A stretch of DNA of 64,000 nucleotides from Nocardioides sp. HDW12B. GTDB taxonomy: Bacteria > Actinomycetota > Actinomycetes > Propionibacteriales > Nocardioidaceae. The translations under genes and the position numbers were made by a program. Positions 1 through 64,000 of the stretch are shown here, in pieces (positions within the stretch are counted from its first letter, which is position 1; the number at the start of each line of letters is the position of its first letter). The stretch is from positions 2,542,001-2,606,000 of the forward strand of contig NZ_CP049867.1 in NCBI RefSeq assembly GCF_011299595.1, given 5' to 3'. A model generated the notes under the pieces. That model did not search any database. It was not told the DNA's origin and worked only from the letters and a program-made list of their open reading frames with translations.

Positions 1-557
1 TCGTGGAAGTCGTGCTCCTCGAACAGCGACGCCTCCCACTTCGCGGACTCCACGAGCGCCTCGGGCGTGGCCTTGCCGTACTTCTCCAGCAGCCGCGGGT
101 CCAGCGACCCGGCGTTGACGCCGATGCGGATCGACGTGCCGCGGTCCTTCGCGGCCTGCGCGATCTGCTTGACCTGGTCGTCGAACTTGCGGATGTTGCC
201 GGGGTTCACCCGGACGGCGGCGCAGCCGGCGTCGATCGCGGCGTAGACGTACTTCGGCTGGAAGTGGATGTCGGCGATCACCGGGATCTGCGACTTGGTG
301 GCGATCGCCGGCAGCGCCTCGGCGTCGTCGGCCGACGGGCACGCGACCCGCACGATGTCGCAGCCCGACGCGGTCAGCTCGGCGATCTGCTGCAGCGTCG
401 AGTTGATGTCCGAGGTCAACGTGGTGGTCATCGACTGCACCGAGACCGGGGCGTCGCCGCCGACCATCACCGAGCCGACCTTGATCTGGCGCGTCTTGCG
501 GCGCGGGGCCAGGACCGGAGGGGGTGCGGAGGGCATGCCGAGGTTGATCGCAGTCAC
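1..557 (-). CDS. ispG: 4-hydroxy-3-methylbut-2-enyl diphosphate synthase, N-terminal part
   Basis: Penultimate enzyme of the MEP isoprenoid pathway, an iron-sulfur enzyme converting MEcPP to HMBPP in the cytosol. Only about 185 N-terminal residues are present because the gene runs off the left edge; the C-terminal cluster-binding cysteines lie outside. The visible part has the family's opening (GTG start, then TAINLGMPS and a RKTRQIKVG stretch), the conserved VSVQSMTTT segment and VRVNPGN of the TIM barrel. It is last in a minus-strand run dxr - rip1 - ispG, the same order as in mycobacteria, so co-transcription is likely. The GTG at 557 is chosen because upstream sequence shows no family similarity. 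Confidence 0.95.
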
Positions 558-603
558 GCCCCCAGGCTACTCGGACGCCGCGAGGCGACGGGCGCGAGAG
601 CCC

Positions 604-1905
604 CTAGACCTGGATGGGCACCACGATGTCGGCTGTGATGAGGATCAGGCCCATCACCAGCAACGACGCACCCACGACGTACGCCACCGGGAGGAGCTTG
701 GCGACGTCGACGAACCCGGGGTCGGGACGCCCGCGCACCCGGGCGACCCCGCGCCGCAGGCCCTCGTAGAGGGCGCCGGCGATGTGGCCGCCGTCCAGGG
801 GCAGCAGCGGGATGAAGTTGAACATGCCGACGAAGAGGTTGAGGCTCGCCAGCAGCCCGACCAGGAACACCAGCCGGTCGACCGCCGGGCTGGTCTGGTC
901 GCTGGTGACCTCGCCGGCCACCCGCCCCGCGCCGACGATGCTGACGGGGCTGTCGTCGGCGCGTTCCTCGAGACCGACCACGGCCTGGGCGACGTCGAAG
1001 ACCTTGACCGGCAGCCGCACCAGCGCCTGGGTGACGTCCCACGTCATGACGCCCATCTGCTCGCCGGTGTAGAGCAGACCCTGCTGCTCGCGCACGGCGG
1101 TCGGGGTGACGCCCAGGAAGCCGTCCTCGACGATGACCTCGCGGTCCTCGAGCGAGCGGACCAGGTTGACCGTCGTGCTGGTCTCCAGGGTCAGCTCCTG
1201 GCCGCCGCGCTCGACGACGATGGCGGCGCGTCCGTCGTCGTTGGACCGGATGAGCTGGACGACCTGGTCCCAGGAGTCGATCGGCTGGTCGTTGAAGCTG
1301 ACGATGCGGTCACCGGGACGGATGCCGGCCTCGGCGGCCGGCGAGGCCTCGTCCTCGGCGGTGCACTTCCGCGGCTGCTCCTCGGCGGTGATCACGCACT
1401 CCGAGACCGACTGGACGGTCGTGGTCGGCTCGGGCACGCCGTAGATGCCGAAGATCCCGGCGAACAGCAGGAACGCGATGACCAGGTTCACGGTCGGGCC
1501 GCCGGCCATCACGATCACCTTCTTCCACCACGGCAGGCGGTAGAAGAGGCGCTCCTCGTCGCCCGGCTTGATCAGCTCGGCCTCGGCGTGCCGGGCGTCG
1601 GAGATCAGCTGGGTGAACATGCCGGTGTTGCTCTGCCGGGGGCGGCCGAGCGGGTCGTCCTTGGCCGGCGGCAGCATCCCGACGAGCTTGACGTAGCCGC
1701 CGAGCGGGATCGCCTTGAGGCCGTACTCGGTCTCCCCGCGGTGGGTCGACCAGACCGTGCGGCCGAAGCCGACGAAGTACTGCGTCACCTTCACGCCGAA
1801 CTTCTTCGCCGGGACCATGTGGCCGACCTCGTGCAGGCCGATGGACACGGCCACGCCCACGGCGAACACGACCACGCCGAGCACGAACAGCAGGACTGTG
1901 ATCAC
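604..1905 (-). CDS. rip1: site-2 intramembrane zinc metalloprotease (M50, RseP/Rip1 type)
   Basis: Intramembrane protease that cleaves membrane-bound anti-sigma factors or similar substrates after a first extracytoplasmic cut. The 433-residue protein shows the zinc motif HEVGH at residues 25-29 in the first membrane helix, a central PDZ domain (about 165-250, with [16 protein letters not shown]), and the second S2P motif near the C terminus, [13 protein letters not shown], which supplies the third metal ligand. Hydrophobic segments flank both motifs. Its start overlaps the end of dxr by 4 bases, so the two are translationally coupled. Which anti-sigma factor it cleaves here cannot be told from the sequence. 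Confidence 0.95.
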
Positions 1906-3050
1906 GGTGTCTCCGGCGTCTCGGGCGTCTCGGGCCCCGTCGGCAGCGTCGGTAGGGCCAGCAGGGTCTCGGCTCGCTCACGCGCCCAGGCGTCGGCGTG
2001 CAGCACCTGCGTCACCGTGAGCTCCTCGTCCGAGGGTACGCCCGGGTCCCGCAGCACCCGCTCGATCGTCGGCACGATGTCGGTGAAGCGCAGCCGGCCG
2101 TCGAGGAAGCGGGCCACGCAGACCTCGTTGGCGGCGTTGTAGACCGCCGGCATCACGCCGCCGGCGGCGCCGGCCTCCCGGGCCAGGCGCACGGCGGGGA
2201 ACGCCTCGTCGTCGAGCGGGATGAACTCCCAGACCTCCGGGCTGGTCCAGTCGACCGGCGCGGCGGCGCCCGGGATCCGGTCGGGCCAGCCGAGCCCCAG
2301 CGCGATGGGGATCAGCATCGACGGCGGCGAGGCCTGCAGCAGGGTGGAGCCGTCGACGAACTCGACCATCGAGTGCACCACCGAGGTGGGGTGGACCACC
2401 ACCTCGATCGCCTCGAAGGGGATGCCGAAGAGCAGGTGGGCCTCGATGACCTCGAGGCCCTTGTTGACCAGCGTCGCGGAGTTGACCGTGACGAGCGGGC
2501 CCATGGACCAGGTCGGGTGGTTCAGGGCGTCGGCGGGCGTGACCTCGTGCAGGTCGTCGCGGCTGCGCCCCCGGAACGGTCCCCCGCTCGCGGTGAGCAC
2601 GAGACGGCGTACCTCGTGGGCACGGCCGCCGCGCAGGCACTGCGCGAGCGCGGAGTGCTCGGAGTCGACGGCCACGATCTGCCCGGGCTTCGCCAGGCTC
2701 GTCACCACCGGTCCGCCGATGATCAACGACTCCTTGTTGGCCAGCGCCAGCGTCGTGCCGGCCTCCAGGGCCGCGACCGTGGGGCGCAGCCCCAGCGCGC
2801 CGCTGATGCCGTTGAGCACGACGTCGCACGCCATCGCGGCCGCCTCGACCGAGGCGTCCTCACCGGTGCCGTGGAAGGCGGGCGCGAACTCCGCCACCTG
2901 TTGCTCGAGCAGGTCGGGCCGGCTGCCGCCGGCCGTCAGGCCGACCACCCGGAACCGGTCGGGGTTGCGGCGGACGATCTCGAGCGCCTGGGTGCCGATC
3001 GAGCCGGTCGATCCCAGCACCACCACGTCACGTCGGTCGGGTCCGCTCAC
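1902..3050 (-). CDS. dxr: 1-deoxy-D-xylulose 5-phosphate reductoisomerase
   Basis: Second MEP-pathway enzyme: rearranges and reduces DXP to MEP using NADPH and a divalent metal. Visible motifs are the NADPH-binding GSTGSIG at the N terminus, LANKESLI, the metal and substrate motif SEHSA, and NHPTWSMG. The GTG at 3050 gives 382 residues, normal for the family; the open frame extends further upstream but without family sequence. The C terminus is unusual, ending in an ETP-rich tail ([11 protein letters not shown]) that overlaps the rip1 start. First gene of the dxr-rip1-ispG run; the 120-bp gap upstream separates it from a plus-strand gene. Confidence 0.96.
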
Positions 3051-3122
3051 CTGCGCCTCACGGCTCCTTCCGGGTTTCCGGGCTTCCTTGCGTTGCTCCC
3101 GCGCGGGAGGGGCCCGCGGCCC

Positions 3123-3128
3123 TAGTCT
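3123..3128 (+). promoter_or_regulatory. possible -10 element (TAGTCT) for the small membrane protein gene
   Basis: TAGTCT lies 42 bases before the ATG at 3171 in an otherwise very GC-rich divergent gap and fits the actinobacterial TAnnnT -10 pattern. No convincing -35 box is visible at the right distance, so this is a weak prediction. Confidence 0.25.
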
Positions 3129-3170
3129 GGACGACGACCGATCCCGACCCTGCCCCGGACGGAGACTGCC

Positions 3171-3467
3171 ATGGGTGTGTCCGCCACCGGCCAGGGGATG
3201 CACATGTCGGCGGTGCGCAACGGCGTCGCGATCGCGACGGTGATCCTGGCGCTGTTCTTCTACCTGTACGGCCCGCCGCTGACCGACAAGATGCGCGCCG
3301 CGGCCAACGCCCGCTGCAACGAGCTCACCGGGAGCACATTCCGCAGCTACCGGCTGGTCTGGGAGACCACCACCTTCTCGGGCGTCGACGTGCCCCACTG
3401 GCAGTGCTACCCGGTCGGCAAGCCGGTCTCGGAGAGCGTCGACCTCGGCTGGTGGGTCGACTTCTGA
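3171..3467 (+). CDS. small membrane-anchored protein of unknown function
   Basis: I do not recognise the family. The 98-residue product has one predicted membrane segment near the N terminus ([16 protein letters not shown]) and a polar domain with two cysteines that probably faces outside. The ATG at 3171 is taken as start; the in-frame ATGs at 3198 and 3204 (residues 10 and 12) are alternatives that would still keep the hydrophobic segment. It stands alone, divergent from dxr, and a GNAT gene follows within about 30 bases on the same strand, so the two may be co-transcribed. Confidence 0.6.
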
Positions 3468-3493
3468 GCGGTGGGACGCATCGCCCCCCAGCG

Positions 3494-3982
3494 GTGGTGC
3501 GCCCGGCGGTCGCGGCCGACGTGCCGCGCATCTGCGAGATCTGCGCCGCAGGCTTCGCCGCCAGCTCGGCGGGCCTGCTCCCCGCGCGCGTGGTGGCGGC
3601 GCGGACCGCGACCTACTACGACCGGGAGCGCGTGGTCGCGGAGATCGGTCCCGGCCCGGCCGGGTGGCTGGGGTACGTCGTCGCCGAGTCGGGCGACAGT
3701 GTCGTCGGCGCCGCGGGCGGCAGCGTGGTGGACCGGGTCGGCCACCTGCTCGTGCTCTACCTGGACCTGGACCGTCGCGGGCTCGGCCTCGGGACGGCGC
3801 TGCTCGACCACGTGAGCGGGCAGCACCGGACGAGCGGGGCGACGCACCAGCGCGTGAGCGTCACCGAGGGCAACGAGATGGCGCTGCCCTTCTACCGACG
3901 CCACGGGTTCGAGGTGACCGGCCACGAGCCGTTCGGCGCCGGGACCGACGCCCGCTCCCTCGTCCTCGAGCGGCCGCTCTAG
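3494..3982 (+). CDS. GNAT-family N-acetyltransferase
   Basis: Predicted acetyl-CoA-dependent acetyltransferase of unknown acceptor. The fold's motif A is clear as [19 protein letters not shown] (R/QxxGxG/A type acetyl-CoA loop), followed by the motif B region [11 protein letters not shown]. The N terminus [10 protein letters not shown] is the usual first strand of GNAT proteins, so the GTG at 3494 (or 3497) is preferred over the longer open frame, which overlaps the preceding gene. The product is about 162 residues, typical for the family. Its stop codon overlaps, on the opposite strand, the stop of the VOC remnant at 3979. Confidence 0.8.
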
Positions 3983-4302
3983 CCCCAGTTCTCGGCCCTG
4001 GTCAGGCAGAACAGGTGCCCGCTGGGGTCGCGCAGCACCCGCCAGGTCTCCCCCGGCTGCGGGTCCACCACCGTCGCCCCGAGCCCCGTGGCCGTCGTCT
4101 GCGCCTCGTCGAGGTCGGCGACCGCGAGGTCGAGGTGGAACTGCTTGCCGCCGCCCTCGTCGGGCCACGAGGGCGGCTGGTAGCCGTCGACCCTCCCGAA
4201 GCCGAGCGCGTGCGTCGGGCATGGGAAGGGCTCCTCGTGTCGGTGCAGCTGCCCCCACCCTGCGCCCGATCGCCACGCAGGTCCAGGCCCGGGGCCCAGA
4301 CG
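3979..4302 (-). pseudogene. remnant of a VOC (glyoxalase-like) protein, C-terminal half only
   Basis: Directly after the TGA of the VOC gene at 4303 the same reading frame stays open for 107 codons. Its last ~73 residues are a recognisable half of a VOC domain (KQFHLDLAVADLDEA, then ATVVDPQ, ETWRVLRDPSGHLFCL, ending ENWG). The 34 codons before that look like non-coding GC-rich sequence and hold no ATG or GTG, so no independent start is visible. Most simply this is a decayed or truncated second VOC gene. A rarer possibility is a two-domain VOC protein split by an in-frame TGA. Confidence 0.6.
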
Positions 4303-4677
4303 TCAGGACGGGAGCGGTGAGCCCACCCGGACGAGGTTGCCGCTCGGGTCGACCACGGCGAACTCGCGGATGCCGTCGTCGGTGTCGACCGGGTCCGTGA
4401 TCCGGCTCCCGGTGGCGAGATCGGGGACGACCAGGGTCGCCCACTCCTCGTGCAGCGCCCGGGCGTCCTCGACGTAGGCGTAGCAGCCGCACGCCGTGCT
4501 CAGCGGGTCGACGTCCGGGTCGGCGTAGAAGTGCAGCCACAGGTCACCGCGCCGGAGGATGCAGTAGCCGTAGGTCTCCGGCGGCTCGCCGACGCTGACG
4601 AACCCGAGCCGTCCCCAGAACCGGAGCGTCTCCTCCAGGTCGCGACCGGGCAGGACCGGCACGGTCCCCTCGCTCAC
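4303..4677 (-). CDS. VOC-family protein resembling bleomycin-resistance/glyoxalase proteins
   Basis: A 124-residue single-domain VOC protein. The N-terminal half carries VPVLPGRDLEETLRFWGRLG and the WLHFYADPDVDP segment, the C-terminal half FAVVDPSGNLVRVGSP, which matches the paired beta-alpha-beta-beta-beta layout of bleomycin-binding proteins. These bind small molecules or metals, and the ligand here is unknown. The GTG at 4677 forms a GTGA overlap with the upstream dehydrogenase stop, so translation is coupled. The resistance role is only a family-level suggestion. Confidence 0.8.
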   Translation of the reverse strand: MSEGTVPVLPGRDLEETLRFWGRLGFVSVGEPPETYGYCILRRGDLWLHFYADPDVDPLSTACGCYAYVEDARALHEEWATLVVPDLATGSRITDPVDTDDGIREFAVVDPSGNLVRVGSPLPS

Positions 4678-5903
4678 GACTGCTCCCGCTGCCCCCAGGG
4701 CGCGCCGTACTCGGTGAGCAGGTCCAGGAACGGCACCGCGTCGAAGGCCTCCGGACCGAGCACCCCCGTGCCGGTCCAGTCGCCGCGGGCGAGCAGCTCG
4801 AGGGCGATCACCGGGTTGACGGCGGTCTGCCACACCACGCACTGGTGGCCGTACTCGCTCATCGTCCACTCGTTGTCGACGACGTGGTAGAGGTACGTCG
4901 AGCGCGGCTGACCGTCCTTTCCTGTGCCGGTGACATGAAGTCCGGCGCAGGTCTTGCCCTTCATACGCGGCCCGACGGTCGCGGGGTCGGGGAGCACCGC
5001 CGCGACCACGTCACGCGGCGAGACCTCGACACCCTTGACGCGGACCTTCTCCGTGCTGTCGAGCCCGAGCGTGTGGAGCACCTTGAGGATGGTGATGAAC
5101 TCGTCGCCGAGGCCGTACTTGAAGGTGGCGCGCTTGCAGTCGACCCAGCGCGGCATGAGGAGCACCTCCTCGTGCTCGACGTTGACGCACTCCACCGGTC
5201 CGATGCCCTCGGGGAAGTCGAAGACCTCGGGCTCGCTGAACGGCGGGGTGGTGAACCAGCCGCCGTCGACGTCCGCGCGGTCCTTCTCGTAGATCACCGG
5301 CGGGTTGAGGCACTCCTCGATCGTGGTCCACATCGAGAACGACGGCGCGAAGACCTCGTTGCCGGCGTCGTCGGTGACCACGAGGTTCGCCCCGTCTCGG
5401 GTGCCGAGCTCGTCGATGTCGCTGAAGAGGTGGTCGGCGGCGTAGCGGGCGAACACGTCGGAGAGCCCGGGCTCCACGCCGATCCCGACCAGCGCCAGGC
5501 GTCCGGCGCTCTCCCAGTCGCCGGCGACCGCGAACTGCTCGTCGCCCAGCTTCACCCCGACCTTCTCGTACGGCGACTCCGGGTGCGGCTTCGACAGCGA
5601 CATGGCCATGTCGAGGTAGTCGGCGCCCGCGGCGAACGCACCGTCGAAGAGCGGCATGTTGAAGACCGGGTCGACCGCGTTCATCACGTGGGTGATCCGG
5701 TGCTCACGGCACACCGCGGCCACCGCCTCGGCGTCGGAGGCGTCGATCCGCGCGGCGACGAACCGGTCGTCCGCCTCGGCCGCCCGCCGCGCCTTCGCCT
5801 CATCGTAGTCGGCGACCACGACCTGCTCGAAGAAGTCGCGCCGGGCCGCGATGGCCGCGAAGGCACCGCCGACGCCGCCGGCGCCGACCAGGAGGATCCT
5901 CAC
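4674..5903 (-). CDS. saccharopine dehydrogenase-family oxidoreductase
   Basis: NAD(P)-dependent oxidoreductase of 409 residues. It opens with a Rossmann motif (MRILLVGAGGVGGAFA), followed by VADYDEAKARR, a typical second strand and helix. The C-terminal catalytic region keeps saccharopine-dehydrogenase features such as GIGVEPGLSDVFARYAADHL. Relatives act on saccharopine, carboxynorspermidine or lysine-derived imines. It lies next to a polyamine catabolic locus, so a polyamine or lysine-related substrate is plausible, but this is inferred from context. It is coupled to the downstream VOC gene by overlap and separated from the dehydrogenase gene upstream by a repeat-like spacer. Confidence 0.85.
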   Translation of the reverse strand: MRILLVGAGGVGGAFAAIAARRDFFEQVVVADYDEAKARRAAEADDRFVAARIDASDAEAVAAVCREHRITHVMNAVDPVFNMPLFDGAFAAGADYLDMAMSLSKPHPESPYEKVGVKLGDEQFAVAGDWESAGRLALVGIGVEPGLSDVFARYAADHLFSDIDELGTRDGANLVVTDDAGNEVFAPSFSMWTTIEECLNPPVIYEKDRADVDGGWFTTPPFSEPEVFDFPEGIGPVECVNVEHEEVLLMPRWVDCKRATFKYGLGDEFITILKVLHTLGLDSTEKVRVKGVEVSPRDVVAAVLPDPATVGPRMKGKTCAGLHVTGTGKDGQPRSTYLYHVVDNEWTMSEYGHQCVVWQTAVNPVIALELLARGDWTGTGVLGPEAFDAVPFLDLLTEYGAPWGQREQS

Positions 5904-6092
5904 AACAGTTGGCCCTTCATCTCGTTTCGATAGGCTCGCGCGCTTCTCGCCAGTTCACTCGGCCCCGTCGCGGGGTCTGCTGCCGTCTCACCGGGTCTCG
6001 ACCCGCGGGTCACGACCTCGTTCCTCGGTCGTGCCGCTTGCTCGACCTGCCTCGCGACGCTTCGCGCTCGTCCCTCGCGCGAAGCTGCTCGG
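5904..6092. repeat. hairpin-rich intergenic spacer, probably a degenerate REP-like element
   Basis: This 189-bp spacer between two minus-strand genes contains no gene. It holds successive inverted repeats: CCCCG/CGGGG (5963-5967 and 5971-5975), CGGGTC/GACCCG (5992-5997 and 6000-6005) and CACGACC/GGTCGTG (6011-6017 and 6027-6033). It also has TTTCGATAGGCTCGC near one end and TGCTCGACC near the other. The last pair recalls dispersed repeats common between genes in Nocardioides genomes, but I cannot search for other copies. It may also end transcription from the dehydrogenase gene. Confidence 0.45.
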
Positions 6093-7523
6093 TCACTCGC
6101 CGATGTACGACATGACGTGCTTGATGCGCGTGTAGTCCTCGAGGCCGTACATCGACAGGTCCTTGCCGTAGCCGGAGTGCTTGAAGCCGCCGTGCGGCAT
6201 CTCGGACACGAACGGGATGTGGGTGTTGATCCACACCGCGCCGAAGTCGAGCCGGCGCGAGACCCGCAGCGCGCGGGCGTGGTCCTTGGTCCAGACCGAG
6301 GAGGCCAGGCCGTACTGCACGTCGTTGGCCCAGCGCAGCGCCTCGGCCTCGTCGGAGAACTTCTGCACGGTCATCACCGGGCCGAAGATCTCGGACTGGA
6401 TCTGCTCGTCGCCCTGCTGCAGGCCGGCCAGCACGGTCGGGTCGTAGAAGTAGCCGGCGTCGCCGTGGCGGGTGCCGCCGGTGACGACGCGGGCGTGGTC
6501 GGGCAGGCGGTCGACCATGCCAGTCACGTGGGCCAGCTGGTTCTCGTTGTTCAGCGGGCCGTAGTAGGTGCCCTCGGCGGCGGGGTCGCCGGTCGGCATG
6601 CCCTGCGCGGCCTCGGCCAGCGCGGCGACGAAGTCGTCGTGGATGCCGGCCTGCACGAGCACGCGGGTGGCGGCGGTGCAGTCCTGGCCGGCGTTGAAGA
6701 GCCCGGCGCCGGCGATGCCCTCGGCGGCCGCGGCGATGTCGGCGTCGTCGAACACGACCACCGGCGCCTTGCCGCCGAGCTCGAGGTGCACGCGCTTGAG
6801 GTCGCGGGAGGCGGACTCGGCGACCTGCATGCCGGCGCGCACCGAGCCGGTGATCGCGACCATCTGCGGGGTCTTGTGCTCCACCAGGGCGCGGCCGGTG
6901 TCCCGGTCGCCGCAGACCACGTTGAGCACGCCCGGCGGCAGGAACTCCTGGGCGATCTCCGCCAGCAGGGTCGAGGAGGCCGGGGTGGTGTCCGAGGGCT
7001 TGAGCACGACAGTGTTGCCGGCGGCGAGCGCGGGCGCGATCTTCCAGATCATCATCAGCAGCGGGTAGTTCCACGGCGTCACCTGCCCGACGACGCCGAT
7101 CGGCTCGCGCCGCACCCAGGAGGTGTGGTCGGCCATGTACTCGCCCGCCGAGGAGCCGCCGAGCACCCGGGCCGCGCCGGCGAAGAACTTGAAGTGGTCG
7201 GAGGCGTAGGGCATCTCCTCGTCCATCGTGACGCCGAGGGGCTTGCCGGTGTCCTTGCACTCGACGGCGTTGATCTCCTCGATCCGCTCCTCGATGGCGC
7301 CGGCCAGCTTGAGCAGCGCGTGCGAGCGGTCCTGCGGCGTGGCGTAGCCCCAGCCGTCGAAGGCAGCGTCCGCGGCGGCGTAGGCGCGGTCGACGTCCTC
7401 CGGCCCCGACTTCGGCGCGGAGGCGTAGGCCTGCCCGGTGGTCGGGTCGATGACGTCGTACGTCTCCCCCGAGGCCGCGTCCACGAGCTCGCCGTTCACG
7501 ATGTTGCGGAAGTTCTGAGTCAT
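6093..7523 (-). CDS. patD: gamma-aminobutyraldehyde dehydrogenase
   Basis: Oxidises 4-aminobutanal (from putrescine) to GABA with NAD. The 476-residue protein is a class I aldehyde dehydrogenase. It has the glutamate-containing ELGGKAP motif and the catalytic cysteine in FNAGQDCTAATR; the run LGGKAPVVVFDDADI and the GQDCTA cysteine loop closely resemble E. coli PatD (YdcW). The ATG at 7523 begins the conserved QNFRNIVNGE; upstream codons in the open frame are not protein-like. It is transcribed divergently from the aminotransferase that would make its aldehyde substrate, with a shared operator-like element between them. Confidence 0.92.
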   Translation of the reverse strand: MTQNFRNIVNGELVDAASGETYDVIDPTTGQAYASAPKSGPEDVDRAYAAADAAFDGWGYATPQDRSHALLKLAGAIEERIEEINAVECKDTGKPLGVTMDEEMPYASDHFKFFAGAARVLGGSSAGEYMADHTSWVRREPIGVVGQVTPWNYPLLMMIWKIAPALAAGNTVVLKPSDTTPASSTLLAEIAQEFLPPGVLNVVCGDRDTGRALVEHKTPQMVAITGSVRAGMQVAESASRDLKRVHLELGGKAPVVVFDDADIAAAAEGIAGAGLFNAGQDCTAATRVLVQAGIHDDFVAALAEAAQGMPTGDPAAEGTYYGPLNNENQLAHVTGMVDRLPDHARVVTGGTRHGDAGYFYDPTVLAGLQQGDEQIQSEIFGPVMTVQKFSDEAEALRWANDVQYGLASSVWTKDHARALRVSRRLDFGAVWINTHIPFVSEMPHGGFKHSGYGKDLSMYGLEDYTRIKHVMSYIGE

Positions 7524-7571
7524 AGGCGGCAGCCTAGCCAGGCACAGCCTGTCGCGGAACCCGCTCCCGAC

Positions 7572-7646
7572 GATGGAATCCGAAGTTTTCGGCCCCGTCA
7601 TCTCGCAGAAGTGCCGTCGTGCGGCAACCATGACAACGGATTTCGG
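7572..7646. promoter_or_regulatory. operator-like elements in the patD/aminotransferase divergent region
   Basis: Between the two divergent starts are an inverted repeat CCGAA-GTT-TTCGG (7580-7592), a second TGCCG-TCGTG-CGGCA (7612-7626), and a 16-bp stretch CCGTCGTGCGGCAACC (7614-7629) followed by ACGGAT (7636-7641). The 16-mer recurs with two mismatches, again followed by ACGGA, in the other divergent region of this locus (13388-13403). The pairing suggests a binding site for the locus-encoded Lrp-type regulator, which is an inference. Confidence 0.5.
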
Positions 7647-7714
7647 GGCGGCGGGCTTGCCGAAAGGTCGCGTTGCAGCCACCATGGAGGGACCACGAAC
7701 CCCAGGAGCATCTC

Positions 7715-9118
7715 GTGTCGACCTCTCCGATGGACCACGACCATCACCAGCGCCTGCAGAAGAGCGCGCGCGACCACCTCTGGCTGCACTTCAGCCGCAT
7801 GGGTGCCTACAAGGACCACGACATGCCGATCATCGTCAAGGGTGACGGCGCCTACATCTGGGACGCCGAGGGCCGGCGCTACCTCGACGGCCTCGCCGGC
7901 CTCTTCGTCACCCAGGTGGGTCACGGCCGCGCCGAGCTCGCCGAGGCGGCCGCGAAGCAGGCCTCCACGCTCGCCTTCCACCCGCTGTGGTCCTACGCCC
8001 ACCCGGGCGCCATCGAGCTCGCCGAGCGGGTGGCGAACTACGCCCCCGGCGACCTGAACCGCGTCTTCTTCACCACCGGCGGCGGCGAGGCGGTCGAGTC
8101 GGCCTGGAAGCTGGCCAAGCACTACTTCAAGCTCACCGGCAAGCCGGGCAAGCACAAGGTCATCAGCCGGGCCGTGGCCTACCACGGCACCCCGCAGGGC
8201 GCGCTCTCCATCACCGGCATCCCCGGGATGAAGGAGCCCTTCGAGCCGCTGGTGCCCTCGACGTTCCGGGTGCCCAACACCAACTTCTACCGCGCGCCCG
8301 ACGCCTTCCAGAACGGCAGCGACGGCGACCTCGAGGCGTTCGGCCGCTACGCCGCGGACCGCATCGCCGAGGCCATCGAGATGGAGGGCCCCGACACCGT
8401 CGCCGCAGTCTTCCTCGAGCCGGTGCAGAACTCCGGCGGCTGCTTCCCGCCCCCGCCGGGCTACTTCCAGCGGGTCCGCGAGATCTGCGACGAGTACGAC
8501 GTGCTGCTGGTCTCCGACGAGGTCATCTGCGCCTTCGGTCGGCTCGGCCACATGTTCGGTGCCGAGCGCTACGGCTACCAGCCCGACATCATCACCTGCG
8601 CCAAGGGCCTGACCTCGGGCTACTCCCCGCTGGGGGCGATGATCGCCAGCGACCGCCTGATGGCGCCGTTCCTGGACGGCACGACCACGTTCCTCCACGG
8701 CTACACCTTCGGCGGCCACCCGGTCTCGACCGCGGTCGCGATGGCGAACCTCGACATCTTCGAGCGCGAGGACCTGCTCGGCAACGTGCAGCGCAACGAG
8801 GGCGCCTTCCGCACGACGCTGGAGAAGCTGAAGGACCTGCCGATCGTGGGCGACGTCCGCGGCGACGGCTACTTCTACGGCATCGAGCTGGTCAAGGACA
8901 AGGAGACCAAGGAGACATTCGACGAGGCCGAGTCGGAGAAGCTGCTGCGCGGCTTCCTGTCCCGGGCGCTCTACGAGGGCGGCCTCTACTGCCGCGCCGA
9001 CGACCGGGGCGACCCGGTCATCCAGCTCTCCCCGCCGCTGATCTGCGACCAGTCGCACTTCGACGAGATGGAGGAGATCCTCCGCAAGGTGCTCTCCGAG
9101 GCCTGGGACATGTTGTGA
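7715..9118 (+). CDS. class III PLP aminotransferase, likely putrescine/diamine transaminase
   Basis: Transfers the amino group of a diamine (probably putrescine) to a keto acid, producing 4-aminobutanal for PatD. The fold-type I motifs are clear: TTGGGEAVESAWKLA for cofactor phosphate binding, DEVICAFGRLG, and the PLP lysine in TCAKGLTSGYSPLG. Length (467 residues) and pattern fit the SpuC/omega-aminotransferase group; substrate range cannot be fixed from sequence. The GTG at 7715 is preferred because AGGAG sits 6 bases upstream; an ATG follows five codons later. A strong bidirectional terminator lies after the gene. Confidence 0.88.
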   Translation: MSTSPMDHDHHQRLQKSARDHLWLHFSRMGAYKDHDMPIIVKGDGAYIWDAEGRRYLDGLAGLFVTQVGHGRAELAEAAAKQASTLAFHPLWSYAHPGAIELAERVANYAPGDLNRVFFTTGGGEAVESAWKLAKHYFKLTGKPGKHKVISRAVAYHGTPQGALSITGIPGMKEPFEPLVPSTFRVPNTNFYRAPDAFQNGSDGDLEAFGRYAADRIAEAIEMEGPDTVAAVFLEPVQNSGGCFPPPPGYFQRVREICDEYDVLLVSDEVICAFGRLGHMFGAERYGYQPDIITCAKGLTSGYSPLGAMIASDRLMAPFLDGTTTFLHGYTFGGHPVSTAVAMANLDIFEREDLLGNVQRNEGAFRTTLEKLKDLPIVGDVRGDGYFYGIELVKDKETKETFDEAESEKLLRGFLSRALYEGGLYCRADDRGDPVIQLSPPLICDQSHFDEMEEILRKVLSEAWDML

Positions 9119-9164
9119 GGCCCTGACCTCGCACCCCGACCTCCCCGATGCGATGGGGTGGATC

Positions 9165-9205
9165 GGAACGGCCCCCGAACCCCTCCCAGGTCCGGGGGCC
9201 GTTCC
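9165..9205. terminator. bidirectional terminator between aminotransferase and transporter genes
   Basis: A perfect 13-bp inverted repeat, GGAACGGCCCCCG at 9165-9177 and its complement at 9193-9205, with a 15-base loop. It lies between the convergent ends of the aminotransferase gene and the permease operon, so it can serve both strands. Confidence 0.8.
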
Positions 9206-9229
9206 TCTGTCCGTCGGGCGAGGACGGGG

Positions 9230-10051
9230 TCAGGCGACGGGGCGCTCGCGGATGCGGCGGACGACGGCGCTGCCGACGACCAGGCCGAGCGCGAGCAGGA
9301 ACATGATCGTGCCGATCACGTTGACCTGCATGGGGACGCCGCGCTGGGCCGCGCCCCAGACGTACATCGGGAACGTCACCGTCTGCCCGGAGTTCAGGTT
9401 CGTGATGATGAAGTCGTCGAAGGACAGCGAGAAGCTCAGCAGGGCGGCGGAGACGATGCCGGGCATCACCAGCGGGAAGGTCACCCGCCAGAAGGTCTGC
9501 AGCTCGTTGGCGTAGAGGTCGCCGGCCGCCTCCTCCAGGCGCGGGTCGAGGCCGGAGAGCCGGGCCTTGACCGTGATGACGACGAAGGACAGGCAGAACA
9601 TCACGTGGGCGATGAAGATCGTCCAGAAGCCGAGCTGACCGGCGAAGCCGGCGTTGACGAAGAGCGCCAGCAGCGACGAGCCGAGGACGATCTCGGGCGA
9701 GGCCATCGGCAGGAAGATCAGCAGGTTCGCCGTCGCCCTCCCGCGGAAGTGGTGGCGCACCATGGCGAAGGCCATGAGCGCGCCCAGCAGCGTCGCCAGC
9801 CCGGTGGCGAGCAGGCCGATCTGCAGGCTGGTCACCACCGAGTCGCACAGGTCGGGCCGCTCGCAGACGTTGAGCCAGTTGTCCATGGTGAAGCCGTCGT
9901 ACTCGTAGCCGATGCGGCTCGCCGGGTCGTTGAAGCTCATCAGCACGACGACGAAGATCGGCGTGAACATGTAGAGCAGCACCAGCAGGGCGAAGAGCAG
10001 CACCGCGTGCTCCCCCAGCCAGCTGCGCCCGCGCGTCACGACGCTGCTCAT
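9230..10051 (-). CDS. potC: polyamine ABC transporter permease (PotC type)
   Basis: Inner-membrane subunit of a spermidine/putrescine-type importer. The 273-residue product has about six hydrophobic helices and the permease coupling loop around EAAGDLYANELQTFWRVTFPLVMPGI, the EAA motif that docks on the ATPase. The N-terminal LLYMFTPIFVVVLMSFND matches the PotC pattern. It is the last gene of a four-gene operon (binding protein, ATPase, two permeases) and overlaps the other permease by ATGA. Named by type; the exact polyamine transported is not proven. Confidence 0.88.
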   Translation of the reverse strand: MSSVVTRGRSWLGEHAVLLFALLVLLYMFTPIFVVVLMSFNDPASRIGYEYDGFTMDNWLNVCERPDLCDSVVTSLQIGLLATGLATLLGALMAFAMVRHHFRGRATANLLIFLPMASPEIVLGSSLLALFVNAGFAGQLGFWTIFIAHVMFCLSFVVITVKARLSGLDPRLEEAAGDLYANELQTFWRVTFPLVMPGIVSAALLSFSLSFDDFIITNLNSGQTVTFPMYVWGAAQRGVPMQVNVIGTIMFLLALGLVVGSAVVRRIRERPVA

Positions 10052-10953
10052 ACGAGGTCCTCCGTGCCGGCGCGACGGACGTAGACCAGCACCATCGCCA
10101 CGATGATCACCATGAGCGAGACCGACATGGCCGCTGCCGTCGGCAGGGCGCCGGCGGCGAAGAGGTCCTGGATCTCGTTGCCGACCATGCGGGTGCGCGG
10201 GTTCCCGAGCAGCTCGGAGTTGATGTAGTCGCCGGCGGCGGGGATGAAGGTCAGCAGCGTGCCCGCGACCAGGCCGGGCAGGGCCAGCGGCAGCGTGACC
10301 AGCCGGAAGGTCTGGAACGGCGAGGCGTAGAGGTCCTGCCCGGCCTCCATCAGACGCGGGTCGACCTTCTCGAGGCTGGCGTAGAGCGGCAGCACCATGA
10401 AGGGCAGGAAGTTGTAGGTCAGCCCGGTGATCACCGCGAACGGCGTGGCGAGCAGGCGGACGCCGTCGACGAACGGCACGGCGTTGAGGGCGTCGACGAG
10501 GAAGCTGGTGTCACCCAGCAGCAGCTTCCAGGACAGCGTGCGGATGAGGAAGCTGGTGAAGAACGGCGCGATGACCGCCACCAGCATGAGGTTGCGGTAC
10601 TTCCCCGCCTTGAACGCGATGGCGTAGGCGAGCGGGAACCCCAGCAGGACGCAGGCGATCGTCGCCGCCAGCGCGTAGAGGAACGAGCGCACGAAGGTGC
10701 CGCCGTACTCGCTGATCATGTCGGTGTAGTTCGAGAAGGCCCACGTCATCGGGTAGCCCGTGGCGATCGAGCCGGCCGGGTCGTAGAGGCTGCTCGCGAC
10801 CAGGGTGAAGGTCGGGACGAGGAAGAACAGCAGCAGCCACACGCTGCCCGGGACCATCAGCAGGTAGCCGGTCAGGCCCCGACGCTGCTGGTCGGGCTCG
10901 GGCGTCGCGGCGACCGGGCCGCCCGGTGCGGGCACGTGGCCGACGGCCGCCAT
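10048..10953 (-). CDS. potB: polyamine ABC transporter permease (PotB type)
   Basis: The second membrane subunit of the importer, 301 residues. After a short cytoplasmic, proline-rich N terminus come helices beginning YLLMVPGSVWLLLFFLVPTF, typical of PotB. The EAA loop reads MEAGQDLYASPFQTFRLVTLPLALPGL. The start overlaps the ATPase stop by one base (TGATG) and the end overlaps potC by four, so the set is translated as a coupled unit. Confidence 0.88.
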   Translation of the reverse strand: MAAVGHVPAPGGPVAATPEPDQQRRGLTGYLLMVPGSVWLLLFFLVPTFTLVASSLYDPAGSIATGYPMTWAFSNYTDMISEYGGTFVRSFLYALAATIACVLLGFPLAYAIAFKAGKYRNLMLVAVIAPFFTSFLIRTLSWKLLLGDTSFLVDALNAVPFVDGVRLLATPFAVITGLTYNFLPFMVLPLYASLEKVDPRLMEAGQDLYASPFQTFRLVTLPLALPGLVAGTLLTFIPAAGDYINSELLGNPRTRMVGNEIQDLFAAGALPTAAAMSVSLMVIIVAMVLVYVRRAGTEDLV

Positions 10954-12080
10954 CAGCCCTCGTCCTCCGGGTCGGCCCCCGCCGTCGCGTCCTGGGCCGA
11001 GTCGAGCAGGAAGGTGTGCTCCGACGACCAGGTCAGCACCGCCTCGTCACCGACGCCGAAGCTGTCCTGCCCACCGGTGTTCTGCTCGAAGACCATGAGC
11101 TCCTGGCCCCACGGCATGCGGAGCAGGTACTGCGTGCTCACGCCCACGAAGCTGACGTCGGTGACCCGGCCGCCGGTGAGCGCGTTCTCGCCGTCGGGGG
11201 CGGCGTCCCCGGCCCGGTGCAGCCGGATCTTCTCCGGGCGTACGCCGAGCCACGCGTCGCCGGAGCGCACCGACGAGGTGACGTGGGTGGCGCGGATCCG
11301 GGAGCCCTGCACGTCGACGTGGACCTCCTCGTCGCTGGCCTGGACGATCGAGCCCTGGATGAGGTTCGACTGGCCGAGGAAGTTCGCCACGAAGGTGGTC
11401 TGGGGGTGCTCGTAGAGCTCGCCGGGGGCGCCCATCTGCTCGATGCGCCCGGCGTTCATCACCGCGATGGTGTCGGCCATGGTCATGGCCTCCTCCTGGT
11501 CGTGGGTGACGTGGATGAAGGTGATGCCGACCTCGGTCTGGATCCGCTTCAGCTCGATCTGCATGCCGCGGCGCAGCTTGAGGTCGAGCGCGCCGAGCGG
11601 CTCGTCGAGCAGCAGCACCTGCGGCCGGTTGATGAGGGCGCGCGCCAGCGCCACCCGCTGCTGCTGGCCGCCGGACAGCTGGGCCGGGCGACGCTCGGCG
11701 TACTGCTGGAGCTGGACGAGCTCGAGCATCTCGCCGACGCGGGTCTTGATGTCCTTGGCCTTGGTGCGACGCAGGCCGAAGGCGACGTTCTCGAAGATCG
11801 ACAGGTGCGGGAAGAGCGCATAGCTCTGGAACACCGTGTTCACGGGCCGCTTGTAGGTCTTGAGGTCGGTGATGTCCTCCTCGCCGAGCCTGATGCGCCC
11901 CTGCGTGGGCCGCTCGAGGCCGGCCACCATGCGCAGCGTGGTCGTCTTGCCGCAGCCCGAGGCGCCGAGCAGGGCGAAGAACGCGCCCTGGGGGATGGTC
12001 AGGCTGAGGTCGTCCACCGCCACGAAGTCACCGAAGCGCTTCGTGACGCCCTCGATCCGCAGGTCGTCCGAGCCGGCCAC
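10953..12080 (-). CDS. potA: polyamine ABC transporter ATP-binding protein (PotA type)
   Basis: Cytoplasmic ATPase driving the importer, 375 residues. It has the Walker A loop GASGCGKTT, Q-loop VFQSYALFPHL, signature LSGGQQQRVALARAL, Walker B VLLLDEPLGALD and switch histidine HVTHDQEEA. The C-terminal third is the TOBE domain typical of PotA and MalK-type ATPases. The open frame extends far upstream, but the GTG at 12080 starts the family sequence and overlaps the stop of the binding-protein gene by one base. Confidence 0.93.
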   Translation of the reverse strand: MAGSDDLRIEGVTKRFGDFVAVDDLSLTIPQGAFFALLGASGCGKTTTLRMVAGLERPTQGRIRLGEEDITDLKTYKRPVNTVFQSYALFPHLSIFENVAFGLRRTKAKDIKTRVGEMLELVQLQQYAERRPAQLSGGQQQRVALARALINRPQVLLLDEPLGALDLKLRRGMQIELKRIQTEVGITFIHVTHDQEEAMTMADTIAVMNAGRIEQMGAPGELYEHPQTTFVANFLGQSNLIQGSIVQASDEEVHVDVQGSRIRATHVTSSVRSGDAWLGVRPEKIRLHRAGDAAPDGENALTGGRVTDVSFVGVSTQYLLRMPWGQELMVFEQNTGGQDSFGVGDEAVLTWSSEHTFLLDSAQDATAGADPEDEG

Positions 12081-13288
12081 TAGCCCATCGCCCGGGAGAA
12101 GTCGGTGTCGTACTGCTTCGCGGTCGCGTCGTCGATCGACTTGAACGAGAACGTCTGCGACATCAGGTCGTCGTCGGGGAAGATCAGTGGCGCGTCCACG
12201 AGCTCGGGGTCGATCTTCTCCATCGCCTCGCGGGCCCCCTCGACGGGACAGATGTAGTTGACCCAGGCGGCAAGCGTGGCGGCCACCTCGGGCTCGTAGT
12301 AGTAGTTCATGAGGGCCTCGGCGTTGGCCTTGTGCTCGGCCTTGTTCGGCACCAGCATGTTGTCGGACCACAGCGAGACGCCCTCCTCGGGGAGGACCCA
12401 CTTGATGTCCGGGTTGTCGTACTGCATCGCGATGACGTCGCCGGACCAGGCCTCGCAGGCCACGATGTCGCCCTTGTTGAGGTCCTCGACGTAGTCGTTG
12501 CCCGTGAAGCGTCGGATCTGGCCGTTGTCGACGTACTTCTCGAGCTCCTCGATGGCGGCGCCCCACTCGTCGTCGGAGAAGTCCACCGGGTCGGCCCCGA
12601 CGAGCTTGAGCATGAAGCCCATGGTGTCGCGCATCTCCGACAGCAGGCTGATCTTGCCCGACAGGTCGGAGCGGGTGAGCAGCTCCTCGAAGCTGCGGAC
12701 CTCGCCGGTGTAGGCGGCGTTGTAGGCGATGCCCGTCAGGCCGCTCTGCCACGGCACGGAGTAGTCGCGGTTGGGGTCCCAGTCGGGGCTCTTGAGGCTC
12801 GCGACGATGTTGTTGTCGACGTTCGGGATGTTGGCGTGGTCGAGCTTCTGCAGCCAGCCGAGGTTGACCAGGCGGGCGGCCATCCAGTCGGTGAGCGTCA
12901 TGATGTCGCGCCCGATGGGCTGGCAGTCGCCGAGCTGGTTTTGGATCTTGGCGAAGAACTCGTTGTTGTCGTTGACGTCCGGGGTGTAGTTGACGTCGAT
13001 GCCGCTCTGGTCCTCGAAGGCCTCCAGCGACGGCATGCGCTTGCCCTTGACGTCGATGTACTCCGGCCAGTTGCTGAACTCGAGAACCTTCTCCGACGAG
13101 GACTTGTCCTCCGAGGTGCAGGACTCGGCGGTCTGCACGGTGCCCTCGGTGCCGCAGGCGCTGAGCAGCGCCGGGAGGCCGAGGCCGAGGCCGCCGACGG
13201 CCGAGCCGCGCAGGAAGCTGCGCCGTCCGACGGGTCCGAGGGCCTTGAGGTCCACCAGCTGCCGGTGGCTGATCGCGGGGCGAGGCAT
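12080..13288 (-). CDS. polyamine-binding lipoprotein of the ABC importer (PotD type)
   Basis: Extracellular substrate-binding protein, 402 residues. The N terminus has a twin-arginine motif (GRRSFLRG) before a hydrophobic stretch and the lipobox LSAC, so it is probably exported by Tat and lipid-anchored. The mature part begins with the PotD-like FSNWPEYID. Further family segments include PWQSGLTGIAYNA, LLSEMRDTMGFML and MNYYYEPEVAA. The ATG at 13288 has GGAGGAAACG just upstream. It is the first gene of the importer operon, divergent from the Lrp gene. Confidence 0.92.
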   Translation of the reverse strand: MPRPAISHRQLVDLKALGPVGRRSFLRGSAVGGLGLGLPALLSACGTEGTVQTAESCTSEDKSSSEKVLEFSNWPEYIDVKGKRMPSLEAFEDQSGIDVNYTPDVNDNNEFFAKIQNQLGDCQPIGRDIMTLTDWMAARLVNLGWLQKLDHANIPNVDNNIVASLKSPDWDPNRDYSVPWQSGLTGIAYNAAYTGEVRSFEELLTRSDLSGKISLLSEMRDTMGFMLKLVGADPVDFSDDEWGAAIEELEKYVDNGQIRRFTGNDYVEDLNKGDIVACEAWSGDVIAMQYDNPDIKWVLPEEGVSLWSDNMLVPNKAEHKANAEALMNYYYEPEVAATLAAWVNYICPVEGAREAMEKIDPELVDAPLIFPDDDLMSQTFSFKSIDDATAKQYDTDFSRAMG

Positions 13289-13383
13289 GGTCGTTTCCTC
13301 CACGGTCGTGATTCTGCGGAAAGCACCGGTTCCGAGCCAGGTGATGCTCAGGATGGTTCCATGTCGAGCGCCGATCGACAAGG

Positions 13384-13419
13384 GATTCCGTCGTGCCGTA
13401 ACCCGATTGCCACGGAATC
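13384..13419. promoter_or_regulatory. palindromic operator-like element upstream of the importer and Lrp genes
   Basis: An 8-bp dyad GATTCCGT (13384-13391) and ACGGAATC (13412-13419) separated by 20 bases. Its left part, CCGTCGTGCCGTAACC at 13388-13403, matches 14 of 16 bases in the patD/aminotransferase region at 7614-7629. It sits midway between the divergent importer and regulator starts, where an autoregulating Lrp protein would be expected to bind. Confidence 0.5.
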
Positions 13420-13479
13420 AATCGGATCGTTACACGAAGGTCTTTGACCTCGTCGGTGGTCGATGTGAGGATCACGATC

Positions 13480-13962
13480 ATGACCAAGAGCTCCGGGCGG
13501 TCCGACCGGTCCCGCACCTCCCTCGACGAGGTGTCCAAGGCGATCATCGCCGAGCTGCAGCAGGACGGGCGCCGCTCGTACGCCGCCATCGGCAAGGTGG
13601 TCGGGCTGAGCGAGGCCGCCGTGCGCCAGCGGGTGCAGCGCCTCATCGACAACGGTGTCATGCAGGTCGTCGCCGTCACCGACCCGACCGAGCTCGGCTT
13701 CAGCCGCCAGGCCATGATCGGCGTCCGCGCCACCGGCGACCTCGGGCCCGTCGCCGACGCCCTGGTCGCGATGGAGGAGGTCGACTACGTCGTCGTGGTC
13801 GCCGGCTCCTTCGACCTGCTGGTCGAGGTGGTCGCCGAGAGCGACGAGCACCTGCTCGACATCGTCTCCCAGCAGATCCGCGCCATCCCGTCGGTCGTGA
13901 GCACCGAGACCTTCGTCTACCTGCGCCTGAAGAAGCAGACCTACTCGTGGGGCGTGCGCTGA
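13480..13962 (+). CDS. Lrp/AsnC-family transcriptional regulator
   Basis: A 160-residue regulator. The N-terminal winged helix-turn-helix reads DEVSKAIIAELQQDGRRSYAAIG with recognition helix SEAAVRQRVQRL. The C-terminal RAM domain (about residues 75-150) binds amino-acid-like effectors and drives oligomerisation. The ATG at 13480 follows GAGGA by about 8 bases; the open frame upstream starts at a poor TTG. It lies inside the polyamine locus, divergent from the importer and overlapping the oxidoreductase gene, so it most likely controls this locus. Confidence 0.92.
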   Translation: MTKSSGRSDRSRTSLDEVSKAIIAELQQDGRRSYAAIGKVVGLSEAAVRQRVQRLIDNGVMQVVAVTDPTELGFSRQAMIGVRATGDLGPVADALVAMEEVDYVVVVAGSFDLLVEVVAESDEHLLDIVSQQIRAIPSVVSTETFVYLRLKKQTYSWGVR

Positions 13963-15335
13963 GCGCGCCGGAGTCGCTCTGGTCGGCCACGCTCGACGAG
14001 CCGCCGGTCGTCCGGGCGCCGCTCGCCGGCGACGTCTCGTGCGACGTCGTGGTCGTCGGCGGCGGCTACACCGGCCTGTGGACGGCGTACTACCTGCTGG
14101 AGGCGGCCCCGCACCTCAGCGTCGTCGTCCTCGAGGCCGAGACCGCCGGGTTCGGCGCGTCGGGCCGCAACGGCGGCTGGTGCTCGGCACTCTTCCCGAT
14201 GTCGCCCGAGCGGCTCGCGGCGCTGCCCGGCTCGGACCGCGCCGCCGCGCAGGCGCAGCACGCCGCGATGCGCGACGCCGTCGACGAGATCGGGCGGGTG
14301 GCGGCCGCCGAGGGCATCGACGCCGGCTTCCACAAGGGCGGCACCGTGGTGGTCGCCCGCACCGACGTGCAGCTCGAGCGCGCCCGGGCCGAGGTCGAGC
14401 ACGCCCGGTCCTGGGGTCGCGGTCCCGACGACCTGCGGCTGCTGGACGCCGCCGAGGCCAGCACGATGCTGGCGGCCGAGGGAGTGCGCGGCGGCACCTT
14501 CACCCCCGACTGCGCGGTCGTCCACCCCGCCCGGCTCGTGCGTGGCCTGGCCCACGCTGTCGAGCGTCGCGGCGGTGTGATCCACGAGCACTCCCGCGCC
14601 CTGCGGCTGTCCCCCGGCCTGGTCGAGGCCGAGCGCGGCCGGGTCCGGGCGCGGTACGTCGTGCGCGCCACGGAGGGCTACACGCCCGGGCTGGCCGGCC
14701 AGCGGCGAGCCGTGGTGCCCGTCTACTCGCTCGTGGTGGCGACGGAGCCGCTGGGTGAGGAGCGGTGGCGCGAGATCGGGCTCGCGGACCGGCCGAGCTT
14801 CAGCGAGCACCGCCACCTCATCGTCTACGGCCAGCGCACCGGGGACGGGCGGCTCGTCTTCGGCGGCCGCGGCGCGCCGTACCACTTCGGCTCGGCGGTG
14901 GCTCCCGGCTTCGACCGCGACGAGCGGGTCTGGGCCTCCCTGCGCGAGGCCGTGGTCGAGATGTTCCCGACGCTGCGCGGGGTGGGCTTCAGCCACGCCT
15001 GGGGCGGGCCGCTGGGCGTCGCCCGCGACTGGTGCGCCTCGGTCGGGCTGGACCGCTCGACGGGGCTGGGCTGGGCCGGCGGCTACGTCGGCGACGGCGT
15101 GAGCACCACCAACCTGGCCGGGCGCACGCTGCGCGACCTCGTGCTCGGGCGGGCGAGCGACCTGACGCGGCTGCCCTGGGTGCAGCACCGCTCGCCGCGC
15201 TGGGAGCCCGAGCCGCTGCGGTGGACCGGGATCAACGCCGGGCTGCGGGCGATGACGATGGCCGACCACGAGGAGCGGTTGACCGGTCGCCCCTCCGTCG
15301 TGGCCCGCGCGATGGCCCCCTTCCTGGGCCACTGA
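13947..15335 (+). CDS. FAD-dependent amine oxidoreductase (PuuB/DadA-like)
   Basis: A 462-residue flavoprotein of the DAO family. The FAD-binding CDVVVVGGGYTGLWTAYYL lies near the N terminus with acidic VLEAE at the end of the second strand, followed by GFGASGRNGGW, the flavin segment seen in gamma-glutamylputrescine oxidase-like enzymes. The C-terminal GGYVGDGVSTTNLAGRTL is the second FAD contact. It probably oxidises a polyamine or its derivative. The GTG at 13947 overlaps the Lrp gene by 16 bases; no ATG precedes the Rossmann motif, so the start is less certain. Confidence 0.85.
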   Translation: MGRALSAPESLWSATLDEPPVVRAPLAGDVSCDVVVVGGGYTGLWTAYYLLEAAPHLSVVVLEAETAGFGASGRNGGWCSALFPMSPERLAALPGSDRAAAQAQHAAMRDAVDEIGRVAAAEGIDAGFHKGGTVVVARTDVQLERARAEVEHARSWGRGPDDLRLLDAAEASTMLAAEGVRGGTFTPDCAVVHPARLVRGLAHAVERRGGVIHEHSRALRLSPGLVEAERGRVRARYVVRATEGYTPGLAGQRRAVVPVYSLVVATEPLGEERWREIGLADRPSFSEHRHLIVYGQRTGDGRLVFGGRGAPYHFGSAVAPGFDRDERVWASLREAVVEMFPTLRGVGFSHAWGGPLGVARDWCASVGLDRSTGLGWAGGYVGDGVSTTNLAGRTLRDLVLGRASDLTRLPWVQHRSPRWEPEPLRWTGINAGLRAMTMADHEERLTGRPSVVARAMAPFLGH

Positions 15336-15338
15336 GCC

Positions 15339-15797
15339 TCACGCGTCGGTGACCGGCTCGAGCCCGGCCACGAGCGGGGCGGTCGCCGGTGCCTCGCCCT
15401 CGTAGCAGAAGGCCGCCAGCGCGACGGTCCCCCGGATCCGGGTGCGGACCTCCCCGGTCACCGGGAAGACGTAGCAGCGCTCGCCCCGCAGCTCGGGAGC
15501 CTGCGGGGTCCGGTCGGCCACCGCGCCGTACGCCTCCGCGAACGCTGCGTTGCCGCTGCGCCAGCGCTCGCGCACCTCGCTCTCCACGACCCCGGCCCTC
15601 AGCCAGCCCTCGACGACGTCGTAGGGCAGGCTCTCGACCTGCTGCCGCGCGTCGGCCGCCCGCTCCTCGGCGCGCGCGACCGGCGCGAAGTCACGGTGCC
15701 GGTCGTACGCCGCCTCGACCTGAGTCAGCGCGAAGGCCAGCCCGACCGCGACGCAGACCCGGAACACCGGCGGCAGCGACCGGAACCCCTCGCTCAC
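15339..15797 (-). CDS. small anchored or secreted protein of unknown function
   Basis: A 152-residue product I cannot assign. Residues 10-25 (VFRVCVAVGLAFALTQ) form one hydrophobic segment, a signal anchor or uncleaved signal. An alanine- and arginine-rich helical region follows (RAEERAADARQQVESL), then a short domain with two cysteines (GERCYVFP and AAFCYEG). It starts three bases after the propionyl-CoA synthetase stop and is probably the last gene of that operon, facing the oxidoreductase gene tail to tail. Confidence 0.6.
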   Translation of the reverse strand: MSEGFRSLPPVFRVCVAVGLAFALTQVEAAYDRHRDFAPVARAEERAADARQQVESLPYDVVEGWLRAGVVESEVRERWRSGNAAFAEAYGAVADRTPQAPELRGERCYVFPVTGEVRTRIRGTVALAAFCYEGEAPATAPLVAGLEPVTDA

Positions 15798-15800
15798 GGG

Positions 15801-17693
15801 TCAGGAGCGGAGCGCGGGGCGGAGGGTGTCGAGGACCGCGGGGTCCTCGATGGTCGAGGGCGGCACGGCGTCCTTGCCGTCGGCGATCTCACGCATGGTC
15901 TTGCGCAGGATCTTCCCCGACCGGGTCTTCGGCAGCGCCGGGACGACCGCGACGTCGCGGAAGGCGGCGACCGGGCCGACCTCGTCGCGGACCATCGCCA
16001 CCAGCTCCCGCGCGATCTCGTCGGGGTCCTGGGTGACCCCCGACTTGAGCACGACGAAGCCGCGTGGCACCTGGCCCTTGGTCGGCTCGGCGACCCCGAT
16101 CACCGCGCACTCGGCGACCGCGGGGTGGGAGGCGATGACGGCCTCCATCGACCCGGTCGAGAGCCGGTGGCCGGCGACGTTGATGACGTCGTCGGTGCGG
16201 CCCATCACGAAGACGTAGCCGTCCTCGTCGACGTAGCCGCCGTCACCGGACATGTAGTAGCCGTCGAACGCCGAGAGGTACGACGACACGAACCGCTCGT
16301 CGTCGCCCCACACCGTCGGGAGGGTCCCGGGCGGCAGCGGCAGCTTGAGGCAGATCGCCCCCTCCTCACCCGCCGGCACCTGCCGGCCGGTCGGGTCGAG
16401 CACCTGCACGTCGTAGCCCGGCACGGGCACGCTCGGCGAGCCCGGCTTGATCTCCATCGGCTCGAGGCCGCGCAGGTTGGCCGCGATGGGCCAGCCCGTC
16501 TCGGTCTGCCACCAGTTGTCCACCACCGGCACGCCCAGCCGCTCGGTGGCCCACGTGTAGGTGTCGGGGTCGAGGCGCTCGCCGGCCAGGAACAGGGTGC
16601 GCAGGGAGGACGTGTCGTGGTCGGCGAGCAGCCGGCCCTCGGGGTCCTCCTTCTTGACCGCGCGGATCGCGGTGGGCGCGGTGAAGAGCGCCTCGACGCG
16701 GTGGTCGGCGATGACGCGCCAGAACGCGCCGGCGTCGGGCGTGCCGACCGGCTTGCCCTCGTAGAGCACCGTCGTCGCACCGCAGATGAGTGGTGCGTAG
16801 ACGATGTAGGAGTGGCCGACGACCCAGCCGACGTCGGAGGCGGCCCAGAACACCTGGCCTGCGCGCACGTCGTAGATGTTCGGCAGCGACCAGGCCAGGG
16901 CCACGGCGTGGCCGCCGTTGTCGCGCACGATGCCCTTCGGCTTGCCGGTCGTGCCGGAGGTGTAGAGCACGTAGAGCGGGTCGGTGGCGGCGACCTCCAC
17001 GCACCCGGCCGGGTCGTTCGCGCCGTGGCGCATGACGACGTCCCAGTCGAGGTCGCGCCCCTCGCGCAGCTCGGCCTCGCCCTGCGGCCGCTGCTTGACG
17101 ATGACGGCCTCGGGCTGGTGCTCGGCCAGCTCCAGCGCCCGGTCGAGCAGCGGCTTGTACTCCACGACGCGGGCCGGCTCGACCCCGCAGGAGGCCATGA
17201 CCACGACCTTGGGCCGGGCGTCGTCGACGCGGGCGGCGAGCTCCTTGGCGGCGAAGCCGCCGAAGACCACCGAGTGCACCGCGCCGAGGCGGGCGCAGGC
17301 CAGCATGGCGATGACGGCCTCGGGGATCATCGGCATGTAGACGATGACGCGGTCGCCCTTCTGCACCCCGCACGCCTGCAGCACCCCGGCGAAGGCGGCC
17401 GTCTTCTCCAGCAGCCGGGCATAGGTGTACGACGACCGCGTGCCCGTCACCGGGCTGTCGTGGATCAGCGCGACCTGGTCGGCGCGGCCGTTGACGACGT
17501 GGCGGTCGAGGGCGTTGTAGCAGGTGTTCATGGTGGCGTCGGGGAACCACCGGTAGAACGGGGGACGGTCGGCGTCGAGCGCGCGGGTCGGCTTGGCGAA
17601 CCAGTCGACCAGGCGGGCCTGCTCGAGCCAGAACGACTCGGGGTCCGCGATGCTCCGGGCGTGGGTCTCCGCGTAGCTCCCGTGCGCGCTCAT
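15801..17693 (-). CDS. prpE: propionyl-CoA synthetase-like acyl-CoA ligase
   Basis: Activates a short fatty acid (propionate, perhaps acetate) to its CoA thioester via an acyl-adenylate. The 630-residue length fits PrpE and acetyl-CoA synthetases. Motifs: P-loop YTSGTTGKPKG, followed by the PrpE-typical IVRDNGGHAVAL; NWWQTETGWP; GRTDDVINVAGHRLSTG; and the catalytic, acetylatable lysine in PKTRSGKILRK. The ATG at 17693 overlaps the peptidase stop (ATGA). Propionate is favoured over acetate from the VVFGGFAAKELAAR and ASCGVEPARVVEYKPLLD segments, which read like PrpE. Confidence 0.85.
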   Translation of the reverse strand: MSAHGSYAETHARSIADPESFWLEQARLVDWFAKPTRALDADRPPFYRWFPDATMNTCYNALDRHVVNGRADQVALIHDSPVTGTRSSYTYARLLEKTAAFAGVLQACGVQKGDRVIVYMPMIPEAVIAMLACARLGAVHSVVFGGFAAKELAARVDDARPKVVVMASCGVEPARVVEYKPLLDRALELAEHQPEAVIVKQRPQGEAELREGRDLDWDVVMRHGANDPAGCVEVAATDPLYVLYTSGTTGKPKGIVRDNGGHAVALAWSLPNIYDVRAGQVFWAASDVGWVVGHSYIVYAPLICGATTVLYEGKPVGTPDAGAFWRVIADHRVEALFTAPTAIRAVKKEDPEGRLLADHDTSSLRTLFLAGERLDPDTYTWATERLGVPVVDNWWQTETGWPIAANLRGLEPMEIKPGSPSVPVPGYDVQVLDPTGRQVPAGEEGAICLKLPLPPGTLPTVWGDDERFVSSYLSAFDGYYMSGDGGYVDEDGYVFVMGRTDDVINVAGHRLSTGSMEAVIASHPAVAECAVIGVAEPTKGQVPRGFVVLKSGVTQDPDEIARELVAMVRDEVGPVAAFRDVAVVPALPKTRSGKILRKTMREIADGKDAVPPSTIEDPAVLDTLRPALRS

Positions 17694-19144
17694 GGCAGTC
17701 CATTCTCCTCGGTGTCGGCCGGTCGGTCGGTGTCGTCGAGCCACTCGGCGAAGAAGGCGCTGAGCTCCTCGCCCGACAGCTCCTCGGCGAGGGCGCGGAA
17801 CTCGGCGTCGGTGCCGTGGCCGCGGGCGTTGCGCGTCACCCAGGCGCGCGCGACGGCGTCGAAGGTGGCGTCGCCGACCCGCTGCCGCAGCGCGGCCAGC
17901 GTCATCGCGCCCCGCTGGTAGATGACGTCGTCGAACATGCGTGCCGGGCCGGGGTCGCTGACCTTCAGGCCCCAGAAGGGTGCGTTCCGCGGCCGCCCGT
18001 CGTACGCCAGGCGGAGCCGCTCGGACACGGTGCGACTGCCCAGGTGCTCGGACCAGGCCCACTCGGCGTACGTCGCGAAGCCCTCGTTGAGCCAGATGTC
18101 GCGCCAGCGGGTGACCGCGACGTCGTCGCCGAACCACTGGTGCGCCTGCTCGTGCACGACGAGGGAGACGTTGCGGGCGGTGGTGCCGCCGATGTAGGGG
18201 TAGACGGGTCGGCTCTGGGTCTCGAGCAGGTAGCCGAGCGGGGCGCCCACGACCACGCCGCCGGTGCTCGTGAACGGGTAGGGGCCGAACTCGCTCTCCA
18301 ACCAGGAGACCACGCCTGGCGTCCTCCGCATCAGCGCCATCGCCTCGGCCCGGGCGGTGCCGCCGAGCTTCTCCGAGACGCCGTAGACGACGGGGCGGCC
18401 GGCGGCGGTGGTCTGCTCGACCCGGAACTGCCCGGCAGCGAAGAAGGCGAGGTACGTCGCCATCGGCTGGCTCATCCGCCAGGTCCACCGGGTCCAGTCA
18501 CCGACCGGCTCCCGGGAGACGAGCTCGCCGTTGCTGAGCGCCTCCTGGCCGCGCGGCACGCGCAGCACGATGTCGTAGGTGGCCTTGTCCGCCGGGGTCT
18601 CGTTGGCCGCGAACCACCAGGGGCCCATCTGCGGCTGCCCGACGGCGACGCCCTCGCCGCGGGTCCAGGAGAACGGGGACTGCCCCGCGGCGACGACCGA
18701 GGCGGGGCGGCCGTGGTAGCGGACCACGACGCGGAAGGGGTCACCCGCAGTGACGGCGGTCGCCGGGACGACGCGGAGCTCGTGACGGTTCGGCTTCGAG
18801 AAGCGTGCTGCCACGCCGTCGACGCGGACGCTGTCGGCGGTCAGGGCGAGGTCGAGGTGGAAGGCGCTGAGGTCGGCGGTGGCGCGGGCCTCGAGCACCG
18901 TGCTGCCGGTGAGCCGGTCGCTGCCGGGGCGGTAGTCGTCGCGGATCGTGTAGTGCTCGACCTGGTAGCCGCCGTTGCCGTCGAGCGGGAAGTAGGGGTC
19001 GCCGCCGCTGTCGGACCCGGTGACCGCGGCGTGCGCGGCTCCGGTCGCACCCGTCGCACTTGTCGCTCCGATCGCCGCCGGCCCCAGGACGAGGGCCGTC
19101 GCGAGGGTGGTCCCGACGGCGACGAGCAAGCGGGGCACGGGCAC
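17690..19144 (-). CDS. secreted M1-family zinc aminopeptidase
   Basis: A 484-residue exported metallopeptidase. A signal peptide covers the first ~40 residues (MPVPRLLVAVGTTLATALVLG...). The gluzincin motif is HEQAH with the third ligand in NEGFATYAEW about 18 residues on; the preceding substrate loop reads GGVVVGAPLGYLLETQSR. Only the N-terminal beta and catalytic domains are present, without the large C-terminal helical domain of classical aminopeptidase N; such short forms are common in actinobacteria. The GTG at 19144 is chosen to retain the signal peptide. Confidence 0.9.
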   Translation of the reverse strand: MPVPRLLVAVGTTLATALVLGPAAIGATSATGATGAAHAAVTGSDSGGDPYFPLDGNGGYQVEHYTIRDDYRPGSDRLTGSTVLEARATADLSAFHLDLALTADSVRVDGVAARFSKPNRHELRVVPATAVTAGDPFRVVVRYHGRPASVVAAGQSPFSWTRGEGVAVGQPQMGPWWFAANETPADKATYDIVLRVPRGQEALSNGELVSREPVGDWTRWTWRMSQPMATYLAFFAAGQFRVEQTTAAGRPVVYGVSEKLGGTARAEAMALMRRTPGVVSWLESEFGPYPFTSTGGVVVGAPLGYLLETQSRPVYPYIGGTTARNVSLVVHEQAHQWFGDDVAVTRWRDIWLNEGFATYAEWAWSEHLGSRTVSERLRLAYDGRPRNAPFWGLKVSDPGPARMFDDVIYQRGAMTLAALRQRVGDATFDAVARAWVTRNARGHGTDAEFRALAEELSGEELSAFFAEWLDDTDRPADTEENGLP

Positions 19145-19239
19145 GGGGGCACCTCTCGGAAAAGACGTTGCGGGGAGCGCGCCCGCTCCGCGACGCTATC
19201 CCACGTCCGTCCACCGCTGCTGCCCCGAGGAGGAATCCC

Positions 19240-19335
19240 ATGGTTGCCGTCGCCGCACGCCCGCGCCCCCTCTCCCTCCTCGACTGCTGGAGCAGACGTG
19301 ACCCTCTCCCCGCCGTTCCACCCCGGCTCCCCTGA
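19240..19335 (+). CDS. possible 31-residue leader ORF before the RIO-kinase gene
   Basis: An ATG at 19240 follows a very strong ribosome site (GAGGAGGAATCCC). It opens a 31-codon frame (MVAVAARPRPLSLLDCWSRR...) that ends inside the kinase coding region, overlapping its GTG start at 19298 by 38 bases in another frame. The Shine-Dalgarno is stronger than that of the kinase. It may be a coupling or leader peptide, or a chance frame. Confidence 0.35.
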   Translation: MVAVAARPRPLSLLDCWSRRDPLPAVPPRLP

Positions 19336-20167
19336 GCCGGCCGGCACCCGTTTCACCCTCGACTTCACCGCCACCGACGACCTCGACGAGTCCACGCAGC
19401 GCTGGACGACGTACTGGGACGTCGAGCGGCTCTGCCGCGGCCCCGAGCCGGCGCCCGGCTGGGTCGTCGCCGACCGCGCCGCCGTGGACACCGAGCTCGG
19501 TGTCCTCAAGACCGGCAAGGAGGCCGACGTCTTCCTGCTCGAGCGGGCCGTGCCCGGCACGCCCGGCGTCGTGATGGCGGCGAAGCGCTACCGCTCCCCC
19601 GAGCACCGCACCTTCCACCGCAGCGCGACCTACACCGAGGGCCGCCGCATGCGCAGCACGCGCAGCACTCGGGCCCTCGAGAAGGGCACGCGCTTCGGCC
19701 GGGAGGTGGCGGCCGGGCAGTGGGCGTCGTCGGAGTGGGAGGCGCTGCGTGAGCTGTGGCTGGCAGGGGTGCCGGTGCCCTACCCGGTGCAGATCGACGG
19801 CACGGAGATCCTCATGGAGCTGGTGGTCGACCCCGAGTCGCCGGACCTCGCGCCCGCGCCCCGGCTGGCCGCGACCCGGCCCGACCCGGAGCGGTTGCGG
19901 TCGTACGTCGAGCAGGTTCGCGACCTGCTGGGGGCGCTGGCCCGTCGGGGGATCGCCCACGGCGACCTGTCGCCGTACAACGTGCTGGCCGCCGGGGAGC
20001 GGCTGGTCGTGATCGACCTGCCGCAGGTCGTCGACATCGTGGCGAACCCGACCGGGACCGACTTCCTGCTGCGCGACTGCCGCAACATGGCGACGTGGTT
20101 CACCCGCCGTGGGCTGGCGGTCGACGCCGAGGACCTGTTCGCGGAGGTGCTGGCGCAGGCGTACTGA
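19298..20167 (+). CDS. RIO1-family atypical serine kinase
   Basis: A 289-residue protein with the RIO kinase core. It has the ATP-binding start LKTGKEADVFLL, the invariant lysine in MAAKRYR, the catalytic loop HGDLSPYNV and the metal-binding aspartate in LVVIDLPQ. These replace the HRD and DFG motifs of ordinary kinases, which is typical of RIO enzymes. In bacteria the role is uncertain; phosphotransfer or ATPase activity is expected. The GTG at 19298 follows TGGAG by about 5 bases. The next gene, a LOG-domain protein, starts 68 bases downstream and may be co-transcribed. Confidence 0.85.
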   Translation: MTLSPPFHPGSPEPAGTRFTLDFTATDDLDESTQRWTTYWDVERLCRGPEPAPGWVVADRAAVDTELGVLKTGKEADVFLLERAVPGTPGVVMAAKRYRSPEHRTFHRSATYTEGRRMRSTRSTRALEKGTRFGREVAAGQWASSEWEALRELWLAGVPVPYPVQIDGTEILMELVVDPESPDLAPAPRLAATRPDPERLRSYVEQVRDLLGALARRGIAHGDLSPYNVLAAGERLVVIDLPQVVDIVANPTGTDFLLRDCRNMATWFTRRGLAVDAEDLFAEVLAQAY

Positions 20168-20235
20168 TCCGGCTGCCCGCGTGGTACCGGTGGTGCTCGG
20201 GGGGTGAGCCGGCGGGCGCCGGGCATGCTGGGCGG

Positions 20236-21354
20236 GTGACGACCCCAGATGCCGAGACTGCCGCGGTGGCCGCGCGCCGCGTGCGCGAGATCGAGACCCT
20301 GGACGAGCTCGACGGCCTGCTCGCCACGGGCGCGCGCTCGATGCGCGGGTGGCGGCTGCAGGGCCTCGACCTGCGGGAGTACGACGACCGGCTGGCGGGA
20401 CTGGACGCGACCGGGGCGGCGTTCCTGGGGTGCTGGACCTCTCCGTCGTTGACCGACCGGCTGCGCGACGGTGGAGCGGTGGTCCTGCCCCGCATCGAGG
20501 GGCTGCCGTTCTCGCCCTACCGGGGGCTGCTGTACACCCCCGCGGAGCTCTACGCCGGTCTCGAGGACGGCTACGAGGCCACGTTCGACGCGCGGGCCTA
20601 CCGGTGGTCGGTAGACGCTCGCGTCGAGCACGACGCACTGCTGGCCGCCGCGGCGGCGCTGCACGACCACGCGGTCGACGACGCGCTCGGCGAGGCGCTC
20701 GCCGGGCACAGGACGGTCGGCGTCATGGGTGGGCACAAGCTCGACCGCGGCACCGACGGCTACCGCACCGCGGTCGAGCTCGGGCGGCGCCTGGCCGGTC
20801 ACGGCCTGCTGGTCGCCACCGGGGGCGGACCGGGCGCCATGGAGGCGGCGAACCTGGGTGCCCGCCTGGTCGAGGCCGACGAGGCCGAGGTCGACGCCGC
20901 CGTGGAGCGGCTGGCGGAGGCACCCGACCACGTCGGGGCCGAAACCGCGTGGGCCCGGGCCGCCGCGGTGGTCGCCGCGGACCTGCCCGAGACGACGACG
21001 ATCGGCGTCCCGACCTGGTTCTACGGCCACGAGCCGCCGAACCTCTTCGCCACCCACGTCGCGAAGTTCTTCGCCAACGCCCGCCGCGAGGACACGCTGC
21101 TGCGGCGCTGCGACGCCGGCATCGTGTTCCTGCCCGGGGCGGGCGGCACGGTGCAGGAGCTGTTCCAGGACGCCTGCGAGAACTACTACGCCGCCGAGGG
21201 CGAGGCAGCCCCGATGGTGCTCGTCGGGCGCGAGCACTGGACCGAGCGACTGCCGGTGTGGCCGCTGCTGCAGGCGCTGGCCGAGCAGGGCGGCTTCGCG
21301 GAGCGGATCTTCCTCGTCGACGACGTCGACGCCGTCGACGACGCCCTGGGCTGA
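20236..21354 (+). CDS. LOG-like Rossmann nucleotide-binding protein with extra N-terminal domain
   Basis: The C-terminal ~210 residues are a lysine-decarboxylase-like/LOG domain: VGVMGGHKLDRGT, ATGGGPGAMEAANLGA and PGAGGTVQELFQDACEN match the phosphoribohydrolase signature (classical PGGxGTxxE is PGAGGTVQE here). Classical LOG proteins release cytokinin-type bases from nucleoside monophosphates; the true substrate here is unknown. About 150 N-terminal residues form an additional region I do not recognise (for example WRLQGLDLREYDDRL). Total 372 residues from the GTG at 20236. Confidence 0.8.
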   Translation: MTTPDAETAAVAARRVREIETLDELDGLLATGARSMRGWRLQGLDLREYDDRLAGLDATGAAFLGCWTSPSLTDRLRDGGAVVLPRIEGLPFSPYRGLLYTPAELYAGLEDGYEATFDARAYRWSVDARVEHDALLAAAAALHDHAVDDALGEALAGHRTVGVMGGHKLDRGTDGYRTAVELGRRLAGHGLLVATGGGPGAMEAANLGARLVEADEAEVDAAVERLAEAPDHVGAETAWARAAAVVAADLPETTTIGVPTWFYGHEPPNLFATHVAKFFANARREDTLLRRCDAGIVFLPGAGGTVQELFQDACENYYAAEGEAAPMVLVGREHWTERLPVWPLLQALAEQGGFAERIFLVDDVDAVDDALG

Positions 21355-21360
21355 GCGCGG

Positions 21361-21456
21361 TGTCGGTTTCACTGGGTACCTAGTGATGTTGGCGCTTCCC
21401 GAACGAAGTTTCGCTCGGGAAGTGCCGGTTTCACTAGGTACCCAGTGAAACCGACA
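21361..21456. repeat. 96-bp nested palindrome (26-bp perfect inverted repeat with inner hairpin)
   Basis: Bases 21361-21386 and 21431-21456 are perfect reverse complements (26 bp, beginning TGTCGGTTTCACTGGG). Each arm is itself nearly palindromic around GGTACC. Between them an inner hairpin pairs 21391-21406 with 21411-21426 (14 of 16 bases) around AGTT. It fills the gap between the convergent LOG-domain and rlmN genes, so it may act as a two-way terminator. The size and nesting also resemble a mobile or REP-type element. Confidence 0.9.
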
Positions 21457-21459
21457 GGC

Positions 21460-22632
21460 TCATCCGGCGCTGGCCTCGCTGGCGGCGAGCTGCCCGCAAG
21501 CGCCGTCGATCTCGCGGCCGCGAGTGTCGCGCACCGTGACCGGCACGCCCTTGGCCTCGAGCCGGCGGACGAACTCGCGCTCGTCCTCGCGGCGGCTCGC
21601 CGTCCACTTCGACCCGGGGGTGGGGTTGAGCGGGATGAGGTTGACGTGGACCCAGCCCCAGTCGCCGTACGACTGCAGGACGTCGGCGAGCATGTCCGCC
21701 CGCCAGCCCTGGTCGTTGATGTCCTTGATGAGGATGTACTCGATCGACACCCGCCGACCGGTGCGCTCGGCGTAGTGCCAGGCCGACTCCACGGCCTCGG
21801 CGACCTTCCAACGCGTGTTCACCGGGACCAGCTCGTCGCGCAGCTCGTCGTCGGGCGCGTGCAGCGACAGCGCGAGCGTGACCGGGATGCCCTCCTCGGT
21901 GAGCTGGTTGATGCGCGGCACGAGGCCCACTGTGGAGACCGTGATCGAGCGGGCCGAGAGCCCGAGCCCGTCCGGGTTCGGCTCGGTCAGACGGCGTACG
22001 GCGCCCACGACCGCCTTGTAGTTGGCCAACGGCTCCCCCATGCCCATGAACACCACGTGCGAGAGCCGCCCGGGACCGCCGGCGACCTCGCCGGTGGCCA
22101 TCTGACGGGCGCCCCAGACGACCTGGTCGACGATCTCGGCGGCCGACATGTTGCGCTGCAGGCCGCCCTGGCCGGTGGCGCAGAACGGGCAGGCCATGCC
22201 GCAGCCTGCCTGCGACGACACGCACATGGTCGCGCGGCCGGGGTAGCGCATGAGCACGGACTCGACGAGCGCGTTGTCGAACAGCCGCCACAGCGACTTC
22301 ACGGTCGTGCCCTTGTCGGCGGTGCGGACCGAGACCGGGTCCAGCAGGCGCGGCAGCAGCTTGTCGACCAGCTCGGCGCGCTGCGCGGCCGGCAGGTCCG
22401 TCATCTGCTCGGGGTCGTCGACCAGGCGCGCGAAGTAGTGGGCCGACAGCTGACGGGCCCGGAACCCGGGCAGCCCGGCGTTCTCCGCCAGCTCCTTGCG
22501 CTCAGTGGGCGAGAGGTCGGCGAGGTGCCGCGGGGGCTTGCCGCGGCCGCGCGGCTCCTCGAAGACGAGCGGCAGCAGGTTCGGGCCCTCGGCGGGCACG
22601 GCGGTCGTGGGGGTGAGTTCGGTGTCGCTCAT
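21460..22632 (-). CDS. rlmN: dual-specificity RNA (adenine-C2) methyltransferase RlmN
   Basis: Radical SAM enzyme that methylates C2 of A2503 in 23S rRNA and of A37 in some tRNAs. The iron-sulfur motif is CGMACPFC within [18 protein letters not shown]. The family's GMGEPLANY and the C-terminal [12 protein letters not shown], holding the methyl-carrying cysteine, are present. The N-terminal helical domain includes [10 protein letters not shown]. Length (390) is slightly long because of a polar N-terminal extension. In many actinobacteria rlmN directly follows cdsA; here more than 5 kb separates them. Confidence 0.96.
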
Positions 22633-22702
22633 GGCCCTCCCAGTGTCCCCGCTGGGACCGCCATGCGCGAACCGACCGCCGCCCGGCCCCGCTCCGCGCG
22701 CG

Positions 22703-23188
22703 TCAGGGGCGACGCACGACGTACGACGAGGTCCAGATCGGGTCGATCTTGACCGGGGTGCCCGAGCGGCTGGAGTGCACGATCCGGTTGTTCCCGATGA
22801 AGACGCCGGCGTGGTAGGCGTTTCCGTTCTTGACGAACAGGATGATGTCGCCCTTGCGCTTCGCCGACTTCGACACTGCGCGCAGACCGGCCTTCTGCTG
22901 GTCGGTGGTGCGCGGGATGCTGCGCCCCGCGCGCGCGTAGGAGAACGAGGTCAGCCCCGAGCAGTCGAAGGCGTTCGGGCCGGCGGCTCCGTACCGGTAG
23001 GGGTCGCCGCGCTGCGCCAGGGCGATCTTCATGGCGCGCAGCCGCTGGGACTCGGTGGTGCGGCTGGTCGCGGCCTCGGCGTGCTGGCCGCTGTCCTCGG
23101 TGGGCAGGCCGCCCAGGAGACCGGTGAAGAGGATCGTGCCGAGCACGACGACGAGCGAGCGTCTGAGGGCAGACGTGATGACAGACAT
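22703..23188 (-). CDS. secreted NlpC/P60 cell-wall peptidase
   Basis: A 161-residue exported cysteine peptidase that cleaves peptidoglycan stem peptides. A signal peptide ([19 protein letters not shown]) is followed by the NlpC/P60 domain. The catalytic cysteine is in NAFDCSGL, the histidine in YHAGVFIG, and the third residue in RIVHSS. The ATG at 23188 follows GAAGGGAC and gives a good signal peptide; the longer open frame would place the riboswitch region inside the gene. The leader upstream looks like a c-di-AMP riboswitch, as often found before actinobacterial wall hydrolases. Confidence 0.9.
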
Positions 23189-23205
23189 GGATGTCCCTTC
23201 GTCCA

Positions 23206-23320
23206 CGCCTGTGAAATGTGACCTGTCGGGTTCGGGCTGACGGTGCCCGCTCAGCTGCGCTGAGCTCACCCCAAGGCTCGGCCGCACGTCCGGGGACGGT
23301 GCGGCGGAGCCGTGATGCTC
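23206..23320 (-). ncRNA. probable c-di-AMP riboswitch (ydaO-yuaA type)
   Basis: In the transcript leader of the NlpC/P60 gene the minus strand reads, in order, a GC-rich stem, CTTGGGGTGAGCTC, a hairpin, then CAGCCCGAACCCGACAGG and CACAGGCG. GGGGUGA and CCGAACCCGnCAG are hallmark conserved segments of the ydaO-yuaA class. That class senses cyclic di-AMP and commonly controls cell-wall hydrolases in actinobacteria. Boundaries are approximate and the 5' domain is shorter than usual. The gene-free stretch from 23321 to 23473 shows nothing else I can name. Confidence 0.6.
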
Positions 23321-23473
23321 GGGTATCCCACGTCCACCCGTGTACGAGGCGGATCGGAGCGGGTGGACCTCGGCGCTCTCCGACCGGCGGGCCCAGCGGC
23401 TCGCGCCGAGAACTGTACGACGGCGCGCGGCCGTGTTGGCCGGATCCGGCGGATCCGGGTGCGAGCCCTGGTC

Positions 23474-23839
23474 CTACCGGCACACGCGGTCCAGGCCGCT
23501 CCTCCCGTAGGCCTCCGCCACGAGGTCCTCGCGCACCATCAGCACCTCCTCCGACGGCACGAGCACCACGTCACGCACGTCGCAGCCGACGACCGCGGAC
23601 ACCCCGACGCGGCGCGGGGAGGACCGGCACGTGGGCATCTCGCCCGTCCCGACACGGCGCCCGACCCGGAGCTCCCGCCACGGGCGCTCGAACCGGGATC
23701 CGACGCCGTCGTACACCCGCCCGTCGAAGGACAGGGTGGACTCCACGGTGCACTCCGCGTAGCTGCGCTCCTCAGGCGAGCAGGAGGCGCAGAGCGTCAG
23801 GACGGCGACCGCCGCGACCGTGCTCCACCCTCTCGTCAC
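23474..23839 (-). CDS. small exported cysteine-containing protein, possibly a lipoprotein
   Basis: Unrecognised 121-residue protein. The N terminus has a signal-like segment (STVAAVAVLTLCASC) ending in a possible but atypical lipobox. The remainder is polar with several cysteines (YAECTVES, MPTCRSS, VVGCDVRD and a C-terminal VCR), suggesting disulfides outside the cell. The GTG at 23839 is chosen to begin with the signal segment. It is the last gene of the minus-strand run that includes the radical SAM gene, 34 bases after its neighbour. Confidence 0.5.
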   Translation of the reverse strand: MTRGWSTVAAVAVLTLCASCSPEERSYAECTVESTLSFDGRVYDGVGSRFERPWRELRVGRRVGTGEMPTCRSSPRRVGVSAVVGCDVRDVVLVPSEEVLMVREDLVAEAYGRSGLDRVCR

Positions 23840-23873
23840 GACCCTGGGACGCGCAGCGGCGAGGAGCGGTTCC

Positions 23874-24266
23874 TCAGAGCAGGTGCGCCACGTCCCACGC
23901 GATGGCGACGACGGCCACCGCGACGAGCAGCCCGAGCCACGCGAGCACCAGGCGGGTGTCGCGCAGCAGGCACTTCGAGCGCAGCAGACCACCGCGCCGC
24001 GCCTTGGAGTACGCCGTGAAGGCCAGCGTCGCGAAGACCAGCACCGCCCAGGGGCCGAGCAGCCAGCCGAGGAGCGCGACCGTGGTGAAGACGCACAGCT
24101 TCAGCGGGTCGACGCCGGGCTCGTCAGAGGACGAGGCGTCCACCGCGCCGCCGTACGCCGCCCCCTGGGCCGCTGCCCGCTCCCGCCACCCGGGGTCCAG
24201 CGAGCCGGGGTCCAGCGAGCCGGGGTCCAGCCGGCCGGCTCCTGGTCCGGCGTCCTGCCCGCTCAC
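23874..24266 (-). CDS. small membrane protein with tandem LDPGS repeats
   Basis: A 130-residue protein of unknown family. The first ~25 residues include three LDPG repeats, encoded by a 15-bp tandem repeat. Two hydrophobic helices follow (VFTTVALLGWLLGPWAVLVF and LVLAWLGLLVAVAVVAIAW) with a basic loop between (SKARRGGLLRSK). The GTG at 24266 overlaps the radical SAM stop as GTGA, so it is translationally coupled to that gene and may be a membrane partner of it. Confidence 0.55.
   Translation of the reverse strand: MSGQDAGPGAGRLDPGSLDPGSLDPGWRERAAAQGAAYGGAVDASSSDEPGVDPLKLCVFTTVALLGWLLGPWAVLVFATLAFTAYSKARRGGLLRSKCLLRDTRLVLAWLGLLVAVAVVAIAWDVAHLL
24190..24234. repeat. 15-bp tandem repeat, three copies
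   Basis: CCGGGGTCCAGCGAG at 24190-24204 is repeated at 24205-24219 and, diverging in its last bases, at 24220-24234. It encodes LDPGS units in the small membrane protein. Copy number could vary between strains. Confidence 0.85.
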
Positions 24267-25888
24267 GGCCGCACCGTCGGTGTGGGGAGGAGGGCGGGCA
24301 GGGCGTCGGCGCCGGTCGCGGTCGACAGCCGCCGCTCCCCCAGCGGCGCCCAGGCCTGGACCGCGCAGAACGGCGCGCACTGGTGCGACCCCTCACGCTC
24401 CCCCGACGCCGGTCCGGCGACCGTGGCGACGTGGACGCAGCACTGCGTGAGCCGCTCCTCGATCATCGTGTGCATGTCCATGAACGGCTTGACCGTCACC
24501 CGCAGCACCCGCTCGCCGAGCAGCCGCCGCATCCGCTCCTTCTGACCCGGCAGCCTCGAGGCGGCCAGCGTCGCGAGCGTGCCGACCCCGATGTCGCAGC
24601 TCGAGCAGATGTCGGTCCAGATGCTGCTCATCGACGGGTGTGAGAGCGAGGACTGCTCGCTCAGCAGGTCGAGCAGCGACTGGCGCAGCACCTTCTTCAT
24701 CGACGCCGGGATGGTGTCGTCGGCGATCCGGTTGGCCAGCAGCTCGGGCTCCAGGTCGAGCCAGTCCTTGAGCCGCTCGGGCCCGATCAGCGAGACCAGC
24801 GAGCGCCAGGTCCCCGAGTCGTCGCGCAGCAGGTAGCCCACCGAGCAGCAGTGCGGGTGCGAGCACGGCAGCGCCGTCAGGTCGCGCCACGTCACCTGCC
24901 CCGCGGTCTGCTCCTCGAGCCGCGCCAGCACCCCGGTGTGGGTGAGCCGCTCCATCGGGTCGATGCCCGACGAGCGGCCCGAGCCGAACACCGGCTGGAT
25001 CGTGACGCCACCGACGTACGGCGTGTCGAAGCCGCGCTTGAGCACCGCCCCGATCTCGTCGTCGTTGACGCCCAGCGCCGCGGTCATCGTCAGCGTCATG
25101 AAGACGCCGCGCGAGGCCAGCCGCTCGATGGCGCGGTCCTTGAAGCGGCGGATGTCCGCGCCGCGGTGGTGGATCGACGCCTCGGCCGACTCGCCGTCGT
25201 ACTGCAGGTAGACCTCGACCCGCTCCCGGTGCCGCGCCAGCAGGTCGACCAGCGCGTCGTCGCGCGAGATCGCCAGCCCGTTGGTGTTGACCAGCACCCG
25301 CACGACCGGCCGGGCCGCGACGGCGTCGAGCAGCTCGGCCAGCCAGGGGTACAGCGTCGGCTCGCCCCCGGACAGCATGAGCACGTCGAGCCGGCCGTTC
25401 TCCTTCGCCAGCCGGGCGTCGATCGAGGCCAGCACCTGCTCCAGCGGCGCCACGCCGGCCCGCGCGGGCGCCGACTCCGCGAAGCACGTCGGACACTTGA
25501 GGTTGCAGTGGTCGAGGACGTCCTCGAGCAGGATGCAGGTGTGCTGGGACTGCATCTCCGGCAGCCCGTGCTCGTAGGCCGCGGGCACGGGCAGGAAGTT
25601 GCCGGTCAGGTCGGGCTGGTGCACCTTGGTCGGCGCCGTCCACTCCTCGAGGTAGGACAGGATCTCGGCGGACTCGTCGTACAGCGTCCGCACGAGCCCG
25701 TGGTCGGGGCAGCCGCGCTCCAGGAAGACCCGCTCCCCGCGGACGGCCAGCCAGCCCGACAGACGCCGTACGTCGGCCAGCGGCCGGTGCGGCTGCTCCT
25801 CGTGGCAGTGCGGGCAGAAGGCGTTGACGTACCGGTGCACCCGCCAGTCACGGGTCGGCATGCCGGGGCCGCGCGGCGTCGTGGTCAT
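24263..25888 (-). CDS. radical SAM enzyme resembling tetraether synthase (Tes/MJ0619 type)
   Basis: A 541-residue radical SAM protein. The cluster motif is CNLKCPTC (C127, C131, C134), followed by MLSGGEPTLYPWL. An N-terminal metal knuckle precedes it: C25-P-H-C28 and C60-P-D-H63-G. The C terminus has nine further cysteines: CSHPHCC near 343-350, CSSC near 427-430, CC near 481-482 and CAPFC near 503-507, enough for two auxiliary 4Fe-4S clusters. This layout matches archaeal Tes, which joins lipid tails by carbon-carbon bonds; the substrate here is unknown. The ATG at 25888 overlaps the Lgt-like stop. Family-level call is firm, lipid coupling is inference. Confidence 0.75.
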   Translation of the reverse strand: MTTTPRGPGMPTRDWRVHRYVNAFCPHCHEEQPHRPLADVRRLSGWLAVRGERVFLERGCPDHGLVRTLYDESAEILSYLEEWTAPTKVHQPDLTGNFLPVPAAYEHGLPEMQSQHTCILLEDVLDHCNLKCPTCFAESAPARAGVAPLEQVLASIDARLAKENGRLDVLMLSGGEPTLYPWLAELLDAVAARPVVRVLVNTNGLAISRDDALVDLLARHRERVEVYLQYDGESAEASIHHRGADIRRFKDRAIERLASRGVFMTLTMTAALGVNDDEIGAVLKRGFDTPYVGGVTIQPVFGSGRSSGIDPMERLTHTGVLARLEEQTAGQVTWRDLTALPCSHPHCCSVGYLLRDDSGTWRSLVSLIGPERLKDWLDLEPELLANRIADDTIPASMKKVLRQSLLDLLSEQSSLSHPSMSSIWTDICSSCDIGVGTLATLAASRLPGQKERMRRLLGERVLRVTVKPFMDMHTMIEERLTQCCVHVATVAGPASGEREGSHQCAPFCAVQAWAPLGERRLSTATGADALPALLPTPTVRP

Positions 25889-26700
25889 GCGGGGACCTGC
25901 TCTCGGGTCGGCGCGGCGGAGCGCCGCAGGATCGGGTCGTAGCGGCCGCGCCGGAAGCCGACGACGAGGCGTCCGAGCAGCAGCGGCAGGGTGAGGGCCA
26001 GGAAGAGCTGGGGCCGGGTCAGCCCCTCCCAGGCGACCTCGTTGCCGCGGATGAACTCGACGAGGAAGCGCACGACGGCGTAGGCGGCGACGTACAGCAC
26101 GAAGGTCTCCCCCGGTGCGGTCAGCCGGTGACGCATCCAGAACCAGATCGCGGCGAAGGCGAGCAGGTGGAAGGCGATCTCGTAGAGGTGCGACAGGTGC
26201 AGCGGTACGCCGGCCGGCGACCCGGTCCGCGCCGCGGTGGCGTCGTCGAGGGTGACGCAGAGGACGTCGCAGCCGGCCGTGCCGGGTCGCTCGGTCAGCA
26301 GGCAGCCGATCCGGCCGATGCCCATGCCGAGCGCCACCGCCGGGGCGAACAGGTCGCCGGTGCGGGCGCGGTAGCCGCACAGCCGCTTGGCCACGTGCAC
26401 GCCCAGCCACGCGCCGACCAGGCCGGACAGGATGCTGCGGTTGCCGAGCAGCCACTGCTCGGCGAAGGAGGCGTTCTCCCGCAGGTCGACGTGCTGGAGC
26501 CAGGTGCCCAGCCGCATGAGGATCGCGCCCCCGAGCAGCGCACCGGTGACGACGTACAGCAGGCGCTCGTCGCGCTGGCCCCGGCGGCGGGCTTCCGCGA
26601 GGAACACCACCGTGGCGGCGACGACGCCGAGACCCACGAAGACGCTGTGCGTCGACAGTGGAAGGTCGGTGCCGAGCAGGTCGCCGAGGGTGGGGTACAT
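25885..26700 (-). CDS. Lgt-like polytopic membrane protein (prolipoprotein diacylglyceryl transferase family)
   Basis: A 271-residue protein with about seven hydrophobic segments and the overall layout of Lgt. The Lgt signature (GRxGNFxNxE) appears as GRIGCLLTE near residues 127-135: arginine and glutamate are kept but the asparagine essential in E. coli Lgt is cysteine. The C-terminal VRFLVEFIRGNE keeps the RxxxE pattern. A changed reaction is therefore likely, perhaps transfer of or to a glycerolipid. It overlaps the radical SAM gene (ATGA) and the upstream small membrane gene (TGATG). I would not call it the housekeeping lgt. Confidence 0.7.
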   Translation of the reverse strand: MYPTLGDLLGTDLPLSTHSVFVGLGVVAATVVFLAEARRRGQRDERLLYVVTGALLGGAILMRLGTWLQHVDLRENASFAEQWLLGNRSILSGLVGAWLGVHVAKRLCGYRARTGDLFAPAVALGMGIGRIGCLLTERPGTAGCDVLCVTLDDATAARTGSPAGVPLHLSHLYEIAFHLLAFAAIWFWMRHRLTAPGETFVLYVAAYAVVRFLVEFIRGNEVAWEGLTRPQLFLALTLPLLLGRLVVGFRRGRYDPILRRSAAPTREQVPA

Positions 26701-27251
26701 CAGTGGGCGCCGCTCAGGGCGGCGATGAAGAGGCCCCAGACGCCCAGGCAGGAGGCCGAGCCGACGATCATGCCGATCGACATGCCCATGAGCAGACCGG
26801 CGCCGGCCTTGCGGAGCTTGCGCGAGAGCAGCATGCCGATGCCCACCACGATGGGCAGGCCGAAGCCGAGGGCGATGCCGAACCCTCCGAGGGCGTCGGA
26901 GCCCGACGTGCTCGCCACACCGGAGCTCAACCAGATGCCCAGCCACGGCATGACCAGGAAGCCGAGCGCGAGGCCCAGCAGGAGACCGCCGACGACGGCG
27001 AGCGGGTGGCGCCGCTTGCCCGGCGGGGGCTGCCACGGCTGGCCCGGGGGCGGAGCGCCCGGATAGCCGGGGCCCGGGGGCGGAGCGCCCGGGTAGCCCT
27101 GCCCCGGCGGCTGCTGGCCCCACCCGGGGGGCTGCTGGCCCCACCCGGGGGGTGGCTGGCCGCGGTCGGGCGGCGGGACACCGCCCTCCGGGGGCGACGG
27201 GCGTCCGTCGTCAGGAGGCGGTACGCCGTCGTCGGGCGGTCGACTCGTCAT
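26700..27251 (-). CDS. proline-rich membrane protein
   Basis: A 183-residue protein. The first ~80 residues are a cytoplasmic-type Pro/Gly/Gln-rich tail with repeats (GWGQQPP, GYPGAPPPG). Hydrophobic helices follow (HPLAVVGGLLLGLALGFLVM, FGIALGFGLPIVVGIGMLL) and a C-terminal segment GMSIGMIVGSASCLGVWGLF. That last segment closely resembles the end of the 102-residue neighbour (GLAIGMIVGSATCLGLLGL), so the two are paralogues. Function unknown. It overlaps the Lgt-like gene start by one base, pointing to a shared job in the membrane. Confidence 0.65.
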   Translation of the reverse strand: MTSRPPDDGVPPPDDGRPSPPEGGVPPPDRGQPPPGWGQQPPGWGQQPPGQGYPGAPPPGPGYPGAPPPGQPWQPPPGKRRHPLAVVGGLLLGLALGFLVMPWLGIWLSSGVASTSGSDALGGFGIALGFGLPIVVGIGMLLSRKLRKAGAGLLMGMSIGMIVGSASCLGVWGLFIAALSGAH

Positions 27252-27349
27252 GGCTCGCAGTCTCACCCGCGGCGGCAGCGAGTCGTGTGAGGCGCGACGA
27301 GGGGACTGCTCGCGGGTGGCTCGCGGGCGCTCGGGGCTGCTCGCGCCGA

Positions 27350-27658
27350 TCAGCCGGCGTAGCTGCCCTCGACGAGGCCGAGCAGGCCCAGGCAGGTCGC
27401 CGACCCCACGATCATGCCGATCGCCAGCCCCAGCACGACGCCGGCACCGACCGAGCGGAAGCGCGGCGGCACGAGCAGCAGCACCCCGAGCACCAGCGGC
27501 ACCAGCAGGACGTGGATCAGGTTCCAGGAGCCGTCGCCCGCCTTCACGGTGCTGTCCAGCAGCAGGAACACCACCCACGGGAGCCCGAAGAACCCGGTGA
27601 ACAGCCCGATCAGGACCCCGAGGCCGGTGAGCCGGCGAGGGCGCTCCTCGGTGCTCAG
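27350..27658 (-). CDS. small four-helix membrane protein, paralogue of its neighbour
   Basis: About 102 residues and strongly hydrophobic. Helices lie around LTGLGVLIGLFTGFFGLP, LIHVLLVPLVLGVLLLVP and GVVLGLAIGMIVGSATCLGL. The last motif is shared with the 183-residue protein downstream. No ATG or GTG lies before the first helix; the frame can only start there with CTG at 27658, overlapping the preceding TGA as CTGA. The alternative GTGs at 27577 or 27574 would delete the first helix. I favour the CTG because of the overlap, with low certainty. Confidence 0.5.
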   Translation of the reverse strand: MSTEERPRRLTGLGVLIGLFTGFFGLPWVVFLLLDSTVKAGDGSWNLIHVLLVPLVLGVLLLVPPRFRSVGAGVVLGLAIGMIVGSATCLGLLGLVEGSYAG

Positions 27659-27981
27659 AACGGCCCCATCCCGAAGACCAGGACGGTCATGACGAGTCCG
27701 ACGAGCCCGCCGGTCAGCAGCCCGGTGGCCAGGCCCCGCAGCAGGCCCCGCCCGCCCTCGCGGACCGAGCGGACCAGCAGGAGCCCGAGACCGAGCAGGA
27801 ACGGCAGGGCCGGGGACACCAGGCTGGCGGAGTCCTGGTCGGACTGCGCCAGCGCCGGGAACAGCGAGAACAGCACGAAGCCGACGAACAGACCCACGAG
27901 GGTGCCCAGCGTGACGAGCACCGGCTTCTGGCGCGACGGCGGGCTGGAGGACGGCCCGCTCGGAGAGCTAGAGGACGGCAT
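27655..27981 (-). CDS. small membrane protein
   Basis: A 108-residue protein with a serine/proline-rich N terminus and hydrophobic segments around VTLGTLVGLFVGFVLFSL, LPFLLGLGLLLV and LTGGLVGLVMTVLVFG. The GRGLLRGLATGLLTGG stretch parallels the C-terminal helices of the next two genes, suggesting a third member of the same small family. It starts inside the end of cdsA (14-base overlap), tying it to phospholipid synthesis genes at least in transcription. Confidence 0.6.
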   Translation of the reverse strand: MPSSSSPSGPSSSPPSRQKPVLVTLGTLVGLFVGFVLFSLFPALAQSDQDSASLVSPALPFLLGLGLLLVRSVREGGRGLLRGLATGLLTGGLVGLVMTVLVFGMGPF

Positions 27982-28843
27982 AGTGCAGCAGCAGCCAGAT
28001 GGGCGCGACGGTCGCGAGCAGCGAGTCGAGGCGGTCCATGAGGCCGCCGTGGCCGGGGATGACCTGCGACATGTCCTTGATGCCGAGGTCGCGCTTGATC
28101 ACCGACTCGACGAGGTCGCCCAGCGTGGCCATCACGACCGCGATGAGGCCCAGTGCGACACCGACCCACCAGTCGCCCTCGAGCAGGTAGTCGACGAGCA
28201 GCCAGCCCGCCACCACGCACGCGAGGGCGGAGCCGGCGAAGCCCTCCCACGACTTCTTCGGGGAGATGACCGGGGCCATCGGGTGCTTGCCGAACAGCAC
28301 CCCGGCGACGTACCCGCCGATGTCGGAGGCGGCGGTGACGGCGATGAAGGTGATGATCGCCTTCACGCCGTCGTCCTCGGCCAGCAGCAGCGCCACGAAC
28401 GAGCCGAGGAACGGCACGTAGAAGATCGTGAAGACCGACGCGGTGGCGTCGCGGACGAAGCCGTCGATGCCGCGGCGCAGCAGCCACAGCATGGTGACCA
28501 GGCCCGTGACGGCGGTCGCGGTCACCAGCGGCTCGGTGCCCTCGAAGTACGCCGAGACCACCATGACCGTGCCGCCGAGCATCAACGGCTCCTGCGGCAG
28601 GTTGATGCCCTTGGCGCGGAACCCGCGGTCGAGCTCCCAGATGGCGACCAGGACGGCGGCGACCACCACGATCATGAACAGCCACTTGAGGAAGACCAGG
28701 GACACGATGATCATCGTGGCGAGGCCGACGCCGGAGGCGATGGCGAGCGGGAGGTTCCGACCGGCGCGGCTCTGCTTCGTCGCGGTCGACGGCGGGGGCC
28801 CCGACGGCTCGGGAGTGGCGGCCGGGGTGGAGGGGTCAGTCAT
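27968..28843 (-). CDS. cdsA: phosphatidate cytidylyltransferase
   Basis: Makes CDP-diacylglycerol from phosphatidic acid and CTP at the membrane, the branch point for phosphatidylglycerol, cardiolipin and phosphatidylinositol. The 291-residue polytopic protein carries the C-terminal family signature KRDLGIKDMSQVIPGHGGLM followed by DRLDSLL. The cytoplasmic N terminus is Pro/Ser/Thr-rich, followed by about eight helices. Position after frr in a pyrH-frr-cdsA run is the usual actinobacterial order. Confidence 0.96.
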   Translation of the reverse strand: MTDPSTPAATPEPSGPPPSTATKQSRAGRNLPLAIASGVGLATMIIVSLVFLKWLFMIVVVAAVLVAIWELDRGFRAKGINLPQEPLMLGGTVMVVSAYFEGTEPLVTATAVTGLVTMLWLLRRGIDGFVRDATASVFTIFYVPFLGSFVALLLAEDDGVKAIITFIAVTAASDIGGYVAGVLFGKHPMAPVISPKKSWEGFAGSALACVVAGWLLVDYLLEGDWWVGVALGLIAVVMATLGDLVESVIKRDLGIKDMSQVIPGHGGLMDRLDSLLATVAPIWLLLHYAVL

Positions 28844-28851
28844 GCGCGGCC

Positions 28852-29409
28852 TCAGACTTCGAGGAGCTCGGCTTCCTTGTGCTTGAGCATGTCGTCGATC
28901 GCGTCCGTGTGCTTCTTGGTCAGCCCGTCGAGCCGCTTCTCCGCACCGGTGACGTCGTCCTTGCCGACCTCGCCGTCCTTCTCGAGCTTGTCGAGGGCCT
29001 GCTTGGCGGTCCGGCGGATGTTGCGCACCGAGACGCGCCCCTCCTCGGCCTTGCCCTTGGCGAGCTTGATGTAGTCGCGGCGACGCTCCTCGGTCAGCTC
29101 GGGGAAGGTCACGCGGATGGTCTTGCCGTCGTCGGTCGGGTTCACGCCGAGGTCGGAGTCGCGGATGGAGCGCTCGATCGCCCCCATGGCGCCGGCGTCG
29201 TACGGGCTGATGATCACCACGCGCGCCTCGGGCACGGTGAAGGACGCGAGCTGCTGCAGCGGGGTCGGGCTGCCGTAGTAGTCCGCGGTGAGCTTGTGGA
29301 ACATCGCCGGGTGCGCACGGCCGGTCCGGATCGACGCGAAGTCCTCACGCGTCACCTCGACGGCCTTCGACATCTTGCTCTCGGCCTCTTTGAGGGTGTC
29401 GTTGATCAA
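28852..29409 (-). CDS. frr: ribosome recycling factor
   Basis: Splits post-termination ribosomes together with EF-G. The 185-residue protein has the three-helix bundle pattern: N-terminal INDTLKEAESKMSKAVE, TGRAHPAMFHKL, the domain II segment TPLQQLASFTVPEARV, and C-terminal RDYIKLAKGKAEEGRVSVRNIRR. The start is TTG at 29409, preceded by AAGGAGCAGTC, giving the exact family N terminus. It lies 8 bases before cdsA and 78 bases after pyrH. Confidence 0.97.
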   Translation of the reverse strand: MINDTLKEAESKMSKAVEVTREDFASIRTGRAHPAMFHKLTADYYGSPTPLQQLASFTVPEARVVIISPYDAGAMGAIERSIRDSDLGVNPTDDGKTIRVTFPELTEERRRDYIKLAKGKAEEGRVSVRNIRRTAKQALDKLEKDGEVGKDDVTGAEKRLDGLTKKHTDAIDDMLKHKEAELLEV

Positions 29410-29487
29410 GACTGCTCCTTCGTCGTCGGGCGGCCACCGGCGAGCGGCACCCGTAGGGGGATCATGGTCGGCCCGAGGGGGCCGTGG

Positions 29488-30204
29488 TCACACATCCCGC
29501 GAGATCGTCGTACCGATCTTCTCACCTGCGACGACCCGGGCGATGTTGCCGTGCTCGGAGAGGTTGAAGACCACCATGGTCACGTCGTTGTCGCGGCAGA
29601 GGCTGATCGAGGTCGCGTCGGCGACCTTGAGGCCCCGCGTGAGGAACTCGTCGTAGGTCAGGTGGTCGAACTTGACCGCGCCGGGCTCGCGGTTCGGATC
29701 GGCGTCGTAGACGCCGTCCACGCCCTGCTTGCCCATGAGGATGACCTCGGCGCCGACCTCGAGCGCGCGCTGCGCGGCGACGGTGTCGGTGGAGAAGTAG
29801 GGCATGCCGGCGCCGGCACCGAAGATGACCACGCGGCCCTTCTCGAGGTGGCGGATGGCGCGGCGCGGGATGTAGGGCTCGGCGACCTGGCCCATCGAGA
29901 TGGCGGTCTGCACGCGGGTGGGGACGCCCTGCTTCTCGAGGAAGTCCTGGAGGGCGAGGCAGTTCATCACCGTGCCGAGCATGCCCATGTAGTCGGCGCG
30001 GGCCCGCTCCATGCCGCGCTGCTGCAGCTCGGCGCCGCGGAAGAAGTTGCCGCCGCCGACCACGATCGCGACCTGGACGCCGCTGCGGACGACCTCGGCG
30101 ATCTCGGCGGCGATCTTGTTGACGACGTCGGGGTCGACGCCGATGCGTCCGCCGCCGAACACCTCGCCCGACAGCTTCAGCAGCACTCGCTGGTATCCGC
30201 TCAT
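29488..30204 (-). CDS. pyrH: uridylate kinase
   Basis: Phosphorylates UMP to UDP; hexameric bacterial UMP kinase regulated by GTP and UTP. The 238-residue protein shows [13 protein letters not shown] at the phosphate-binding start, [11 protein letters not shown], and the C-terminal [13 protein letters not shown]. The ATG at 30204 has GAAGGAG just upstream and starts the usual [13 protein letters not shown]; the extra 12 codons in the open frame are discarded. Sits between tsf and frr. Confidence 0.97.
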
Positions 30205-30298
30205 CTGCTTCTCCTTCGGTGCGCTCGCCTCTGGGCGCACCCTAGTCGACCCGGACGACTGGGGGTGGTGCAGGGATGGTGCCCGCAGGACGGTGCAC

Positions 30299-30336
30299 GC
30301 GTGGCCGGGTCCCGCGGCTGCGGGACCCGGCCACGC
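30299..30336 (-). terminator. terminator downstream of tsf
   Basis: A perfect 17-bp inverted repeat (30299-30315 and 30320-30336) with the four-base loop GGCT directly follows the tsf stop. It separates rpsB-tsf from pyrH-frr-cdsA. Confidence 0.8.
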
Positions 30337-30343
30337 GGGGGGA

Positions 30344-31156
30344 TCAGGCCCCGACCTCGAAGCGGGCGAACCGCGTCACGGTGACGCCGGCGGCGTCGAG
30401 GACGGCCTTGACCGACTTCTTGTTCTCGGAGACCGACGGCTGGTCGAGGAGGGCGACCTCCTTGAAGAAGCCGTTGAGGCGACCCTCGACGATCTTGGTG
30501 AGCGCGCCCTCGGGCTTGCCCTCCTCGCGCGCGGTGGCCTCGGCGATCTCGCGCTCCTTGGCGACGACGTCCGCGGGGACCTCGTCCCGGGAGACGTACG
30601 TCGGGCGCATGGCCGCGATCTGCATGGCGGCGCCGCGGGCGACGGCCTCGTCGCCACCGGAGTACTCCACCAGCACGCCGACGGCGGGCGGCAGGTCGGC
30701 GGCGCGACGGTGCAGGTAGGTCACGACCGGGCCGTCGAACACGGCGACGCGGCCGAGCTCGATCTTCTCGCCGATCTTGACCGCGAGGGCCTCGACGACC
30801 TCGCCGACGGTGCCGTCGCCCATCGGGACGGCCTTGAGGGCCTCGGCGTCGGCCGGCTTCGCCTCGGCGGCGACGTCGGCGATCTGCTGGGCGGTCGCGA
30901 CGAAGTCGGGGTTCTTGGCCACGAAGTCGGTCTCGCTGTTCAGCTCGACCAGGGCGGTGCCGGAGGAGGCGACGAGGCCGGAGCTGGCGGAGCGCTCGGC
31001 GGCGCGCTTGGCGGCCTTGCCGGCGCCCTTGACGCGCAGGATCTCGGTGGCCTTCTCGAAGTCGCCGTCGGCCTCGGTGAGGGCCTTCTTGGCGTCCATC
31101 ATGCCGGCGCCGGTCTGGTCACGGAGCCGCTTGACGTCTGCAGCGGTGATGCTCAT
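30344..31156 (-). CDS. tsf: elongation factor Ts
   Basis: Guanine-nucleotide exchange factor for EF-Tu. The 270-residue protein starts with the N-terminal domain [19 protein letters not shown] and [15 protein letters not shown]. The core contains [19 protein letters not shown] and [17 protein letters not shown]. Length and motifs are standard for actinobacteria. It follows rpsB after about 135 bases holding a hairpin, so rpsB-tsf is one operon with possible attenuation. Confidence 0.97.
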
Positions 31157-31242
31157 GAGAGATGTCTTCCTTCGTCTGGGGGCGTCTGGGGGCGCCCGGG
31201 GCGTCGTGGGTGCCCGGAGGAGGTGGGTGCAGGACGGACCGA

Positions 31243-31280
31243 CCGCCGCCCCGACCCCGGCGAGGGGGTCGGAGCGGCGG
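31243..31280 (-). terminator. hairpin between rpsB and tsf
   Basis: An inverted repeat pairs 31243-31258 with 31265-31280 (15 of 16 bases) around a six-base loop. It lies between rpsB and tsf and may act as a partial terminator setting different levels of S2 and EF-Ts. Confidence 0.6.
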
Positions 31281-31291
31281 TGCGGGTCGCG

Positions 31292-32305
31292 TCAGGCCTG
31301 CGAGGTCTCGGTCGCCTCGGAGGACTCGGCAGCGCCGTCGGTGGTCTCCTCGGCCTGCGGGGTCTCGGAGGTCTCCGGGGTCTGGGCCGGGGTCTCGGCG
31401 GTCTCCGAGCTCTCGGCGGCCTCGGGGGTCGCGCTGCCCTCGGAGGAGGCGCCGGTGGCCTCGGCGGCCGGGGTCGACTCGGTCGCGGTGTCGCCGCCGG
31501 TGGCAGCGACGGCGGCCTCGTCGGCCTGCCCGCCCAGGAGCTCGCGCTCCCACTCGGGCAGCGGCTCCTCGCCACCGAGCTCGGCGCCGGTGGCCGCCTG
31601 CTCGCCCTTGACGCCGGCGCGGGCCATGAGGCCCTCGGCGACGGCGTCGGCGACCACGCGGGTCAGCAGCCCGACGGCGCGGATCGCGTCGTCGTTGCCC
31701 GGGATCGGGAAGTCGACCTCGTCGGGGTCGCAGTTGGTGTCGAGGATGCCGATGATCGGGATGCGGAGCTTGCGCGCCTCCTCGACGGCCAGGTGCTCCT
31801 TCTTGGTGTCGACGATCCAGACCGCGGACGGGGTCCGGGTCATGTCGCGGATGCCGCCCAGGGTGCGGTCGAGCTTGTCACGCTCGCGCTTCATCCCGAG
31901 GAGCTCCTTCTTCGTGCGGCCGGAGCCGGCCACGTCGTCGAAGTCGATCTCGTCGAGCTCCTTGAGGCGGTTGATCCGCTGGTGCACGGTCTGGAAGTTG
32001 GTGAGCATGCCGCCCAGCCAGCGCTGGTTGACGTAGGGCATCCCGACGCGCGTCGACTGCTCGGCGATCGCCTCCTGGGCCTGCTTCTTCGTGCCCACGA
32101 ACATCACGGTGCCGCCCTTGGCGGTGGTGTCCTTGATGAACGCGTAGGCGCGGTCGATGTAGGCCAGCGACTGCTGCAGGTCGATGATGTAGATGCCGTT
32201 GCGCTCGGTCATGATGAAGCGCTTCATCTTGGGGTTCCAGCGACGGGTCTGGTGCCCGAAGTGGACGCCGCTCTCGAGGAGCTGACGCATGGTGACGACG
32301 GCCAT
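31292..32305 (-). CDS. rpsB: 30S ribosomal protein S2 with acidic C-terminal tail
   Basis: S2 core in the first ~260 residues: [50 protein letters not shown] and the PDAIRA-like [19 protein letters not shown] tail of about 75 residues follows, made almost only of Glu, Thr, Ala, Ser and Pro (TETSQA at the end). Actinobacterial S2 proteins often have extensions, but this one is long and highly acidic. The ATG at 32305 is standard; the upstream gap carries its promoter. Confidence 0.97.
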
Positions 32306-32678
32306 GGCCTTCGACTCACTTTCGTGTGCGCACCGCGGCGCGCGGCCCGGATCTCCGGGGCCGCAGGCGGTGGTGCTGTTCTCGGTTGTCGCGGGCCGCG
32401 GGTTGCGGCACGCCCTGAGGCTCGGCGAGGACCCTCACCGACGAGACGTTCCTCGTGGGACCGAGAGGGTGCCTGCCCGCGGGCTCCGCTCCCCTGGCGG
32501 GTGACGGAGCGCTGTGCGGTTGGACGAACCTGCGATAGTCGACCCGGTTCGTGCAGGCACGGCGCGGGTCGCCACCGGTGAGTGTACGGGAGGACCGGGG
32601 GTGCTCGCGAACCGCCGGGTTGTCCACAGATCCGGGCTCGCGGCCCCGGCCGTCCGCCTATCCGGGTCAGCCTGGGCC
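32306..32678. promoter_or_regulatory. divergent regulatory region between rpsB and the M23 gene
   Basis: No gene is seen in these 373 bases. On the minus strand TACACT (32586-32581) is a reasonable -10 box for rpsB, giving a leader of roughly 270 bases; no strong -35 is visible. A 7-bp dyad ACGAACC (32524-32530) and GGTTCGT (32546-32552) lies inside that leader and could fold in the RNA or bind a regulator. Confidence 0.35.
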
Positions 32679-33293
32679 ATGCCCCTTCCCAGTCTCCTCC
32701 TCGGTGTCCTGCCCAGTGCCCCTCTCGCGCTCGGCACCGCCCTCGCCCCCGTGGCGGGGCTGGTGCTGTCGGGTCTCCTGGTCGGGTCCACCCCGGAGAC
32801 GGGTACGGCGACCGCGGCCCGCTCCCCCGCCGACGGCATCGCCGCTCGCTCCGGGTCGACGGTGCCGAGGGATCCGGCGCCGGCCCGCGGGACCTGGCCG
32901 CTGGCGCCGGTGCCGTCGATCGCGCGTCCCTTCGACCCGCCCGAGCAGCGGTGGTCGGCCGGCCACCGCGGCGCGGACCTCGTCGGCCGTCCCGGTCAGC
33001 CGGTGCGCACAGCCCTGGCCGGGACGGTGTCCTACGTCGGTCGGATCGCCGGTCGCGGCATCGTGACGGTCGACCACGGCCGGGTGCGGACGACGTACCA
33101 GCCGGTGGCGGCCGTGGTGCGGCGTGGCGACGAGGTGGCCGAGGGACAGGTGATCGGGCGGCTGCTGCTGGCCGGCAGCCACTGCGCGCCGGTCGCCTGC
33201 CTGCACTGGGGGCTGATCCGTGGCGACACCTACCTCGACCCGCTCACGCTGGTCGGCGCCGTCCCCCAGCCCGTGCGGCTCTACCCCTGGTGA
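32679..33293 (+). CDS. M23/LytM-type peptidoglycan-binding or peptidase protein
   Basis: A 204-residue exported protein. A long hydrophobic signal (LLLGVLPSAPLALGTALAP) is followed by a LytM fold containing GHRGADLVG (the HxxxD zinc motif) and, near the end, VACLHWGLIRG. In active LytM enzymes the last motif is HxH; here the first of that pair is cysteine (CLH). One active-site histidine is therefore missing and catalysis is doubtful. The ATG at 32679 begins just before the signal; earlier codons in the frame look non-coding. It ends 7 bases from the convergent xerC. Confidence 0.8.
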   Translation: MPLPSLLLGVLPSAPLALGTALAPVAGLVLSGLLVGSTPETGTATAARSPADGIAARSGSTVPRDPAPARGTWPLAPVPSIARPFDPPEQRWSAGHRGADLVGRPGQPVRTALAGTVSYVGRIAGRGIVTVDHGRVRTTYQPVAAVVRRGDEVAEGQVIGRLLLAGSHCAPVACLHWGLIRGDTYLDPLTLVGAVPQPVRLYPW

Positions 33294-33300
33294 TCCCCGC

Positions 33301-34233
33301 TCAGGCGCGGGGGTGGGCCTGCTCGTAGGCCGAGCGGAGCCGGTCGCGGGTGACGTGGGTGTAGATCTGCGTGGTGGCCAGCGAGGCGTGGCCGAGCAGC
33401 TCCTGGACGCTGCGCAGGTCGGCGCCGCCCTCGAGCAGGTGCGTGGCCGCGGTGTGCCGCAGGCCGTGCGGGCCGAGGTCGGGGGCGCCGGGCACGTCCG
33501 CGATCCGGCGGTGCACGACGGTCCGCACGGTCCGCGGGTCGATGCGTCCGCCGCGGGCCCCGAGGAACAGGGCCGGTCCGGACCCGGGCCGCGCCAGCTG
33601 CCCCCGGACCGCGCGCCACCGGTCCACGGCGGTCGCCGCGGGGGCGCCGTACGGGACGGAGCGCTCCTTGCGGCCCTTGCCGAGCACCCGGACGACGCGG
33701 CGGCCGTCGTCGAGGTCGTCGACGTCGAGGCCGCACAGCTCCCCCACCCGGATCCCGGTGGCGTAGAGCAGCTCGAGGACGGCGAGGTCGCGGCACCCGA
33801 TCGGGTCCTCGTGGTGGGCCTGCTCGGCGGCGGCGTCGAGCAGCAGGCGGACCTCGTCCTGCTTCAGCGCCGCCGGCAGCGGCCGGTGGGCCTTCGGCGA
33901 GGCCAGCGCCGCCCCCGGGTCGGTGGGGAGCCGACCGGTGCGCGCGAGCCACGCGGTGAACGCCCGGGCGGAGGCCGAGCGACGGGCCATCGTGGCGCGG
34001 CTGCGCCCCAGCGTCTGCTGCTGGGCGAGCCAGCTGCGCAGCGCCCGGAGGTCGAGGGTGGCCACCGAGTCGTGGCCCAGCATCGTGAGGTGGGCCGCCA
34101 GCGACCTGAGGTCGCCGGTGTAGGCGCGCAGCGTGTGGGGGCTGACGTCGCGCGCCGACGTCAGGTGCCGCTCGAAGTCGGCCAGCGGCTCGACGAAGCC
34201 CTCCGCGACCTCCGGCTGCTCGGACTCCTCCAC
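33301..34233 (-). CDS. xerC: tyrosine recombinase XerC
   Basis: Resolves chromosome dimers at dif with XerD. The 310-residue protein has the N-terminal SAM-like core-binding domain (ADFERHLTSARDVSPHTLRAY). The catalytic residues are all present: R in ATGIRVGELCG, K in GKGRKERSVPYG, HGLRHTAATHLL, GHASLATTQIYTH with the nucleophilic tyrosine near residue 291. It sits beside dprA and comM, the usual place in actinobacteria, so it is housekeeping rather than a phage integrase. Confidence 0.93.
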   Translation of the reverse strand: MEESEQPEVAEGFVEPLADFERHLTSARDVSPHTLRAYTGDLRSLAAHLTMLGHDSVATLDLRALRSWLAQQQTLGRSRATMARRSASARAFTAWLARTGRLPTDPGAALASPKAHRPLPAALKQDEVRLLLDAAAEQAHHEDPIGCRDLAVLELLYATGIRVGELCGLDVDDLDDGRRVVRVLGKGRKERSVPYGAPAATAVDRWRAVRGQLARPGSGPALFLGARGGRIDPRTVRTVVHRRIADVPGAPDLGPHGLRHTAATHLLEGGADLRSVQELLGHASLATTQIYTHVTRDRLRSAYEQAHPRA

Positions 34234-34268
34234 CCGCTCAGGCTAGGCGGCCCGGCACCCCGGCCCCG

Positions 34269-35405
34269 TCATTCCGGCTGCGGCGCGCGGCGCCAGGAGG
34301 CGCCCTCCGCCCGGACCAGCCCGACGGACCGCAGCCGGTGCAGCGCGCGGGTGGTGTCGGCGACGGAGAGGCCGGCGGCGTGGGCGACCGAGACAGCGGC
34401 CGCCGTGTGCACCAGCGGCACGGCGTCGAGCACGCGCATCTCGAGCAGGTCCAGGGCGTCGGCCGGACGCTCGGGCGCGCGACGCGGGAGGACGGTGGCC
34501 GTCCCCACCGGCGCCAGCGCCTCGACGACGTGCTCGCCGCGCGTCACGAGCGAGGCGGCCCCGGTCCGCAGCAGCTCGTGCACGCCCTCCGACGGCGCGC
34601 TGGTGACCGGCCCGGGCACGCCCATGAGCACCCGGTTGAGCCGGGAGGCCCAGTTGGCGGTGTTGAGCGCGCCGCTGCGCACGGCGGCCTCCACGACCAC
34701 CGTGCCCGCGCTCATCGCCGCGATGACCCGGTTGCGGGCCAGGAAGCGGACGCGGGTCGGCGGCAGGCCGGGCCGCAGCTCGGAGACCACCGCGCCGTGC
34801 TGCGCGAGGTGGTCCAGCAGCGGGCGGTGGGCCGAGGGGTAGGCCCGATCCACCCCGCAGGCCAGCACCGCCACGGTCGTGCCCCCGACGCCGAGCGCTC
34901 CGCGGTGCGCCGCTTGGTCGATGCCGAAGGCAGCCCCCGAGACCACCGTCCGGCCCTCCGACGCCACCGCGGCGGCGAGGTCGCCCGCCACCGAGGTCCC
35001 GTACGTCGTGGCCGACCGCGACCCGACCACCGCCACCCCACCGGCTGCCACGTCGTCGAGCCGGAGCGGTCCCCGGACCCACAGCCCGAGCGGCTGGCCG
35101 CCGAGGCCGCTGACGGCGTCGACGTGGTCGAGCTCGGCCAGGCACGCCGGCCACTCGGCGTCCCCGGGCACGACGTAGCGGATGCCGGCCGCGGCCGCCC
35201 GCGCCAGCACGCCGGCCGGGTCCAGCCCGTCCTCCCGCATCCGCACGTCCTCACGCAGCCCCAGCAGCTCGCCGTCGGCGGCCAGCTCGGTCGCCAGCGC
35301 CTGCGCCCCCATCACCCCCAGCAGCCGCGCCACCCGCGGGTCGCCCGGCTCGGTCAGCACGTTGAGGCGCACCCGCGCCTCCCGCTCGTCCTGGTCGGCG
35401 CTCAT
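34269..35405 (-). CDS. dprA: DNA-processing protein DprA
   Basis: Binds incoming single-stranded DNA and loads RecA in transformation. The 378-residue protein has a SAM-like N-terminal domain and the Rossmann fold with VAVVGSRSATTYG, VSGAAFGIDQAAHRGAL and FLARNRVIAAMSAGTVVVEA. The C-terminal winged helix (DLLEMRVLDAVPL...) is present. The ATG at 35405 overlaps the comM stop (ATGA). Confidence 0.95.
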   Translation of the reverse strand: MSADQDEREARVRLNVLTEPGDPRVARLLGVMGAQALATELAADGELLGLREDVRMREDGLDPAGVLARAAAAGIRYVVPGDAEWPACLAELDHVDAVSGLGGQPLGLWVRGPLRLDDVAAGGVAVVGSRSATTYGTSVAGDLAAAVASEGRTVVSGAAFGIDQAAHRGALGVGGTTVAVLACGVDRAYPSAHRPLLDHLAQHGAVVSELRPGLPPTRVRFLARNRVIAAMSAGTVVVEAAVRSGALNTANWASRLNRVLMGVPGPVTSAPSEGVHELLRTGAASLVTRGEHVVEALAPVGTATVLPRRAPERPADALDLLEMRVLDAVPLVHTAAAVSVAHAAGLSVADTTRALHRLRSVGLVRAEGASWRRAPQPE

Positions 35406-37024
35406 CCGGCCCTCCTCGCCAGCGTCGCCTCGGCCAGCGGCTCGCCCGAGCGCAGGCGCAGCGCGACCTCCACGGCCTCCGGTCCGGGCGCCTCCCCGCC
35501 GTCGTGCGGCTCGAGCAGCGACGGGTCGAGGTCGGCCACGGTCCACGCCATCCGGTGCACCCGCGTCGCACCGCGCCGGGTCAGCCCGCCTCGGGTCAGG
35601 GCGGTGTCGACGAGGCCCAGGCCGGCGACCGTCAACGGCCACCGGGCGGACAGGGCCGGTCCCGGCACGTCGGCGTTCACCCGCCACGGGGTGCCGGCGA
35701 GCCGGAGCCCGGCGCGCTGCCGCGCTGCCGCGACGCGAGCGCGCACCGAGGCCGTGTCCTCCGGACGTCGCAGCGGGTCGCCGACCTCCCACGGCCGCAC
35801 CGGCATCACGTGGCGCTCGATGTCGATGCGGTCCTTCACCGGGGCGGAGAACTTCTCGCGGTAGCCGCGCCGCTTCACCTCGCCGCACGTGCAGCGGTCC
35901 GCTGCAGGGTCGGTCGAGTAGTCGCCACAGGGGCACGGGTTCGCCCCGAGCACCACGATGGACCGGGCCGGGAACGTCGCCACGTCGTCCCCGCGGGTGA
36001 TGGTGATCTCCGCGCTCTCCAGCGGCTGGCGCAGCGCGTCGACGATGTCGGCGCGGAACAGCGGGAACTCGTCGAGCAGCAGCACGCCGTGGAGCGCGCG
36101 GCTGATCTCCCCGGGGTGGACGCGGCCCGTGCCCCCGCCCAGCACGCTGACCTTCGACGCGCTGTGGTGCGGCGCCCGGAACGGCGGACGGGCGTCGGTC
36201 AGCCGGCGCGGCACCTCCCCGGCCAGCGACTGCACGGCGACCAGCTCGAGGGTCTCCTCCACGCTCAGGTCCGGGAGCAGCCCGGGCAGCCGCTCGGCCA
36301 GCGTCGTCTTGCCGGCGCCCTTCGGGCCGGTGAGGAGCAGGTGGTGCCCGCCGGCCGCGGCCACCTCGAGGGCGTAGCGCGCGTCGGCCATCCCGTGGAC
36401 GTCGGCCAGGTCGAGCTCGTCGGTGCGGTCCTCGCCGCGCCAGCTGAGCACCGAGCCCGACCCGAGGGGCTCGACCGGCGGGGCGTCCGGCAGCGGCTCC
36501 CCCATCAGCAGCGCCACCGCCTGCGCCAGGCTCCGCACCCCCTCGACCTCGACGTCGGGGACCAGCGCCGCCTCCGGCACGTGCAGGTCCGGCACCACGA
36601 CCCGGCGCACACCGCGGGAGCGGGCCGCCATGACCATGGGGATCACGCCGTGCACCGCCCGCACCCGCCCGTCGAGGGTCAGCTCGCCGATGAAGAGCCG
36701 CTCCGCCAGCGCCGCGACCGGGATGCAGGGCTCCTCACGCGCCCCGGCGGTCAGCACCGCCAGCGCGATGGCGAGGTCGAAGTGGGACCCGCGCTTGGGC
36801 AGGTCGGCCGGGGACAGGGCGATGGTCACCCGGCGCGTGGTGGGCCACTCGAGGCGGCTGTTGACGATCGCGGTGCGGCAGCGGTCGCGCGACTCGCTGA
36901 TCGTCGGGTCGGGCCGGCCCACCATCGTGGTGGTGATCAACCCCTGGCGCACGTCGGCCTGCACGTCGATGACGTGGCCGCGGATGCCGTCGAGGGTGAC
37001 CGTGCGCGCGGTCGCGACGCCCAT
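35402..37024 (-). CDS. comM: YifB/ComM-family AAA+ ATPase (Mg-chelatase-like)
   Basis: Hexameric AAA+ helicase that promotes branch migration during integration of transforming DNA. The N-terminal S5/Lon-like domain includes KRGSHFDLAIALAVL. The Walker A loop is TGPKGAGKTTLAERL; Walker B lies in GVLLLDEFPLF. A zinc-binding CPCGDY region is near residue 365, and the C terminus is the Mg-chelatase domain. Length 540 is typical. Overlaps yraN by one base (TGATG). Confidence 0.94.
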   Translation of the reverse strand: MGVATARTVTLDGIRGHVIDVQADVRQGLITTTMVGRPDPTISESRDRCRTAIVNSRLEWPTTRRVTIALSPADLPKRGSHFDLAIALAVLTAGAREEPCIPVAALAERLFIGELTLDGRVRAVHGVIPMVMAARSRGVRRVVVPDLHVPEAALVPDVEVEGVRSLAQAVALLMGEPLPDAPPVEPLGSGSVLSWRGEDRTDELDLADVHGMADARYALEVAAAGGHHLLLTGPKGAGKTTLAERLPGLLPDLSVEETLELVAVQSLAGEVPRRLTDARPPFRAPHHSASKVSVLGGGTGRVHPGEISRALHGVLLLDEFPLFRADIVDALRQPLESAEITITRGDDVATFPARSIVVLGANPCPCGDYSTDPAADRCTCGEVKRRGYREKFSAPVKDRIDIERHVMPVRPWEVGDPLRRPEDTASVRARVAAARQRAGLRLAGTPWRVNADVPGPALSARWPLTVAGLGLVDTALTRGGLTRRGATRVHRMAWTVADLDPSLLEPHDGGEAPGPEAVEVALRLRSGEPLAEATLARRAG

Positions 37025-37389
37025 CAGCCGATCCCCCGCACGTGCGTGAAGCGGGCGTCGCCGACGCGGTCCAGCAGCACCCCGACGAGGTCGAGCCGCA
37101 CCTCCCGGGCCGGCACGTCGTGCTCGCGGAGCCAGCGCGCCGCCAGCCGTCGCAGCCGGGCGGCCTTGGCCTCGCTCACCTGCTCCAGCGGGCTGCCGAA
37201 CCGGTCGTCGGCCCGGGTCTTGACCTCGCAGAACACCACCGTCGACCCGTCACGCAGGACGAGGTCGACCTCGCCGAGCTCGCACCTCCAGTTGCGGTCG
37301 AGCACGACCATCCCGAGCCGTCCGAGGTACGCCGCGGCCTGTGCCTCGCCGTACCCCCCTGTCGCCAACCGCTGGCGTGCTGTCGCCAT
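37024..37389 (-). CDS. UPF0102/YraN-family endonuclease-fold protein
   Basis: A 121-residue protein with the PD-(D/E)XK nuclease-like core: DRNWRCELGEVDLVLRDG then VVFCEVKTR, conserved in YraN. Cellular role is unproven, though genes nearby handle DNA uptake and recombination. The ATG at 37389 follows GGAGGTGG. Upstream, 37390-37580 is a 191-base divergent gap in which I see no feature. Confidence 0.85.
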   Translation of the reverse strand: MATARQRLATGGYGEAQAAAYLGRLGMVVLDRNWRCELGEVDLVLRDGSTVVFCEVKTRADDRFGSPLEQVSEAKAARLRRLAARWLREHDVPAREVRLDLVGVLLDRVGDARFTHVRGIG

Positions 37390-37580
37390 CTCGACCACCT
37401 CCGCGGCCCACTGTCGCCGCGGGGGGCCCGGCGCGGCGGCCGACCGCTGCGAGCGGTGGAGAACGCGACCGACCGAGCGGCTGGGGAGGCTTCCGGGCCC
37501 GCTCGGTGCTCGCGCCCGACGACGATCCTTGCCAGACTTGGCGGGCAGGGAGGGTCACCGGCTCAGGGCGGAGGGGCATC

Positions 37581-38000
37581 ATGCGCGGCAGCAGACGGAC
37601 CGCTCTGGTGGTGGGCGCCGGTGTCCTCATGCTGGTGGCGGCCGCCGTCACCGGCGTCGTGCTGCTGCGCGAGATCCAGGAGCGGGGCGGCACCACCTGG
37701 GACGACTACCAGGCCGACAGCCGCGGGCTGCTGGTCCACGTCCGGGCCCGGCCGTGCGACGACCTCGACGTCCTCGACGTGCGGGAGCGCCCCCAGCGCG
37801 TCGAGGTCACCGTCGCTGTGGAGTCCGGCGGGCTGTTCTGCTCCGAGCCGGCCGAGGACCGCCGCATCCGGGTGGGGCTGGAGGAGCGCCTGGGCAAGCG
37901 CGACGTCTACGACGGGACCTGCCTGGCCGACGGCGAGCCGACCCGCGAGTGCGCGCGCGACGAGCGCCCGGCCGGCGAGCGCGACCGCGAGCGGCGCTAG
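37581..38000 (+). CDS. small membrane-anchored protein of unknown function
   Basis: A 139-residue product: basic start (MRGSRR), one hydrophobic helix (TALVVGAGVLMLVAAAVTGVV), then a polar domain with four cysteines (ARPCDDL, GLFCSEP, GTCLADG, RECARDE) and an Arg/Glu-rich end. The part after the helix probably faces outside. RBS GGAGGGG precedes the ATG at 37581. Its stop overlaps the end of the convergent DUF2469 gene by four bases. Family not recognised. Confidence 0.6.
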   Translation: MRGSRRTALVVGAGVLMLVAAAVTGVVLLREIQERGGTTWDDYQADSRGLLVHVRARPCDDLDVLDVRERPQRVEVTVAVESGGLFCSEPAEDRRIRVGLEERLGKRDVYDGTCLADGEPTRECARDERPAGERDRERR

Positions 38001-38305
38001 GGCTTCGGCGGGTCGAGGTCCGACTCCGCGAGCTCCTCGACGTTGACGTCCTTGAAGGTCAGCACCTTCACGTTCTTGGCGAAGCGCGCCGGGCGGTACA
38101 TGTCCCACACCCAGGCGTCGGTCATCGACACCTCGAAGAAGACGTCCCCGGCCTCGGTGCGCGCCTTCACGTCGACCTGGTTGCACAGGTAGAAGCGGCG
38201 GTCGGTCTCGACGACGTACTTGAAGATCCCGACGACGTCGCGGTACTCCCGATAGAGCTGCAGCTCCATCTCGGCCTCGTACTTCTCGAGGTCCTCGGTG
38301 CTCAT
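37997..38305 (-). CDS. DUF2469-family protein
   Basis: A 102-residue actinobacterial protein of unknown function, strongly conserved beside rnhB in this phylum. Typical segments are EDLEKYEAEMELQLYREYRD, FKYVVETDRRFYLCN, DAWVWDMYRPARF and VKVLTFKDVNVEEL. It has no signal or membrane segment. The ATG overlaps the rnhB stop (TGATG). Confidence 0.9.
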   Translation of the reverse strand: MSTEDLEKYEAEMELQLYREYRDVVGIFKYVVETDRRFYLCNQVDVKARTEAGDVFFEVSMTDAWVWDMYRPARFAKNVKVLTFKDVNVEELAESDLDPPKP

Positions 38306-39027
38306 CAGGCCTCCTGCCGGACGGGGGTCGCCAGTCTCTCATCCGCACCCGCGTCCGCGGGCGTCGGCGGCAGCGAGTCGCCCTCCGCTCGACGCACGTT
38401 GACGAACCGGCGTCGGTGGACCGCGCAGGGGCCGTGCTCGGCCAGCGCGGCGGAGTGGGTCGGGGTGATGTAGCCCTTGTGGGTCTCGAAGTCGTAGACC
38501 GGGTGGTCGCGGTGCAGGTCGGTCATGATCCGGTCGCGGGTCACCTTCGCGACCACCGACGCCGCCGCGATGCAGGCCGCGACGCGGTCGCCCTTCCAGA
38601 CCGCGAGCCCCGGCACCTCGAGGCCGTCGACTCCGAACCCGTCGGTCAGCACGTACGACGGGCGCACGTCGAGGCGGGCCAGTGCCCGTCGCAGCGCCTC
38701 GACGTTGGCGACGTGCATGCCGAGCCGGTCGCACTCCTCGGAGTCGATGACGACCACCGACCAGGCCAGCGCCCGTCGTACGACCTGGTCGTAGCAGCGC
38801 TCGCGCGCCCGGGGCGTCAGCAGCTTGGAGTCCGCCAGCCCCGGCACGATGCCGCGCGACGTGGCGGGAAGGATCACCGCGCCGGCCACCAGCGGTCCCG
38901 CGCAGGCGCCCCGACCGGCCTCGTCGACGCCCGCGATGGGGTCGAGGCCGTGGCGGCGCAGCGCACGCTCGTAGCCGTAGAGGCCGGCGTCGCGGCGCAC
39001 GGTGAGACCGCGGGGCAGGACGCTCAC
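38305..39027 (-). CDS. rnhB: ribonuclease HII
   Basis: Removes RNA, including single ribonucleotides, from DNA hybrids. The 240-residue protein has AGVDEAGRGACAGPLV with the first catalytic residues, then LLTPRARERC, VVVIDSEEC and AASVVAKVTRDRIM. The C terminus has HKGYITPTHSAAL and a short polar tail. The GTG at 39027 overlaps the lepB stop (GTGA). Confidence 0.95.
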   Translation of the reverse strand: MSVLPRGLTVRRDAGLYGYERALRRHGLDPIAGVDEAGRGACAGPLVAGAVILPATSRGIVPGLADSKLLTPRARERCYDQVVRRALAWSVVVIDSEECDRLGMHVANVEALRRALARLDVRPSYVLTDGFGVDGLEVPGLAVWKGDRVAACIAAASVVAKVTRDRIMTDLHRDHPVYDFETHKGYITPTHSAALAEHGPCAVHRRRFVNVRRAEGDSLPPTPADAGADERLATPVRQEA

Positions 39028-39857
39028 CGCCCGGCCGCCTGCCGGTCCGCGTCGTCCTCCTCGGCCGCCTCGACCGCGGCGAACGTGTCGGGCCGGCCCA
39101 GGGTCTTGGCGTGGCCCAGCGGCCAGACGACCGCGAAGACCTTGCCGACGACGTCCTCGACCGGGACGAACGCGCCCCCGGGGTCGCCGAGGTGGTAGCG
39201 GCTGTCGGCCGACTGCGAGCGGTTGTCGCCCATGACCCACAGCGATCCCTCGGGCACCTTCTGGTCGAAGGTGATCAGCGACGGCTTCTCGCCCCTCGCC
39301 AGGTAGGAGGACTCGCGCAGCGGCACATTGTTGACCCGGATCCGCCCCTGGGGGTCGCAGCACCGCACCCGGTCGCCGCCGACGCCGATCACGCGCTTGA
39401 CCAGGTGGCCGCCGGTCGGGAACAGCCCGACGAGCTCGAGGCCCTTGCTCACCATGTTCTCCGCCGCGGGGGCGTCGGCCTCGTCCAGCCAGCCGCCGGG
39501 GTCGGCGAAGACCACGATGTCGCCGCGGCTGGGCTCGGCGTCGCCCCAGTAGGAGACCTTCTGCACGAGGATGCGGTCGTTGAAGACCAGCGTGTCGTTC
39601 ATCGACCCCGACGGGATGTAGAACGCCTGCAGGAAGAGCGCCTTGATGCCGGTGGCGAGCAGCAGCGCGATCACCAGCAGCAGCGTGAGCTCCTGCCAGA
39701 ACGGCACGGGCTTGCGGGCCTCGGCCTGCTCGTCGTCCGCGTGCTCCGGGGCCGGGCCCTCGTCGCCGAGGCGGGCGAGGTGACGGCCGCCCTTGCGGTG
39801 CCGACCCGGTGGCTTCGCCGGGCCCTCGTCCCCCGAACCGGTCGTCGCGTCACTCAC
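39024..39857 (-). CDS. lepB: signal peptidase I
   Basis: Removes signal peptides from exported proteins at the outer face of the membrane. The 277-residue protein has a long charged cytoplasmic N terminus (GRHRKGGRHLARLGDEGPAP), one membrane helix (LTLLLVIALLLATGIKALFL), then the catalytic serine in IPSGSMNDTL and lysine in GGHLVKRVIGVGGDRV. The C-terminal box is GDNRSQSADSRYH. It lies in the conserved rplS-lepB-rnhB run. Confidence 0.96.
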   Translation of the reverse strand: MSDATTGSGDEGPAKPPGRHRKGGRHLARLGDEGPAPEHADDEQAEARKPVPFWQELTLLLVIALLLATGIKALFLQAFYIPSGSMNDTLVFNDRILVQKVSYWGDAEPSRGDIVVFADPGGWLDEADAPAAENMVSKGLELVGLFPTGGHLVKRVIGVGGDRVRCCDPQGRIRVNNVPLRESSYLARGEKPSLITFDQKVPEGSLWVMGDNRSQSADSRYHLGDPGGAFVPVEDVVGKVFAVVWPLGHAKTLGRPDTFAAVEAAEEDDADRQAAGR

Positions 39858-39903
39858 GCGCCGACCCTACCCAGGCCGATCGAGCCGCCGTCGCCGGACG
39901 CGC

Positions 39904-40263
39904 TCAGCGCGCGACGGGCTCGCGCTTCTCCTTGATCTTGGCGGCCTTGCCGCGCAGGTTGCGCAGGTAGTAGAGCTTCGCGCGACGCACGTCACCGCGG
40001 GTGACGACCTCGACCTTGTCGATGATCGGGGTGTGCAGCGGGAAGGTGCGCTCCACGCCGATGCCGAAGGAGACCTTGCGGACGGTGAAGGTGCGGCCGA
40101 TGCCGGAGCCCTGCACGCGCAGGCACACGCCCTGGAAGACCTGGACGCGCGAGCGGTTGCCCTCGACCACCTTGACGTGGACCTTCAGGGTGTCCCCGGC
40201 GCGGAACTCGGGGAGGTCGGAGCGCCTCTCGGCGCCGGCCAGCTCGTCGATGACGTTGGTCAT
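39904..40263 (-). CDS. rplS: 50S ribosomal protein L19
   Basis: A 119-residue L19 with [39 protein letters not shown] and [20 protein letters not shown]. The ATG at 40263 starts MTNVIDEL, the normal actinobacterial N terminus. A 200-base leader separates it from trmD and carries a likely promoter at 40426-40458. Confidence 0.97.
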
Positions 40264-40425
40264 GGTGTCTCCTCGTCGGCGCCACAGGTCGCCCACGGAC
40301 GTGGGTGGGTTCGTGCTCGGGCGGTCCCCGTGGTGCCTCGTGCGCGCGACCCCCTGTGGCAGGTGCGGCGCCGGCGCTCCGCGTCAGGCGCGGAGTCCGC
40401 CGTTGAGGCTGTGGACCAAGGGGTG

Positions 40426-40458
40426 ATTCTGCCACAGCGGCCGGGGCCGGTGGAAATC
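40426..40458 (-). promoter_or_regulatory. likely rplS promoter (GATTTCC ... TGGCAGAAT)
   Basis: On the minus strand GATTTCC (40458-40452) is followed about 19 bases later by TGGCAGAAT, with CAGAAT as -10 at 40431-40426. The rpsP region has the same two boxes at the same spacing, supporting a common ribosomal-protein promoter type. Confidence 0.5.
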
Positions 40459-40463
40459 CTCGC

Positions 40464-41687
40464 TCAGCGGCGGCGCTTGGCCAGGCGGACGGCGCGGGGG
40501 TCGTCCGCCGGGCGGTCGGGCCGGTCGGGCCGGTAGCCGGCGCGCCGGTAGCGCCGCAGGTTCGCCTCGCTGCCCGCGCCGGTGATGAGCGCGAAGCCGG
40601 GTGCCTCCGGCGGGGCCAGCTCCTCGATGCGCTCCAGCATCCAACGACCGAGACCGTGGCCACGCAGGTCGGGCGCCACCATGAGCCGTCCGACGAACCA
40701 GGTGCCGTCCGGCTCGCTGTGGGCCCGGACGCTGCCGACGAGCCGGCCCGCGACGCGCAGCACCCACGTGGTGTACGTCGTCAGCCCGGCCACCACCTCG
40801 TCGTACGACTCCTGGAGCGGGGGGATGTCGAGGGCGTCGTTGGCCTGCGCCTCGTCCATCCAGCAGGCGCGCTGCAGGGTCAGGACCTCGCCGGCGTCGG
40901 CACGGACGGCGGGCCGCCACTCGGCCGTGCCCGGGTCGGCTCCGTCGAGGGCGGGGACGTCGTGGCTGGGGGGCAGCAGGTCGGGCCGGCGCTGCGCCGT
41001 ACGTCGTACCGCCTGGGCGTGGCGCCAGGCCGCGATCCGCGCGTGGTCGCCCGACAGCAGCACCGCCGGTACGTCGTGCCCGCGCCAGGAGGCGGGCTTG
41101 GTGTAGACGGGGTACTCCAGCAGGCCGGCGTCGCCGTGGGACTCCTCGCTCAGCGACGCGGCGTTGCCCATGAAGCCCGGGAGCAGCCGGGCGACCGCCT
41201 CGACGACCGCCAGCGCGGCCACCTCTCCCCCGTTGAGGACGTAGTCGCCGAGCGAGACCTCGCGCACCTCCACCTGCTCGAGGCTCGCGTAGTGGTCGAT
41301 GACCCGCTGGTCGATGCCCTCGTAGCGGCCGCAGGCGACGACGATCCGGTCGGCGCCGGCCAGGTCGGCCGCGGCGTCCTGGGTGAAGGGCACGCCGCTG
41401 GGCGTCGGTACGACGAGCACGGTGCGGCCCTCGGGCCCGTCGGCGAGGACGCTGTCGATGGCCTCGCCCCACGGCTCGGGCTTCATGACCATGCCGGCGC
41501 CGCCACCGTACGGGCTGTCGTCGACGGTGCGGTGACGGTCGTGGGTGAACGACCGGAGGTCGTGCACGCGGACGTCGAGCAGGCCCTGGGTGCGGGCCTT
41601 GCCGGCCAGCGACAGGTCGAGGACGTCGAAGTAGGCCGGGAAGATCGAGACGAGGTCGACGCGAAGGCCGCTCCCGGAGGGGGTCAC
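40464..41687 (-). CDS. trmD: TrmD tRNA (m1G37) methyltransferase fused to a GNAT domain
   Basis: Residues 1-235 are TrmD, the knotted SAM enzyme methylating G37 of tRNAs. Visible motifs are [43 protein letters not shown] and [11 protein letters not shown]. From about residue 255 a complete GNAT acetyltransferase domain follows, with acetyl-CoA motif [18 protein letters not shown] and ending [10 protein letters not shown]. One uninterrupted frame of 407 residues; ordinary TrmD is about 240-270. The acceptor of the acetyl group is unknown. The GTG overlaps the rimM stop (GTGA). Confidence 0.93.
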
Positions 41688-42250
41688 TCGTCCTCGAAGG
41701 GGCTGAGCAGGCCGGGGCGGTCGGCCACGACCAGGCGTCCGCCGGCCAGGTCGACCTCGGGGACGAGGGCGCTCACGAAGGGCACCAGCGCGTCCTCCTG
41801 GCCGTTCCGGGCCACGACCAGCAGGTCCTGGGCGCCCGGGTGGAGCACGGCCTTCACGGTGCCGGCCGGGGTCCCGTCCTCGGTGACGACGCTGAGGCCC
41901 ACGATCTGGAAGTCGTAGAACTCGTCGTCCTCCACCGGTGCGGAGTCCGCCGCGATGGTGACCTCGAGCAGCAGGTCGCGCGCCCGCTCGGCGGCGTCGC
42001 GGTCGGTGAGCTGCTCGAACCGGACGAGCAGGCGCTCCTGGTGCCAGCGGGTGGCGGCGACGGTGAGCGTGGCGTGCTCCGGCGCGGGGCGCCCCGGGGC
42101 GCCGCGGACGGTCAGGACGGCGCCGTCGGCGAAACGCCGGTCGGGCTCGTCGGTGCGCAGCTCGAGGCTCACCTCGCCCCGCACGCCGTGGGGCCGGCCG
42201 ATCCGGCCGACCACCACGTCGCGCTCAGGGTCCTGCGGTGTCGTGCTCAT
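41684..42250 (-). CDS. rimM: ribosome maturation factor RimM
   Basis: Binds S19 and helps 16S rRNA processing of the 30S head. The 188-residue protein has the N-terminal RimM domain ([35 protein letters not shown]) and a C-terminal PRC barrel ([37 protein letters not shown]). The ATG at 42250 is preferred over a longer open frame with a low-complexity start. Confidence 0.96.
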
Positions 42251-42275
42251 CGCTGCAGTGCCGGGCCGGGACGGC

Positions 42276-42518
42276 TCAGCGGCGTCGGTCGACGTCGACG
42301 AAGTCGACGCGGGCCGCGCCCTTGCCGCCGATCGCACCGATGACGGTGCGCAGGGCGGTGGCGGTGCGGCCGTTGCGACCGATCACCTTGCCGAGGTCCT
42401 CGGGGTTGACCCGGACCTCGAGCAGCGAGCCGCGGCGCAGCTGCTTGTCCCGGACCGAGACGTCGTCGGGGTGGGCGACGATGCCGCGGACCAGGTGCTC
42501 CAGCGCTTCGGACAGCAC
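42276..42518 (-). CDS. khpA: KH-domain RNA-binding protein KhpA
   Basis: An 80-residue single KH domain; in other Gram-positives KhpA pairs with KhpB and binds many RNAs. The GxxG loop is in LGKVIGRNGRTATALR. GTG start at 42518, four bases after the rpsP stop. The rpsP-khpA-rimM-trmD order is conserved. Confidence 0.93.
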   Translation of the reverse strand: MLSEALEHLVRGIVAHPDDVSVRDKQLRRGSLLEVRVNPEDLGKVIGRNGRTATALRTVIGAIGGKGAARVDFVDVDRRR

Positions 42519-42522
42519 GAGG

Positions 42523-43095
42523 TCAGGCCTTCTCGTCGGCGGGCTTCTCGGCCTCGCCGTCAGCCTTGTCGGCCTCGACCTCGGCGGTCTCCGCCGCGAC
42601 CTCGGGGGTCTCGTCGGCGGGGGTCTCCGCCGGGGTCTCCGACGGGGTCTCCGCCGGGGTCTCCTCGGCCTTCGGCTCGGACTTCGCGGCCGCCTTCTTG
42701 GCCGGCTTGTCGGCCGACTTCTTGGCGGTCACGGCCTCGCCTGAGGCGCCCATGCCGGACTCCTGGAGGATCTCGTTGAAGATCTCCTGCTTGGACTTGC
42801 CCACCTCCTTGACGCGGAGGGTGCCTTCCTGGCCGGACTCGCCCTTGAACTTCTGCCAGTCGCCGGTCACCTTCAGCAGCGCGGCGACGGCCTCGGTCGG
42901 CTGCGCGCCGACGGAGAGCCAGTGCTGCGCGCGGTCGGACTTGACCTCGATCAGGGAGGGCTCCTCCTTGGGGTGGTACTTGCCGATCTCCTCGATCACA
43001 CGACCGTCGCGCTTGGTGCGCGAGTCGGCGACGACGATGCGGTAGAACGGCTGACGGATCTTGCCCATCCGCTTCAAACGAATCTTGACGGCCAC
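42523..43095 (-). CDS. rpsP: 30S ribosomal protein S16 with long acidic tail
   Basis: S16 core in the first ~85 residues: [40 protein letters not shown]. Then comes a middle segment ([20 protein letters not shown]), a lysine-rich stretch and an acidic tail of repeated ETP/EAE units ([15 protein letters not shown]). At 190 residues it is about twice the core size. GTG start at 43095. A promoter of the rplS type precedes it at 43226-43257. Confidence 0.96.
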
Positions 43096-43225
43096 GAGCT
43101 GTGGAGTCTCCTTGAGATGTCGGTTCCTGGTGAGCGTGCCGGGACCAGGTGGGGACCGGGCCGGCGAGCTGCTGGGCCTGCGACTGCCGGGAGAGAGGGC
43201 CCGGCCGCACAGGACTCAGCGCGTC

Positions 43226-43257
43226 ATTCTGCCAGACGCCGCCGATCCCCCGAAATC
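43226..43257 (-). promoter_or_regulatory. likely rpsP promoter (GATTTCG ... TGGCAGAAT)
   Basis: On the minus strand GATTTCG (43257-43251) precedes TGGCAGAAT with -10 CAGAAT at 43231-43226, the same arrangement as before rplS. Transcription would start about 125 bases before rpsP. Confidence 0.5.
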
Positions 43258-43263
43258 GGCCGC

Positions 43264-44346
43264 TCAGGCGACGACGCGGCCGCGCAGCACGATGCGGCTC
43301 GGCGAGCGCAGGACGCCGAGGTCGTCGAGCGGGTTCGACGGGTAGACGACGAGGTCCGCCGGTGCGCCTTCCTCGAGCCCCGGGTGGCCCAGCCAGTCCC
43401 GGGCCCGCCAGGAGGCGGCGCCGAGCGCGTCGTGGGCCGGTACGCCGATGCGGTGCAGGGCGGCGATCTCGCCGGCGATGTTGCCGTGCCGGCTGATGCC
43501 CCCGCCGTCGGAGCCGGCGTAGAGCGGCACCCCCGCCTCGTACGCCGCCATGATCGTGGCCGGCATCCGGGCGTAGAGGTCGCTCATCGTCTCGGCGTAC
43601 TCGGGGAAGCGCTCGGCGCCGGCGGAGGCGTGCTCGGGGAACTTGTCGAGCTGCATGACCGTCGGCACGAGGGCGGTGCCCCGGGCGACCATCTCGTCGA
43701 CGAGGTCCTCGGTCAGGCCGGTGCCGTGCTCGATGCAGTCGATGCCGGCGCGGATGAGGCCGGGGAGCACGCCGGCCCCGAAGCAGTGGGCGGTGACCTT
43801 GGCACCCTCGGCGTGGGCGGCGGCGATGGCCGCGGCGAACGCCTCGGCCGGGAAGCTCGGGGCCAGGTCGCCCTCACCGCGGTCGATCCAGTCGCCCACC
43901 AGCTTGATCCAGCCGTCGCCGCGACGCGCCTCCTGTGCGGCGTACGCCGGCAGCTCGTCGGGCTCGACCTCGTGGGCGTAGTTGCGGATGTAGCGCTTGG
44001 TGCGGCCGATGTGGCGTCCGCAGCGCACCAGCCGCGGCAGGTCGTCGCGGTCCTGCACCCACCGGGTGTCGGCCGCGCTGCCGGCGTCGCGGATCAGCAG
44101 CGCGCCGCCGTCGCGGTCGTCGATCGCCTGCTGCTCGGTGGCGGCGTCGCTGACCGCGCCGTCGTCGTCGAGGCCGAGGTGGCAGTGGGCGTCGACGAGG
44201 CCCGGCACGATCCAGCCCTCGGCCACGGTCTCGGCGGAGGCCACCTTCTCGTAGGTGACCCGGCCGTCGACGACGTACAGGTCGCGGCTCTCGCCGTCGG
44301 GCAGGACCGGTCCGGTGACGCGCAGCGCCGCAGCCTGGGAAGCCAT
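43264..44346 (-). CDS. metal-dependent amidohydrolase
   Basis: A 360-residue amidohydrolase-superfamily TIM barrel. Metal motifs: DAHCHLG (HxH on strand 1), IKLVGDW around the bridging position, KVTAHCFGAG and CIEHGTGL (strand 5-6 histidines), and LYAGSDGGG with the catalytic aspartate. N- and C-terminal beta strands form the usual composite domain (ADLVVYPSNPLDDL). It resembles imidazolonepropionase or prolidase-type hydrolases; the substrate is unknown. It lies alone upstream of rpsP. Confidence 0.85.
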   Translation of the reverse strand: MASQAAALRVTGPVLPDGESRDLYVVDGRVTYEKVASAETVAEGWIVPGLVDAHCHLGLDDDGAVSDAATEQQAIDDRDGGALLIRDAGSAADTRWVQDRDDLPRLVRCGRHIGRTKRYIRNYAHEVEPDELPAYAAQEARRGDGWIKLVGDWIDRGEGDLAPSFPAEAFAAAIAAAHAEGAKVTAHCFGAGVLPGLIRAGIDCIEHGTGLTEDLVDEMVARGTALVPTVMQLDKFPEHASAGAERFPEYAETMSDLYARMPATIMAAYEAGVPLYAGSDGGGISRHGNIAGEIAALHRIGVPAHDALGAASWRARDWLGHPGLEEGAPADLVVYPSNPLDDLGVLRSPSRIVLRGRVVA

Positions 44347-44392
44347 GCCCCGACCCTAGACGCCGCGGTCCGGCGTGCGACCGCTCCCGGGA

Positions 44393-45958
44393 CTACTTGT
44401 TGAGGTACTTCGCGACCTCGGGGGGCAGCTCGAAGCCGGAGGCGTCGAACTGTTCCTCCTCGGCGCCCTGCGGCAGGCCGAACGGGTTCGCGGGCGGGCG
44501 CTCGGCCGCCGCGGTCGCGGAGGCCTTCTCCTGCTCGGCGCGCTTGGCGGGGTTGCCGGAGACGCGCTTGCCCTTGCCCTTCTTGGCCGGAGGGCGCTTG
44601 GCCTTGGCGCGCTTGCCGGCGCCGGGCATGCCGCCCATGCCGGGGATGCCGCCGCCCTGGGCGAGGTTGCGCATCATCTTGCGGGCCTCGAAGAACCGCT
44701 CCACGAGCTGGTTGACCTCGGAGACGTGGACGCCGGACCCCTTCGCGATGCGGGCGCGGCGCGAGCCGTCGATGATCTTGGCGTCGGCGCGCTCGCCGGG
44801 CGTCATCGACTGGATGATCGCCTGGATGCGGTCGATCTCGCGCTCGTCGAAGTTGGCCAGCTGCTCGCGGAACTGCCCCATCCCGGGCAGCATCCCCATG
44901 ATCTTCGACAGCGAGCCCATCTTGCGCAGCGCCTGCATCTGCTCGAGGAAGTCGTCGAGGGTGAAGTCGCCGCCCTGCCCGGTGAGCTTCGCCGCGGCCC
45001 GGGCGGCCTGGTCGGAGTCGAAGGCCTTCTCCGCCTGCTCGATCAGGGTGAGCACGTCACCCATGTCGAGGATGCGTGAGGCCATCCGGTCGGGGTGGAA
45101 GGTGTCGAAGTCGTCGAGCTTCTCGCCGTTGGAGGCGAACATGATCGGCCGGCCGGTGATCGAGCGGATCGAGAGCGCCGCGCCACCGCGGGCGTCGCCG
45201 TCCAGCTTGGTGAGCACCACGCCGTCGAAGCCGACGCCGTCGAGGAACGCCTGCGCGGTGTTGACCGCGTCCTGGCCGATCATGGCGTCGACGACGAAGA
45301 GGATCTCGTCGGGGTTCACCGCGTCGCGGATGTCGGCGGCCTGCTGCATCAGGTCGGCATCGACACCCAGGCGGCCTGCGGTGTCGATGATGACGACGTC
45401 GTGCAGCGTGCGGCGCGCCTCGGCGACGCCGTCGCGGGCCACCGCCACCGGGTCGCCGACGCCGTTGCCGGGCTGCGGGGCGTAGACGGTCACGCCGGCG
45501 CGCTGGCCGTTGACCTGGAGCTGGTTGACGGCGTTGGGGCGCTGGAGGTCGGCCGCCACGAGCATCGGGCTGCTCCCCTGGCCCTTCAGCCACAGCGCCA
45601 GCTTGGCCGCCAGCGTCGTCTTGCCGGCGCCCTGGAGGCCGGCGAGCACGATCACGGTCGGCGGCGTCTTGGCGAAGCGGATCCGGCGGGTCTCCCCGCC
45701 GAGGATCGTCACGAGCTCCTCGTGGACGATCTTCACGACCTGCTGGGCCGGGTTCAGCGCCCCGCTGACCTCGGCGCCGCGGGCGCGCTCCTTGACGGCG
45801 GTGACGAACTGCTTGACGACCGGCAGCGCGACGTCGGCCTCGAGCAGCGCGATGCGGATCTCACGCGCGGTCGCGTCGATGTCGGCCTCGGAGAGCCGAC
45901 CCTTGCCTCGCAGGTTCTTGAACGTGTCGGCAAGGCGGTCGGAGAGAGTGGCGAACAC
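44393..45958 (-). CDS. ffh: signal recognition particle protein Ffh
   Basis: The SRP54 GTPase that binds nascent signal sequences and targets them to FtsY. The N domain is ATLSDRLADTFKNLRGKGRL. The G domain has GLQGAGKTTLAAKL, DTAGRLGVD and TKLDGDARGG. The M domain has GMLPGMGQFREQL and basic C-terminal residues. A low-complexity Lys/Ala tail ends the 521-residue protein. GTG start at 45958. Confidence 0.96.
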   Translation of the reverse strand: MFATLSDRLADTFKNLRGKGRLSEADIDATAREIRIALLEADVALPVVKQFVTAVKERARGAEVSGALNPAQQVVKIVHEELVTILGGETRRIRFAKTPPTVIVLAGLQGAGKTTLAAKLALWLKGQGSSPMLVAADLQRPNAVNQLQVNGQRAGVTVYAPQPGNGVGDPVAVARDGVAEARRTLHDVVIIDTAGRLGVDADLMQQAADIRDAVNPDEILFVVDAMIGQDAVNTAQAFLDGVGFDGVVLTKLDGDARGGAALSIRSITGRPIMFASNGEKLDDFDTFHPDRMASRILDMGDVLTLIEQAEKAFDSDQAARAAAKLTGQGGDFTLDDFLEQMQALRKMGSLSKIMGMLPGMGQFREQLANFDEREIDRIQAIIQSMTPGERADAKIIDGSRRARIAKGSGVHVSEVNQLVERFFEARKMMRNLAQGGGIPGMGGMPGAGKRAKAKRPPAKKGKGKRVSGNPAKRAEQEKASATAAAERPPANPFGLPQGAEEEQFDASGFELPPEVAKYLNK

Positions 45959-46013
45959 GAAACACAGTCCTCGGGTCGTCCGGAAACGGCGGTGGGGAGC
46001 GGTGCTGGCGCCG

Positions 46014-48293
46014 TCAGGCGTCCAGAGTAGCCGCGGGCGCGAGTGTCTCACGGACCGCGTGCGCGGCCGTAGCCGCGCGCTCGTCGCTGAGCGCCCCCGC
46101 CCCCGGCTCCTGCAGGTAGAACACGTCGAGCGACTGCGGCCCGAAGGTCGAGACGTGGGCCGAGCGCACCGAGACGTCCTGGTCGCCCAGGGCCCGGCAG
46201 ACCAGGTGCACCGCGCCCCGACGGTCCGCGGTGCGGACCTCCAGCACGGTCGCCTCCACCGACGCCTCGTGCCGCACCAGCACCGACGGCTCCAGGGTGT
46301 CCGGCGCGGGGCGCAGCCGCTCGGACGGGTCGAGCGAGCCGGCGACCACGGCCTCGAGCCGCTGCTGCAGCACGGTCGCGTCGACCAGGTCGTCGTCGAC
46401 CTGCCACAGCGACACCGCGACCGGGTCGACGGTCCAGGCGCGCGCCGAGCGCACCGAGAGCCGCATCACCGCCAGCGCCCCCGACACGTCGGCCATCAGC
46501 CCGACCCGGTCGTGGGCCACGACGCGCACCAGGGAGCCGTCCTCCTCGCGGGCCACCTCGACGTGGAGGTACGCCGGGTCGGTGGCGGCCGCGGCGGGCA
46601 CGTCCAGCTCCTCCTCGAGGTCGAGCGGCTCACGTCGTACGCCGTCGTCGGCGAGCCGCTCGCGCACCCGCCGGGACAGGTCGGCCACGAGCCGGGCGCG
46701 CCACGCGCTCCACGCCTTGGCCGACGTGGCCCGGGCGTCGGCCTCGGTGAGCACCTCGAGGAGGTCGAGCACCGCCGCGCTGCCCACCCGGGTCGCGACG
46801 TGGTCCAGCGTCGCGGGGTCGTCGAGGTCGCGGGACGTGGCGGTCTCCGCGAGCAGCAGGTGGTGACGCACCAGTGCGGCGACGACCGCGCCGTCCTCCG
46901 GGGAGAAGCCCATCCGGGCCGCCACCTCGGCGGCCACCGGCTCGCCGGCCACGCTGTGGTCGACCATCCCGCCCTTGCCGATGTCGTGGAGCACGGCGGC
47001 GAGCGCCAGCAGGTCGGGGCGGGCCACCCGGCGGATCAGGCGCGAGGCCTCGACGCAGGTCTCGACGATGTGCCGGTCGACGGTGAAGCGGTGCACGGCA
47101 CTGGCGTGCGGCAGCAGCCGGACCCGCCGCCACTCCGGCAGCACCAGGTCGAGGGCGCCGGTCTGGTCGAGGGTCTCCCAGACCGCCAGCAGCCCGGGCC
47201 CCGAGGCCAGCAGCCGCACCACGAGGTCGCGCGCCTCGGCCGGCCAGGGCACGGGCAACGGGGCCGAGGTGGCGGCCAGCCGGGCCGCCGAGGCCGGGGC
47301 GAGCACGACCCCGCGCTCGGCGGCGACGGCGGCGGCGCGCAGCACCAGCAACGGGTCCGTCGCGGGGTCGGCGCCGCGGTCCAGCACGACCTCGTTGCTC
47401 GCCAGGGCGACGCCCGGGGCGAGCCGCTCCAGCCGTGGCACCCGGTTGCGCGTCGGCGGGGGCGCCGGGGCCAGCACGTGGTCGACCCGGCTCCAGGTCA
47501 GGCGGGAGAGGTGGGCGGTGCGGCGTCCGATCTGGCGCAGCCACCGCTGCGCCGCGTCCTCCGTCGACCCGCGGGCGGACCACTCGGCCAGGTCGAGGTT
47601 CGCAGGCAGCCCGTCGACCAGCGCCGACCACAGCTCGGGCGCGACCCGGTCGGTGGCGCGACCGGCGGCGTCCTGGAGCAGGTCGCGCAGGTCGAGCAGC
47701 TGCAGCCGGCAGCGCTCGAGGTCGGCGTGGGGCACGTCGACCATCCAGGTCGCGACGAGCGCCTTGAGCACCGTGGCGTCGCGCAGCCCGCCCCCGGACT
47801 CCTTGAGGTCGGGCACCGCGGCGTGGGCGAGCTCGCCGACCCGGTCCACCCGGTCGCGGACCAGGTCGCGCAGCCGGGGCAGGTTCTCGCGCGCGTTGCG
47901 GCGCCACTGCGACAGCACGTCGGCGCGCAGCCGCAGGGAGACCGAGGTGTCGCCGGCCAGGTGCCGGGTGTCGAGCAGCCCGAGGGCGACCCGGACGTCG
48001 CGGGCGGCGGCCTCGGTCACCTCGTCCAGGGCGCGCACCGAGTGGTCGAGGCGCACGTTGGCGTCCCACAGCGGGTAGAGCACCTTCTCGGGCACCTCCC
48101 CCACGTCGACGGACGGGTCGTGGACGACGACGACGTCGAGGTCGGAGTACGGCGCCAGCTCGCGTCGGCCGTAGCCGCCCACGGCCACCAGGGCGATCCC
48201 GGTGTCCTCCCGGCCGGCCACCGCGTCCTCGAAGACCGAGCGGCACAGCGTGTCGGCCTGCTCGGTCCGTGCCTCGCGCTCGGCGGCGGTCAT
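46014..48293 (-). CDS. glnD: PII uridylyltransferase/uridylyl-removing enzyme GlnD
   Basis: Modifies GlnK in response to glutamine; in actinobacteria GlnD homologues often adenylylate. The 759-residue protein has the nucleotidyltransferase motif GGYGRRELAPYSDLDVVVV. The HD domain includes HRFTVDRH and LHDIGKGG. Two C-terminal ACT repeats follow (VVAHDRVGLMADV and VRTADRRGAVHLV). The ATG at 48293 starts just before the first helices. The gene follows amtB-glnK and a hairpin. Confidence 0.93.
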   Translation of the reverse strand: MTAAEREARTEQADTLCRSVFEDAVAGREDTGIALVAVGGYGRRELAPYSDLDVVVVHDPSVDVGEVPEKVLYPLWDANVRLDHSVRALDEVTEAAARDVRVALGLLDTRHLAGDTSVSLRLRADVLSQWRRNARENLPRLRDLVRDRVDRVGELAHAAVPDLKESGGGLRDATVLKALVATWMVDVPHADLERCRLQLLDLRDLLQDAAGRATDRVAPELWSALVDGLPANLDLAEWSARGSTEDAAQRWLRQIGRRTAHLSRLTWSRVDHVLAPAPPPTRNRVPRLERLAPGVALASNEVVLDRGADPATDPLLVLRAAAVAAERGVVLAPASAARLAATSAPLPVPWPAEARDLVVRLLASGPGLLAVWETLDQTGALDLVLPEWRRVRLLPHASAVHRFTVDRHIVETCVEASRLIRRVARPDLLALAAVLHDIGKGGMVDHSVAGEPVAAEVAARMGFSPEDGAVVAALVRHHLLLAETATSRDLDDPATLDHVATRVGSAAVLDLLEVLTEADARATSAKAWSAWRARLVADLSRRVRERLADDGVRREPLDLEEELDVPAAAATDPAYLHVEVAREEDGSLVRVVAHDRVGLMADVSGALAVMRLSVRSARAWTVDPVAVSLWQVDDDLVDATVLQQRLEAVVAGSLDPSERLRPAPDTLEPSVLVRHEASVEATVLEVRTADRRGAVHLVCRALGDQDVSVRSAHVSTFGPQSLDVFYLQEPGAGALSDERAATAAHAVRETLAPAATLDA

Positions 48294-48360
48294 GGGGCCC
48301 TCCTCGGGTCCTCGGTCGGGCCGGTGCCAGCAGGACACAGCACGAGACAGCAGGAGACAG

Positions 48361-48395
48361 CGATGCGCCCGGGCCGCGGGGGCCCGGGCGCATCG
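48361..48395 (-). terminator. hairpin between glnK and glnD
   Basis: A 15-bp perfect stem, 48361-48375 with 48381-48395, around a five-base loop. It follows the glnK stop and probably reduces read-through from amtB-glnK into glnD. Confidence 0.75.
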
Positions 48396-48405
48396 TCTCA
48401 GTCGG

Positions 48406-50072
<1,667 letters not shown>

Positions 50073-50217
50073 GGAACCTCCAGATCAGGATCGGGTCACG
50101 CAGGTGATCCCGATGTGGTCGTTGCGGGGTGCCGTGCGGCGTACGACGTTGTGTCCGCGCGTCCCCACCCCTGCGGAGAAGAGTCCGCGAGCGAGGTTTC
50201 GCCGGCCCGCCCGCCGT

Positions 50218-50264
50218 GTTGCGCGGGCGTGACAAAAGCGGCCGTCAGGTTTCGGGCAGGTAAA
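50218..50264 (-). promoter_or_regulatory. GlnR-like binding boxes upstream of amtB
   Basis: On the minus strand TTTAC-CTGCCC-GAAAC (50264-50249) and, 15 bases on, GTCAC-GCCCGC-GCAAC (50233-50218) both fit the actinobacterial GlnR pattern GTnAC-n6-GAAAC. They lie about 145-190 bases before the amtB start, in the only gap of the nitrogen operon. Confidence 0.5.
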
Positions 50265-50281
50265 CCCTGCGCACGGTCGCG

Positions 50282-51442
50282 TCAGGCGTCGAGGCCGAGG
50301 AGGGCGTCGACGAACGCGCCCGGGTCGAAGGGCGCGAGGTCGTCCGCGCCCTCCCCCAGGCCGACGAGCTTGACCGGGACGCCGAGCTCGCGCTGGACCG
50401 CGACGACGATGCCGCCCTTGGCGGAGCCGTCGAGCTTGGTGAGCACGATACCGGTGACGTTCACGGCCTCGCGGAAGACGCGGGCCTGGATCATGCCGTT
50501 CTGCCCGGTGGTGGCGTCGAGGACGAGCAGCACCTCGTCGACGGCGGCCTGCTTCTCGATGACGCGCTTGACCTTGCCGAGCTCGTCCATCAGGCCGGCC
50601 TTGTTCTGCAGCCGGCCCGCGGTGTCGACGACGACGACGTCGACGCCGTCCTCCATGCCGGTGCGCACGCTGTCGAAGGCCACGCTGGCGGGGTCGGTGC
50701 CCTCCGGACCGCGCACGGTCCGGACGCCGACCCGTTCGCCCCAGGTCGACAGCTGCTCGGCCGCGGCGGCGCGGAACGTGTCGGCCGCGCCCAGCACGAC
50801 CGTCTTGTCCTCGGCCACCAGGACCCGGGCCAGCTTGCCGACGGTGGTGGTCTTGCCGGTGCCGTTGACGCCGACCATCATCACGACGGCGGGCTTGCCG
50901 TCGCGGCGCTCGACCGCCAGGGTGCGGTCCATGCTCGGGTCGACCAGCGCGAGCATCTCCTCGCGGAGCACGGCGGTGACGTCGGTGGTGGTGTTGCCCT
51001 CCACCCGCACCCGCGCGCGGAGCCGCTCGACGAGCTCCTGGGTGGGTCCGACGCCCACGTCGGCGCCGATGAGGAGGTCCTCGATCTCCTCCCACGTGTC
51101 CTCGTCGACCCGCTCGCGCGACAGCAGGGCCAGCAGGCCGCGGCCCCAGGCGCTCTGCGAGCCGGCGAGACGGCGGCGCAGCCGGACGAGCCGACCCGCG
51201 GCGTCCTCGGGTCGCTCGAGCGTCGGGGTGGTCGGGCCGCGCGGCTCGGCCGGGGCCTCCGGCGTCGTGGTGACCGGGGCCCCGGTCGGGGTCGGCGCCT
51301 CACGCGGCGGCGCCAGCACGTCGGTGCCGCCGCGACGCTCGTCGAGGCGCCCACGCCGGGCACCGGAGCGTCGGACGAGACCGACGGTGAAGACGAGGCC
51401 AAGGACGGCGATCGCGACGACGAGGGAGATCAGCTCAATCAC
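50282..51442 (-). CDS. ftsY: signal recognition particle receptor FtsY
   Basis: Docks SRP-ribosome complexes at the membrane. The 386-residue protein begins with a membrane segment (IELISLVVAIAVLGLVFTVG), a form typical of actinobacteria, then an acidic/proline linker. The NG domain has GVNGTGKTTTVGKLA, DTAGRLQNK, TKLDGSAKGG and LGEGADDLAPFD. GTG start at 51442. Confidence 0.96.
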   Translation of the reverse strand: MIELISLVVAIAVLGLVFTVGLVRRSGARRGRLDERRGGTDVLAPPREAPTPTGAPVTTTPEAPAEPRGPTTPTLERPEDAAGRLVRLRRRLAGSQSAWGRGLLALLSRERVDEDTWEEIEDLLIGADVGVGPTQELVERLRARVRVEGNTTTDVTAVLREEMLALVDPSMDRTLAVERRDGKPAVVMMVGVNGTGKTTTVGKLARVLVAEDKTVVLGAADTFRAAAAEQLSTWGERVGVRTVRGPEGTDPASVAFDSVRTGMEDGVDVVVVDTAGRLQNKAGLMDELGKVKRVIEKQAAVDEVLLVLDATTGQNGMIQARVFREAVNVTGIVLTKLDGSAKGGIVVAVQRELGVPVKLVGLGEGADDLAPFDPGAFVDALLGLDA

Positions 51443-51478
51443 GTCGCCATCCCATCACAGGACCTGCGTCCGGCGAAT

Positions 51479-51649
51479 TCAGCGGCGGGCGTTGTCCAGC
51501 GTCGGCAGGTGCTGCACGCCGCGCTCGAGGGCCGTCCCGAGGGCGGGAGCCAGCGGCAGGCGGCGTCCGCGGCGGGGATAGGCGACGTACGCCGTGACGG
51601 CCCCGGCGAGCAGCAGGGCGACGAGCATCATCGAGACGAGCCAGAGCAT
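51479..51649 (-). CDS. small single-span membrane protein
   Basis: A 56-residue protein: one hydrophobic helix (MLWLVSMMLVALLLAGAVTA), then a short basic segment (YPRRGRRLPL) and a polar tail. RBS CGGAGGTGACC directly before the ATG at 51649 supports translation. Function unknown. The 125 bases upstream, to the thioesterase stop, hold nothing else I can name. Confidence 0.55.
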   Translation of the reverse strand: MLWLVSMMLVALLLAGAVTAYVAYPRRGRRLPLAPALGTALERGVQHLPTLDNARR

Positions 51650-51774
51650 GGTCACCTCCGGGGTCGGGGAGCGGGCACGGACGTGCCCTCCGGCCACTCT
51701 GCCCATGCCCGTCGGCCGTCCCGTCGCCCCCACGCGCGGGACGTGACTCGACTCACAACTGCCCGCGGCAGTGG

Positions 51775-52275
51775 TCAGGCGGGCTCGGGGGCCAGCAGCG
51801 CCTCGGCGACGTCGCGGATCTCTGCCGGGATGGGTACGACGGGTCGTGGTCCCCCGCCCGTGCCCGGAGCACCCGGGCCACCGGGCTGCGCGACGTACAC
51901 GTGCACGAACCGACCCTCGGCGCAGGCGTCCTCGCCGTCGCCCTGGAACAGTCCGACGCGGTAGACGACCGACGAGCTGCCGACCCGCTCGGCGACGAGC
52001 CCGAGCTCGACGGGGCGCGGGAACCGCATCTCGGCGAAGTAGCGGCACGACACCTCGGCCACCACGCCGATGGCCGGCAGCGTGCGGACGTCGAGACCGG
52101 TGCTCTCGACGAGGTGGGCGTTGACGGCGGTGTCGATGAGCTCGAAGTAGGCCGCGTTGTTCATGTGGCCGTAGACGTCGTCGTCGGCCCAGCGGGTGGT
52201 GGCGGTGCGCCAGGCGACGTAGTCGCTGCGCTGCGGTCGCGCGGGGCGGGAGGGGCCGGCGTCGGGACCGGTCAC
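51775..52275 (-). CDS. hotdog-fold acyl-CoA thioesterase (4HBT/YbgC type)
   Basis: A 166-residue thioesterase-family protein. The hotdog helix region reads TRWADDDVYGHMNNAAYFELIDTAV, where the aspartate and HMNN pattern is the active site of 4-hydroxybenzoyl-CoA thioesterase-like enzymes. The strand VVAEVSCRYFAEMRFP follows. It ends in a Gly/Pro-rich stretch before PIPAEIRDVAEAL. Acyl substrate unknown. The GTG at 52275 overlaps the smc stop (GTGA). Confidence 0.88.
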   Translation of the reverse strand: MTGPDAGPSRPARPQRSDYVAWRTATTRWADDDVYGHMNNAAYFELIDTAVNAHLVESTGLDVRTLPAIGVVAEVSCRYFAEMRFPRPVELGLVAERVGSSSVVYRVGLFQGDGEDACAEGRFVHVYVAQPGGPGAPGTGGGPRPVVPIPAEIRDVAEALLAPEPA

Positions 52276-55200
52276 GCCGGCTCGGCCTCGCGCAGCCGCT
52301 GGCTGATGACGGCCGAGACGCCGTCGCCGCGCATGGTCACGCCGTAGAGCGCGTCGCCGACCTCCATGGTGCGCTTCTGGTGGGTGATGACGAGCAGCTG
52401 GCTGCTCTCGCGCAGCTCCTCGTAGATCTCCAGCAGCCGCCCGAGGTTGGCGTCGTCCAGCGCCGCCTCCACCTCGTCGAGGATGTAGAACGGCGAGGGG
52501 CGGGCCTTGAACAGCGAGACCAGGAACGCCACGGCGACCAGGGAGCGCTCACCGCCGGAGAGCAGCGAGAGCCGCTTGACCTTCTTGCCGGCCGGGCGGG
52601 CCTCGACCTCGACGCCGGTGGTGAGCATGTTCGAGGGGTCGGTGAGGATCAGGCGGCCCTCGCCGCCGGGGAAGAGCCGTGCGAAGACGTGGTCGAACGC
52701 CTCCCGGACGTCCTCCCAGGCCTCGGTGAAGACCTGCTCGACGCGCTCGTCGACCTCCTTGACGATGTCGAGCAGGTCGCGACGGGTGCGACGCAGGTCC
52801 TCGAGCTGCTCGCTGAGGAACTGGTGACGCTCCTCCATCGCGGAGAACTCCTCCAGCGCGAGCGGGTTGACCTTGCCGAGCATCGCCAGCTCGCGCTCGG
52901 CGACCTTGAGCCGCTTGCGCTGCTGCTCGCGGTCGAACGGCACCGGCTCGCCGGCCTGCGGGACACCCTCGGCGTCGGCGACCAGGACGGGCACCGGCTG
53001 GTCGGGGCCGTACTCGGCCGCCAGCGCGTCGAGCTCGAGCCCGAGTTCCTCCAACGCGCGCTCCTCGAGCTGCTCGAGGCGCATCCGCTGCTGGGTGCGG
53101 GCCATCTCGTCGCGGTGGACGTTGGTGGTCAGCTCGTCGTGCTCGGCGCCGAGGGTCCGCAGCCGGGCCCGGACGGCCTGCAGGGCCTCCTCCGACCCAC
53201 GGCGGGACTGCTCCACCGCCGTGCGGGCCTCGGCGGCGGCGTGCACGGAGACGGCGAGGCGGTCCCGGACGACCTCGGCGCCCGTCAGCACGGCCTGCGC
53301 GACCCGGCCCTCGCGACGCACACGCTCGCGGTGGGCGATGGCGCGGGCGCGCGCCTCCCGCTCCTCGGTCGCGGCGCGCTCGAGCCCGTCGGCGCGGCCG
53401 GCGAGGGCGCGGCCCCGCTCCTCGGCGGTGCGCAGCGCGAGCCGGGACTCGGTCTCGGCGGCGCGGGCCGCGCGGGCGGCCTCGCCGAGCGCCTCGCGCT
53501 CGTCGAGCCGGGGCTCCTCGTCGGGGGCCTCCTGGGCCGCGGCCAGACGCTGCTCGAGCTCCTCGAGCCCGGCCAGGTCTCCGGCCCGGGCCTCCTCGGC
53601 GGTCGCGATGGCGGTCTCCAGCCGGTCGCGCTCCCCGAGGGCCGAGCGGGCGGTCGAGCCGTGCTGGGCGAGCTCCTCGGCGACGGCCGCGAGGCGCGCG
53701 TCGGACTCGTGGAGCTGGGCCAGCGAGACGTCGACGCGGTGCTTGGCCTCCTCGCGCTCGCGCTCGAGCTGGGACACCTCGAAGGTCAGCCGCTCGCAGC
53801 GGTGCACGGTGGCGGTGAGCTGCTCGCCGGCCTCGTCGACGGCGGCCTGGACCTCCAGCAGCGACGGCACCGCGGACGACCCGCCGGCGACGAGGTGGCT
53901 GCCGACCACGTCGCCCTCGCGGGTGACGGCGGTCAGCTCGGGGCGGGAGGACACCACGTCGCGGGCCCGGTCCAGGTCGTCGACGACCACGACGTCGGCC
54001 AGCAGCCGGCGCAGCGACGCCCGGACGCCGTCGGGGCAGTCGACGACGTCGACGACCGCGGTCACGCCGGGGGGCAGGTCGGCGGGAGCGGCGTACGCCG
54101 ACGACCCGGTCGCGCCCGCCGTACCGGTCAGGAGCAGCGCGGCGCGGCCCTGGTCGGACTCCTTGAGACCGACGACCGCGGCCAGGGCCGCGTCGAGACC
54201 CTCGACGGCGACCGCGTCGGCGGCCGGCCCGAGGGTGGCGGCCACCGCCGCCTCGAAGCCCGGACGCACGCTCAGCAGCGCGGCAACGGATCCCACCAGC
54301 CCGGGTGTCGGGTCGGTCGCGCCCAGGAGCGCCGCGGCCGCGTCCTTGCGCGCCAGGCCCATCTCGAGGGCCTCCTTGCGCGCGGTCAGGCCGCTGCGCT
54401 CGCGCTCGGCGCCCTGCGCCTCCTCGCGCAGCTTGCCCACCCGGTCCTCGAGGTCGCCCAGCACCAGGGCGGCGGCCTCGTGCTCGGCGTCGAGGCCCTC
54501 CTCGCCGTCGGCCAGGCCGGCGATCCGGGTCTCGAGGGAGGTGAAGTCGCGCTGGGCGCGCTCGGCCCGGGCGGCTGCCTCCTCGCGGGCCGCGCGGAGG
54601 CGCCCGATCTCCTCCTCGGCGGCCCCGGCCCGGCTCCGCTTGGCGTTGACCTGGCCCTGCAAGCGGGCCAGCCCCTCACGGCGGTCGGCGGCCGCGCGGA
54701 CCAGGGAGGCGACGCGGCGCTCCTCCTCGGCGTGGCGGCGCTCGGCCTCCTCGCGGGCGGTCAGGGCCTGCTGGAGGGCGGTGCGACGGCGCTCGACCTC
54801 CGCGGCGATCTCGGTCTCCTGGGTGCGCAGGGACCGGGCCTCGGTCTCGAGCTCCTCGGGGTCGCGTCCCGAGGGCACCGACGGCTCCGACTCCGCGTTG
54901 CGGACCCGCTCGCCGGCCAGGGCCACGGTGCCGCGCAGCCGCTCCCCCAGCCCGGTCAGGCCGAACCAGGTCTCCTGGGCGGCGGCGAGCTGCGGCAGGC
55001 CCTCCCGCAGGGCGGCCTCGAGCTCCGCCTCGGCGGAGCGCTCGGCGGCCAGCGCGGCCTCCACCGCGGCGCGACGCTCGATCAGCACGGTCTCGTCGGC
55101 CAGCTCCTGCTCGAGCGTGGTGCGGACGGTGACGACCTCGTCGGCCAGCAGGCGGGCCCGGGCGTCGCGGACGTCGGCCTGGACCACGGCCGCCTTGCGG

Positions 55201-55835
55201 GCCACCTCGGCCTGGCGGCCCAGCGGCTTGAGCTGGCGACGGATCTCGCTGAGCAGGTCGCCGAGCCGGTTGAGGTTGCCCTCGGTCGACTCGAGCTTGC
55301 GCAGCGCCTTCTCCTTGCGCTTGCGGTGCTTGAGGACGCCGGCCGCCTCCTCGATGAAGCCGCGGCGGTCCTCCGGGGTCGCGCGCAGGATCGAGTCGAG
55401 CTGCCCCTGGCCCACGATCACGTGCATCTCGCGGCCGATGCCGGAGTCGGAGAGCAGCTCCTGGACGTCGAGCAGCCGGCACGACTGGCCGTTGATGGCG
55501 TACTCCGAGCCGCCGTTGCGGAACATGGTGCGGCTGATCGCCACCTCGGCGTACTCGATCGGCAGCGCGCCGTCGGTGTTGTCGATGGTGAGCACGACCT
55601 CGGCGCGACCCAGCGGCGGGCGGCCGGACGTGCCGGCGAAGATGACGTCCTCCATCTTGCCGCCGCGCAGCGACTTGGCGCCCTGCTCGCCCATGACCCA
55701 GGCGAGGGCGTCGACGACGTTGGACTTGCCGGAGCCGTTGGGTCCCACGATGCACGTGATCCCGGGCTCGAGCTGCAGGGTCGTCGCCGAGGCGAAGGAC
55801 TTGAATCCTCGCAGGGTCAGGCTCTTGAGGTACAA
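52272..55835 (-). CDS. smc: chromosome segregation ATPase SMC
   Basis: Core of bacterial condensin. The N-terminal head has LTLRGFKSF and Walker A VGPNGSGKSNVVDA. Long coiled coils surround a hinge at roughly residues 500-660. The C-terminal head has signature LSLLSGGERSLVAVAFL and Walker B YILDEVEAALDDANLGRL. Length 1187 is standard. The start is TTG at 55835, with GAGGAG six bases upstream, giving the family's YLKSLTLRGFKSF. Not overlapped by scpAB here. Confidence 0.96.
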   Translation of the reverse strand: MYLKSLTLRGFKSFASATTLQLEPGITCIVGPNGSGKSNVVDALAWVMGEQGAKSLRGGKMEDVIFAGTSGRPPLGRAEVVLTIDNTDGALPIEYAEVAISRTMFRNGGSEYAINGQSCRLLDVQELLSDSGIGREMHVIVGQGQLDSILRATPEDRRGFIEEAAGVLKHRKRKEKALRKLESTEGNLNRLGDLLSEIRRQLKPLGRQAEVARKAAVVQADVRDARARLLADEVVTVRTTLEQELADETVLIERRAAVEAALAAERSAEAELEAALREGLPQLAAAQETWFGLTGLGERLRGTVALAGERVRNAESEPSVPSGRDPEELETEARSLRTQETEIAAEVERRRTALQQALTAREEAERRHAEEERRVASLVRAAADRREGLARLQGQVNAKRSRAGAAEEEIGRLRAAREEAAARAERAQRDFTSLETRIAGLADGEEGLDAEHEAAALVLGDLEDRVGKLREEAQGAERERSGLTARKEALEMGLARKDAAAALLGATDPTPGLVGSVAALLSVRPGFEAAVAATLGPAADAVAVEGLDAALAAVVGLKESDQGRAALLLTGTAGATGSSAYAAPADLPPGVTAVVDVVDCPDGVRASLRRLLADVVVVDDLDRARDVVSSRPELTAVTREGDVVGSHLVAGGSSAVPSLLEVQAAVDEAGEQLTATVHRCERLTFEVSQLEREREEAKHRVDVSLAQLHESDARLAAVAEELAQHGSTARSALGERDRLETAIATAEEARAGDLAGLEELEQRLAAAQEAPDEEPRLDEREALGEAARAARAAETESRLALRTAEERGRALAGRADGLERAATEEREARARAIAHRERVRREGRVAQAVLTGAEVVRDRLAVSVHAAAEARTAVEQSRRGSEEALQAVRARLRTLGAEHDELTTNVHRDEMARTQQRMRLEQLEERALEELGLELDALAAEYGPDQPVPVLVADAEGVPQAGEPVPFDREQQRKRLKVAERELAMLGKVNPLALEEFSAMEERHQFLSEQLEDLRRTRRDLLDIVKEVDERVEQVFTEAWEDVREAFDHVFARLFPGGEGRLILTDPSNMLTTGVEVEARPAGKKVKRLSLLSGGERSLVAVAFLVSLFKARPSPFYILDEVEAALDDANLGRLLEIYEELRESSQLLVITHQKRTMEVGDALYGVTMRGDGVSAVISQRLREAEPA

Positions 55836-55965
55836 CGCAGGCTCCTCACCGGTCGATCTGCGCCGAACAACGGGTGGAACCACCCGCCGGGGGAAGCCAG
55901 CGCGTCAGCGCCCGCCACCCTACCCGCGCACGCTCCCGATTCCGCGGACCCGGTGGGCAGACACA

Positions 55966-55997
55966 CGGCCCGTCCCCGCGTGGGCGGTGACGGGCCG
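55966..55997 (-). terminator. hairpin downstream of the small coiled-coil gene
   Basis: CGGCCCGTC (55966-55974) and its complement (55989-55997) form a 9-bp stem just after the small gene's stop, separating it from smc. Confidence 0.55.
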
Positions 55998-56011
55998 GTC
56001 GGGCGCAGGAG

Positions 56012-56215
56012 TCAGACGGGCTGCATCTGCTCGGGCAGCGTCAGCAGCTGCTCGGCGTCGAGCCGGGCCGCCAGCGCGTCGTTCTGCGCCTGGAGCCGCA
56101 GCACGACCGCCTCGAGGTCGGCGACCCGCTCGCGCAGGCGGCGGTTCTCCGAGGAGAGCCGCGTCACCGTGCGGGGGTCGGTCGCGTTCATGTAGCCGAC
56201 AAGGGCCTTGGCCAT
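56012..56215 (-). CDS. small coiled-coil protein of unknown function
   Basis: A 67-residue protein. After MAKALVGYMNATDPRTV it is one continuous heptad-like helix, leucine- and arginine-rich (LSSENRRLRERVADLEAVVL), that should form a coiled coil. No catalytic motif. It stands between smc and mutM with its own hairpin terminator. Similar short proteins occur in actinobacteria, but I know no function. Confidence 0.65.
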   Translation of the reverse strand: MAKALVGYMNATDPRTVTRLSSENRRLRERVADLEAVVLRLQAQNDALAARLDAEQLLTLPEQMQPV

Positions 56216-56327
56216 CGGTCGTTCCTTCACCTGGGAGCTGGTGCACGCGGCCCGCGGGGCCTGTGGAGAGGGGCCCCGGCCGCCGTGGTGGTGGTCACTT
56301 GAGGGTCTCACGCGCTCTCGGAGACGG

Positions 56328-57218
56328 TCAATGCCGAGGCGTCGCCCGGGGACGGGCCGCACGGGCCCGGGGCGCGGGCTGGCAGCGCGGGCAGAAGTAC
56401 GACGACCGGTTGGCGAACGGCACCCGCCGGATCGGGGTCTGGCAGCGCGAGCACGGCCGGCCCTCCTGGCCGTAGGCCTCCAGGGAGCGGTCGAAGTAGC
56501 CGCTCTCGCCGTTGACGTTGACGTAGAGCGCGTCGAAGGAGGTGCCACCCTGGGCCAGCGCGGCGCCCATCACCTCGCGCACCCGCGCCAGCACGTCGCG
56601 GACCTGGCGCCCGGTCAGCGTCTCCCCGCGACGGTCTCCGTGCAGGCCGGCGCGCCACAGCGCCTCGTCGGCGTAGATGTTGCCGACCCCCGACACCACG
56701 GTCTGGTCCAGCAGCACGCGCTTCACGCCGGAGGCCTTGGCCCGCACCCGACGCACGAAGGCCTCGTCGTCGAAGGCGTCGTCGAGCGGGTCCAGGGCGA
56801 TGTGGGCGATCTCCGCCGGCACGACCGCCCCGCCGGCCGACACCATCAGTCCCCCGAACATCCGCTGGTCGACGAAGCGCAGCTCGCCGGCCGGGGTGCC
56901 GTCGTCCTCGACGAGGTGGAAGCGGACCCGCAGGTGGCGCTCGTCGGGGGCTCCGGTGGGCTGGACCAGGAACTGCCCGCTCATCCCGAGGTGGCCCAGC
57001 AGGGCGTCGGTGTCGTCGAGCGGCAGCCAGAGGTACTTGCCGCGGCGGCGCACCGCGCTCACCCGGCGACCGGTCAGGGAGTCGGCGAAGTCGGCGGGGC
57101 CGGCCAGGTGGCGCCGGACCGGGCGGGGGTGCAGCACCTCCACGCCGCCGAGGTGACGGCCCACGACGTGCTGGGCCAGGCCGCGGCGGACGACCTCGAC
57201 CTCGGGGAGCTCGGGCAC
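56328..57218 (-). CDS. mutM: formamidopyrimidine-DNA glycosylase
   Basis: Removes 8-oxoguanine and related lesions and cuts the abasic site. The N terminus [13 protein letters not shown] contains the catalytic proline and glutamate. Beta-sandwich and helix-two-turns-helix parts include [15 protein letters not shown]. The C-terminal zinc finger has CSRC and CPRC. Length 296, GTG start at 57218, six bases after the rnc stop. Confidence 0.96.
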
Positions 57219-57224
57219 CGGCGG

Positions 57225-58046
57225 CTAGTCGTCCTGCTCGGAGCCGGCGTCCTGCTCGGCGTCCGGCGACGGCAGCGGGGAGCCCCCGTCGGTGAGCTCG
57301 GCGGCGATGGCGCGGTACGCCGTCTCGGCCGCCTGCTGCTCGGCCTCCTTCTTCGACCGGCCCTCGCCGTGGCCGTAGGTCTGGTCGCCGACCCGGACCT
57401 GCGCGACGAAGGTCTTGGCGTGGTCGGGGCCGTCGTCCTCGATGAGGTACTCCGGCACGCCGAGCGAGTGCTGGGCGGAGAGCTCCTGGAGGCTGGTCTT
57501 CCAGTCGAGACCCGCACCGAGGCCGGCCGCGGCGTCCATGAGCGGGTCGAAGAGCAGGTGCACGACCTGGCGGGAGGCCTCGAAGCCGCCGCTGAGGTAG
57601 ACCGCTCCGATGACGGCCTCGACGGTGTCGGAGAGGATCGAGGCCTTCGTCCGGCCCCCGGTGATCTCCTCACCGCGGCCGAGCTTGACGTACTCCCCGA
57701 GCCCGATGGTGCGGGCGACGTCGGCCAGCGCGCGGGCGTTGACGACCGCGGCCCGCAGCTTCGCGAGCTTGCCCTCGCTGAGGTCGGGGTGGGTCAGGTA
57801 GAGCGTCTCGGTCACGACCACGCCGAGCACCGAGTCGCCGAGGAACTCCAGGCGCTCGTTGGTGGGCAGCCCGCCGTTCTCGTAGGCGAACGAGCGGTGC
57901 GTCAGGGCGCGCTCGAGCAGGTCGGCGTCCAGGTCGGGTCGCCCGAGGGCGTCGAGCAGGTCCTCCAGGGACACCGGACCCCGTCCGGGGGACGGGGACG
58001 ACCCGGGCCCCTCGAGGGGCTCGGGCGTGGGCGCGGGCGTGGTCAC
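57225..58046 (-). CDS. rnc: ribonuclease III
   Basis: Cleaves double-stranded RNA, including rRNA precursors. The RNase III signature is [17 protein letters not shown], and a second catalytic region reads [17 protein letters not shown]. The C-terminal dsRNA-binding domain has [21 protein letters not shown] proline-rich N terminus and acidic C-terminal end bring it to 273 residues. The GTG at 58046 is one choice; a later GTG before SLEDLLDAL is also possible. rpmF-rnc-mutM is the usual order. Confidence 0.94.
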
Positions 58047-58072
58047 CGGCGTGTCGGGCAACCGGGCCTCGG

Positions 58073-58258
58073 TCAGAGGACCGGCCGACGGTTGGCGCGC
58101 GAGCCGTACTCGCCGCACTGGCCGCACGCACGGTGCGGCAGGTGCTTGGCGCCGCACGCCGGGTTGGCGCAGGTCACCAGGGTCGGCGCGACGGCCTTCC
58201 AGGCAGAGCGCCGGTGACGCGTGTTGCTGCGCGACATCTTCCGCTTCGGGACAGCCAT
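58073..58258 (-). CDS. rpmF: 50S ribosomal protein L32 (zinc-binding form)
   Basis: A 61-residue L32: [20 protein letters not shown] at the start, then four cysteines (CANPAC and CGQC) that bind zinc. The presence of these cysteines marks the zinc-dependent C-plus paralogue; a zinc-free copy might exist elsewhere. It follows the yceD gene as in most bacteria. Confidence 0.97.
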
Positions 58259-58381
58259 GACTTCTCCTTCGTCGAGCCACGTCGGGCGAGGGCCGCGGCT
58301 CTCGTCGACGTGGGTGGTGCTGGTCGGTGCCGGCGCGGTGCTGGTGCCGGGTCGGTGCTGGTCGTGCGGGTCCTGCGGGTC

Positions 58382-58927
58382 CTACGAGTCCTCGGTCAGC
58401 CCCTGCAGGGCGGCCCACCGGGGATCCACGGGCTCCTCGTGCTGGTGCTCGGGGTCGTCGGCCAGCCGTGCTCCGCACTCCGCGCACAGTCCCGGGCAGT
58501 CCTCCCGGCACAGCGGCTGGAACGGCAGTGCGAGCACCACGGCGTCCCGGAGCACGGGCTCCAGGTCGAGCAGGTCGCCCTGGAGCCGGCTGGTCTCGTC
58601 GTCCTCGGCGTCCGCCGCCTCGTCCTTGCCGTCGTCGTAGACGAACAGCTCGGTCAGGTCGCTGTCGATGGTGTCATCGACCTCGGCCAGGCAACGCACG
58701 CACTCCCCGACCAGGCCCGCTCGCGCGGTCCCGGTGACGAGCACGCCCTCGACGACCGCCTCGAGCCGGAGGTCCAGCTCGACCGACGAGTCCTCGGGGA
58801 CACGCAGGACTTCGATCCCGAGATCTGCCGGTGCCGGCACCGTTCGGCTCACCCGACGCTCCGACCCCGGGCGGCGGCCGAGCTCGCGGGTGTCGAGCAC
58901 GAGCGGCGCTCTCGGGTCGAGACGCAC
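58382..58927 (-). CDS. yceD: DUF177/YceD-family protein
   Basis: A 181-residue YceD-family protein, usually upstream of rpmF and linked to 23S rRNA accumulation. Conserved cysteines occur in [10 protein letters not shown] and [16 protein letters not shown], which may bind a metal. The GTG at 58927 is chosen to start with [15 protein letters not shown]. The 123-base gap before rpmF contains only low-complexity GGTGCTGGT-type repeats. Confidence 0.88.
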
Positions 58928-59000
58928 AGGATCACTTCCAGGGTCGGGTGACAGATCACGATCCCCATCCCGACAGCAGCCGGCACGAGGACCGTCGACA

Positions 59001-59030
59001 AGGGTACCGCCCGGAAGGCGGGTGCCACAA
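59001..59030 (-). promoter_or_regulatory. probable promoter for yceD-rpmF
   Basis: On the minus strand TTGTGG (59030-59025) and TACCCT (59006-59001) are separated by 18 bases, a good -35/-10 pair. The initiation point would fall about 65 bases before the yceD start. Confidence 0.5.
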
Positions 59031-59046
59031 AACCTGCTCCGCCCGG

Positions 59047-59532
59047 TCAGCGCTCGCGCGAGGCCAGCCGCTCGGTCAGCCGGCTCAGCACGTGCGGCGG
59101 CACGAGCCTCGACACGTCGCCACCGAAGGTCGCGACCTCCTTGACCAGGCTCGAGGCGAGGAAGGAGTACTCCGGGCTGGTCGGCACGAAGACCGTCTCG
59201 ACCGGCGCCAGGCTGGAGTTCATCTGGGCCATCTGGAGCTCGTAGTCGAAGTCGCTGACCGCTCTCAGGCCCTTGACCAGGACCCCGATCCCACGCTCGG
59301 AGCAGAAGTCGGTCAGCAGGCCGGAGAAGCCGTCGACCTTGACGTTCGGCCACGGGCTGACCGCCTCGCGCAGCATGTCCATGCGCTCCTCGGCCGAGAA
59401 CAGCCGGTTCTTCGAGGCGTTGACACCCACCGCCACCACGACCTCGTCGAAGAGCGAGGCGGCCCGACCGATGATGTCGATGTGACCGTTGGTGACGGGG
59501 TCGAAGGACCCGGGGCAGGCTGCGCGACGCAC
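59047..59532 (-). CDS. coaD: phosphopantetheine adenylyltransferase
   Basis: Fourth step of coenzyme A synthesis. The 161-residue protein has the nucleotidyltransferase motif CPGSFDPVTNGH and the KNRLFSAEERMDML and GLRAVSDFDYELQMA segments. The final helix region is ASSLVKEVATFGG. GTG start at 59532. Follows rsmD, the normal pairing. Confidence 0.96.
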   Translation of the reverse strand: MRRAACPGSFDPVTNGHIDIIGRAASLFDEVVVAVGVNASKNRLFSAEERMDMLREAVSPWPNVKVDGFSGLLTDFCSERGIGVLVKGLRAVSDFDYELQMAQMNSSLAPVETVFVPTSPEYSFLASSLVKEVATFGGDVSRLVPPHVLSRLTERLASRER

Positions 59533-59554
59533 CCGGGGACCGTACCAGGGGACC

Positions 59555-60151
59555 TCAGCGCGGTCCGGCGTCCTCGGCGGGCTCCGCGGGGTCGGCGGGT
59601 TGCGCGAGGAGCAGCACCGTCTCGCCGTAGCGGCGGCGGTCGACCTCGTCGTAGCCGTCGGGCCAGGCCCAGGTCCGGTCGCGCGCCGAGCGCTCCACCA
59701 CCACGAGGGCGGTCGGGGCGAGCCAGCCGGCCAGGGCGGTGAGGTCGGCGGCGACGTCGGAGGAGGCCAGCGGGTAGGGCGGGTCGGCGAACACGACGTC
59801 GACGGGCGGGCTCGCGGCGTCCGGTCCCCCGGCGAGGAAGCGGGCCACCGGGGCGGCCACGACGGTGACCTCCAGGCCCAGGTCGGCGGCGTTGCGCCGG
59901 ACCAGCCCGGCGGTGCGCCGGTCCTTCTCGACCAGGATCACCCGGGTCGCCCCCCGGGAGGCCGCCTCGAGACCGATCGCCCCGCTGCCGGCGTACAGGT
60001 CGAGGACGGTGAGGCCCTGCAGGGACCCGACCCGCGACTGCAGGACGGAGAACAGCGCCTCCCGCACGCGGTCGGTCGTCGGCCGGGTCGCGTCGCCCGT
60101 CGGGGTGCGGATCGTGCGCCCGCCGGCGCTGCCGCCGATGATGCGGGTCAC
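59555..60151 (-). CDS. rsmD: 16S rRNA (guanine966-N2)-methyltransferase RsmD
   Basis: Methylates G966 in 16S rRNA. The 198-residue protein starts TRIIGGSAGGRTIRTP. The SAM-binding motif is VLDLYAGSGAIGLEAASRG and the catalytic motif VVFADPPYPL. The C terminus has a short Pro/Ala-rich extension. The GTG at 60151 overlaps the recG stop (GTGA). Confidence 0.95.
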   Translation of the reverse strand: MTRIIGGSAGGRTIRTPTGDATRPTTDRVREALFSVLQSRVGSLQGLTVLDLYAGSGAIGLEAASRGATRVILVEKDRRTAGLVRRNAADLGLEVTVVAAPVARFLAGGPDAASPPVDVVFADPPYPLASSDVAADLTALAGWLAPTALVVVERSARDRTWAWPDGYDEVDRRRYGETVLLLAQPADPAEPAEDAGPR

Positions 60152-62415
60152 GACTTCTCCAGGAACGCGGCCTGGTCGTCGATCTCGAGCCCCAGGACCG
60201 CCGACCGCAGCTCCTCGGCGCCCGCCAGGTCGGGGTCGGCCTCGACCAGGGCGGTCGCGGCCTCCCGGCTGGTGGTGATGAGCGCCGCGTCGCGGGCCAC
60301 CGACAGCAGCCGGAGCGAGCGGTGGTGGCCGGACTGGTTGCTGCCCAGCACGTCGCCCTCGCGCCGCAGCTCGAGGTCGCGCTCGGCGAGGACGAAGCCG
60401 TCGGTGGTGGCGGCGACCGCGTCGAGGCGGTCCCGCGCCGGGCTGCCCGCCTCGCTCGTCGTCACGAGCAGGCACAGGCCGGGGTGCCCCCCGCGGCCGA
60501 CACGGCCGCGCAGCTGGTGGAGCTGGGACAGGCCGAAGCGGTCGGCGTCGAGCACCACCATCGTGGTCGCGTTGCCCACGTCGACCCCGACCTCGATGAC
60601 GGTGGTCGCGACGAGCACGTCGATCCCGCCCGCGGCGAACGCGCTCATGGTGGCGTCCTTGTCGTCGGCCGACATCCGCCCGTGCAGCGCGGCCACCCGG
60701 AGCCCGGCGAGGGCGCCCCCGGCTAGGCGGGGCGCCACCTCCTCGACGGCCGCCATCGGCGGCGCGGGCGGGCGTGACCGGGCGCCCGACGACTCGGGGC
60801 CCTCCCCCTCGACGTCGGTCGGGTCCTCCGGCTCGTCGGGCTGGTCCTCGCCGTCGTCGCGGGCGGCGTCGGCGGAGATGCGCGGGCACACCACGTAGAC
60901 CTGGCGCCCCTGGGCGACCTCCTCGCGGACCCGGTCCCAGGCCCGGTCGAGCCAGGCGGGCTGCTCGCGGACCGCCACCACCGTCGTCTGGATGGGCGCG
61001 CGCCCGGCGGGCAGCTCGGTCAGCGCCGAGGTCTCGAGGTCGCCGAAGACGGTCATCGCCACCGTGCGCGGGATGGGGGTGGCGGTCATGACCAGCTCGT
61101 GGGGCGGGGCGGCCGGTCCCGACCCGGCCGAGGCGCCGCCGGCCTTCGCGGCCAGCGCCGCCCTCTGCTCGACGCCGAACCGGTGCTGCTCGTCGACCAC
61201 GACGAGCGCGAGGTCGGCGAAGTCGACGCCCTGCTGGAGCAGGGCGTGCGTGCCGACCAGGATCCCGGCCTCCCCCGACGCGGCGAGCCCCAGGGCCTGG
61301 CGGCGGGCGGCCGCGGGCAGCGACCCGGTCAGCAGCTCGACCCGGGTGGCGTCGGGGTGCCCGCCGAGCATGCCGCCGGCGGCCAGGTCGCCGAGCATGC
61401 GGGTGATCGAGCGGTGGTGCTGCTGGGCCAGCACCTCGGTCGGCGCCAGCAGCGCTGCCTGCGCCCCGGAGTCGACCACGCGGAGCATGGCCCGCAGGGC
61501 GACGACGGTCTTGCCGGAGCCCACCTCGCCCTGCAGCAGCCGCTGCATCGGGTGGGGTCGCCCGAGGTCGGCCACGATCTCGGCCTCCACCTCCTGCTGG
61601 CCCGCGGTCAGCGTGAACGGCATCCGCTCCTCGAAGGCGTCCAGCAGCCCGCCGGCGCGACCCGCCCGCGGCCGCGCCTGCACGTGCCGGTGCCGGTGGC
61701 GTCGCTGCGCGAGCGCCGCCTGGGCCACGAAGGCCTCGGTGAACTTCAGCCGCTTGAGCGCCGCGCCCCGCTGCGCCCAGTCCTCGGGAGCGTGGAACCA
61801 GCGCAGGGCGGTCTCCTCCGTGACCAGGTCGAGCTCGCGGCGTACGGCGTCGGGGACCGGGTCGGGGACGGCCGGCATGACGTCGACTGCCGTCCGCACC
61901 GCCTTCTCGATCTTCAGCGACGTCAGCTTCCCCCGGGCCGGGTAGAGCGGCTTGAGCCCGGTGCGGTCGAGGTCGTCCTCGTCGACCTCGGGGTGGGCGA
62001 GCTCCCAGCGCAGCTGGCCGTTGAAGGCCTTGCGGACGAACTTGCCCGAGACGAGCACGCGGTTCCCCGGGCGCAGCGGCTTGGTGACCCGCCACTCCGC
62101 GACGTGCTTGCGCCGGTCGAAGAACGTCAGCCAGACGGTGTCGTCGGCGAGCTCGGCGCGGACGACGACGCGGTAGGCCGTCTGCCCGGTCCGGCGGTCC
62201 TGGTAGGGCTTCACGTCGGCCGTCGCCACGTCGACCACGACGAGCGCCAGCTCGCCCGGCACCAGCTCGGCGAGCGAGCCCACGGTGGTGCGGTCGAGGT
62301 GACGGCGCGGGTAGTGACGGAGCAGGTCGCCCACCGTGCGCAGGCCGAGCTCGTCCTCCAGCGCCTTCGCGCCGCTGCCGACGACCCCGGGCAGGCGGCT
62401 GTCCCAGCTCACCAT
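60148..62415 (-). CDS. recG: ATP-dependent DNA helicase RecG
   Basis: Remodels stalled replication forks and branch-migrates Holliday junctions. The 755-residue protein has an N-terminal wedge (OB) domain, Walker A GEVGSGKTVVALRA, a Walker B of the VVDEQHRFG type, TATPIPRT and the later helicase motifs DVLVATTVIEVGVDVGNAT and QLHQLRGRVGRG. A loop rich in acidic and Pro residues near 510-545 (DDGEDQPDEPEDPTDVEGEG) is an insertion in the second helicase domain. ATG start at 62415. Confidence 0.95.
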   Translation of the reverse strand: MVSWDSRLPGVVGSGAKALEDELGLRTVGDLLRHYPRRHLDRTTVGSLAELVPGELALVVVDVATADVKPYQDRRTGQTAYRVVVRAELADDTVWLTFFDRRKHVAEWRVTKPLRPGNRVLVSGKFVRKAFNGQLRWELAHPEVDEDDLDRTGLKPLYPARGKLTSLKIEKAVRTAVDVMPAVPDPVPDAVRRELDLVTEETALRWFHAPEDWAQRGAALKRLKFTEAFVAQAALAQRRHRHRHVQARPRAGRAGGLLDAFEERMPFTLTAGQQEVEAEIVADLGRPHPMQRLLQGEVGSGKTVVALRAMLRVVDSGAQAALLAPTEVLAQQHHRSITRMLGDLAAGGMLGGHPDATRVELLTGSLPAAARRQALGLAASGEAGILVGTHALLQQGVDFADLALVVVDEQHRFGVEQRAALAAKAGGASAGSGPAAPPHELVMTATPIPRTVAMTVFGDLETSALTELPAGRAPIQTTVVAVREQPAWLDRAWDRVREEVAQGRQVYVVCPRISADAARDDGEDQPDEPEDPTDVEGEGPESSGARSRPPAPPMAAVEEVAPRLAGGALAGLRVAALHGRMSADDKDATMSAFAAGGIDVLVATTVIEVGVDVGNATTMVVLDADRFGLSQLHQLRGRVGRGGHPGLCLLVTTSEAGSPARDRLDAVAATTDGFVLAERDLELRREGDVLGSNQSGHHRSLRLLSVARDAALITTSREAATALVEADPDLAGAEELRSAVLGLEIDDQAAFLEKS

Positions 62416-62430
62416 GGCCTCACCACCGGC

Positions 62431-64000
62431 TCACTCCACCCCCAGCAGCACCGGGTAGCGCTCCTGCGCCCCCTCGTAGCGCAGCACGTCGATGCTGGGG
62501 TGCTCCTGAGCGAGGTGCGCCTCGCACCGGGCCGCCACCTCGTCCCCACCCTGTCCGGCGATGAGCGTGACCAGCTCGCCGCCACCGCGCAGCATCCGCT
62601 CCAGCACGTCCACCGCCACGGTCGCGAGGTCCTGGCCCACGACGACGAAGTCGCCCTCGACCGCACCGAGCACGTCGCCGGCCTCGCAGGGGCCGGCGGA
62701 GGTGATCGCCTGGCGGGCGGCGACCGTGACCGCGCCGGAGCGCGCGTGCCGGGCGGCGGCCGTCATCTCGACGAGGTCCTGCTCGAAGGGGCGGCCCGGC
62801 TCGTGGACCGCCAGCGCCGCCATGCCCTGCACCTGCGCCCGCGTCGGCACCACCGCCACGCGGACGGCGTCCTCGGCCTCGACCAGCCGCGCGGCGGCCT
62901 CCGCGGCGGGCAGCACGTCGCGGCTGTTGGGCACCACCACGACCTCGCCCGCGCCGGTGGCGCGGATCGCCTCGACCAGCCGCCCGGCGGACGGTCGACG
63001 CGTCACCTCGGACGTGACCACGGTGGCGCCCGCCTCGGCGAAGACCTCGGCGAGGCCGTCGCCCAGCGCCACCACCACGACCGCGCGGCCGGTGCGGGGA
63101 CCGTGCGCCCGGGCCGCGGCGCGTCGGGCCTGCTCGACCTGCTCGGCGAAGTGGGTGACCCGGACCCGGTGCGGCCGTCCGGCCCGGATGCCCGCCTCGA
63201 TCGCGGCCCCGACGTCGTCGACGTGGACGTGGACGTTCCACAGGCCCTCGCCGCCCACCACGACCAGGGAGTCGCCGAGGGGCATCAGCTCGCGCCGCAG
63301 GAGGTCGACGGCCGCGTCGTCGGCGGCGTCCAGGAGGTACATCACCTCGTAGGCCGGGCCGTCCTCGGTCAGGTCGTCGGTCGGGAGCGGGTGCGCGGAG
63401 GCGTCGGTCGGCGCCGGGAGGGGCCGGCGCGGGCGCCGTACGTCGGCGGTGAGCTCGCGGCGACCGGTGAAGGCGGCCGCGGCGGCGTCGAGCACCAGGC
63501 ACAGCCCCCGTCCTCCGGCGTCGACCACCCCGGAGCGGCGCAGCACCTCCAGCTGCTCGGGGGTGCGGTCCAGCGCCTCCCCGGCAGCCCGCGAGGCGGC
63601 CTCGAACACCTGGGCGGTCCGGTGGGTCGGGTCCGCGGCCGCGGCCAGCGCCGCCTCGGACGCGGCCCGGGCCACGGTGAGCATGGTGCCCTCGACCGGG
63701 TCGCCGACGGCGGCGTACCCGGCGGCGGTCGCCGCCCGCATGCCCTCGGCCACCACCGTGGCGGCCCGGTCGTCGGGGCCCGCCGCGGCGATCCGCCGGA
63801 ACAGCGCACCGACGAGCTGCGACATGATCACGCCGGAGTTGCCGCGAGCGCCCAGGAGCAGACCGCGGGTGTAGGCGGCCACGACCCTCGCGACCTCGGG
63901 CCCGCCCTGCTCGAGGGCCTCCCGCAGCGCGTCGTCGGCGGCCTCGAAGGTGAGGAAGAGGTTGGTGCCCGTGTCGCCGTCGGGCACCGGGTAGACGTTG
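62431..64000 (-). CDS. DAK2-domain protein, FakA/YloV type (N terminus missing)
   Basis: More than 520 residues; the start lies past the right edge. The N-terminal kinase motif VYPVPDGDTGTNLFLTF is the ATP/Mg site of dihydroxyacetone-kinase-like fatty-acid kinase subunits. LLGARGNSGVIMSQLVGALF and VVDAGGRGLCLVLDA follow. The C-terminal half is a DegV-like domain (VTLIAGQGGDEV). FakA phosphorylates fatty acids held by FakB for membrane lipid synthesis. It sits 15 bases upstream of recG, a common actinobacterial pairing. Confidence 0.85.
   Translation of the reverse strand, partial: NVYPVPDGDTGTNLFLTFEAADDALREALEQGGPEVARVVAAYTRGLLLGARGNSGVIMSQLVGALFRRIAAAGPDDRAATVVAEGMRAATAAGYAAVGDPVEGTMLTVARAASEAALAAAADPTHRTAQVFEAASRAAGEALDRTPEQLEVLRRSGVVDAGGRGLCLVLDAAAAAFTGRRELTADVRRPRRPLPAPTDASAHPLPTDDLTEDGPAYEVMYLLDAADDAAVDLLRRELMPLGDSLVVVGGEGLWNVHVHVDDVGAAIEAGIRAGRPHRVRVTHFAEQVEQARRAAARAHGPRTGRAVVVVALGDGLAEVFAEAGATVVTSEVTRRPSAGRLVEAIRATGAGEVVVVPNSRDVLPAAEAAARLVEAEDAVRVAVVPTRAQVQGMAALAVHEPGRPFEQDLVEMTAAARHARSGAVTVAARQAITSAGPCEAGDVLGAVEGDFVVVGQDLATVAVDVLERMLRGGGELVTLIAGQGGDEVAARCEAHLAQEHPSIDVLRYEGAQERYPVLLGVE

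Follow-up and report, generated by a model that had tools for sequence, protein, structure and literature searches.

A Radical SAM Gene Paired with a Divergent Lgt-Like Gene: a Possible Lipid-Modification Module of Actinobacteria

Abstract

A gene set that is undescribed, movable, and present in many actinobacteria was analyzed in Nocardioides sp. HDW12B. It strictly pairs a radical SAM protein of the tetraether synthase (Tes) type with an Lgt-like membrane protein that appears to keep its donor site and to have changed its acceptor site. The set's likely substrates are membrane lipids or a protein with a lipid anchor. The fuller reading, a horizontally mobile actinobacterial lipid-modification module, is proposed tentatively and with somewhat less than even confidence.

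Locus and gene content

The window is a stretch of 64,000 nucleotides from contig NZ_CP049867.1 (positions 2,542,001 to 2,606,000, forward strand). Its minus strand carries, in this order, cdsA, three copies of a small membrane protein gene (sm3 c, b, and a), the Lgt-like gene, the radical SAM gene, and a second small membrane protein gene (sm2).

27968-28843, minus strand: cdsA, upstream of the module
27655..27981, minus strand: sm3 copy c, 108 aa, in which the conserved cysteine is missing
27350..27655, minus strand: sm3 copy b, with IVGSATC near the C-terminus and an uncertain start codon
26700..27251, minus strand: sm3 copy a, 183 aa, with a proline-rich N-terminus and about three predicted transmembrane helices
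25885..26700, minus strand: Lgt-like gene encoding a divergent membrane protein, 271 aa
24263..25888, minus strand: radical SAM gene of the Tes superfamily, 541 aa, ATG start
23874..24266, minus strand: sm2, encoding a small membrane protein of 130 aa and beginning with a GTG that overlaps the radical SAM stop

The genes from sm3 copy a to sm2 overlap. The stop of sm3 copy a, which has its conserved cysteine near the C-terminus in IVGSASC, overlaps the Lgt-like start by 1 base. The Lgt-like and radical SAM genes share 4 bases (ATGA), an overlap that an earlier note on this DNA had correctly reported, and the radical SAM gene and sm2 share another 4. In three genomes of the same genus without the radical SAM gene, rlmN lies within about 100 bases of cdsA, and the whole stretch from cdsA to rlmN is therefore an insert here relative to those congeners. 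The insert also holds an NlpC/P60 gene and a gene for a small exported protein without family. The module does lie downstream of cdsA, as the earlier note had it, and cdsA is not part of the system: its neighborhood is kept in just 13 of 81 loci, on which ground a functional link was rejected. The proximity of cdsA is lineage synteny.

Pairing and distribution

The best 80 loci from 84,980 species all have actinobacterial names and come from Nocardioidaceae, Intrasporangiaceae, Microbacteriaceae, Micrococcaceae, Micromonosporaceae, and other families. In 79 of these 80 the radical SAM gene has the Lgt-like gene as a neighbor, and the remaining locus is cut at a contig end. The two are always on a single strand, with the Lgt-like gene leading in 52 loci and the radical SAM gene leading in 25. 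Among 397 Actinomycetota genomes, strong radical SAM and strong Lgt-like matches occur in the same 10; a strong Lgt-like match scores at least 239 bits, and every other match in these genomes scores below 125 bits. The survey of genomes that the earlier note proposed thus bears out that the gene is strictly paired with a divergent Lgt. The pairwise distances within one protein track those within the other (r 0.89), and shared ancestry contributes to this correlation. Janibacter sp. HTCC2649 is near the window in both proteins and another Janibacter is not, and plasmids in Mycobacterium avium and M. branderi carry the pair; the Janibacter pattern and the two plasmids are signs of joint transfer. 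By gene neighborhood and sequence comparison, the radical SAM and Lgt-like genes are inherited as a unit, together with sm2 and/or sm3. No description of the pair was found in the open-access literature, in agreement with the earlier note, which knew of no actinobacterial system of this composition.

Radical SAM protein

Searched against the PDB as a single sequence, the radical SAM protein matched Tes only (7tol, E 2.1e-30, residues 40-489), and Tes was again top-ranked with a 22-sequence profile (E 7e-39). The AlphaFold2 model, built on the 22-sequence profile alignment, is moderate in quality (pLDDT 70, pTM 0.77). Its top fold match is 7tom (E 4.2e-25, TM 0.68/0.73), and the next different protein follows at E 7.6e-7. 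Tes (7tol/7tom) is the only full-length match by sequence and fold. Pfam identified the Tes-type N-terminal ribbon PF23545 and a radical SAM domain. NCBIfam scores fell below both relevant cut-offs, with 138.6 bits against 450 for Tes (NF045702, the best stretch covering residues 22-345 only) and 187.3 bits against 490 for TrsS (NF045646, residues 40-490). TrsS rather than Tes is therefore the highest-scoring NCBIfam family, and membership in TrsS was rejected because the score is far under its cut-off.

The protein has a rubredoxin-like site formed by C25, C28, C60, and H63 (C25PHC28 and C60PDH63), a radical SAM cluster motif (C128-x3-C132-x2-C135), and nine C-terminal cysteines (C342, C347, C348, C428, C431, C483, C484, C504, and C508). 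Over 80 homologues the cluster motif is invariant, and all the named motif residues are conserved except C348 (63/80) and C428 (79/80). Residues were compared through an alignment to Tes that matches the published MJ0619 numbering (C33, H36, C73, C102/C105, M439, and Y459; PMC9433317). In that alignment the invariant C347, C483, C484, and C508 are the equivalents of Tes C338, C455, C456, and C470, putative ligands of the C-terminal auxiliary cluster. No cysteine is present in the aligned clade members in the stretch that holds the ligands of the N-terminal auxiliary [4Fe-4S] cluster (C73, C77, and C80 of MJ0619, plus a His). Met439 and Tyr459, which are reported to be fully conserved across 1000 archaeal homologues (PMC9433317), are replaced by a clade-invariant Lys467 and by Val or Ala at position 487. 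Of the cysteines gained relative to Tes, C342 and C431 also occur in most other bacterial clades, and C428 and C504 are nearly special to the Lgt-paired clade. A maximum-likelihood tree groups all members in one clade (100/100), and a branch of 3.23 changes per site separates them from Tes, from the TrsS-like protein, and from the remaining bacterial clades. The tree holds a single Tes sequence, on a long branch, and several long rows, and the order among the other clades is unreliable.

Identity with Tes was rejected, as the cut-off, the N-terminal auxiliary cluster, Met439, Tyr459, and the separate clade are all against it. The earlier note had named a CPxC/CPxH knuckle, a CxxxCxxC motif, and nine C-terminal cysteines, all of which are present. 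It had read them as the layout of Tes with two auxiliary clusters; the rubredoxin-like centre, the radical SAM cluster, and the C-terminal cysteines fit that layout, and the N-terminal auxiliary cluster is missing. Its term Tes-like is apt for kinship in sequence and fold, which the profile search and structure prediction that it suggested recovered with Tes as top match, and goes too far if it is taken to mean Tes itself. A reading as a defence protein (viperin) was also rejected, since PADLOC found the generic radical SAM core only (E 5e-10 over 87 residues). A bacterial Tes survey used an archaeal query and E below 1e-50 (PMC8941075), and the present family would probably have been missed at that threshold.

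Lgt-like protein

The Lgt-like protein exceeds the PF01790 gathering score (87.7 against 24.9 bits) and falls below the NCBIfam lgt cut-off (TIGR00544, 48.9 against 118.9 bits). Its model is good (pLDDT 87), and a single fold match has E below 0.001, E. coli Lgt (5azb, TM 0.6). Eight Lgt residues, G142, R143, G145, E151, Y235, R239, E243, and R246, are reported to be necessary for activity (PMC4728403). Seven of them are kept in 78/78 Lgt-like sequences, and G145 is kept in 77/78. His103 of the HGGL motif is essential in E. coli and has been proposed to contact the lipobox peptide (PMC4728403). At that position the protein of the window has Leu, the Lgt-like sequences have Leu in 72 and Ile in 5 of 78, and none that is readable has His. 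Tyr26 is also lost, and Asn146 is replaced by an invariant Cys (Cys133). A canonical Lgt gene is present at another place in the genome. From the kept donor residues and the loss of His103, we infer that the donor chemistry is retained and that the acceptor has changed.

Small membrane proteins

Two families of tiny membrane proteins, sm2 and sm3, which the earlier note omitted, belong to the module. A Pfam scan of sm2 and sm3 representatives gave nothing significant. The sm2 core reads DPLRLC...GY.RARR.GL.RSKC.L.DTRLVL.YL. The invariant cysteines, in alignment numbering, are C28 and C69 of sm2 and C94 of sm3. Of 81 loci, 74 have sm2 next to the pair and 75 have sm3; several of the other loci are cut contigs. 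Within the 397 genomes, clear sm2 matches are confined to 7 of the 10 that bear the pair, with two weak partial ones elsewhere; sm3 was found in 5 of these 10, and its other matches are short or weak. Mycobacterium-like loci have sm3 and no detected sm2, and three deep-branching loci (f45, f16, and f31) have sm2 and no detected sm3. Neither family is universal in the module.

sm3 is poorly conserved apart from one cysteine, which is present in 86 of 97 copies and in at least one copy per sm3-bearing locus. The gene is sometimes multicopy, and some copies lack the cysteine. The cysteine follows the last Lys or Arg by 17-25 residues (median 21); the loop that precedes it is positive and the tail is neutral. 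Under the positive-inside rule, this loop and spacing would put the cysteine at the outward-facing end of the final helix, a predicted position like that of a lipobox cysteine and at the C-terminus instead.

Proposed function

Proteins with the Tes fold and with the Lgt fold, here with its donor site intact, both handle glycerophospholipids in known cases, and lipid chemistry is favored for that reason. The hydrophobic tunnel of Tes binds phosphatidic acid and archaetidylglycerol (PMC9433317). The Lgt-like enzyme would probably bind phosphatidylglycerol or a similar phospholipid and activate its diacylglyceryl group as Lgt does, and its acceptor is likely to be something other than a lipobox signal peptide. 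A good candidate acceptor, though at less than even odds, is the conserved sm3 cysteine, which is predicted to lie where the final helix ends on the outer side. The radical SAM enzyme, perhaps recruited to the membrane by sm2, would on balance be expected to abstract hydrogen from an acyl-chain end and modify the chain. That this reaction is a Tes-like C-C coupling of two tails is possible, though the odds are against it. The result would be a lipid that is modified or cross-linked and is either free or attached to a small membrane protein. The sm3 cysteine as acceptor and tail-to-tail coupling are separate proposals, each weaker than lipid chemistry itself, and membrane-spanning lipids made by tail coupling are possible. 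In the most specific version, the diacylglyceryl group would be placed on the C-terminal cysteine of a small transmembrane protein, with neither lipobox nor cleavage, and its tails would then be cross-linked or altered by the radical SAM enzyme, giving a protein with a membrane-spanning or otherwise altered lipid anchor; this version is decidedly improbable.

Several observations weigh against a lipid module. Met439 and Tyr459 of Tes are replaced, and the radical SAM model is of moderate quality only. sm2 and sm3 are not universal, and some sm3 copies have no cysteine. Lgt works at the outer face of the membrane, and the expected place of a radical SAM enzyme is the cytoplasm. Without His103, the Lgt-like protein may have ceased to be catalytic. 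The superfamily also extends beyond tail coupling. Two further clades in Actinomycetota, B and C, retain the cysteines of the N-terminal auxiliary cluster, and most of their radical SAM genes are directly followed by a class I methyltransferase-like gene. A haloarchaeal relative (26% identity) likewise has a methyltransferase-like gene downstream, and the TrsS-like protein L121 is followed by an AMP-ligase-like gene. With partners so specific to each clade, tail coupling does not follow from kinship to Tes alone.

Those partners are one reason to consider that the radical SAM enzyme performs non-lipid chemistry, for example on a small molecule or cofactor, as may hold for TrsS and the methyltransferase-paired clades, with the Lgt-like protein as a dead lipid-binding anchor. 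The higher NCBIfam score for TrsS than for Tes (187 against 139 bits, both far under cut-off) points the same way, as does the loss of the essential His103 and of Tyr26. A dead anchor, however, would not need donor residues that are invariant or nearly so in 78 Lgt-like sequences at about 50-70% identity, and this explanation is considered unlikely. Retention of the donor site is among the points in favor of bulk membrane lipids as the sole product: the radical SAM enzyme would couple phospholipid acyl tails to give lipids of diabolic, membrane-spanning, or macrocyclic type, with the Lgt-like protein remodeling or presenting the phospholipid and the small proteins serving as scaffolds. The Tes fold and the C-terminal cluster cysteines are retained, and Mss, which makes iso-diabolic acid lipids, reportedly shares the catalytic architecture of Tes (PMC13274423). 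Against this stand the losses of Met439, Tyr459, and the N-terminal auxiliary cluster and the separate clade; that no report of diabolic-type lipids in these aerobic genera was found in the open-access literature is a weak argument. Bulk lipids as the only product are rather unlikely.

In a RiPP-like alternative, both enzymes could act on the small proteins: the radical SAM enzyme would introduce a cysteine-based cross-link into sm2 or sm3, and the Lgt-like enzyme would attach a lipid to it. Both are short proteins with invariant cysteines, encoded next to the radical SAM gene. sm3, highly variable save for its cysteine and sometimes multicopy, resembles precursor peptides, and the extra C-terminal cysteines of the enzyme may recall SPASM-type peptide maturases. 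Yet the closest match in fold and sequence is a lipid enzyme and peptide maturases are much more distant, integral membrane proteins are poor substrates for a cytosolic maturase, and neither of the two families is universal. A RiPP-like role is considered quite unlikely.

Under the preferred reading, a lipid-modification module, a strictly paired mobile gene set with a Tes-type radical SAM enzyme and an Lgt of intact donor site and changed acceptor site suggests lipid chemistry that is undescribed in aerobic actinobacteria, including Microbacterium, Arthrobacter, Nocardioides, and Mycobacterium. One outcome would be that membrane-spanning or radical lipid modification reaches into a large group of culturable bacteria, with consequences for the tracing of bacterial tetraether-type biomarkers; the other would be a second kind of protein lipidation. 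The partner genes and their natural presence and absence among close relatives make the proposal directly testable.

Comparison with known systems

Mss is similar through its reported Tes catalytic architecture and lipid binding, and no mention of an Lgt partner was found for it (PMC13274423). TrsS (NF045646) differs in its neighbor genes, such as the AMP-ligase-like gene beside the TrsS-like L121. Clades B and C belong to the same superfamily and share the CxxPxC motif and the C-terminal CC...PFC; they differ from the Lgt-paired clade in keeping the N-terminal auxiliary cysteines and in having a methyltransferase partner and no Lgt-like gene. Lgt (PF01790, E. coli 5AZB) shares its fold and donor-site residues R143, R239, E243, R246, E151, and Y235 with the actinobacterial Lgt-like protein, which lacks His103 and Tyr26 and has the invariant cysteine in place of Asn146. 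Tes, or GDGT-MAS (MJ0619, NF045702, 7TOL/7TOM), is similar in full-length homology, fold, the rubredoxin CX2C...CX2H, and CX3CX2C, and the actinobacterial family is distinguished from it by four extra C-terminal cysteines and an obligate Lgt-like partner.

The Lgt-like protein of the pair (window 25885–26700) carries a strictly invariant cysteine, C133, which adjoins the catalytic arginine and occupies the position of Asn146 (Escherichia coli numbering) in the Lgt signature. C133 could be a covalent lipid-carrying residue. In the partner radical SAM protein of genome G223 (L127/L194), repeated DDLARTRGRGSRGPERVVPGGSGGGGAPPEE-like units are inserted immediately past the C342/C347 motif. A radical SAM gene copy in genome G264 (L124) is decayed, with an internal stop and matches scattered across different reading frames.

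Two genes lie between the module and rlmN in the window:
22703–23287, NlpC/P60 peptidase gene
23474–23992, gene for a small exported protein of no family
Both are absent from the cdsA-rlmN interval of three congeners, same-genus genomes lacking the radical SAM gene. A partial and broken match to sm2, a small membrane-protein family of the module, was found in genome G111 (L166), where the pair is absent; it may be what is left of a module since lost.

The pair is also carried by the mycobacterial plasmids pS2b (Mycobacterium avium, L188) and pJCM12687 (Mycobacterium branderi, L189). On both, the radical SAM and Lgt-like genes flank the genes for two sm3-like proteins, and transposase genes are nearby. 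The Nonomuraea gerenzanensis record (L190) is labelled a plasmid but, at 11.85 Mb, is evidently the chromosome.

Other Tes-superfamily radical SAM genes are followed directly downstream by a SAM-dependent methyltransferase gene (L016–L019, L112–L118, L203, and L204). Their radical SAM proteins, one of them haloarchaeal, are ~26–33% identical to the window protein, and the combination with a methyltransferase gene is apparently a second partner-defined system.
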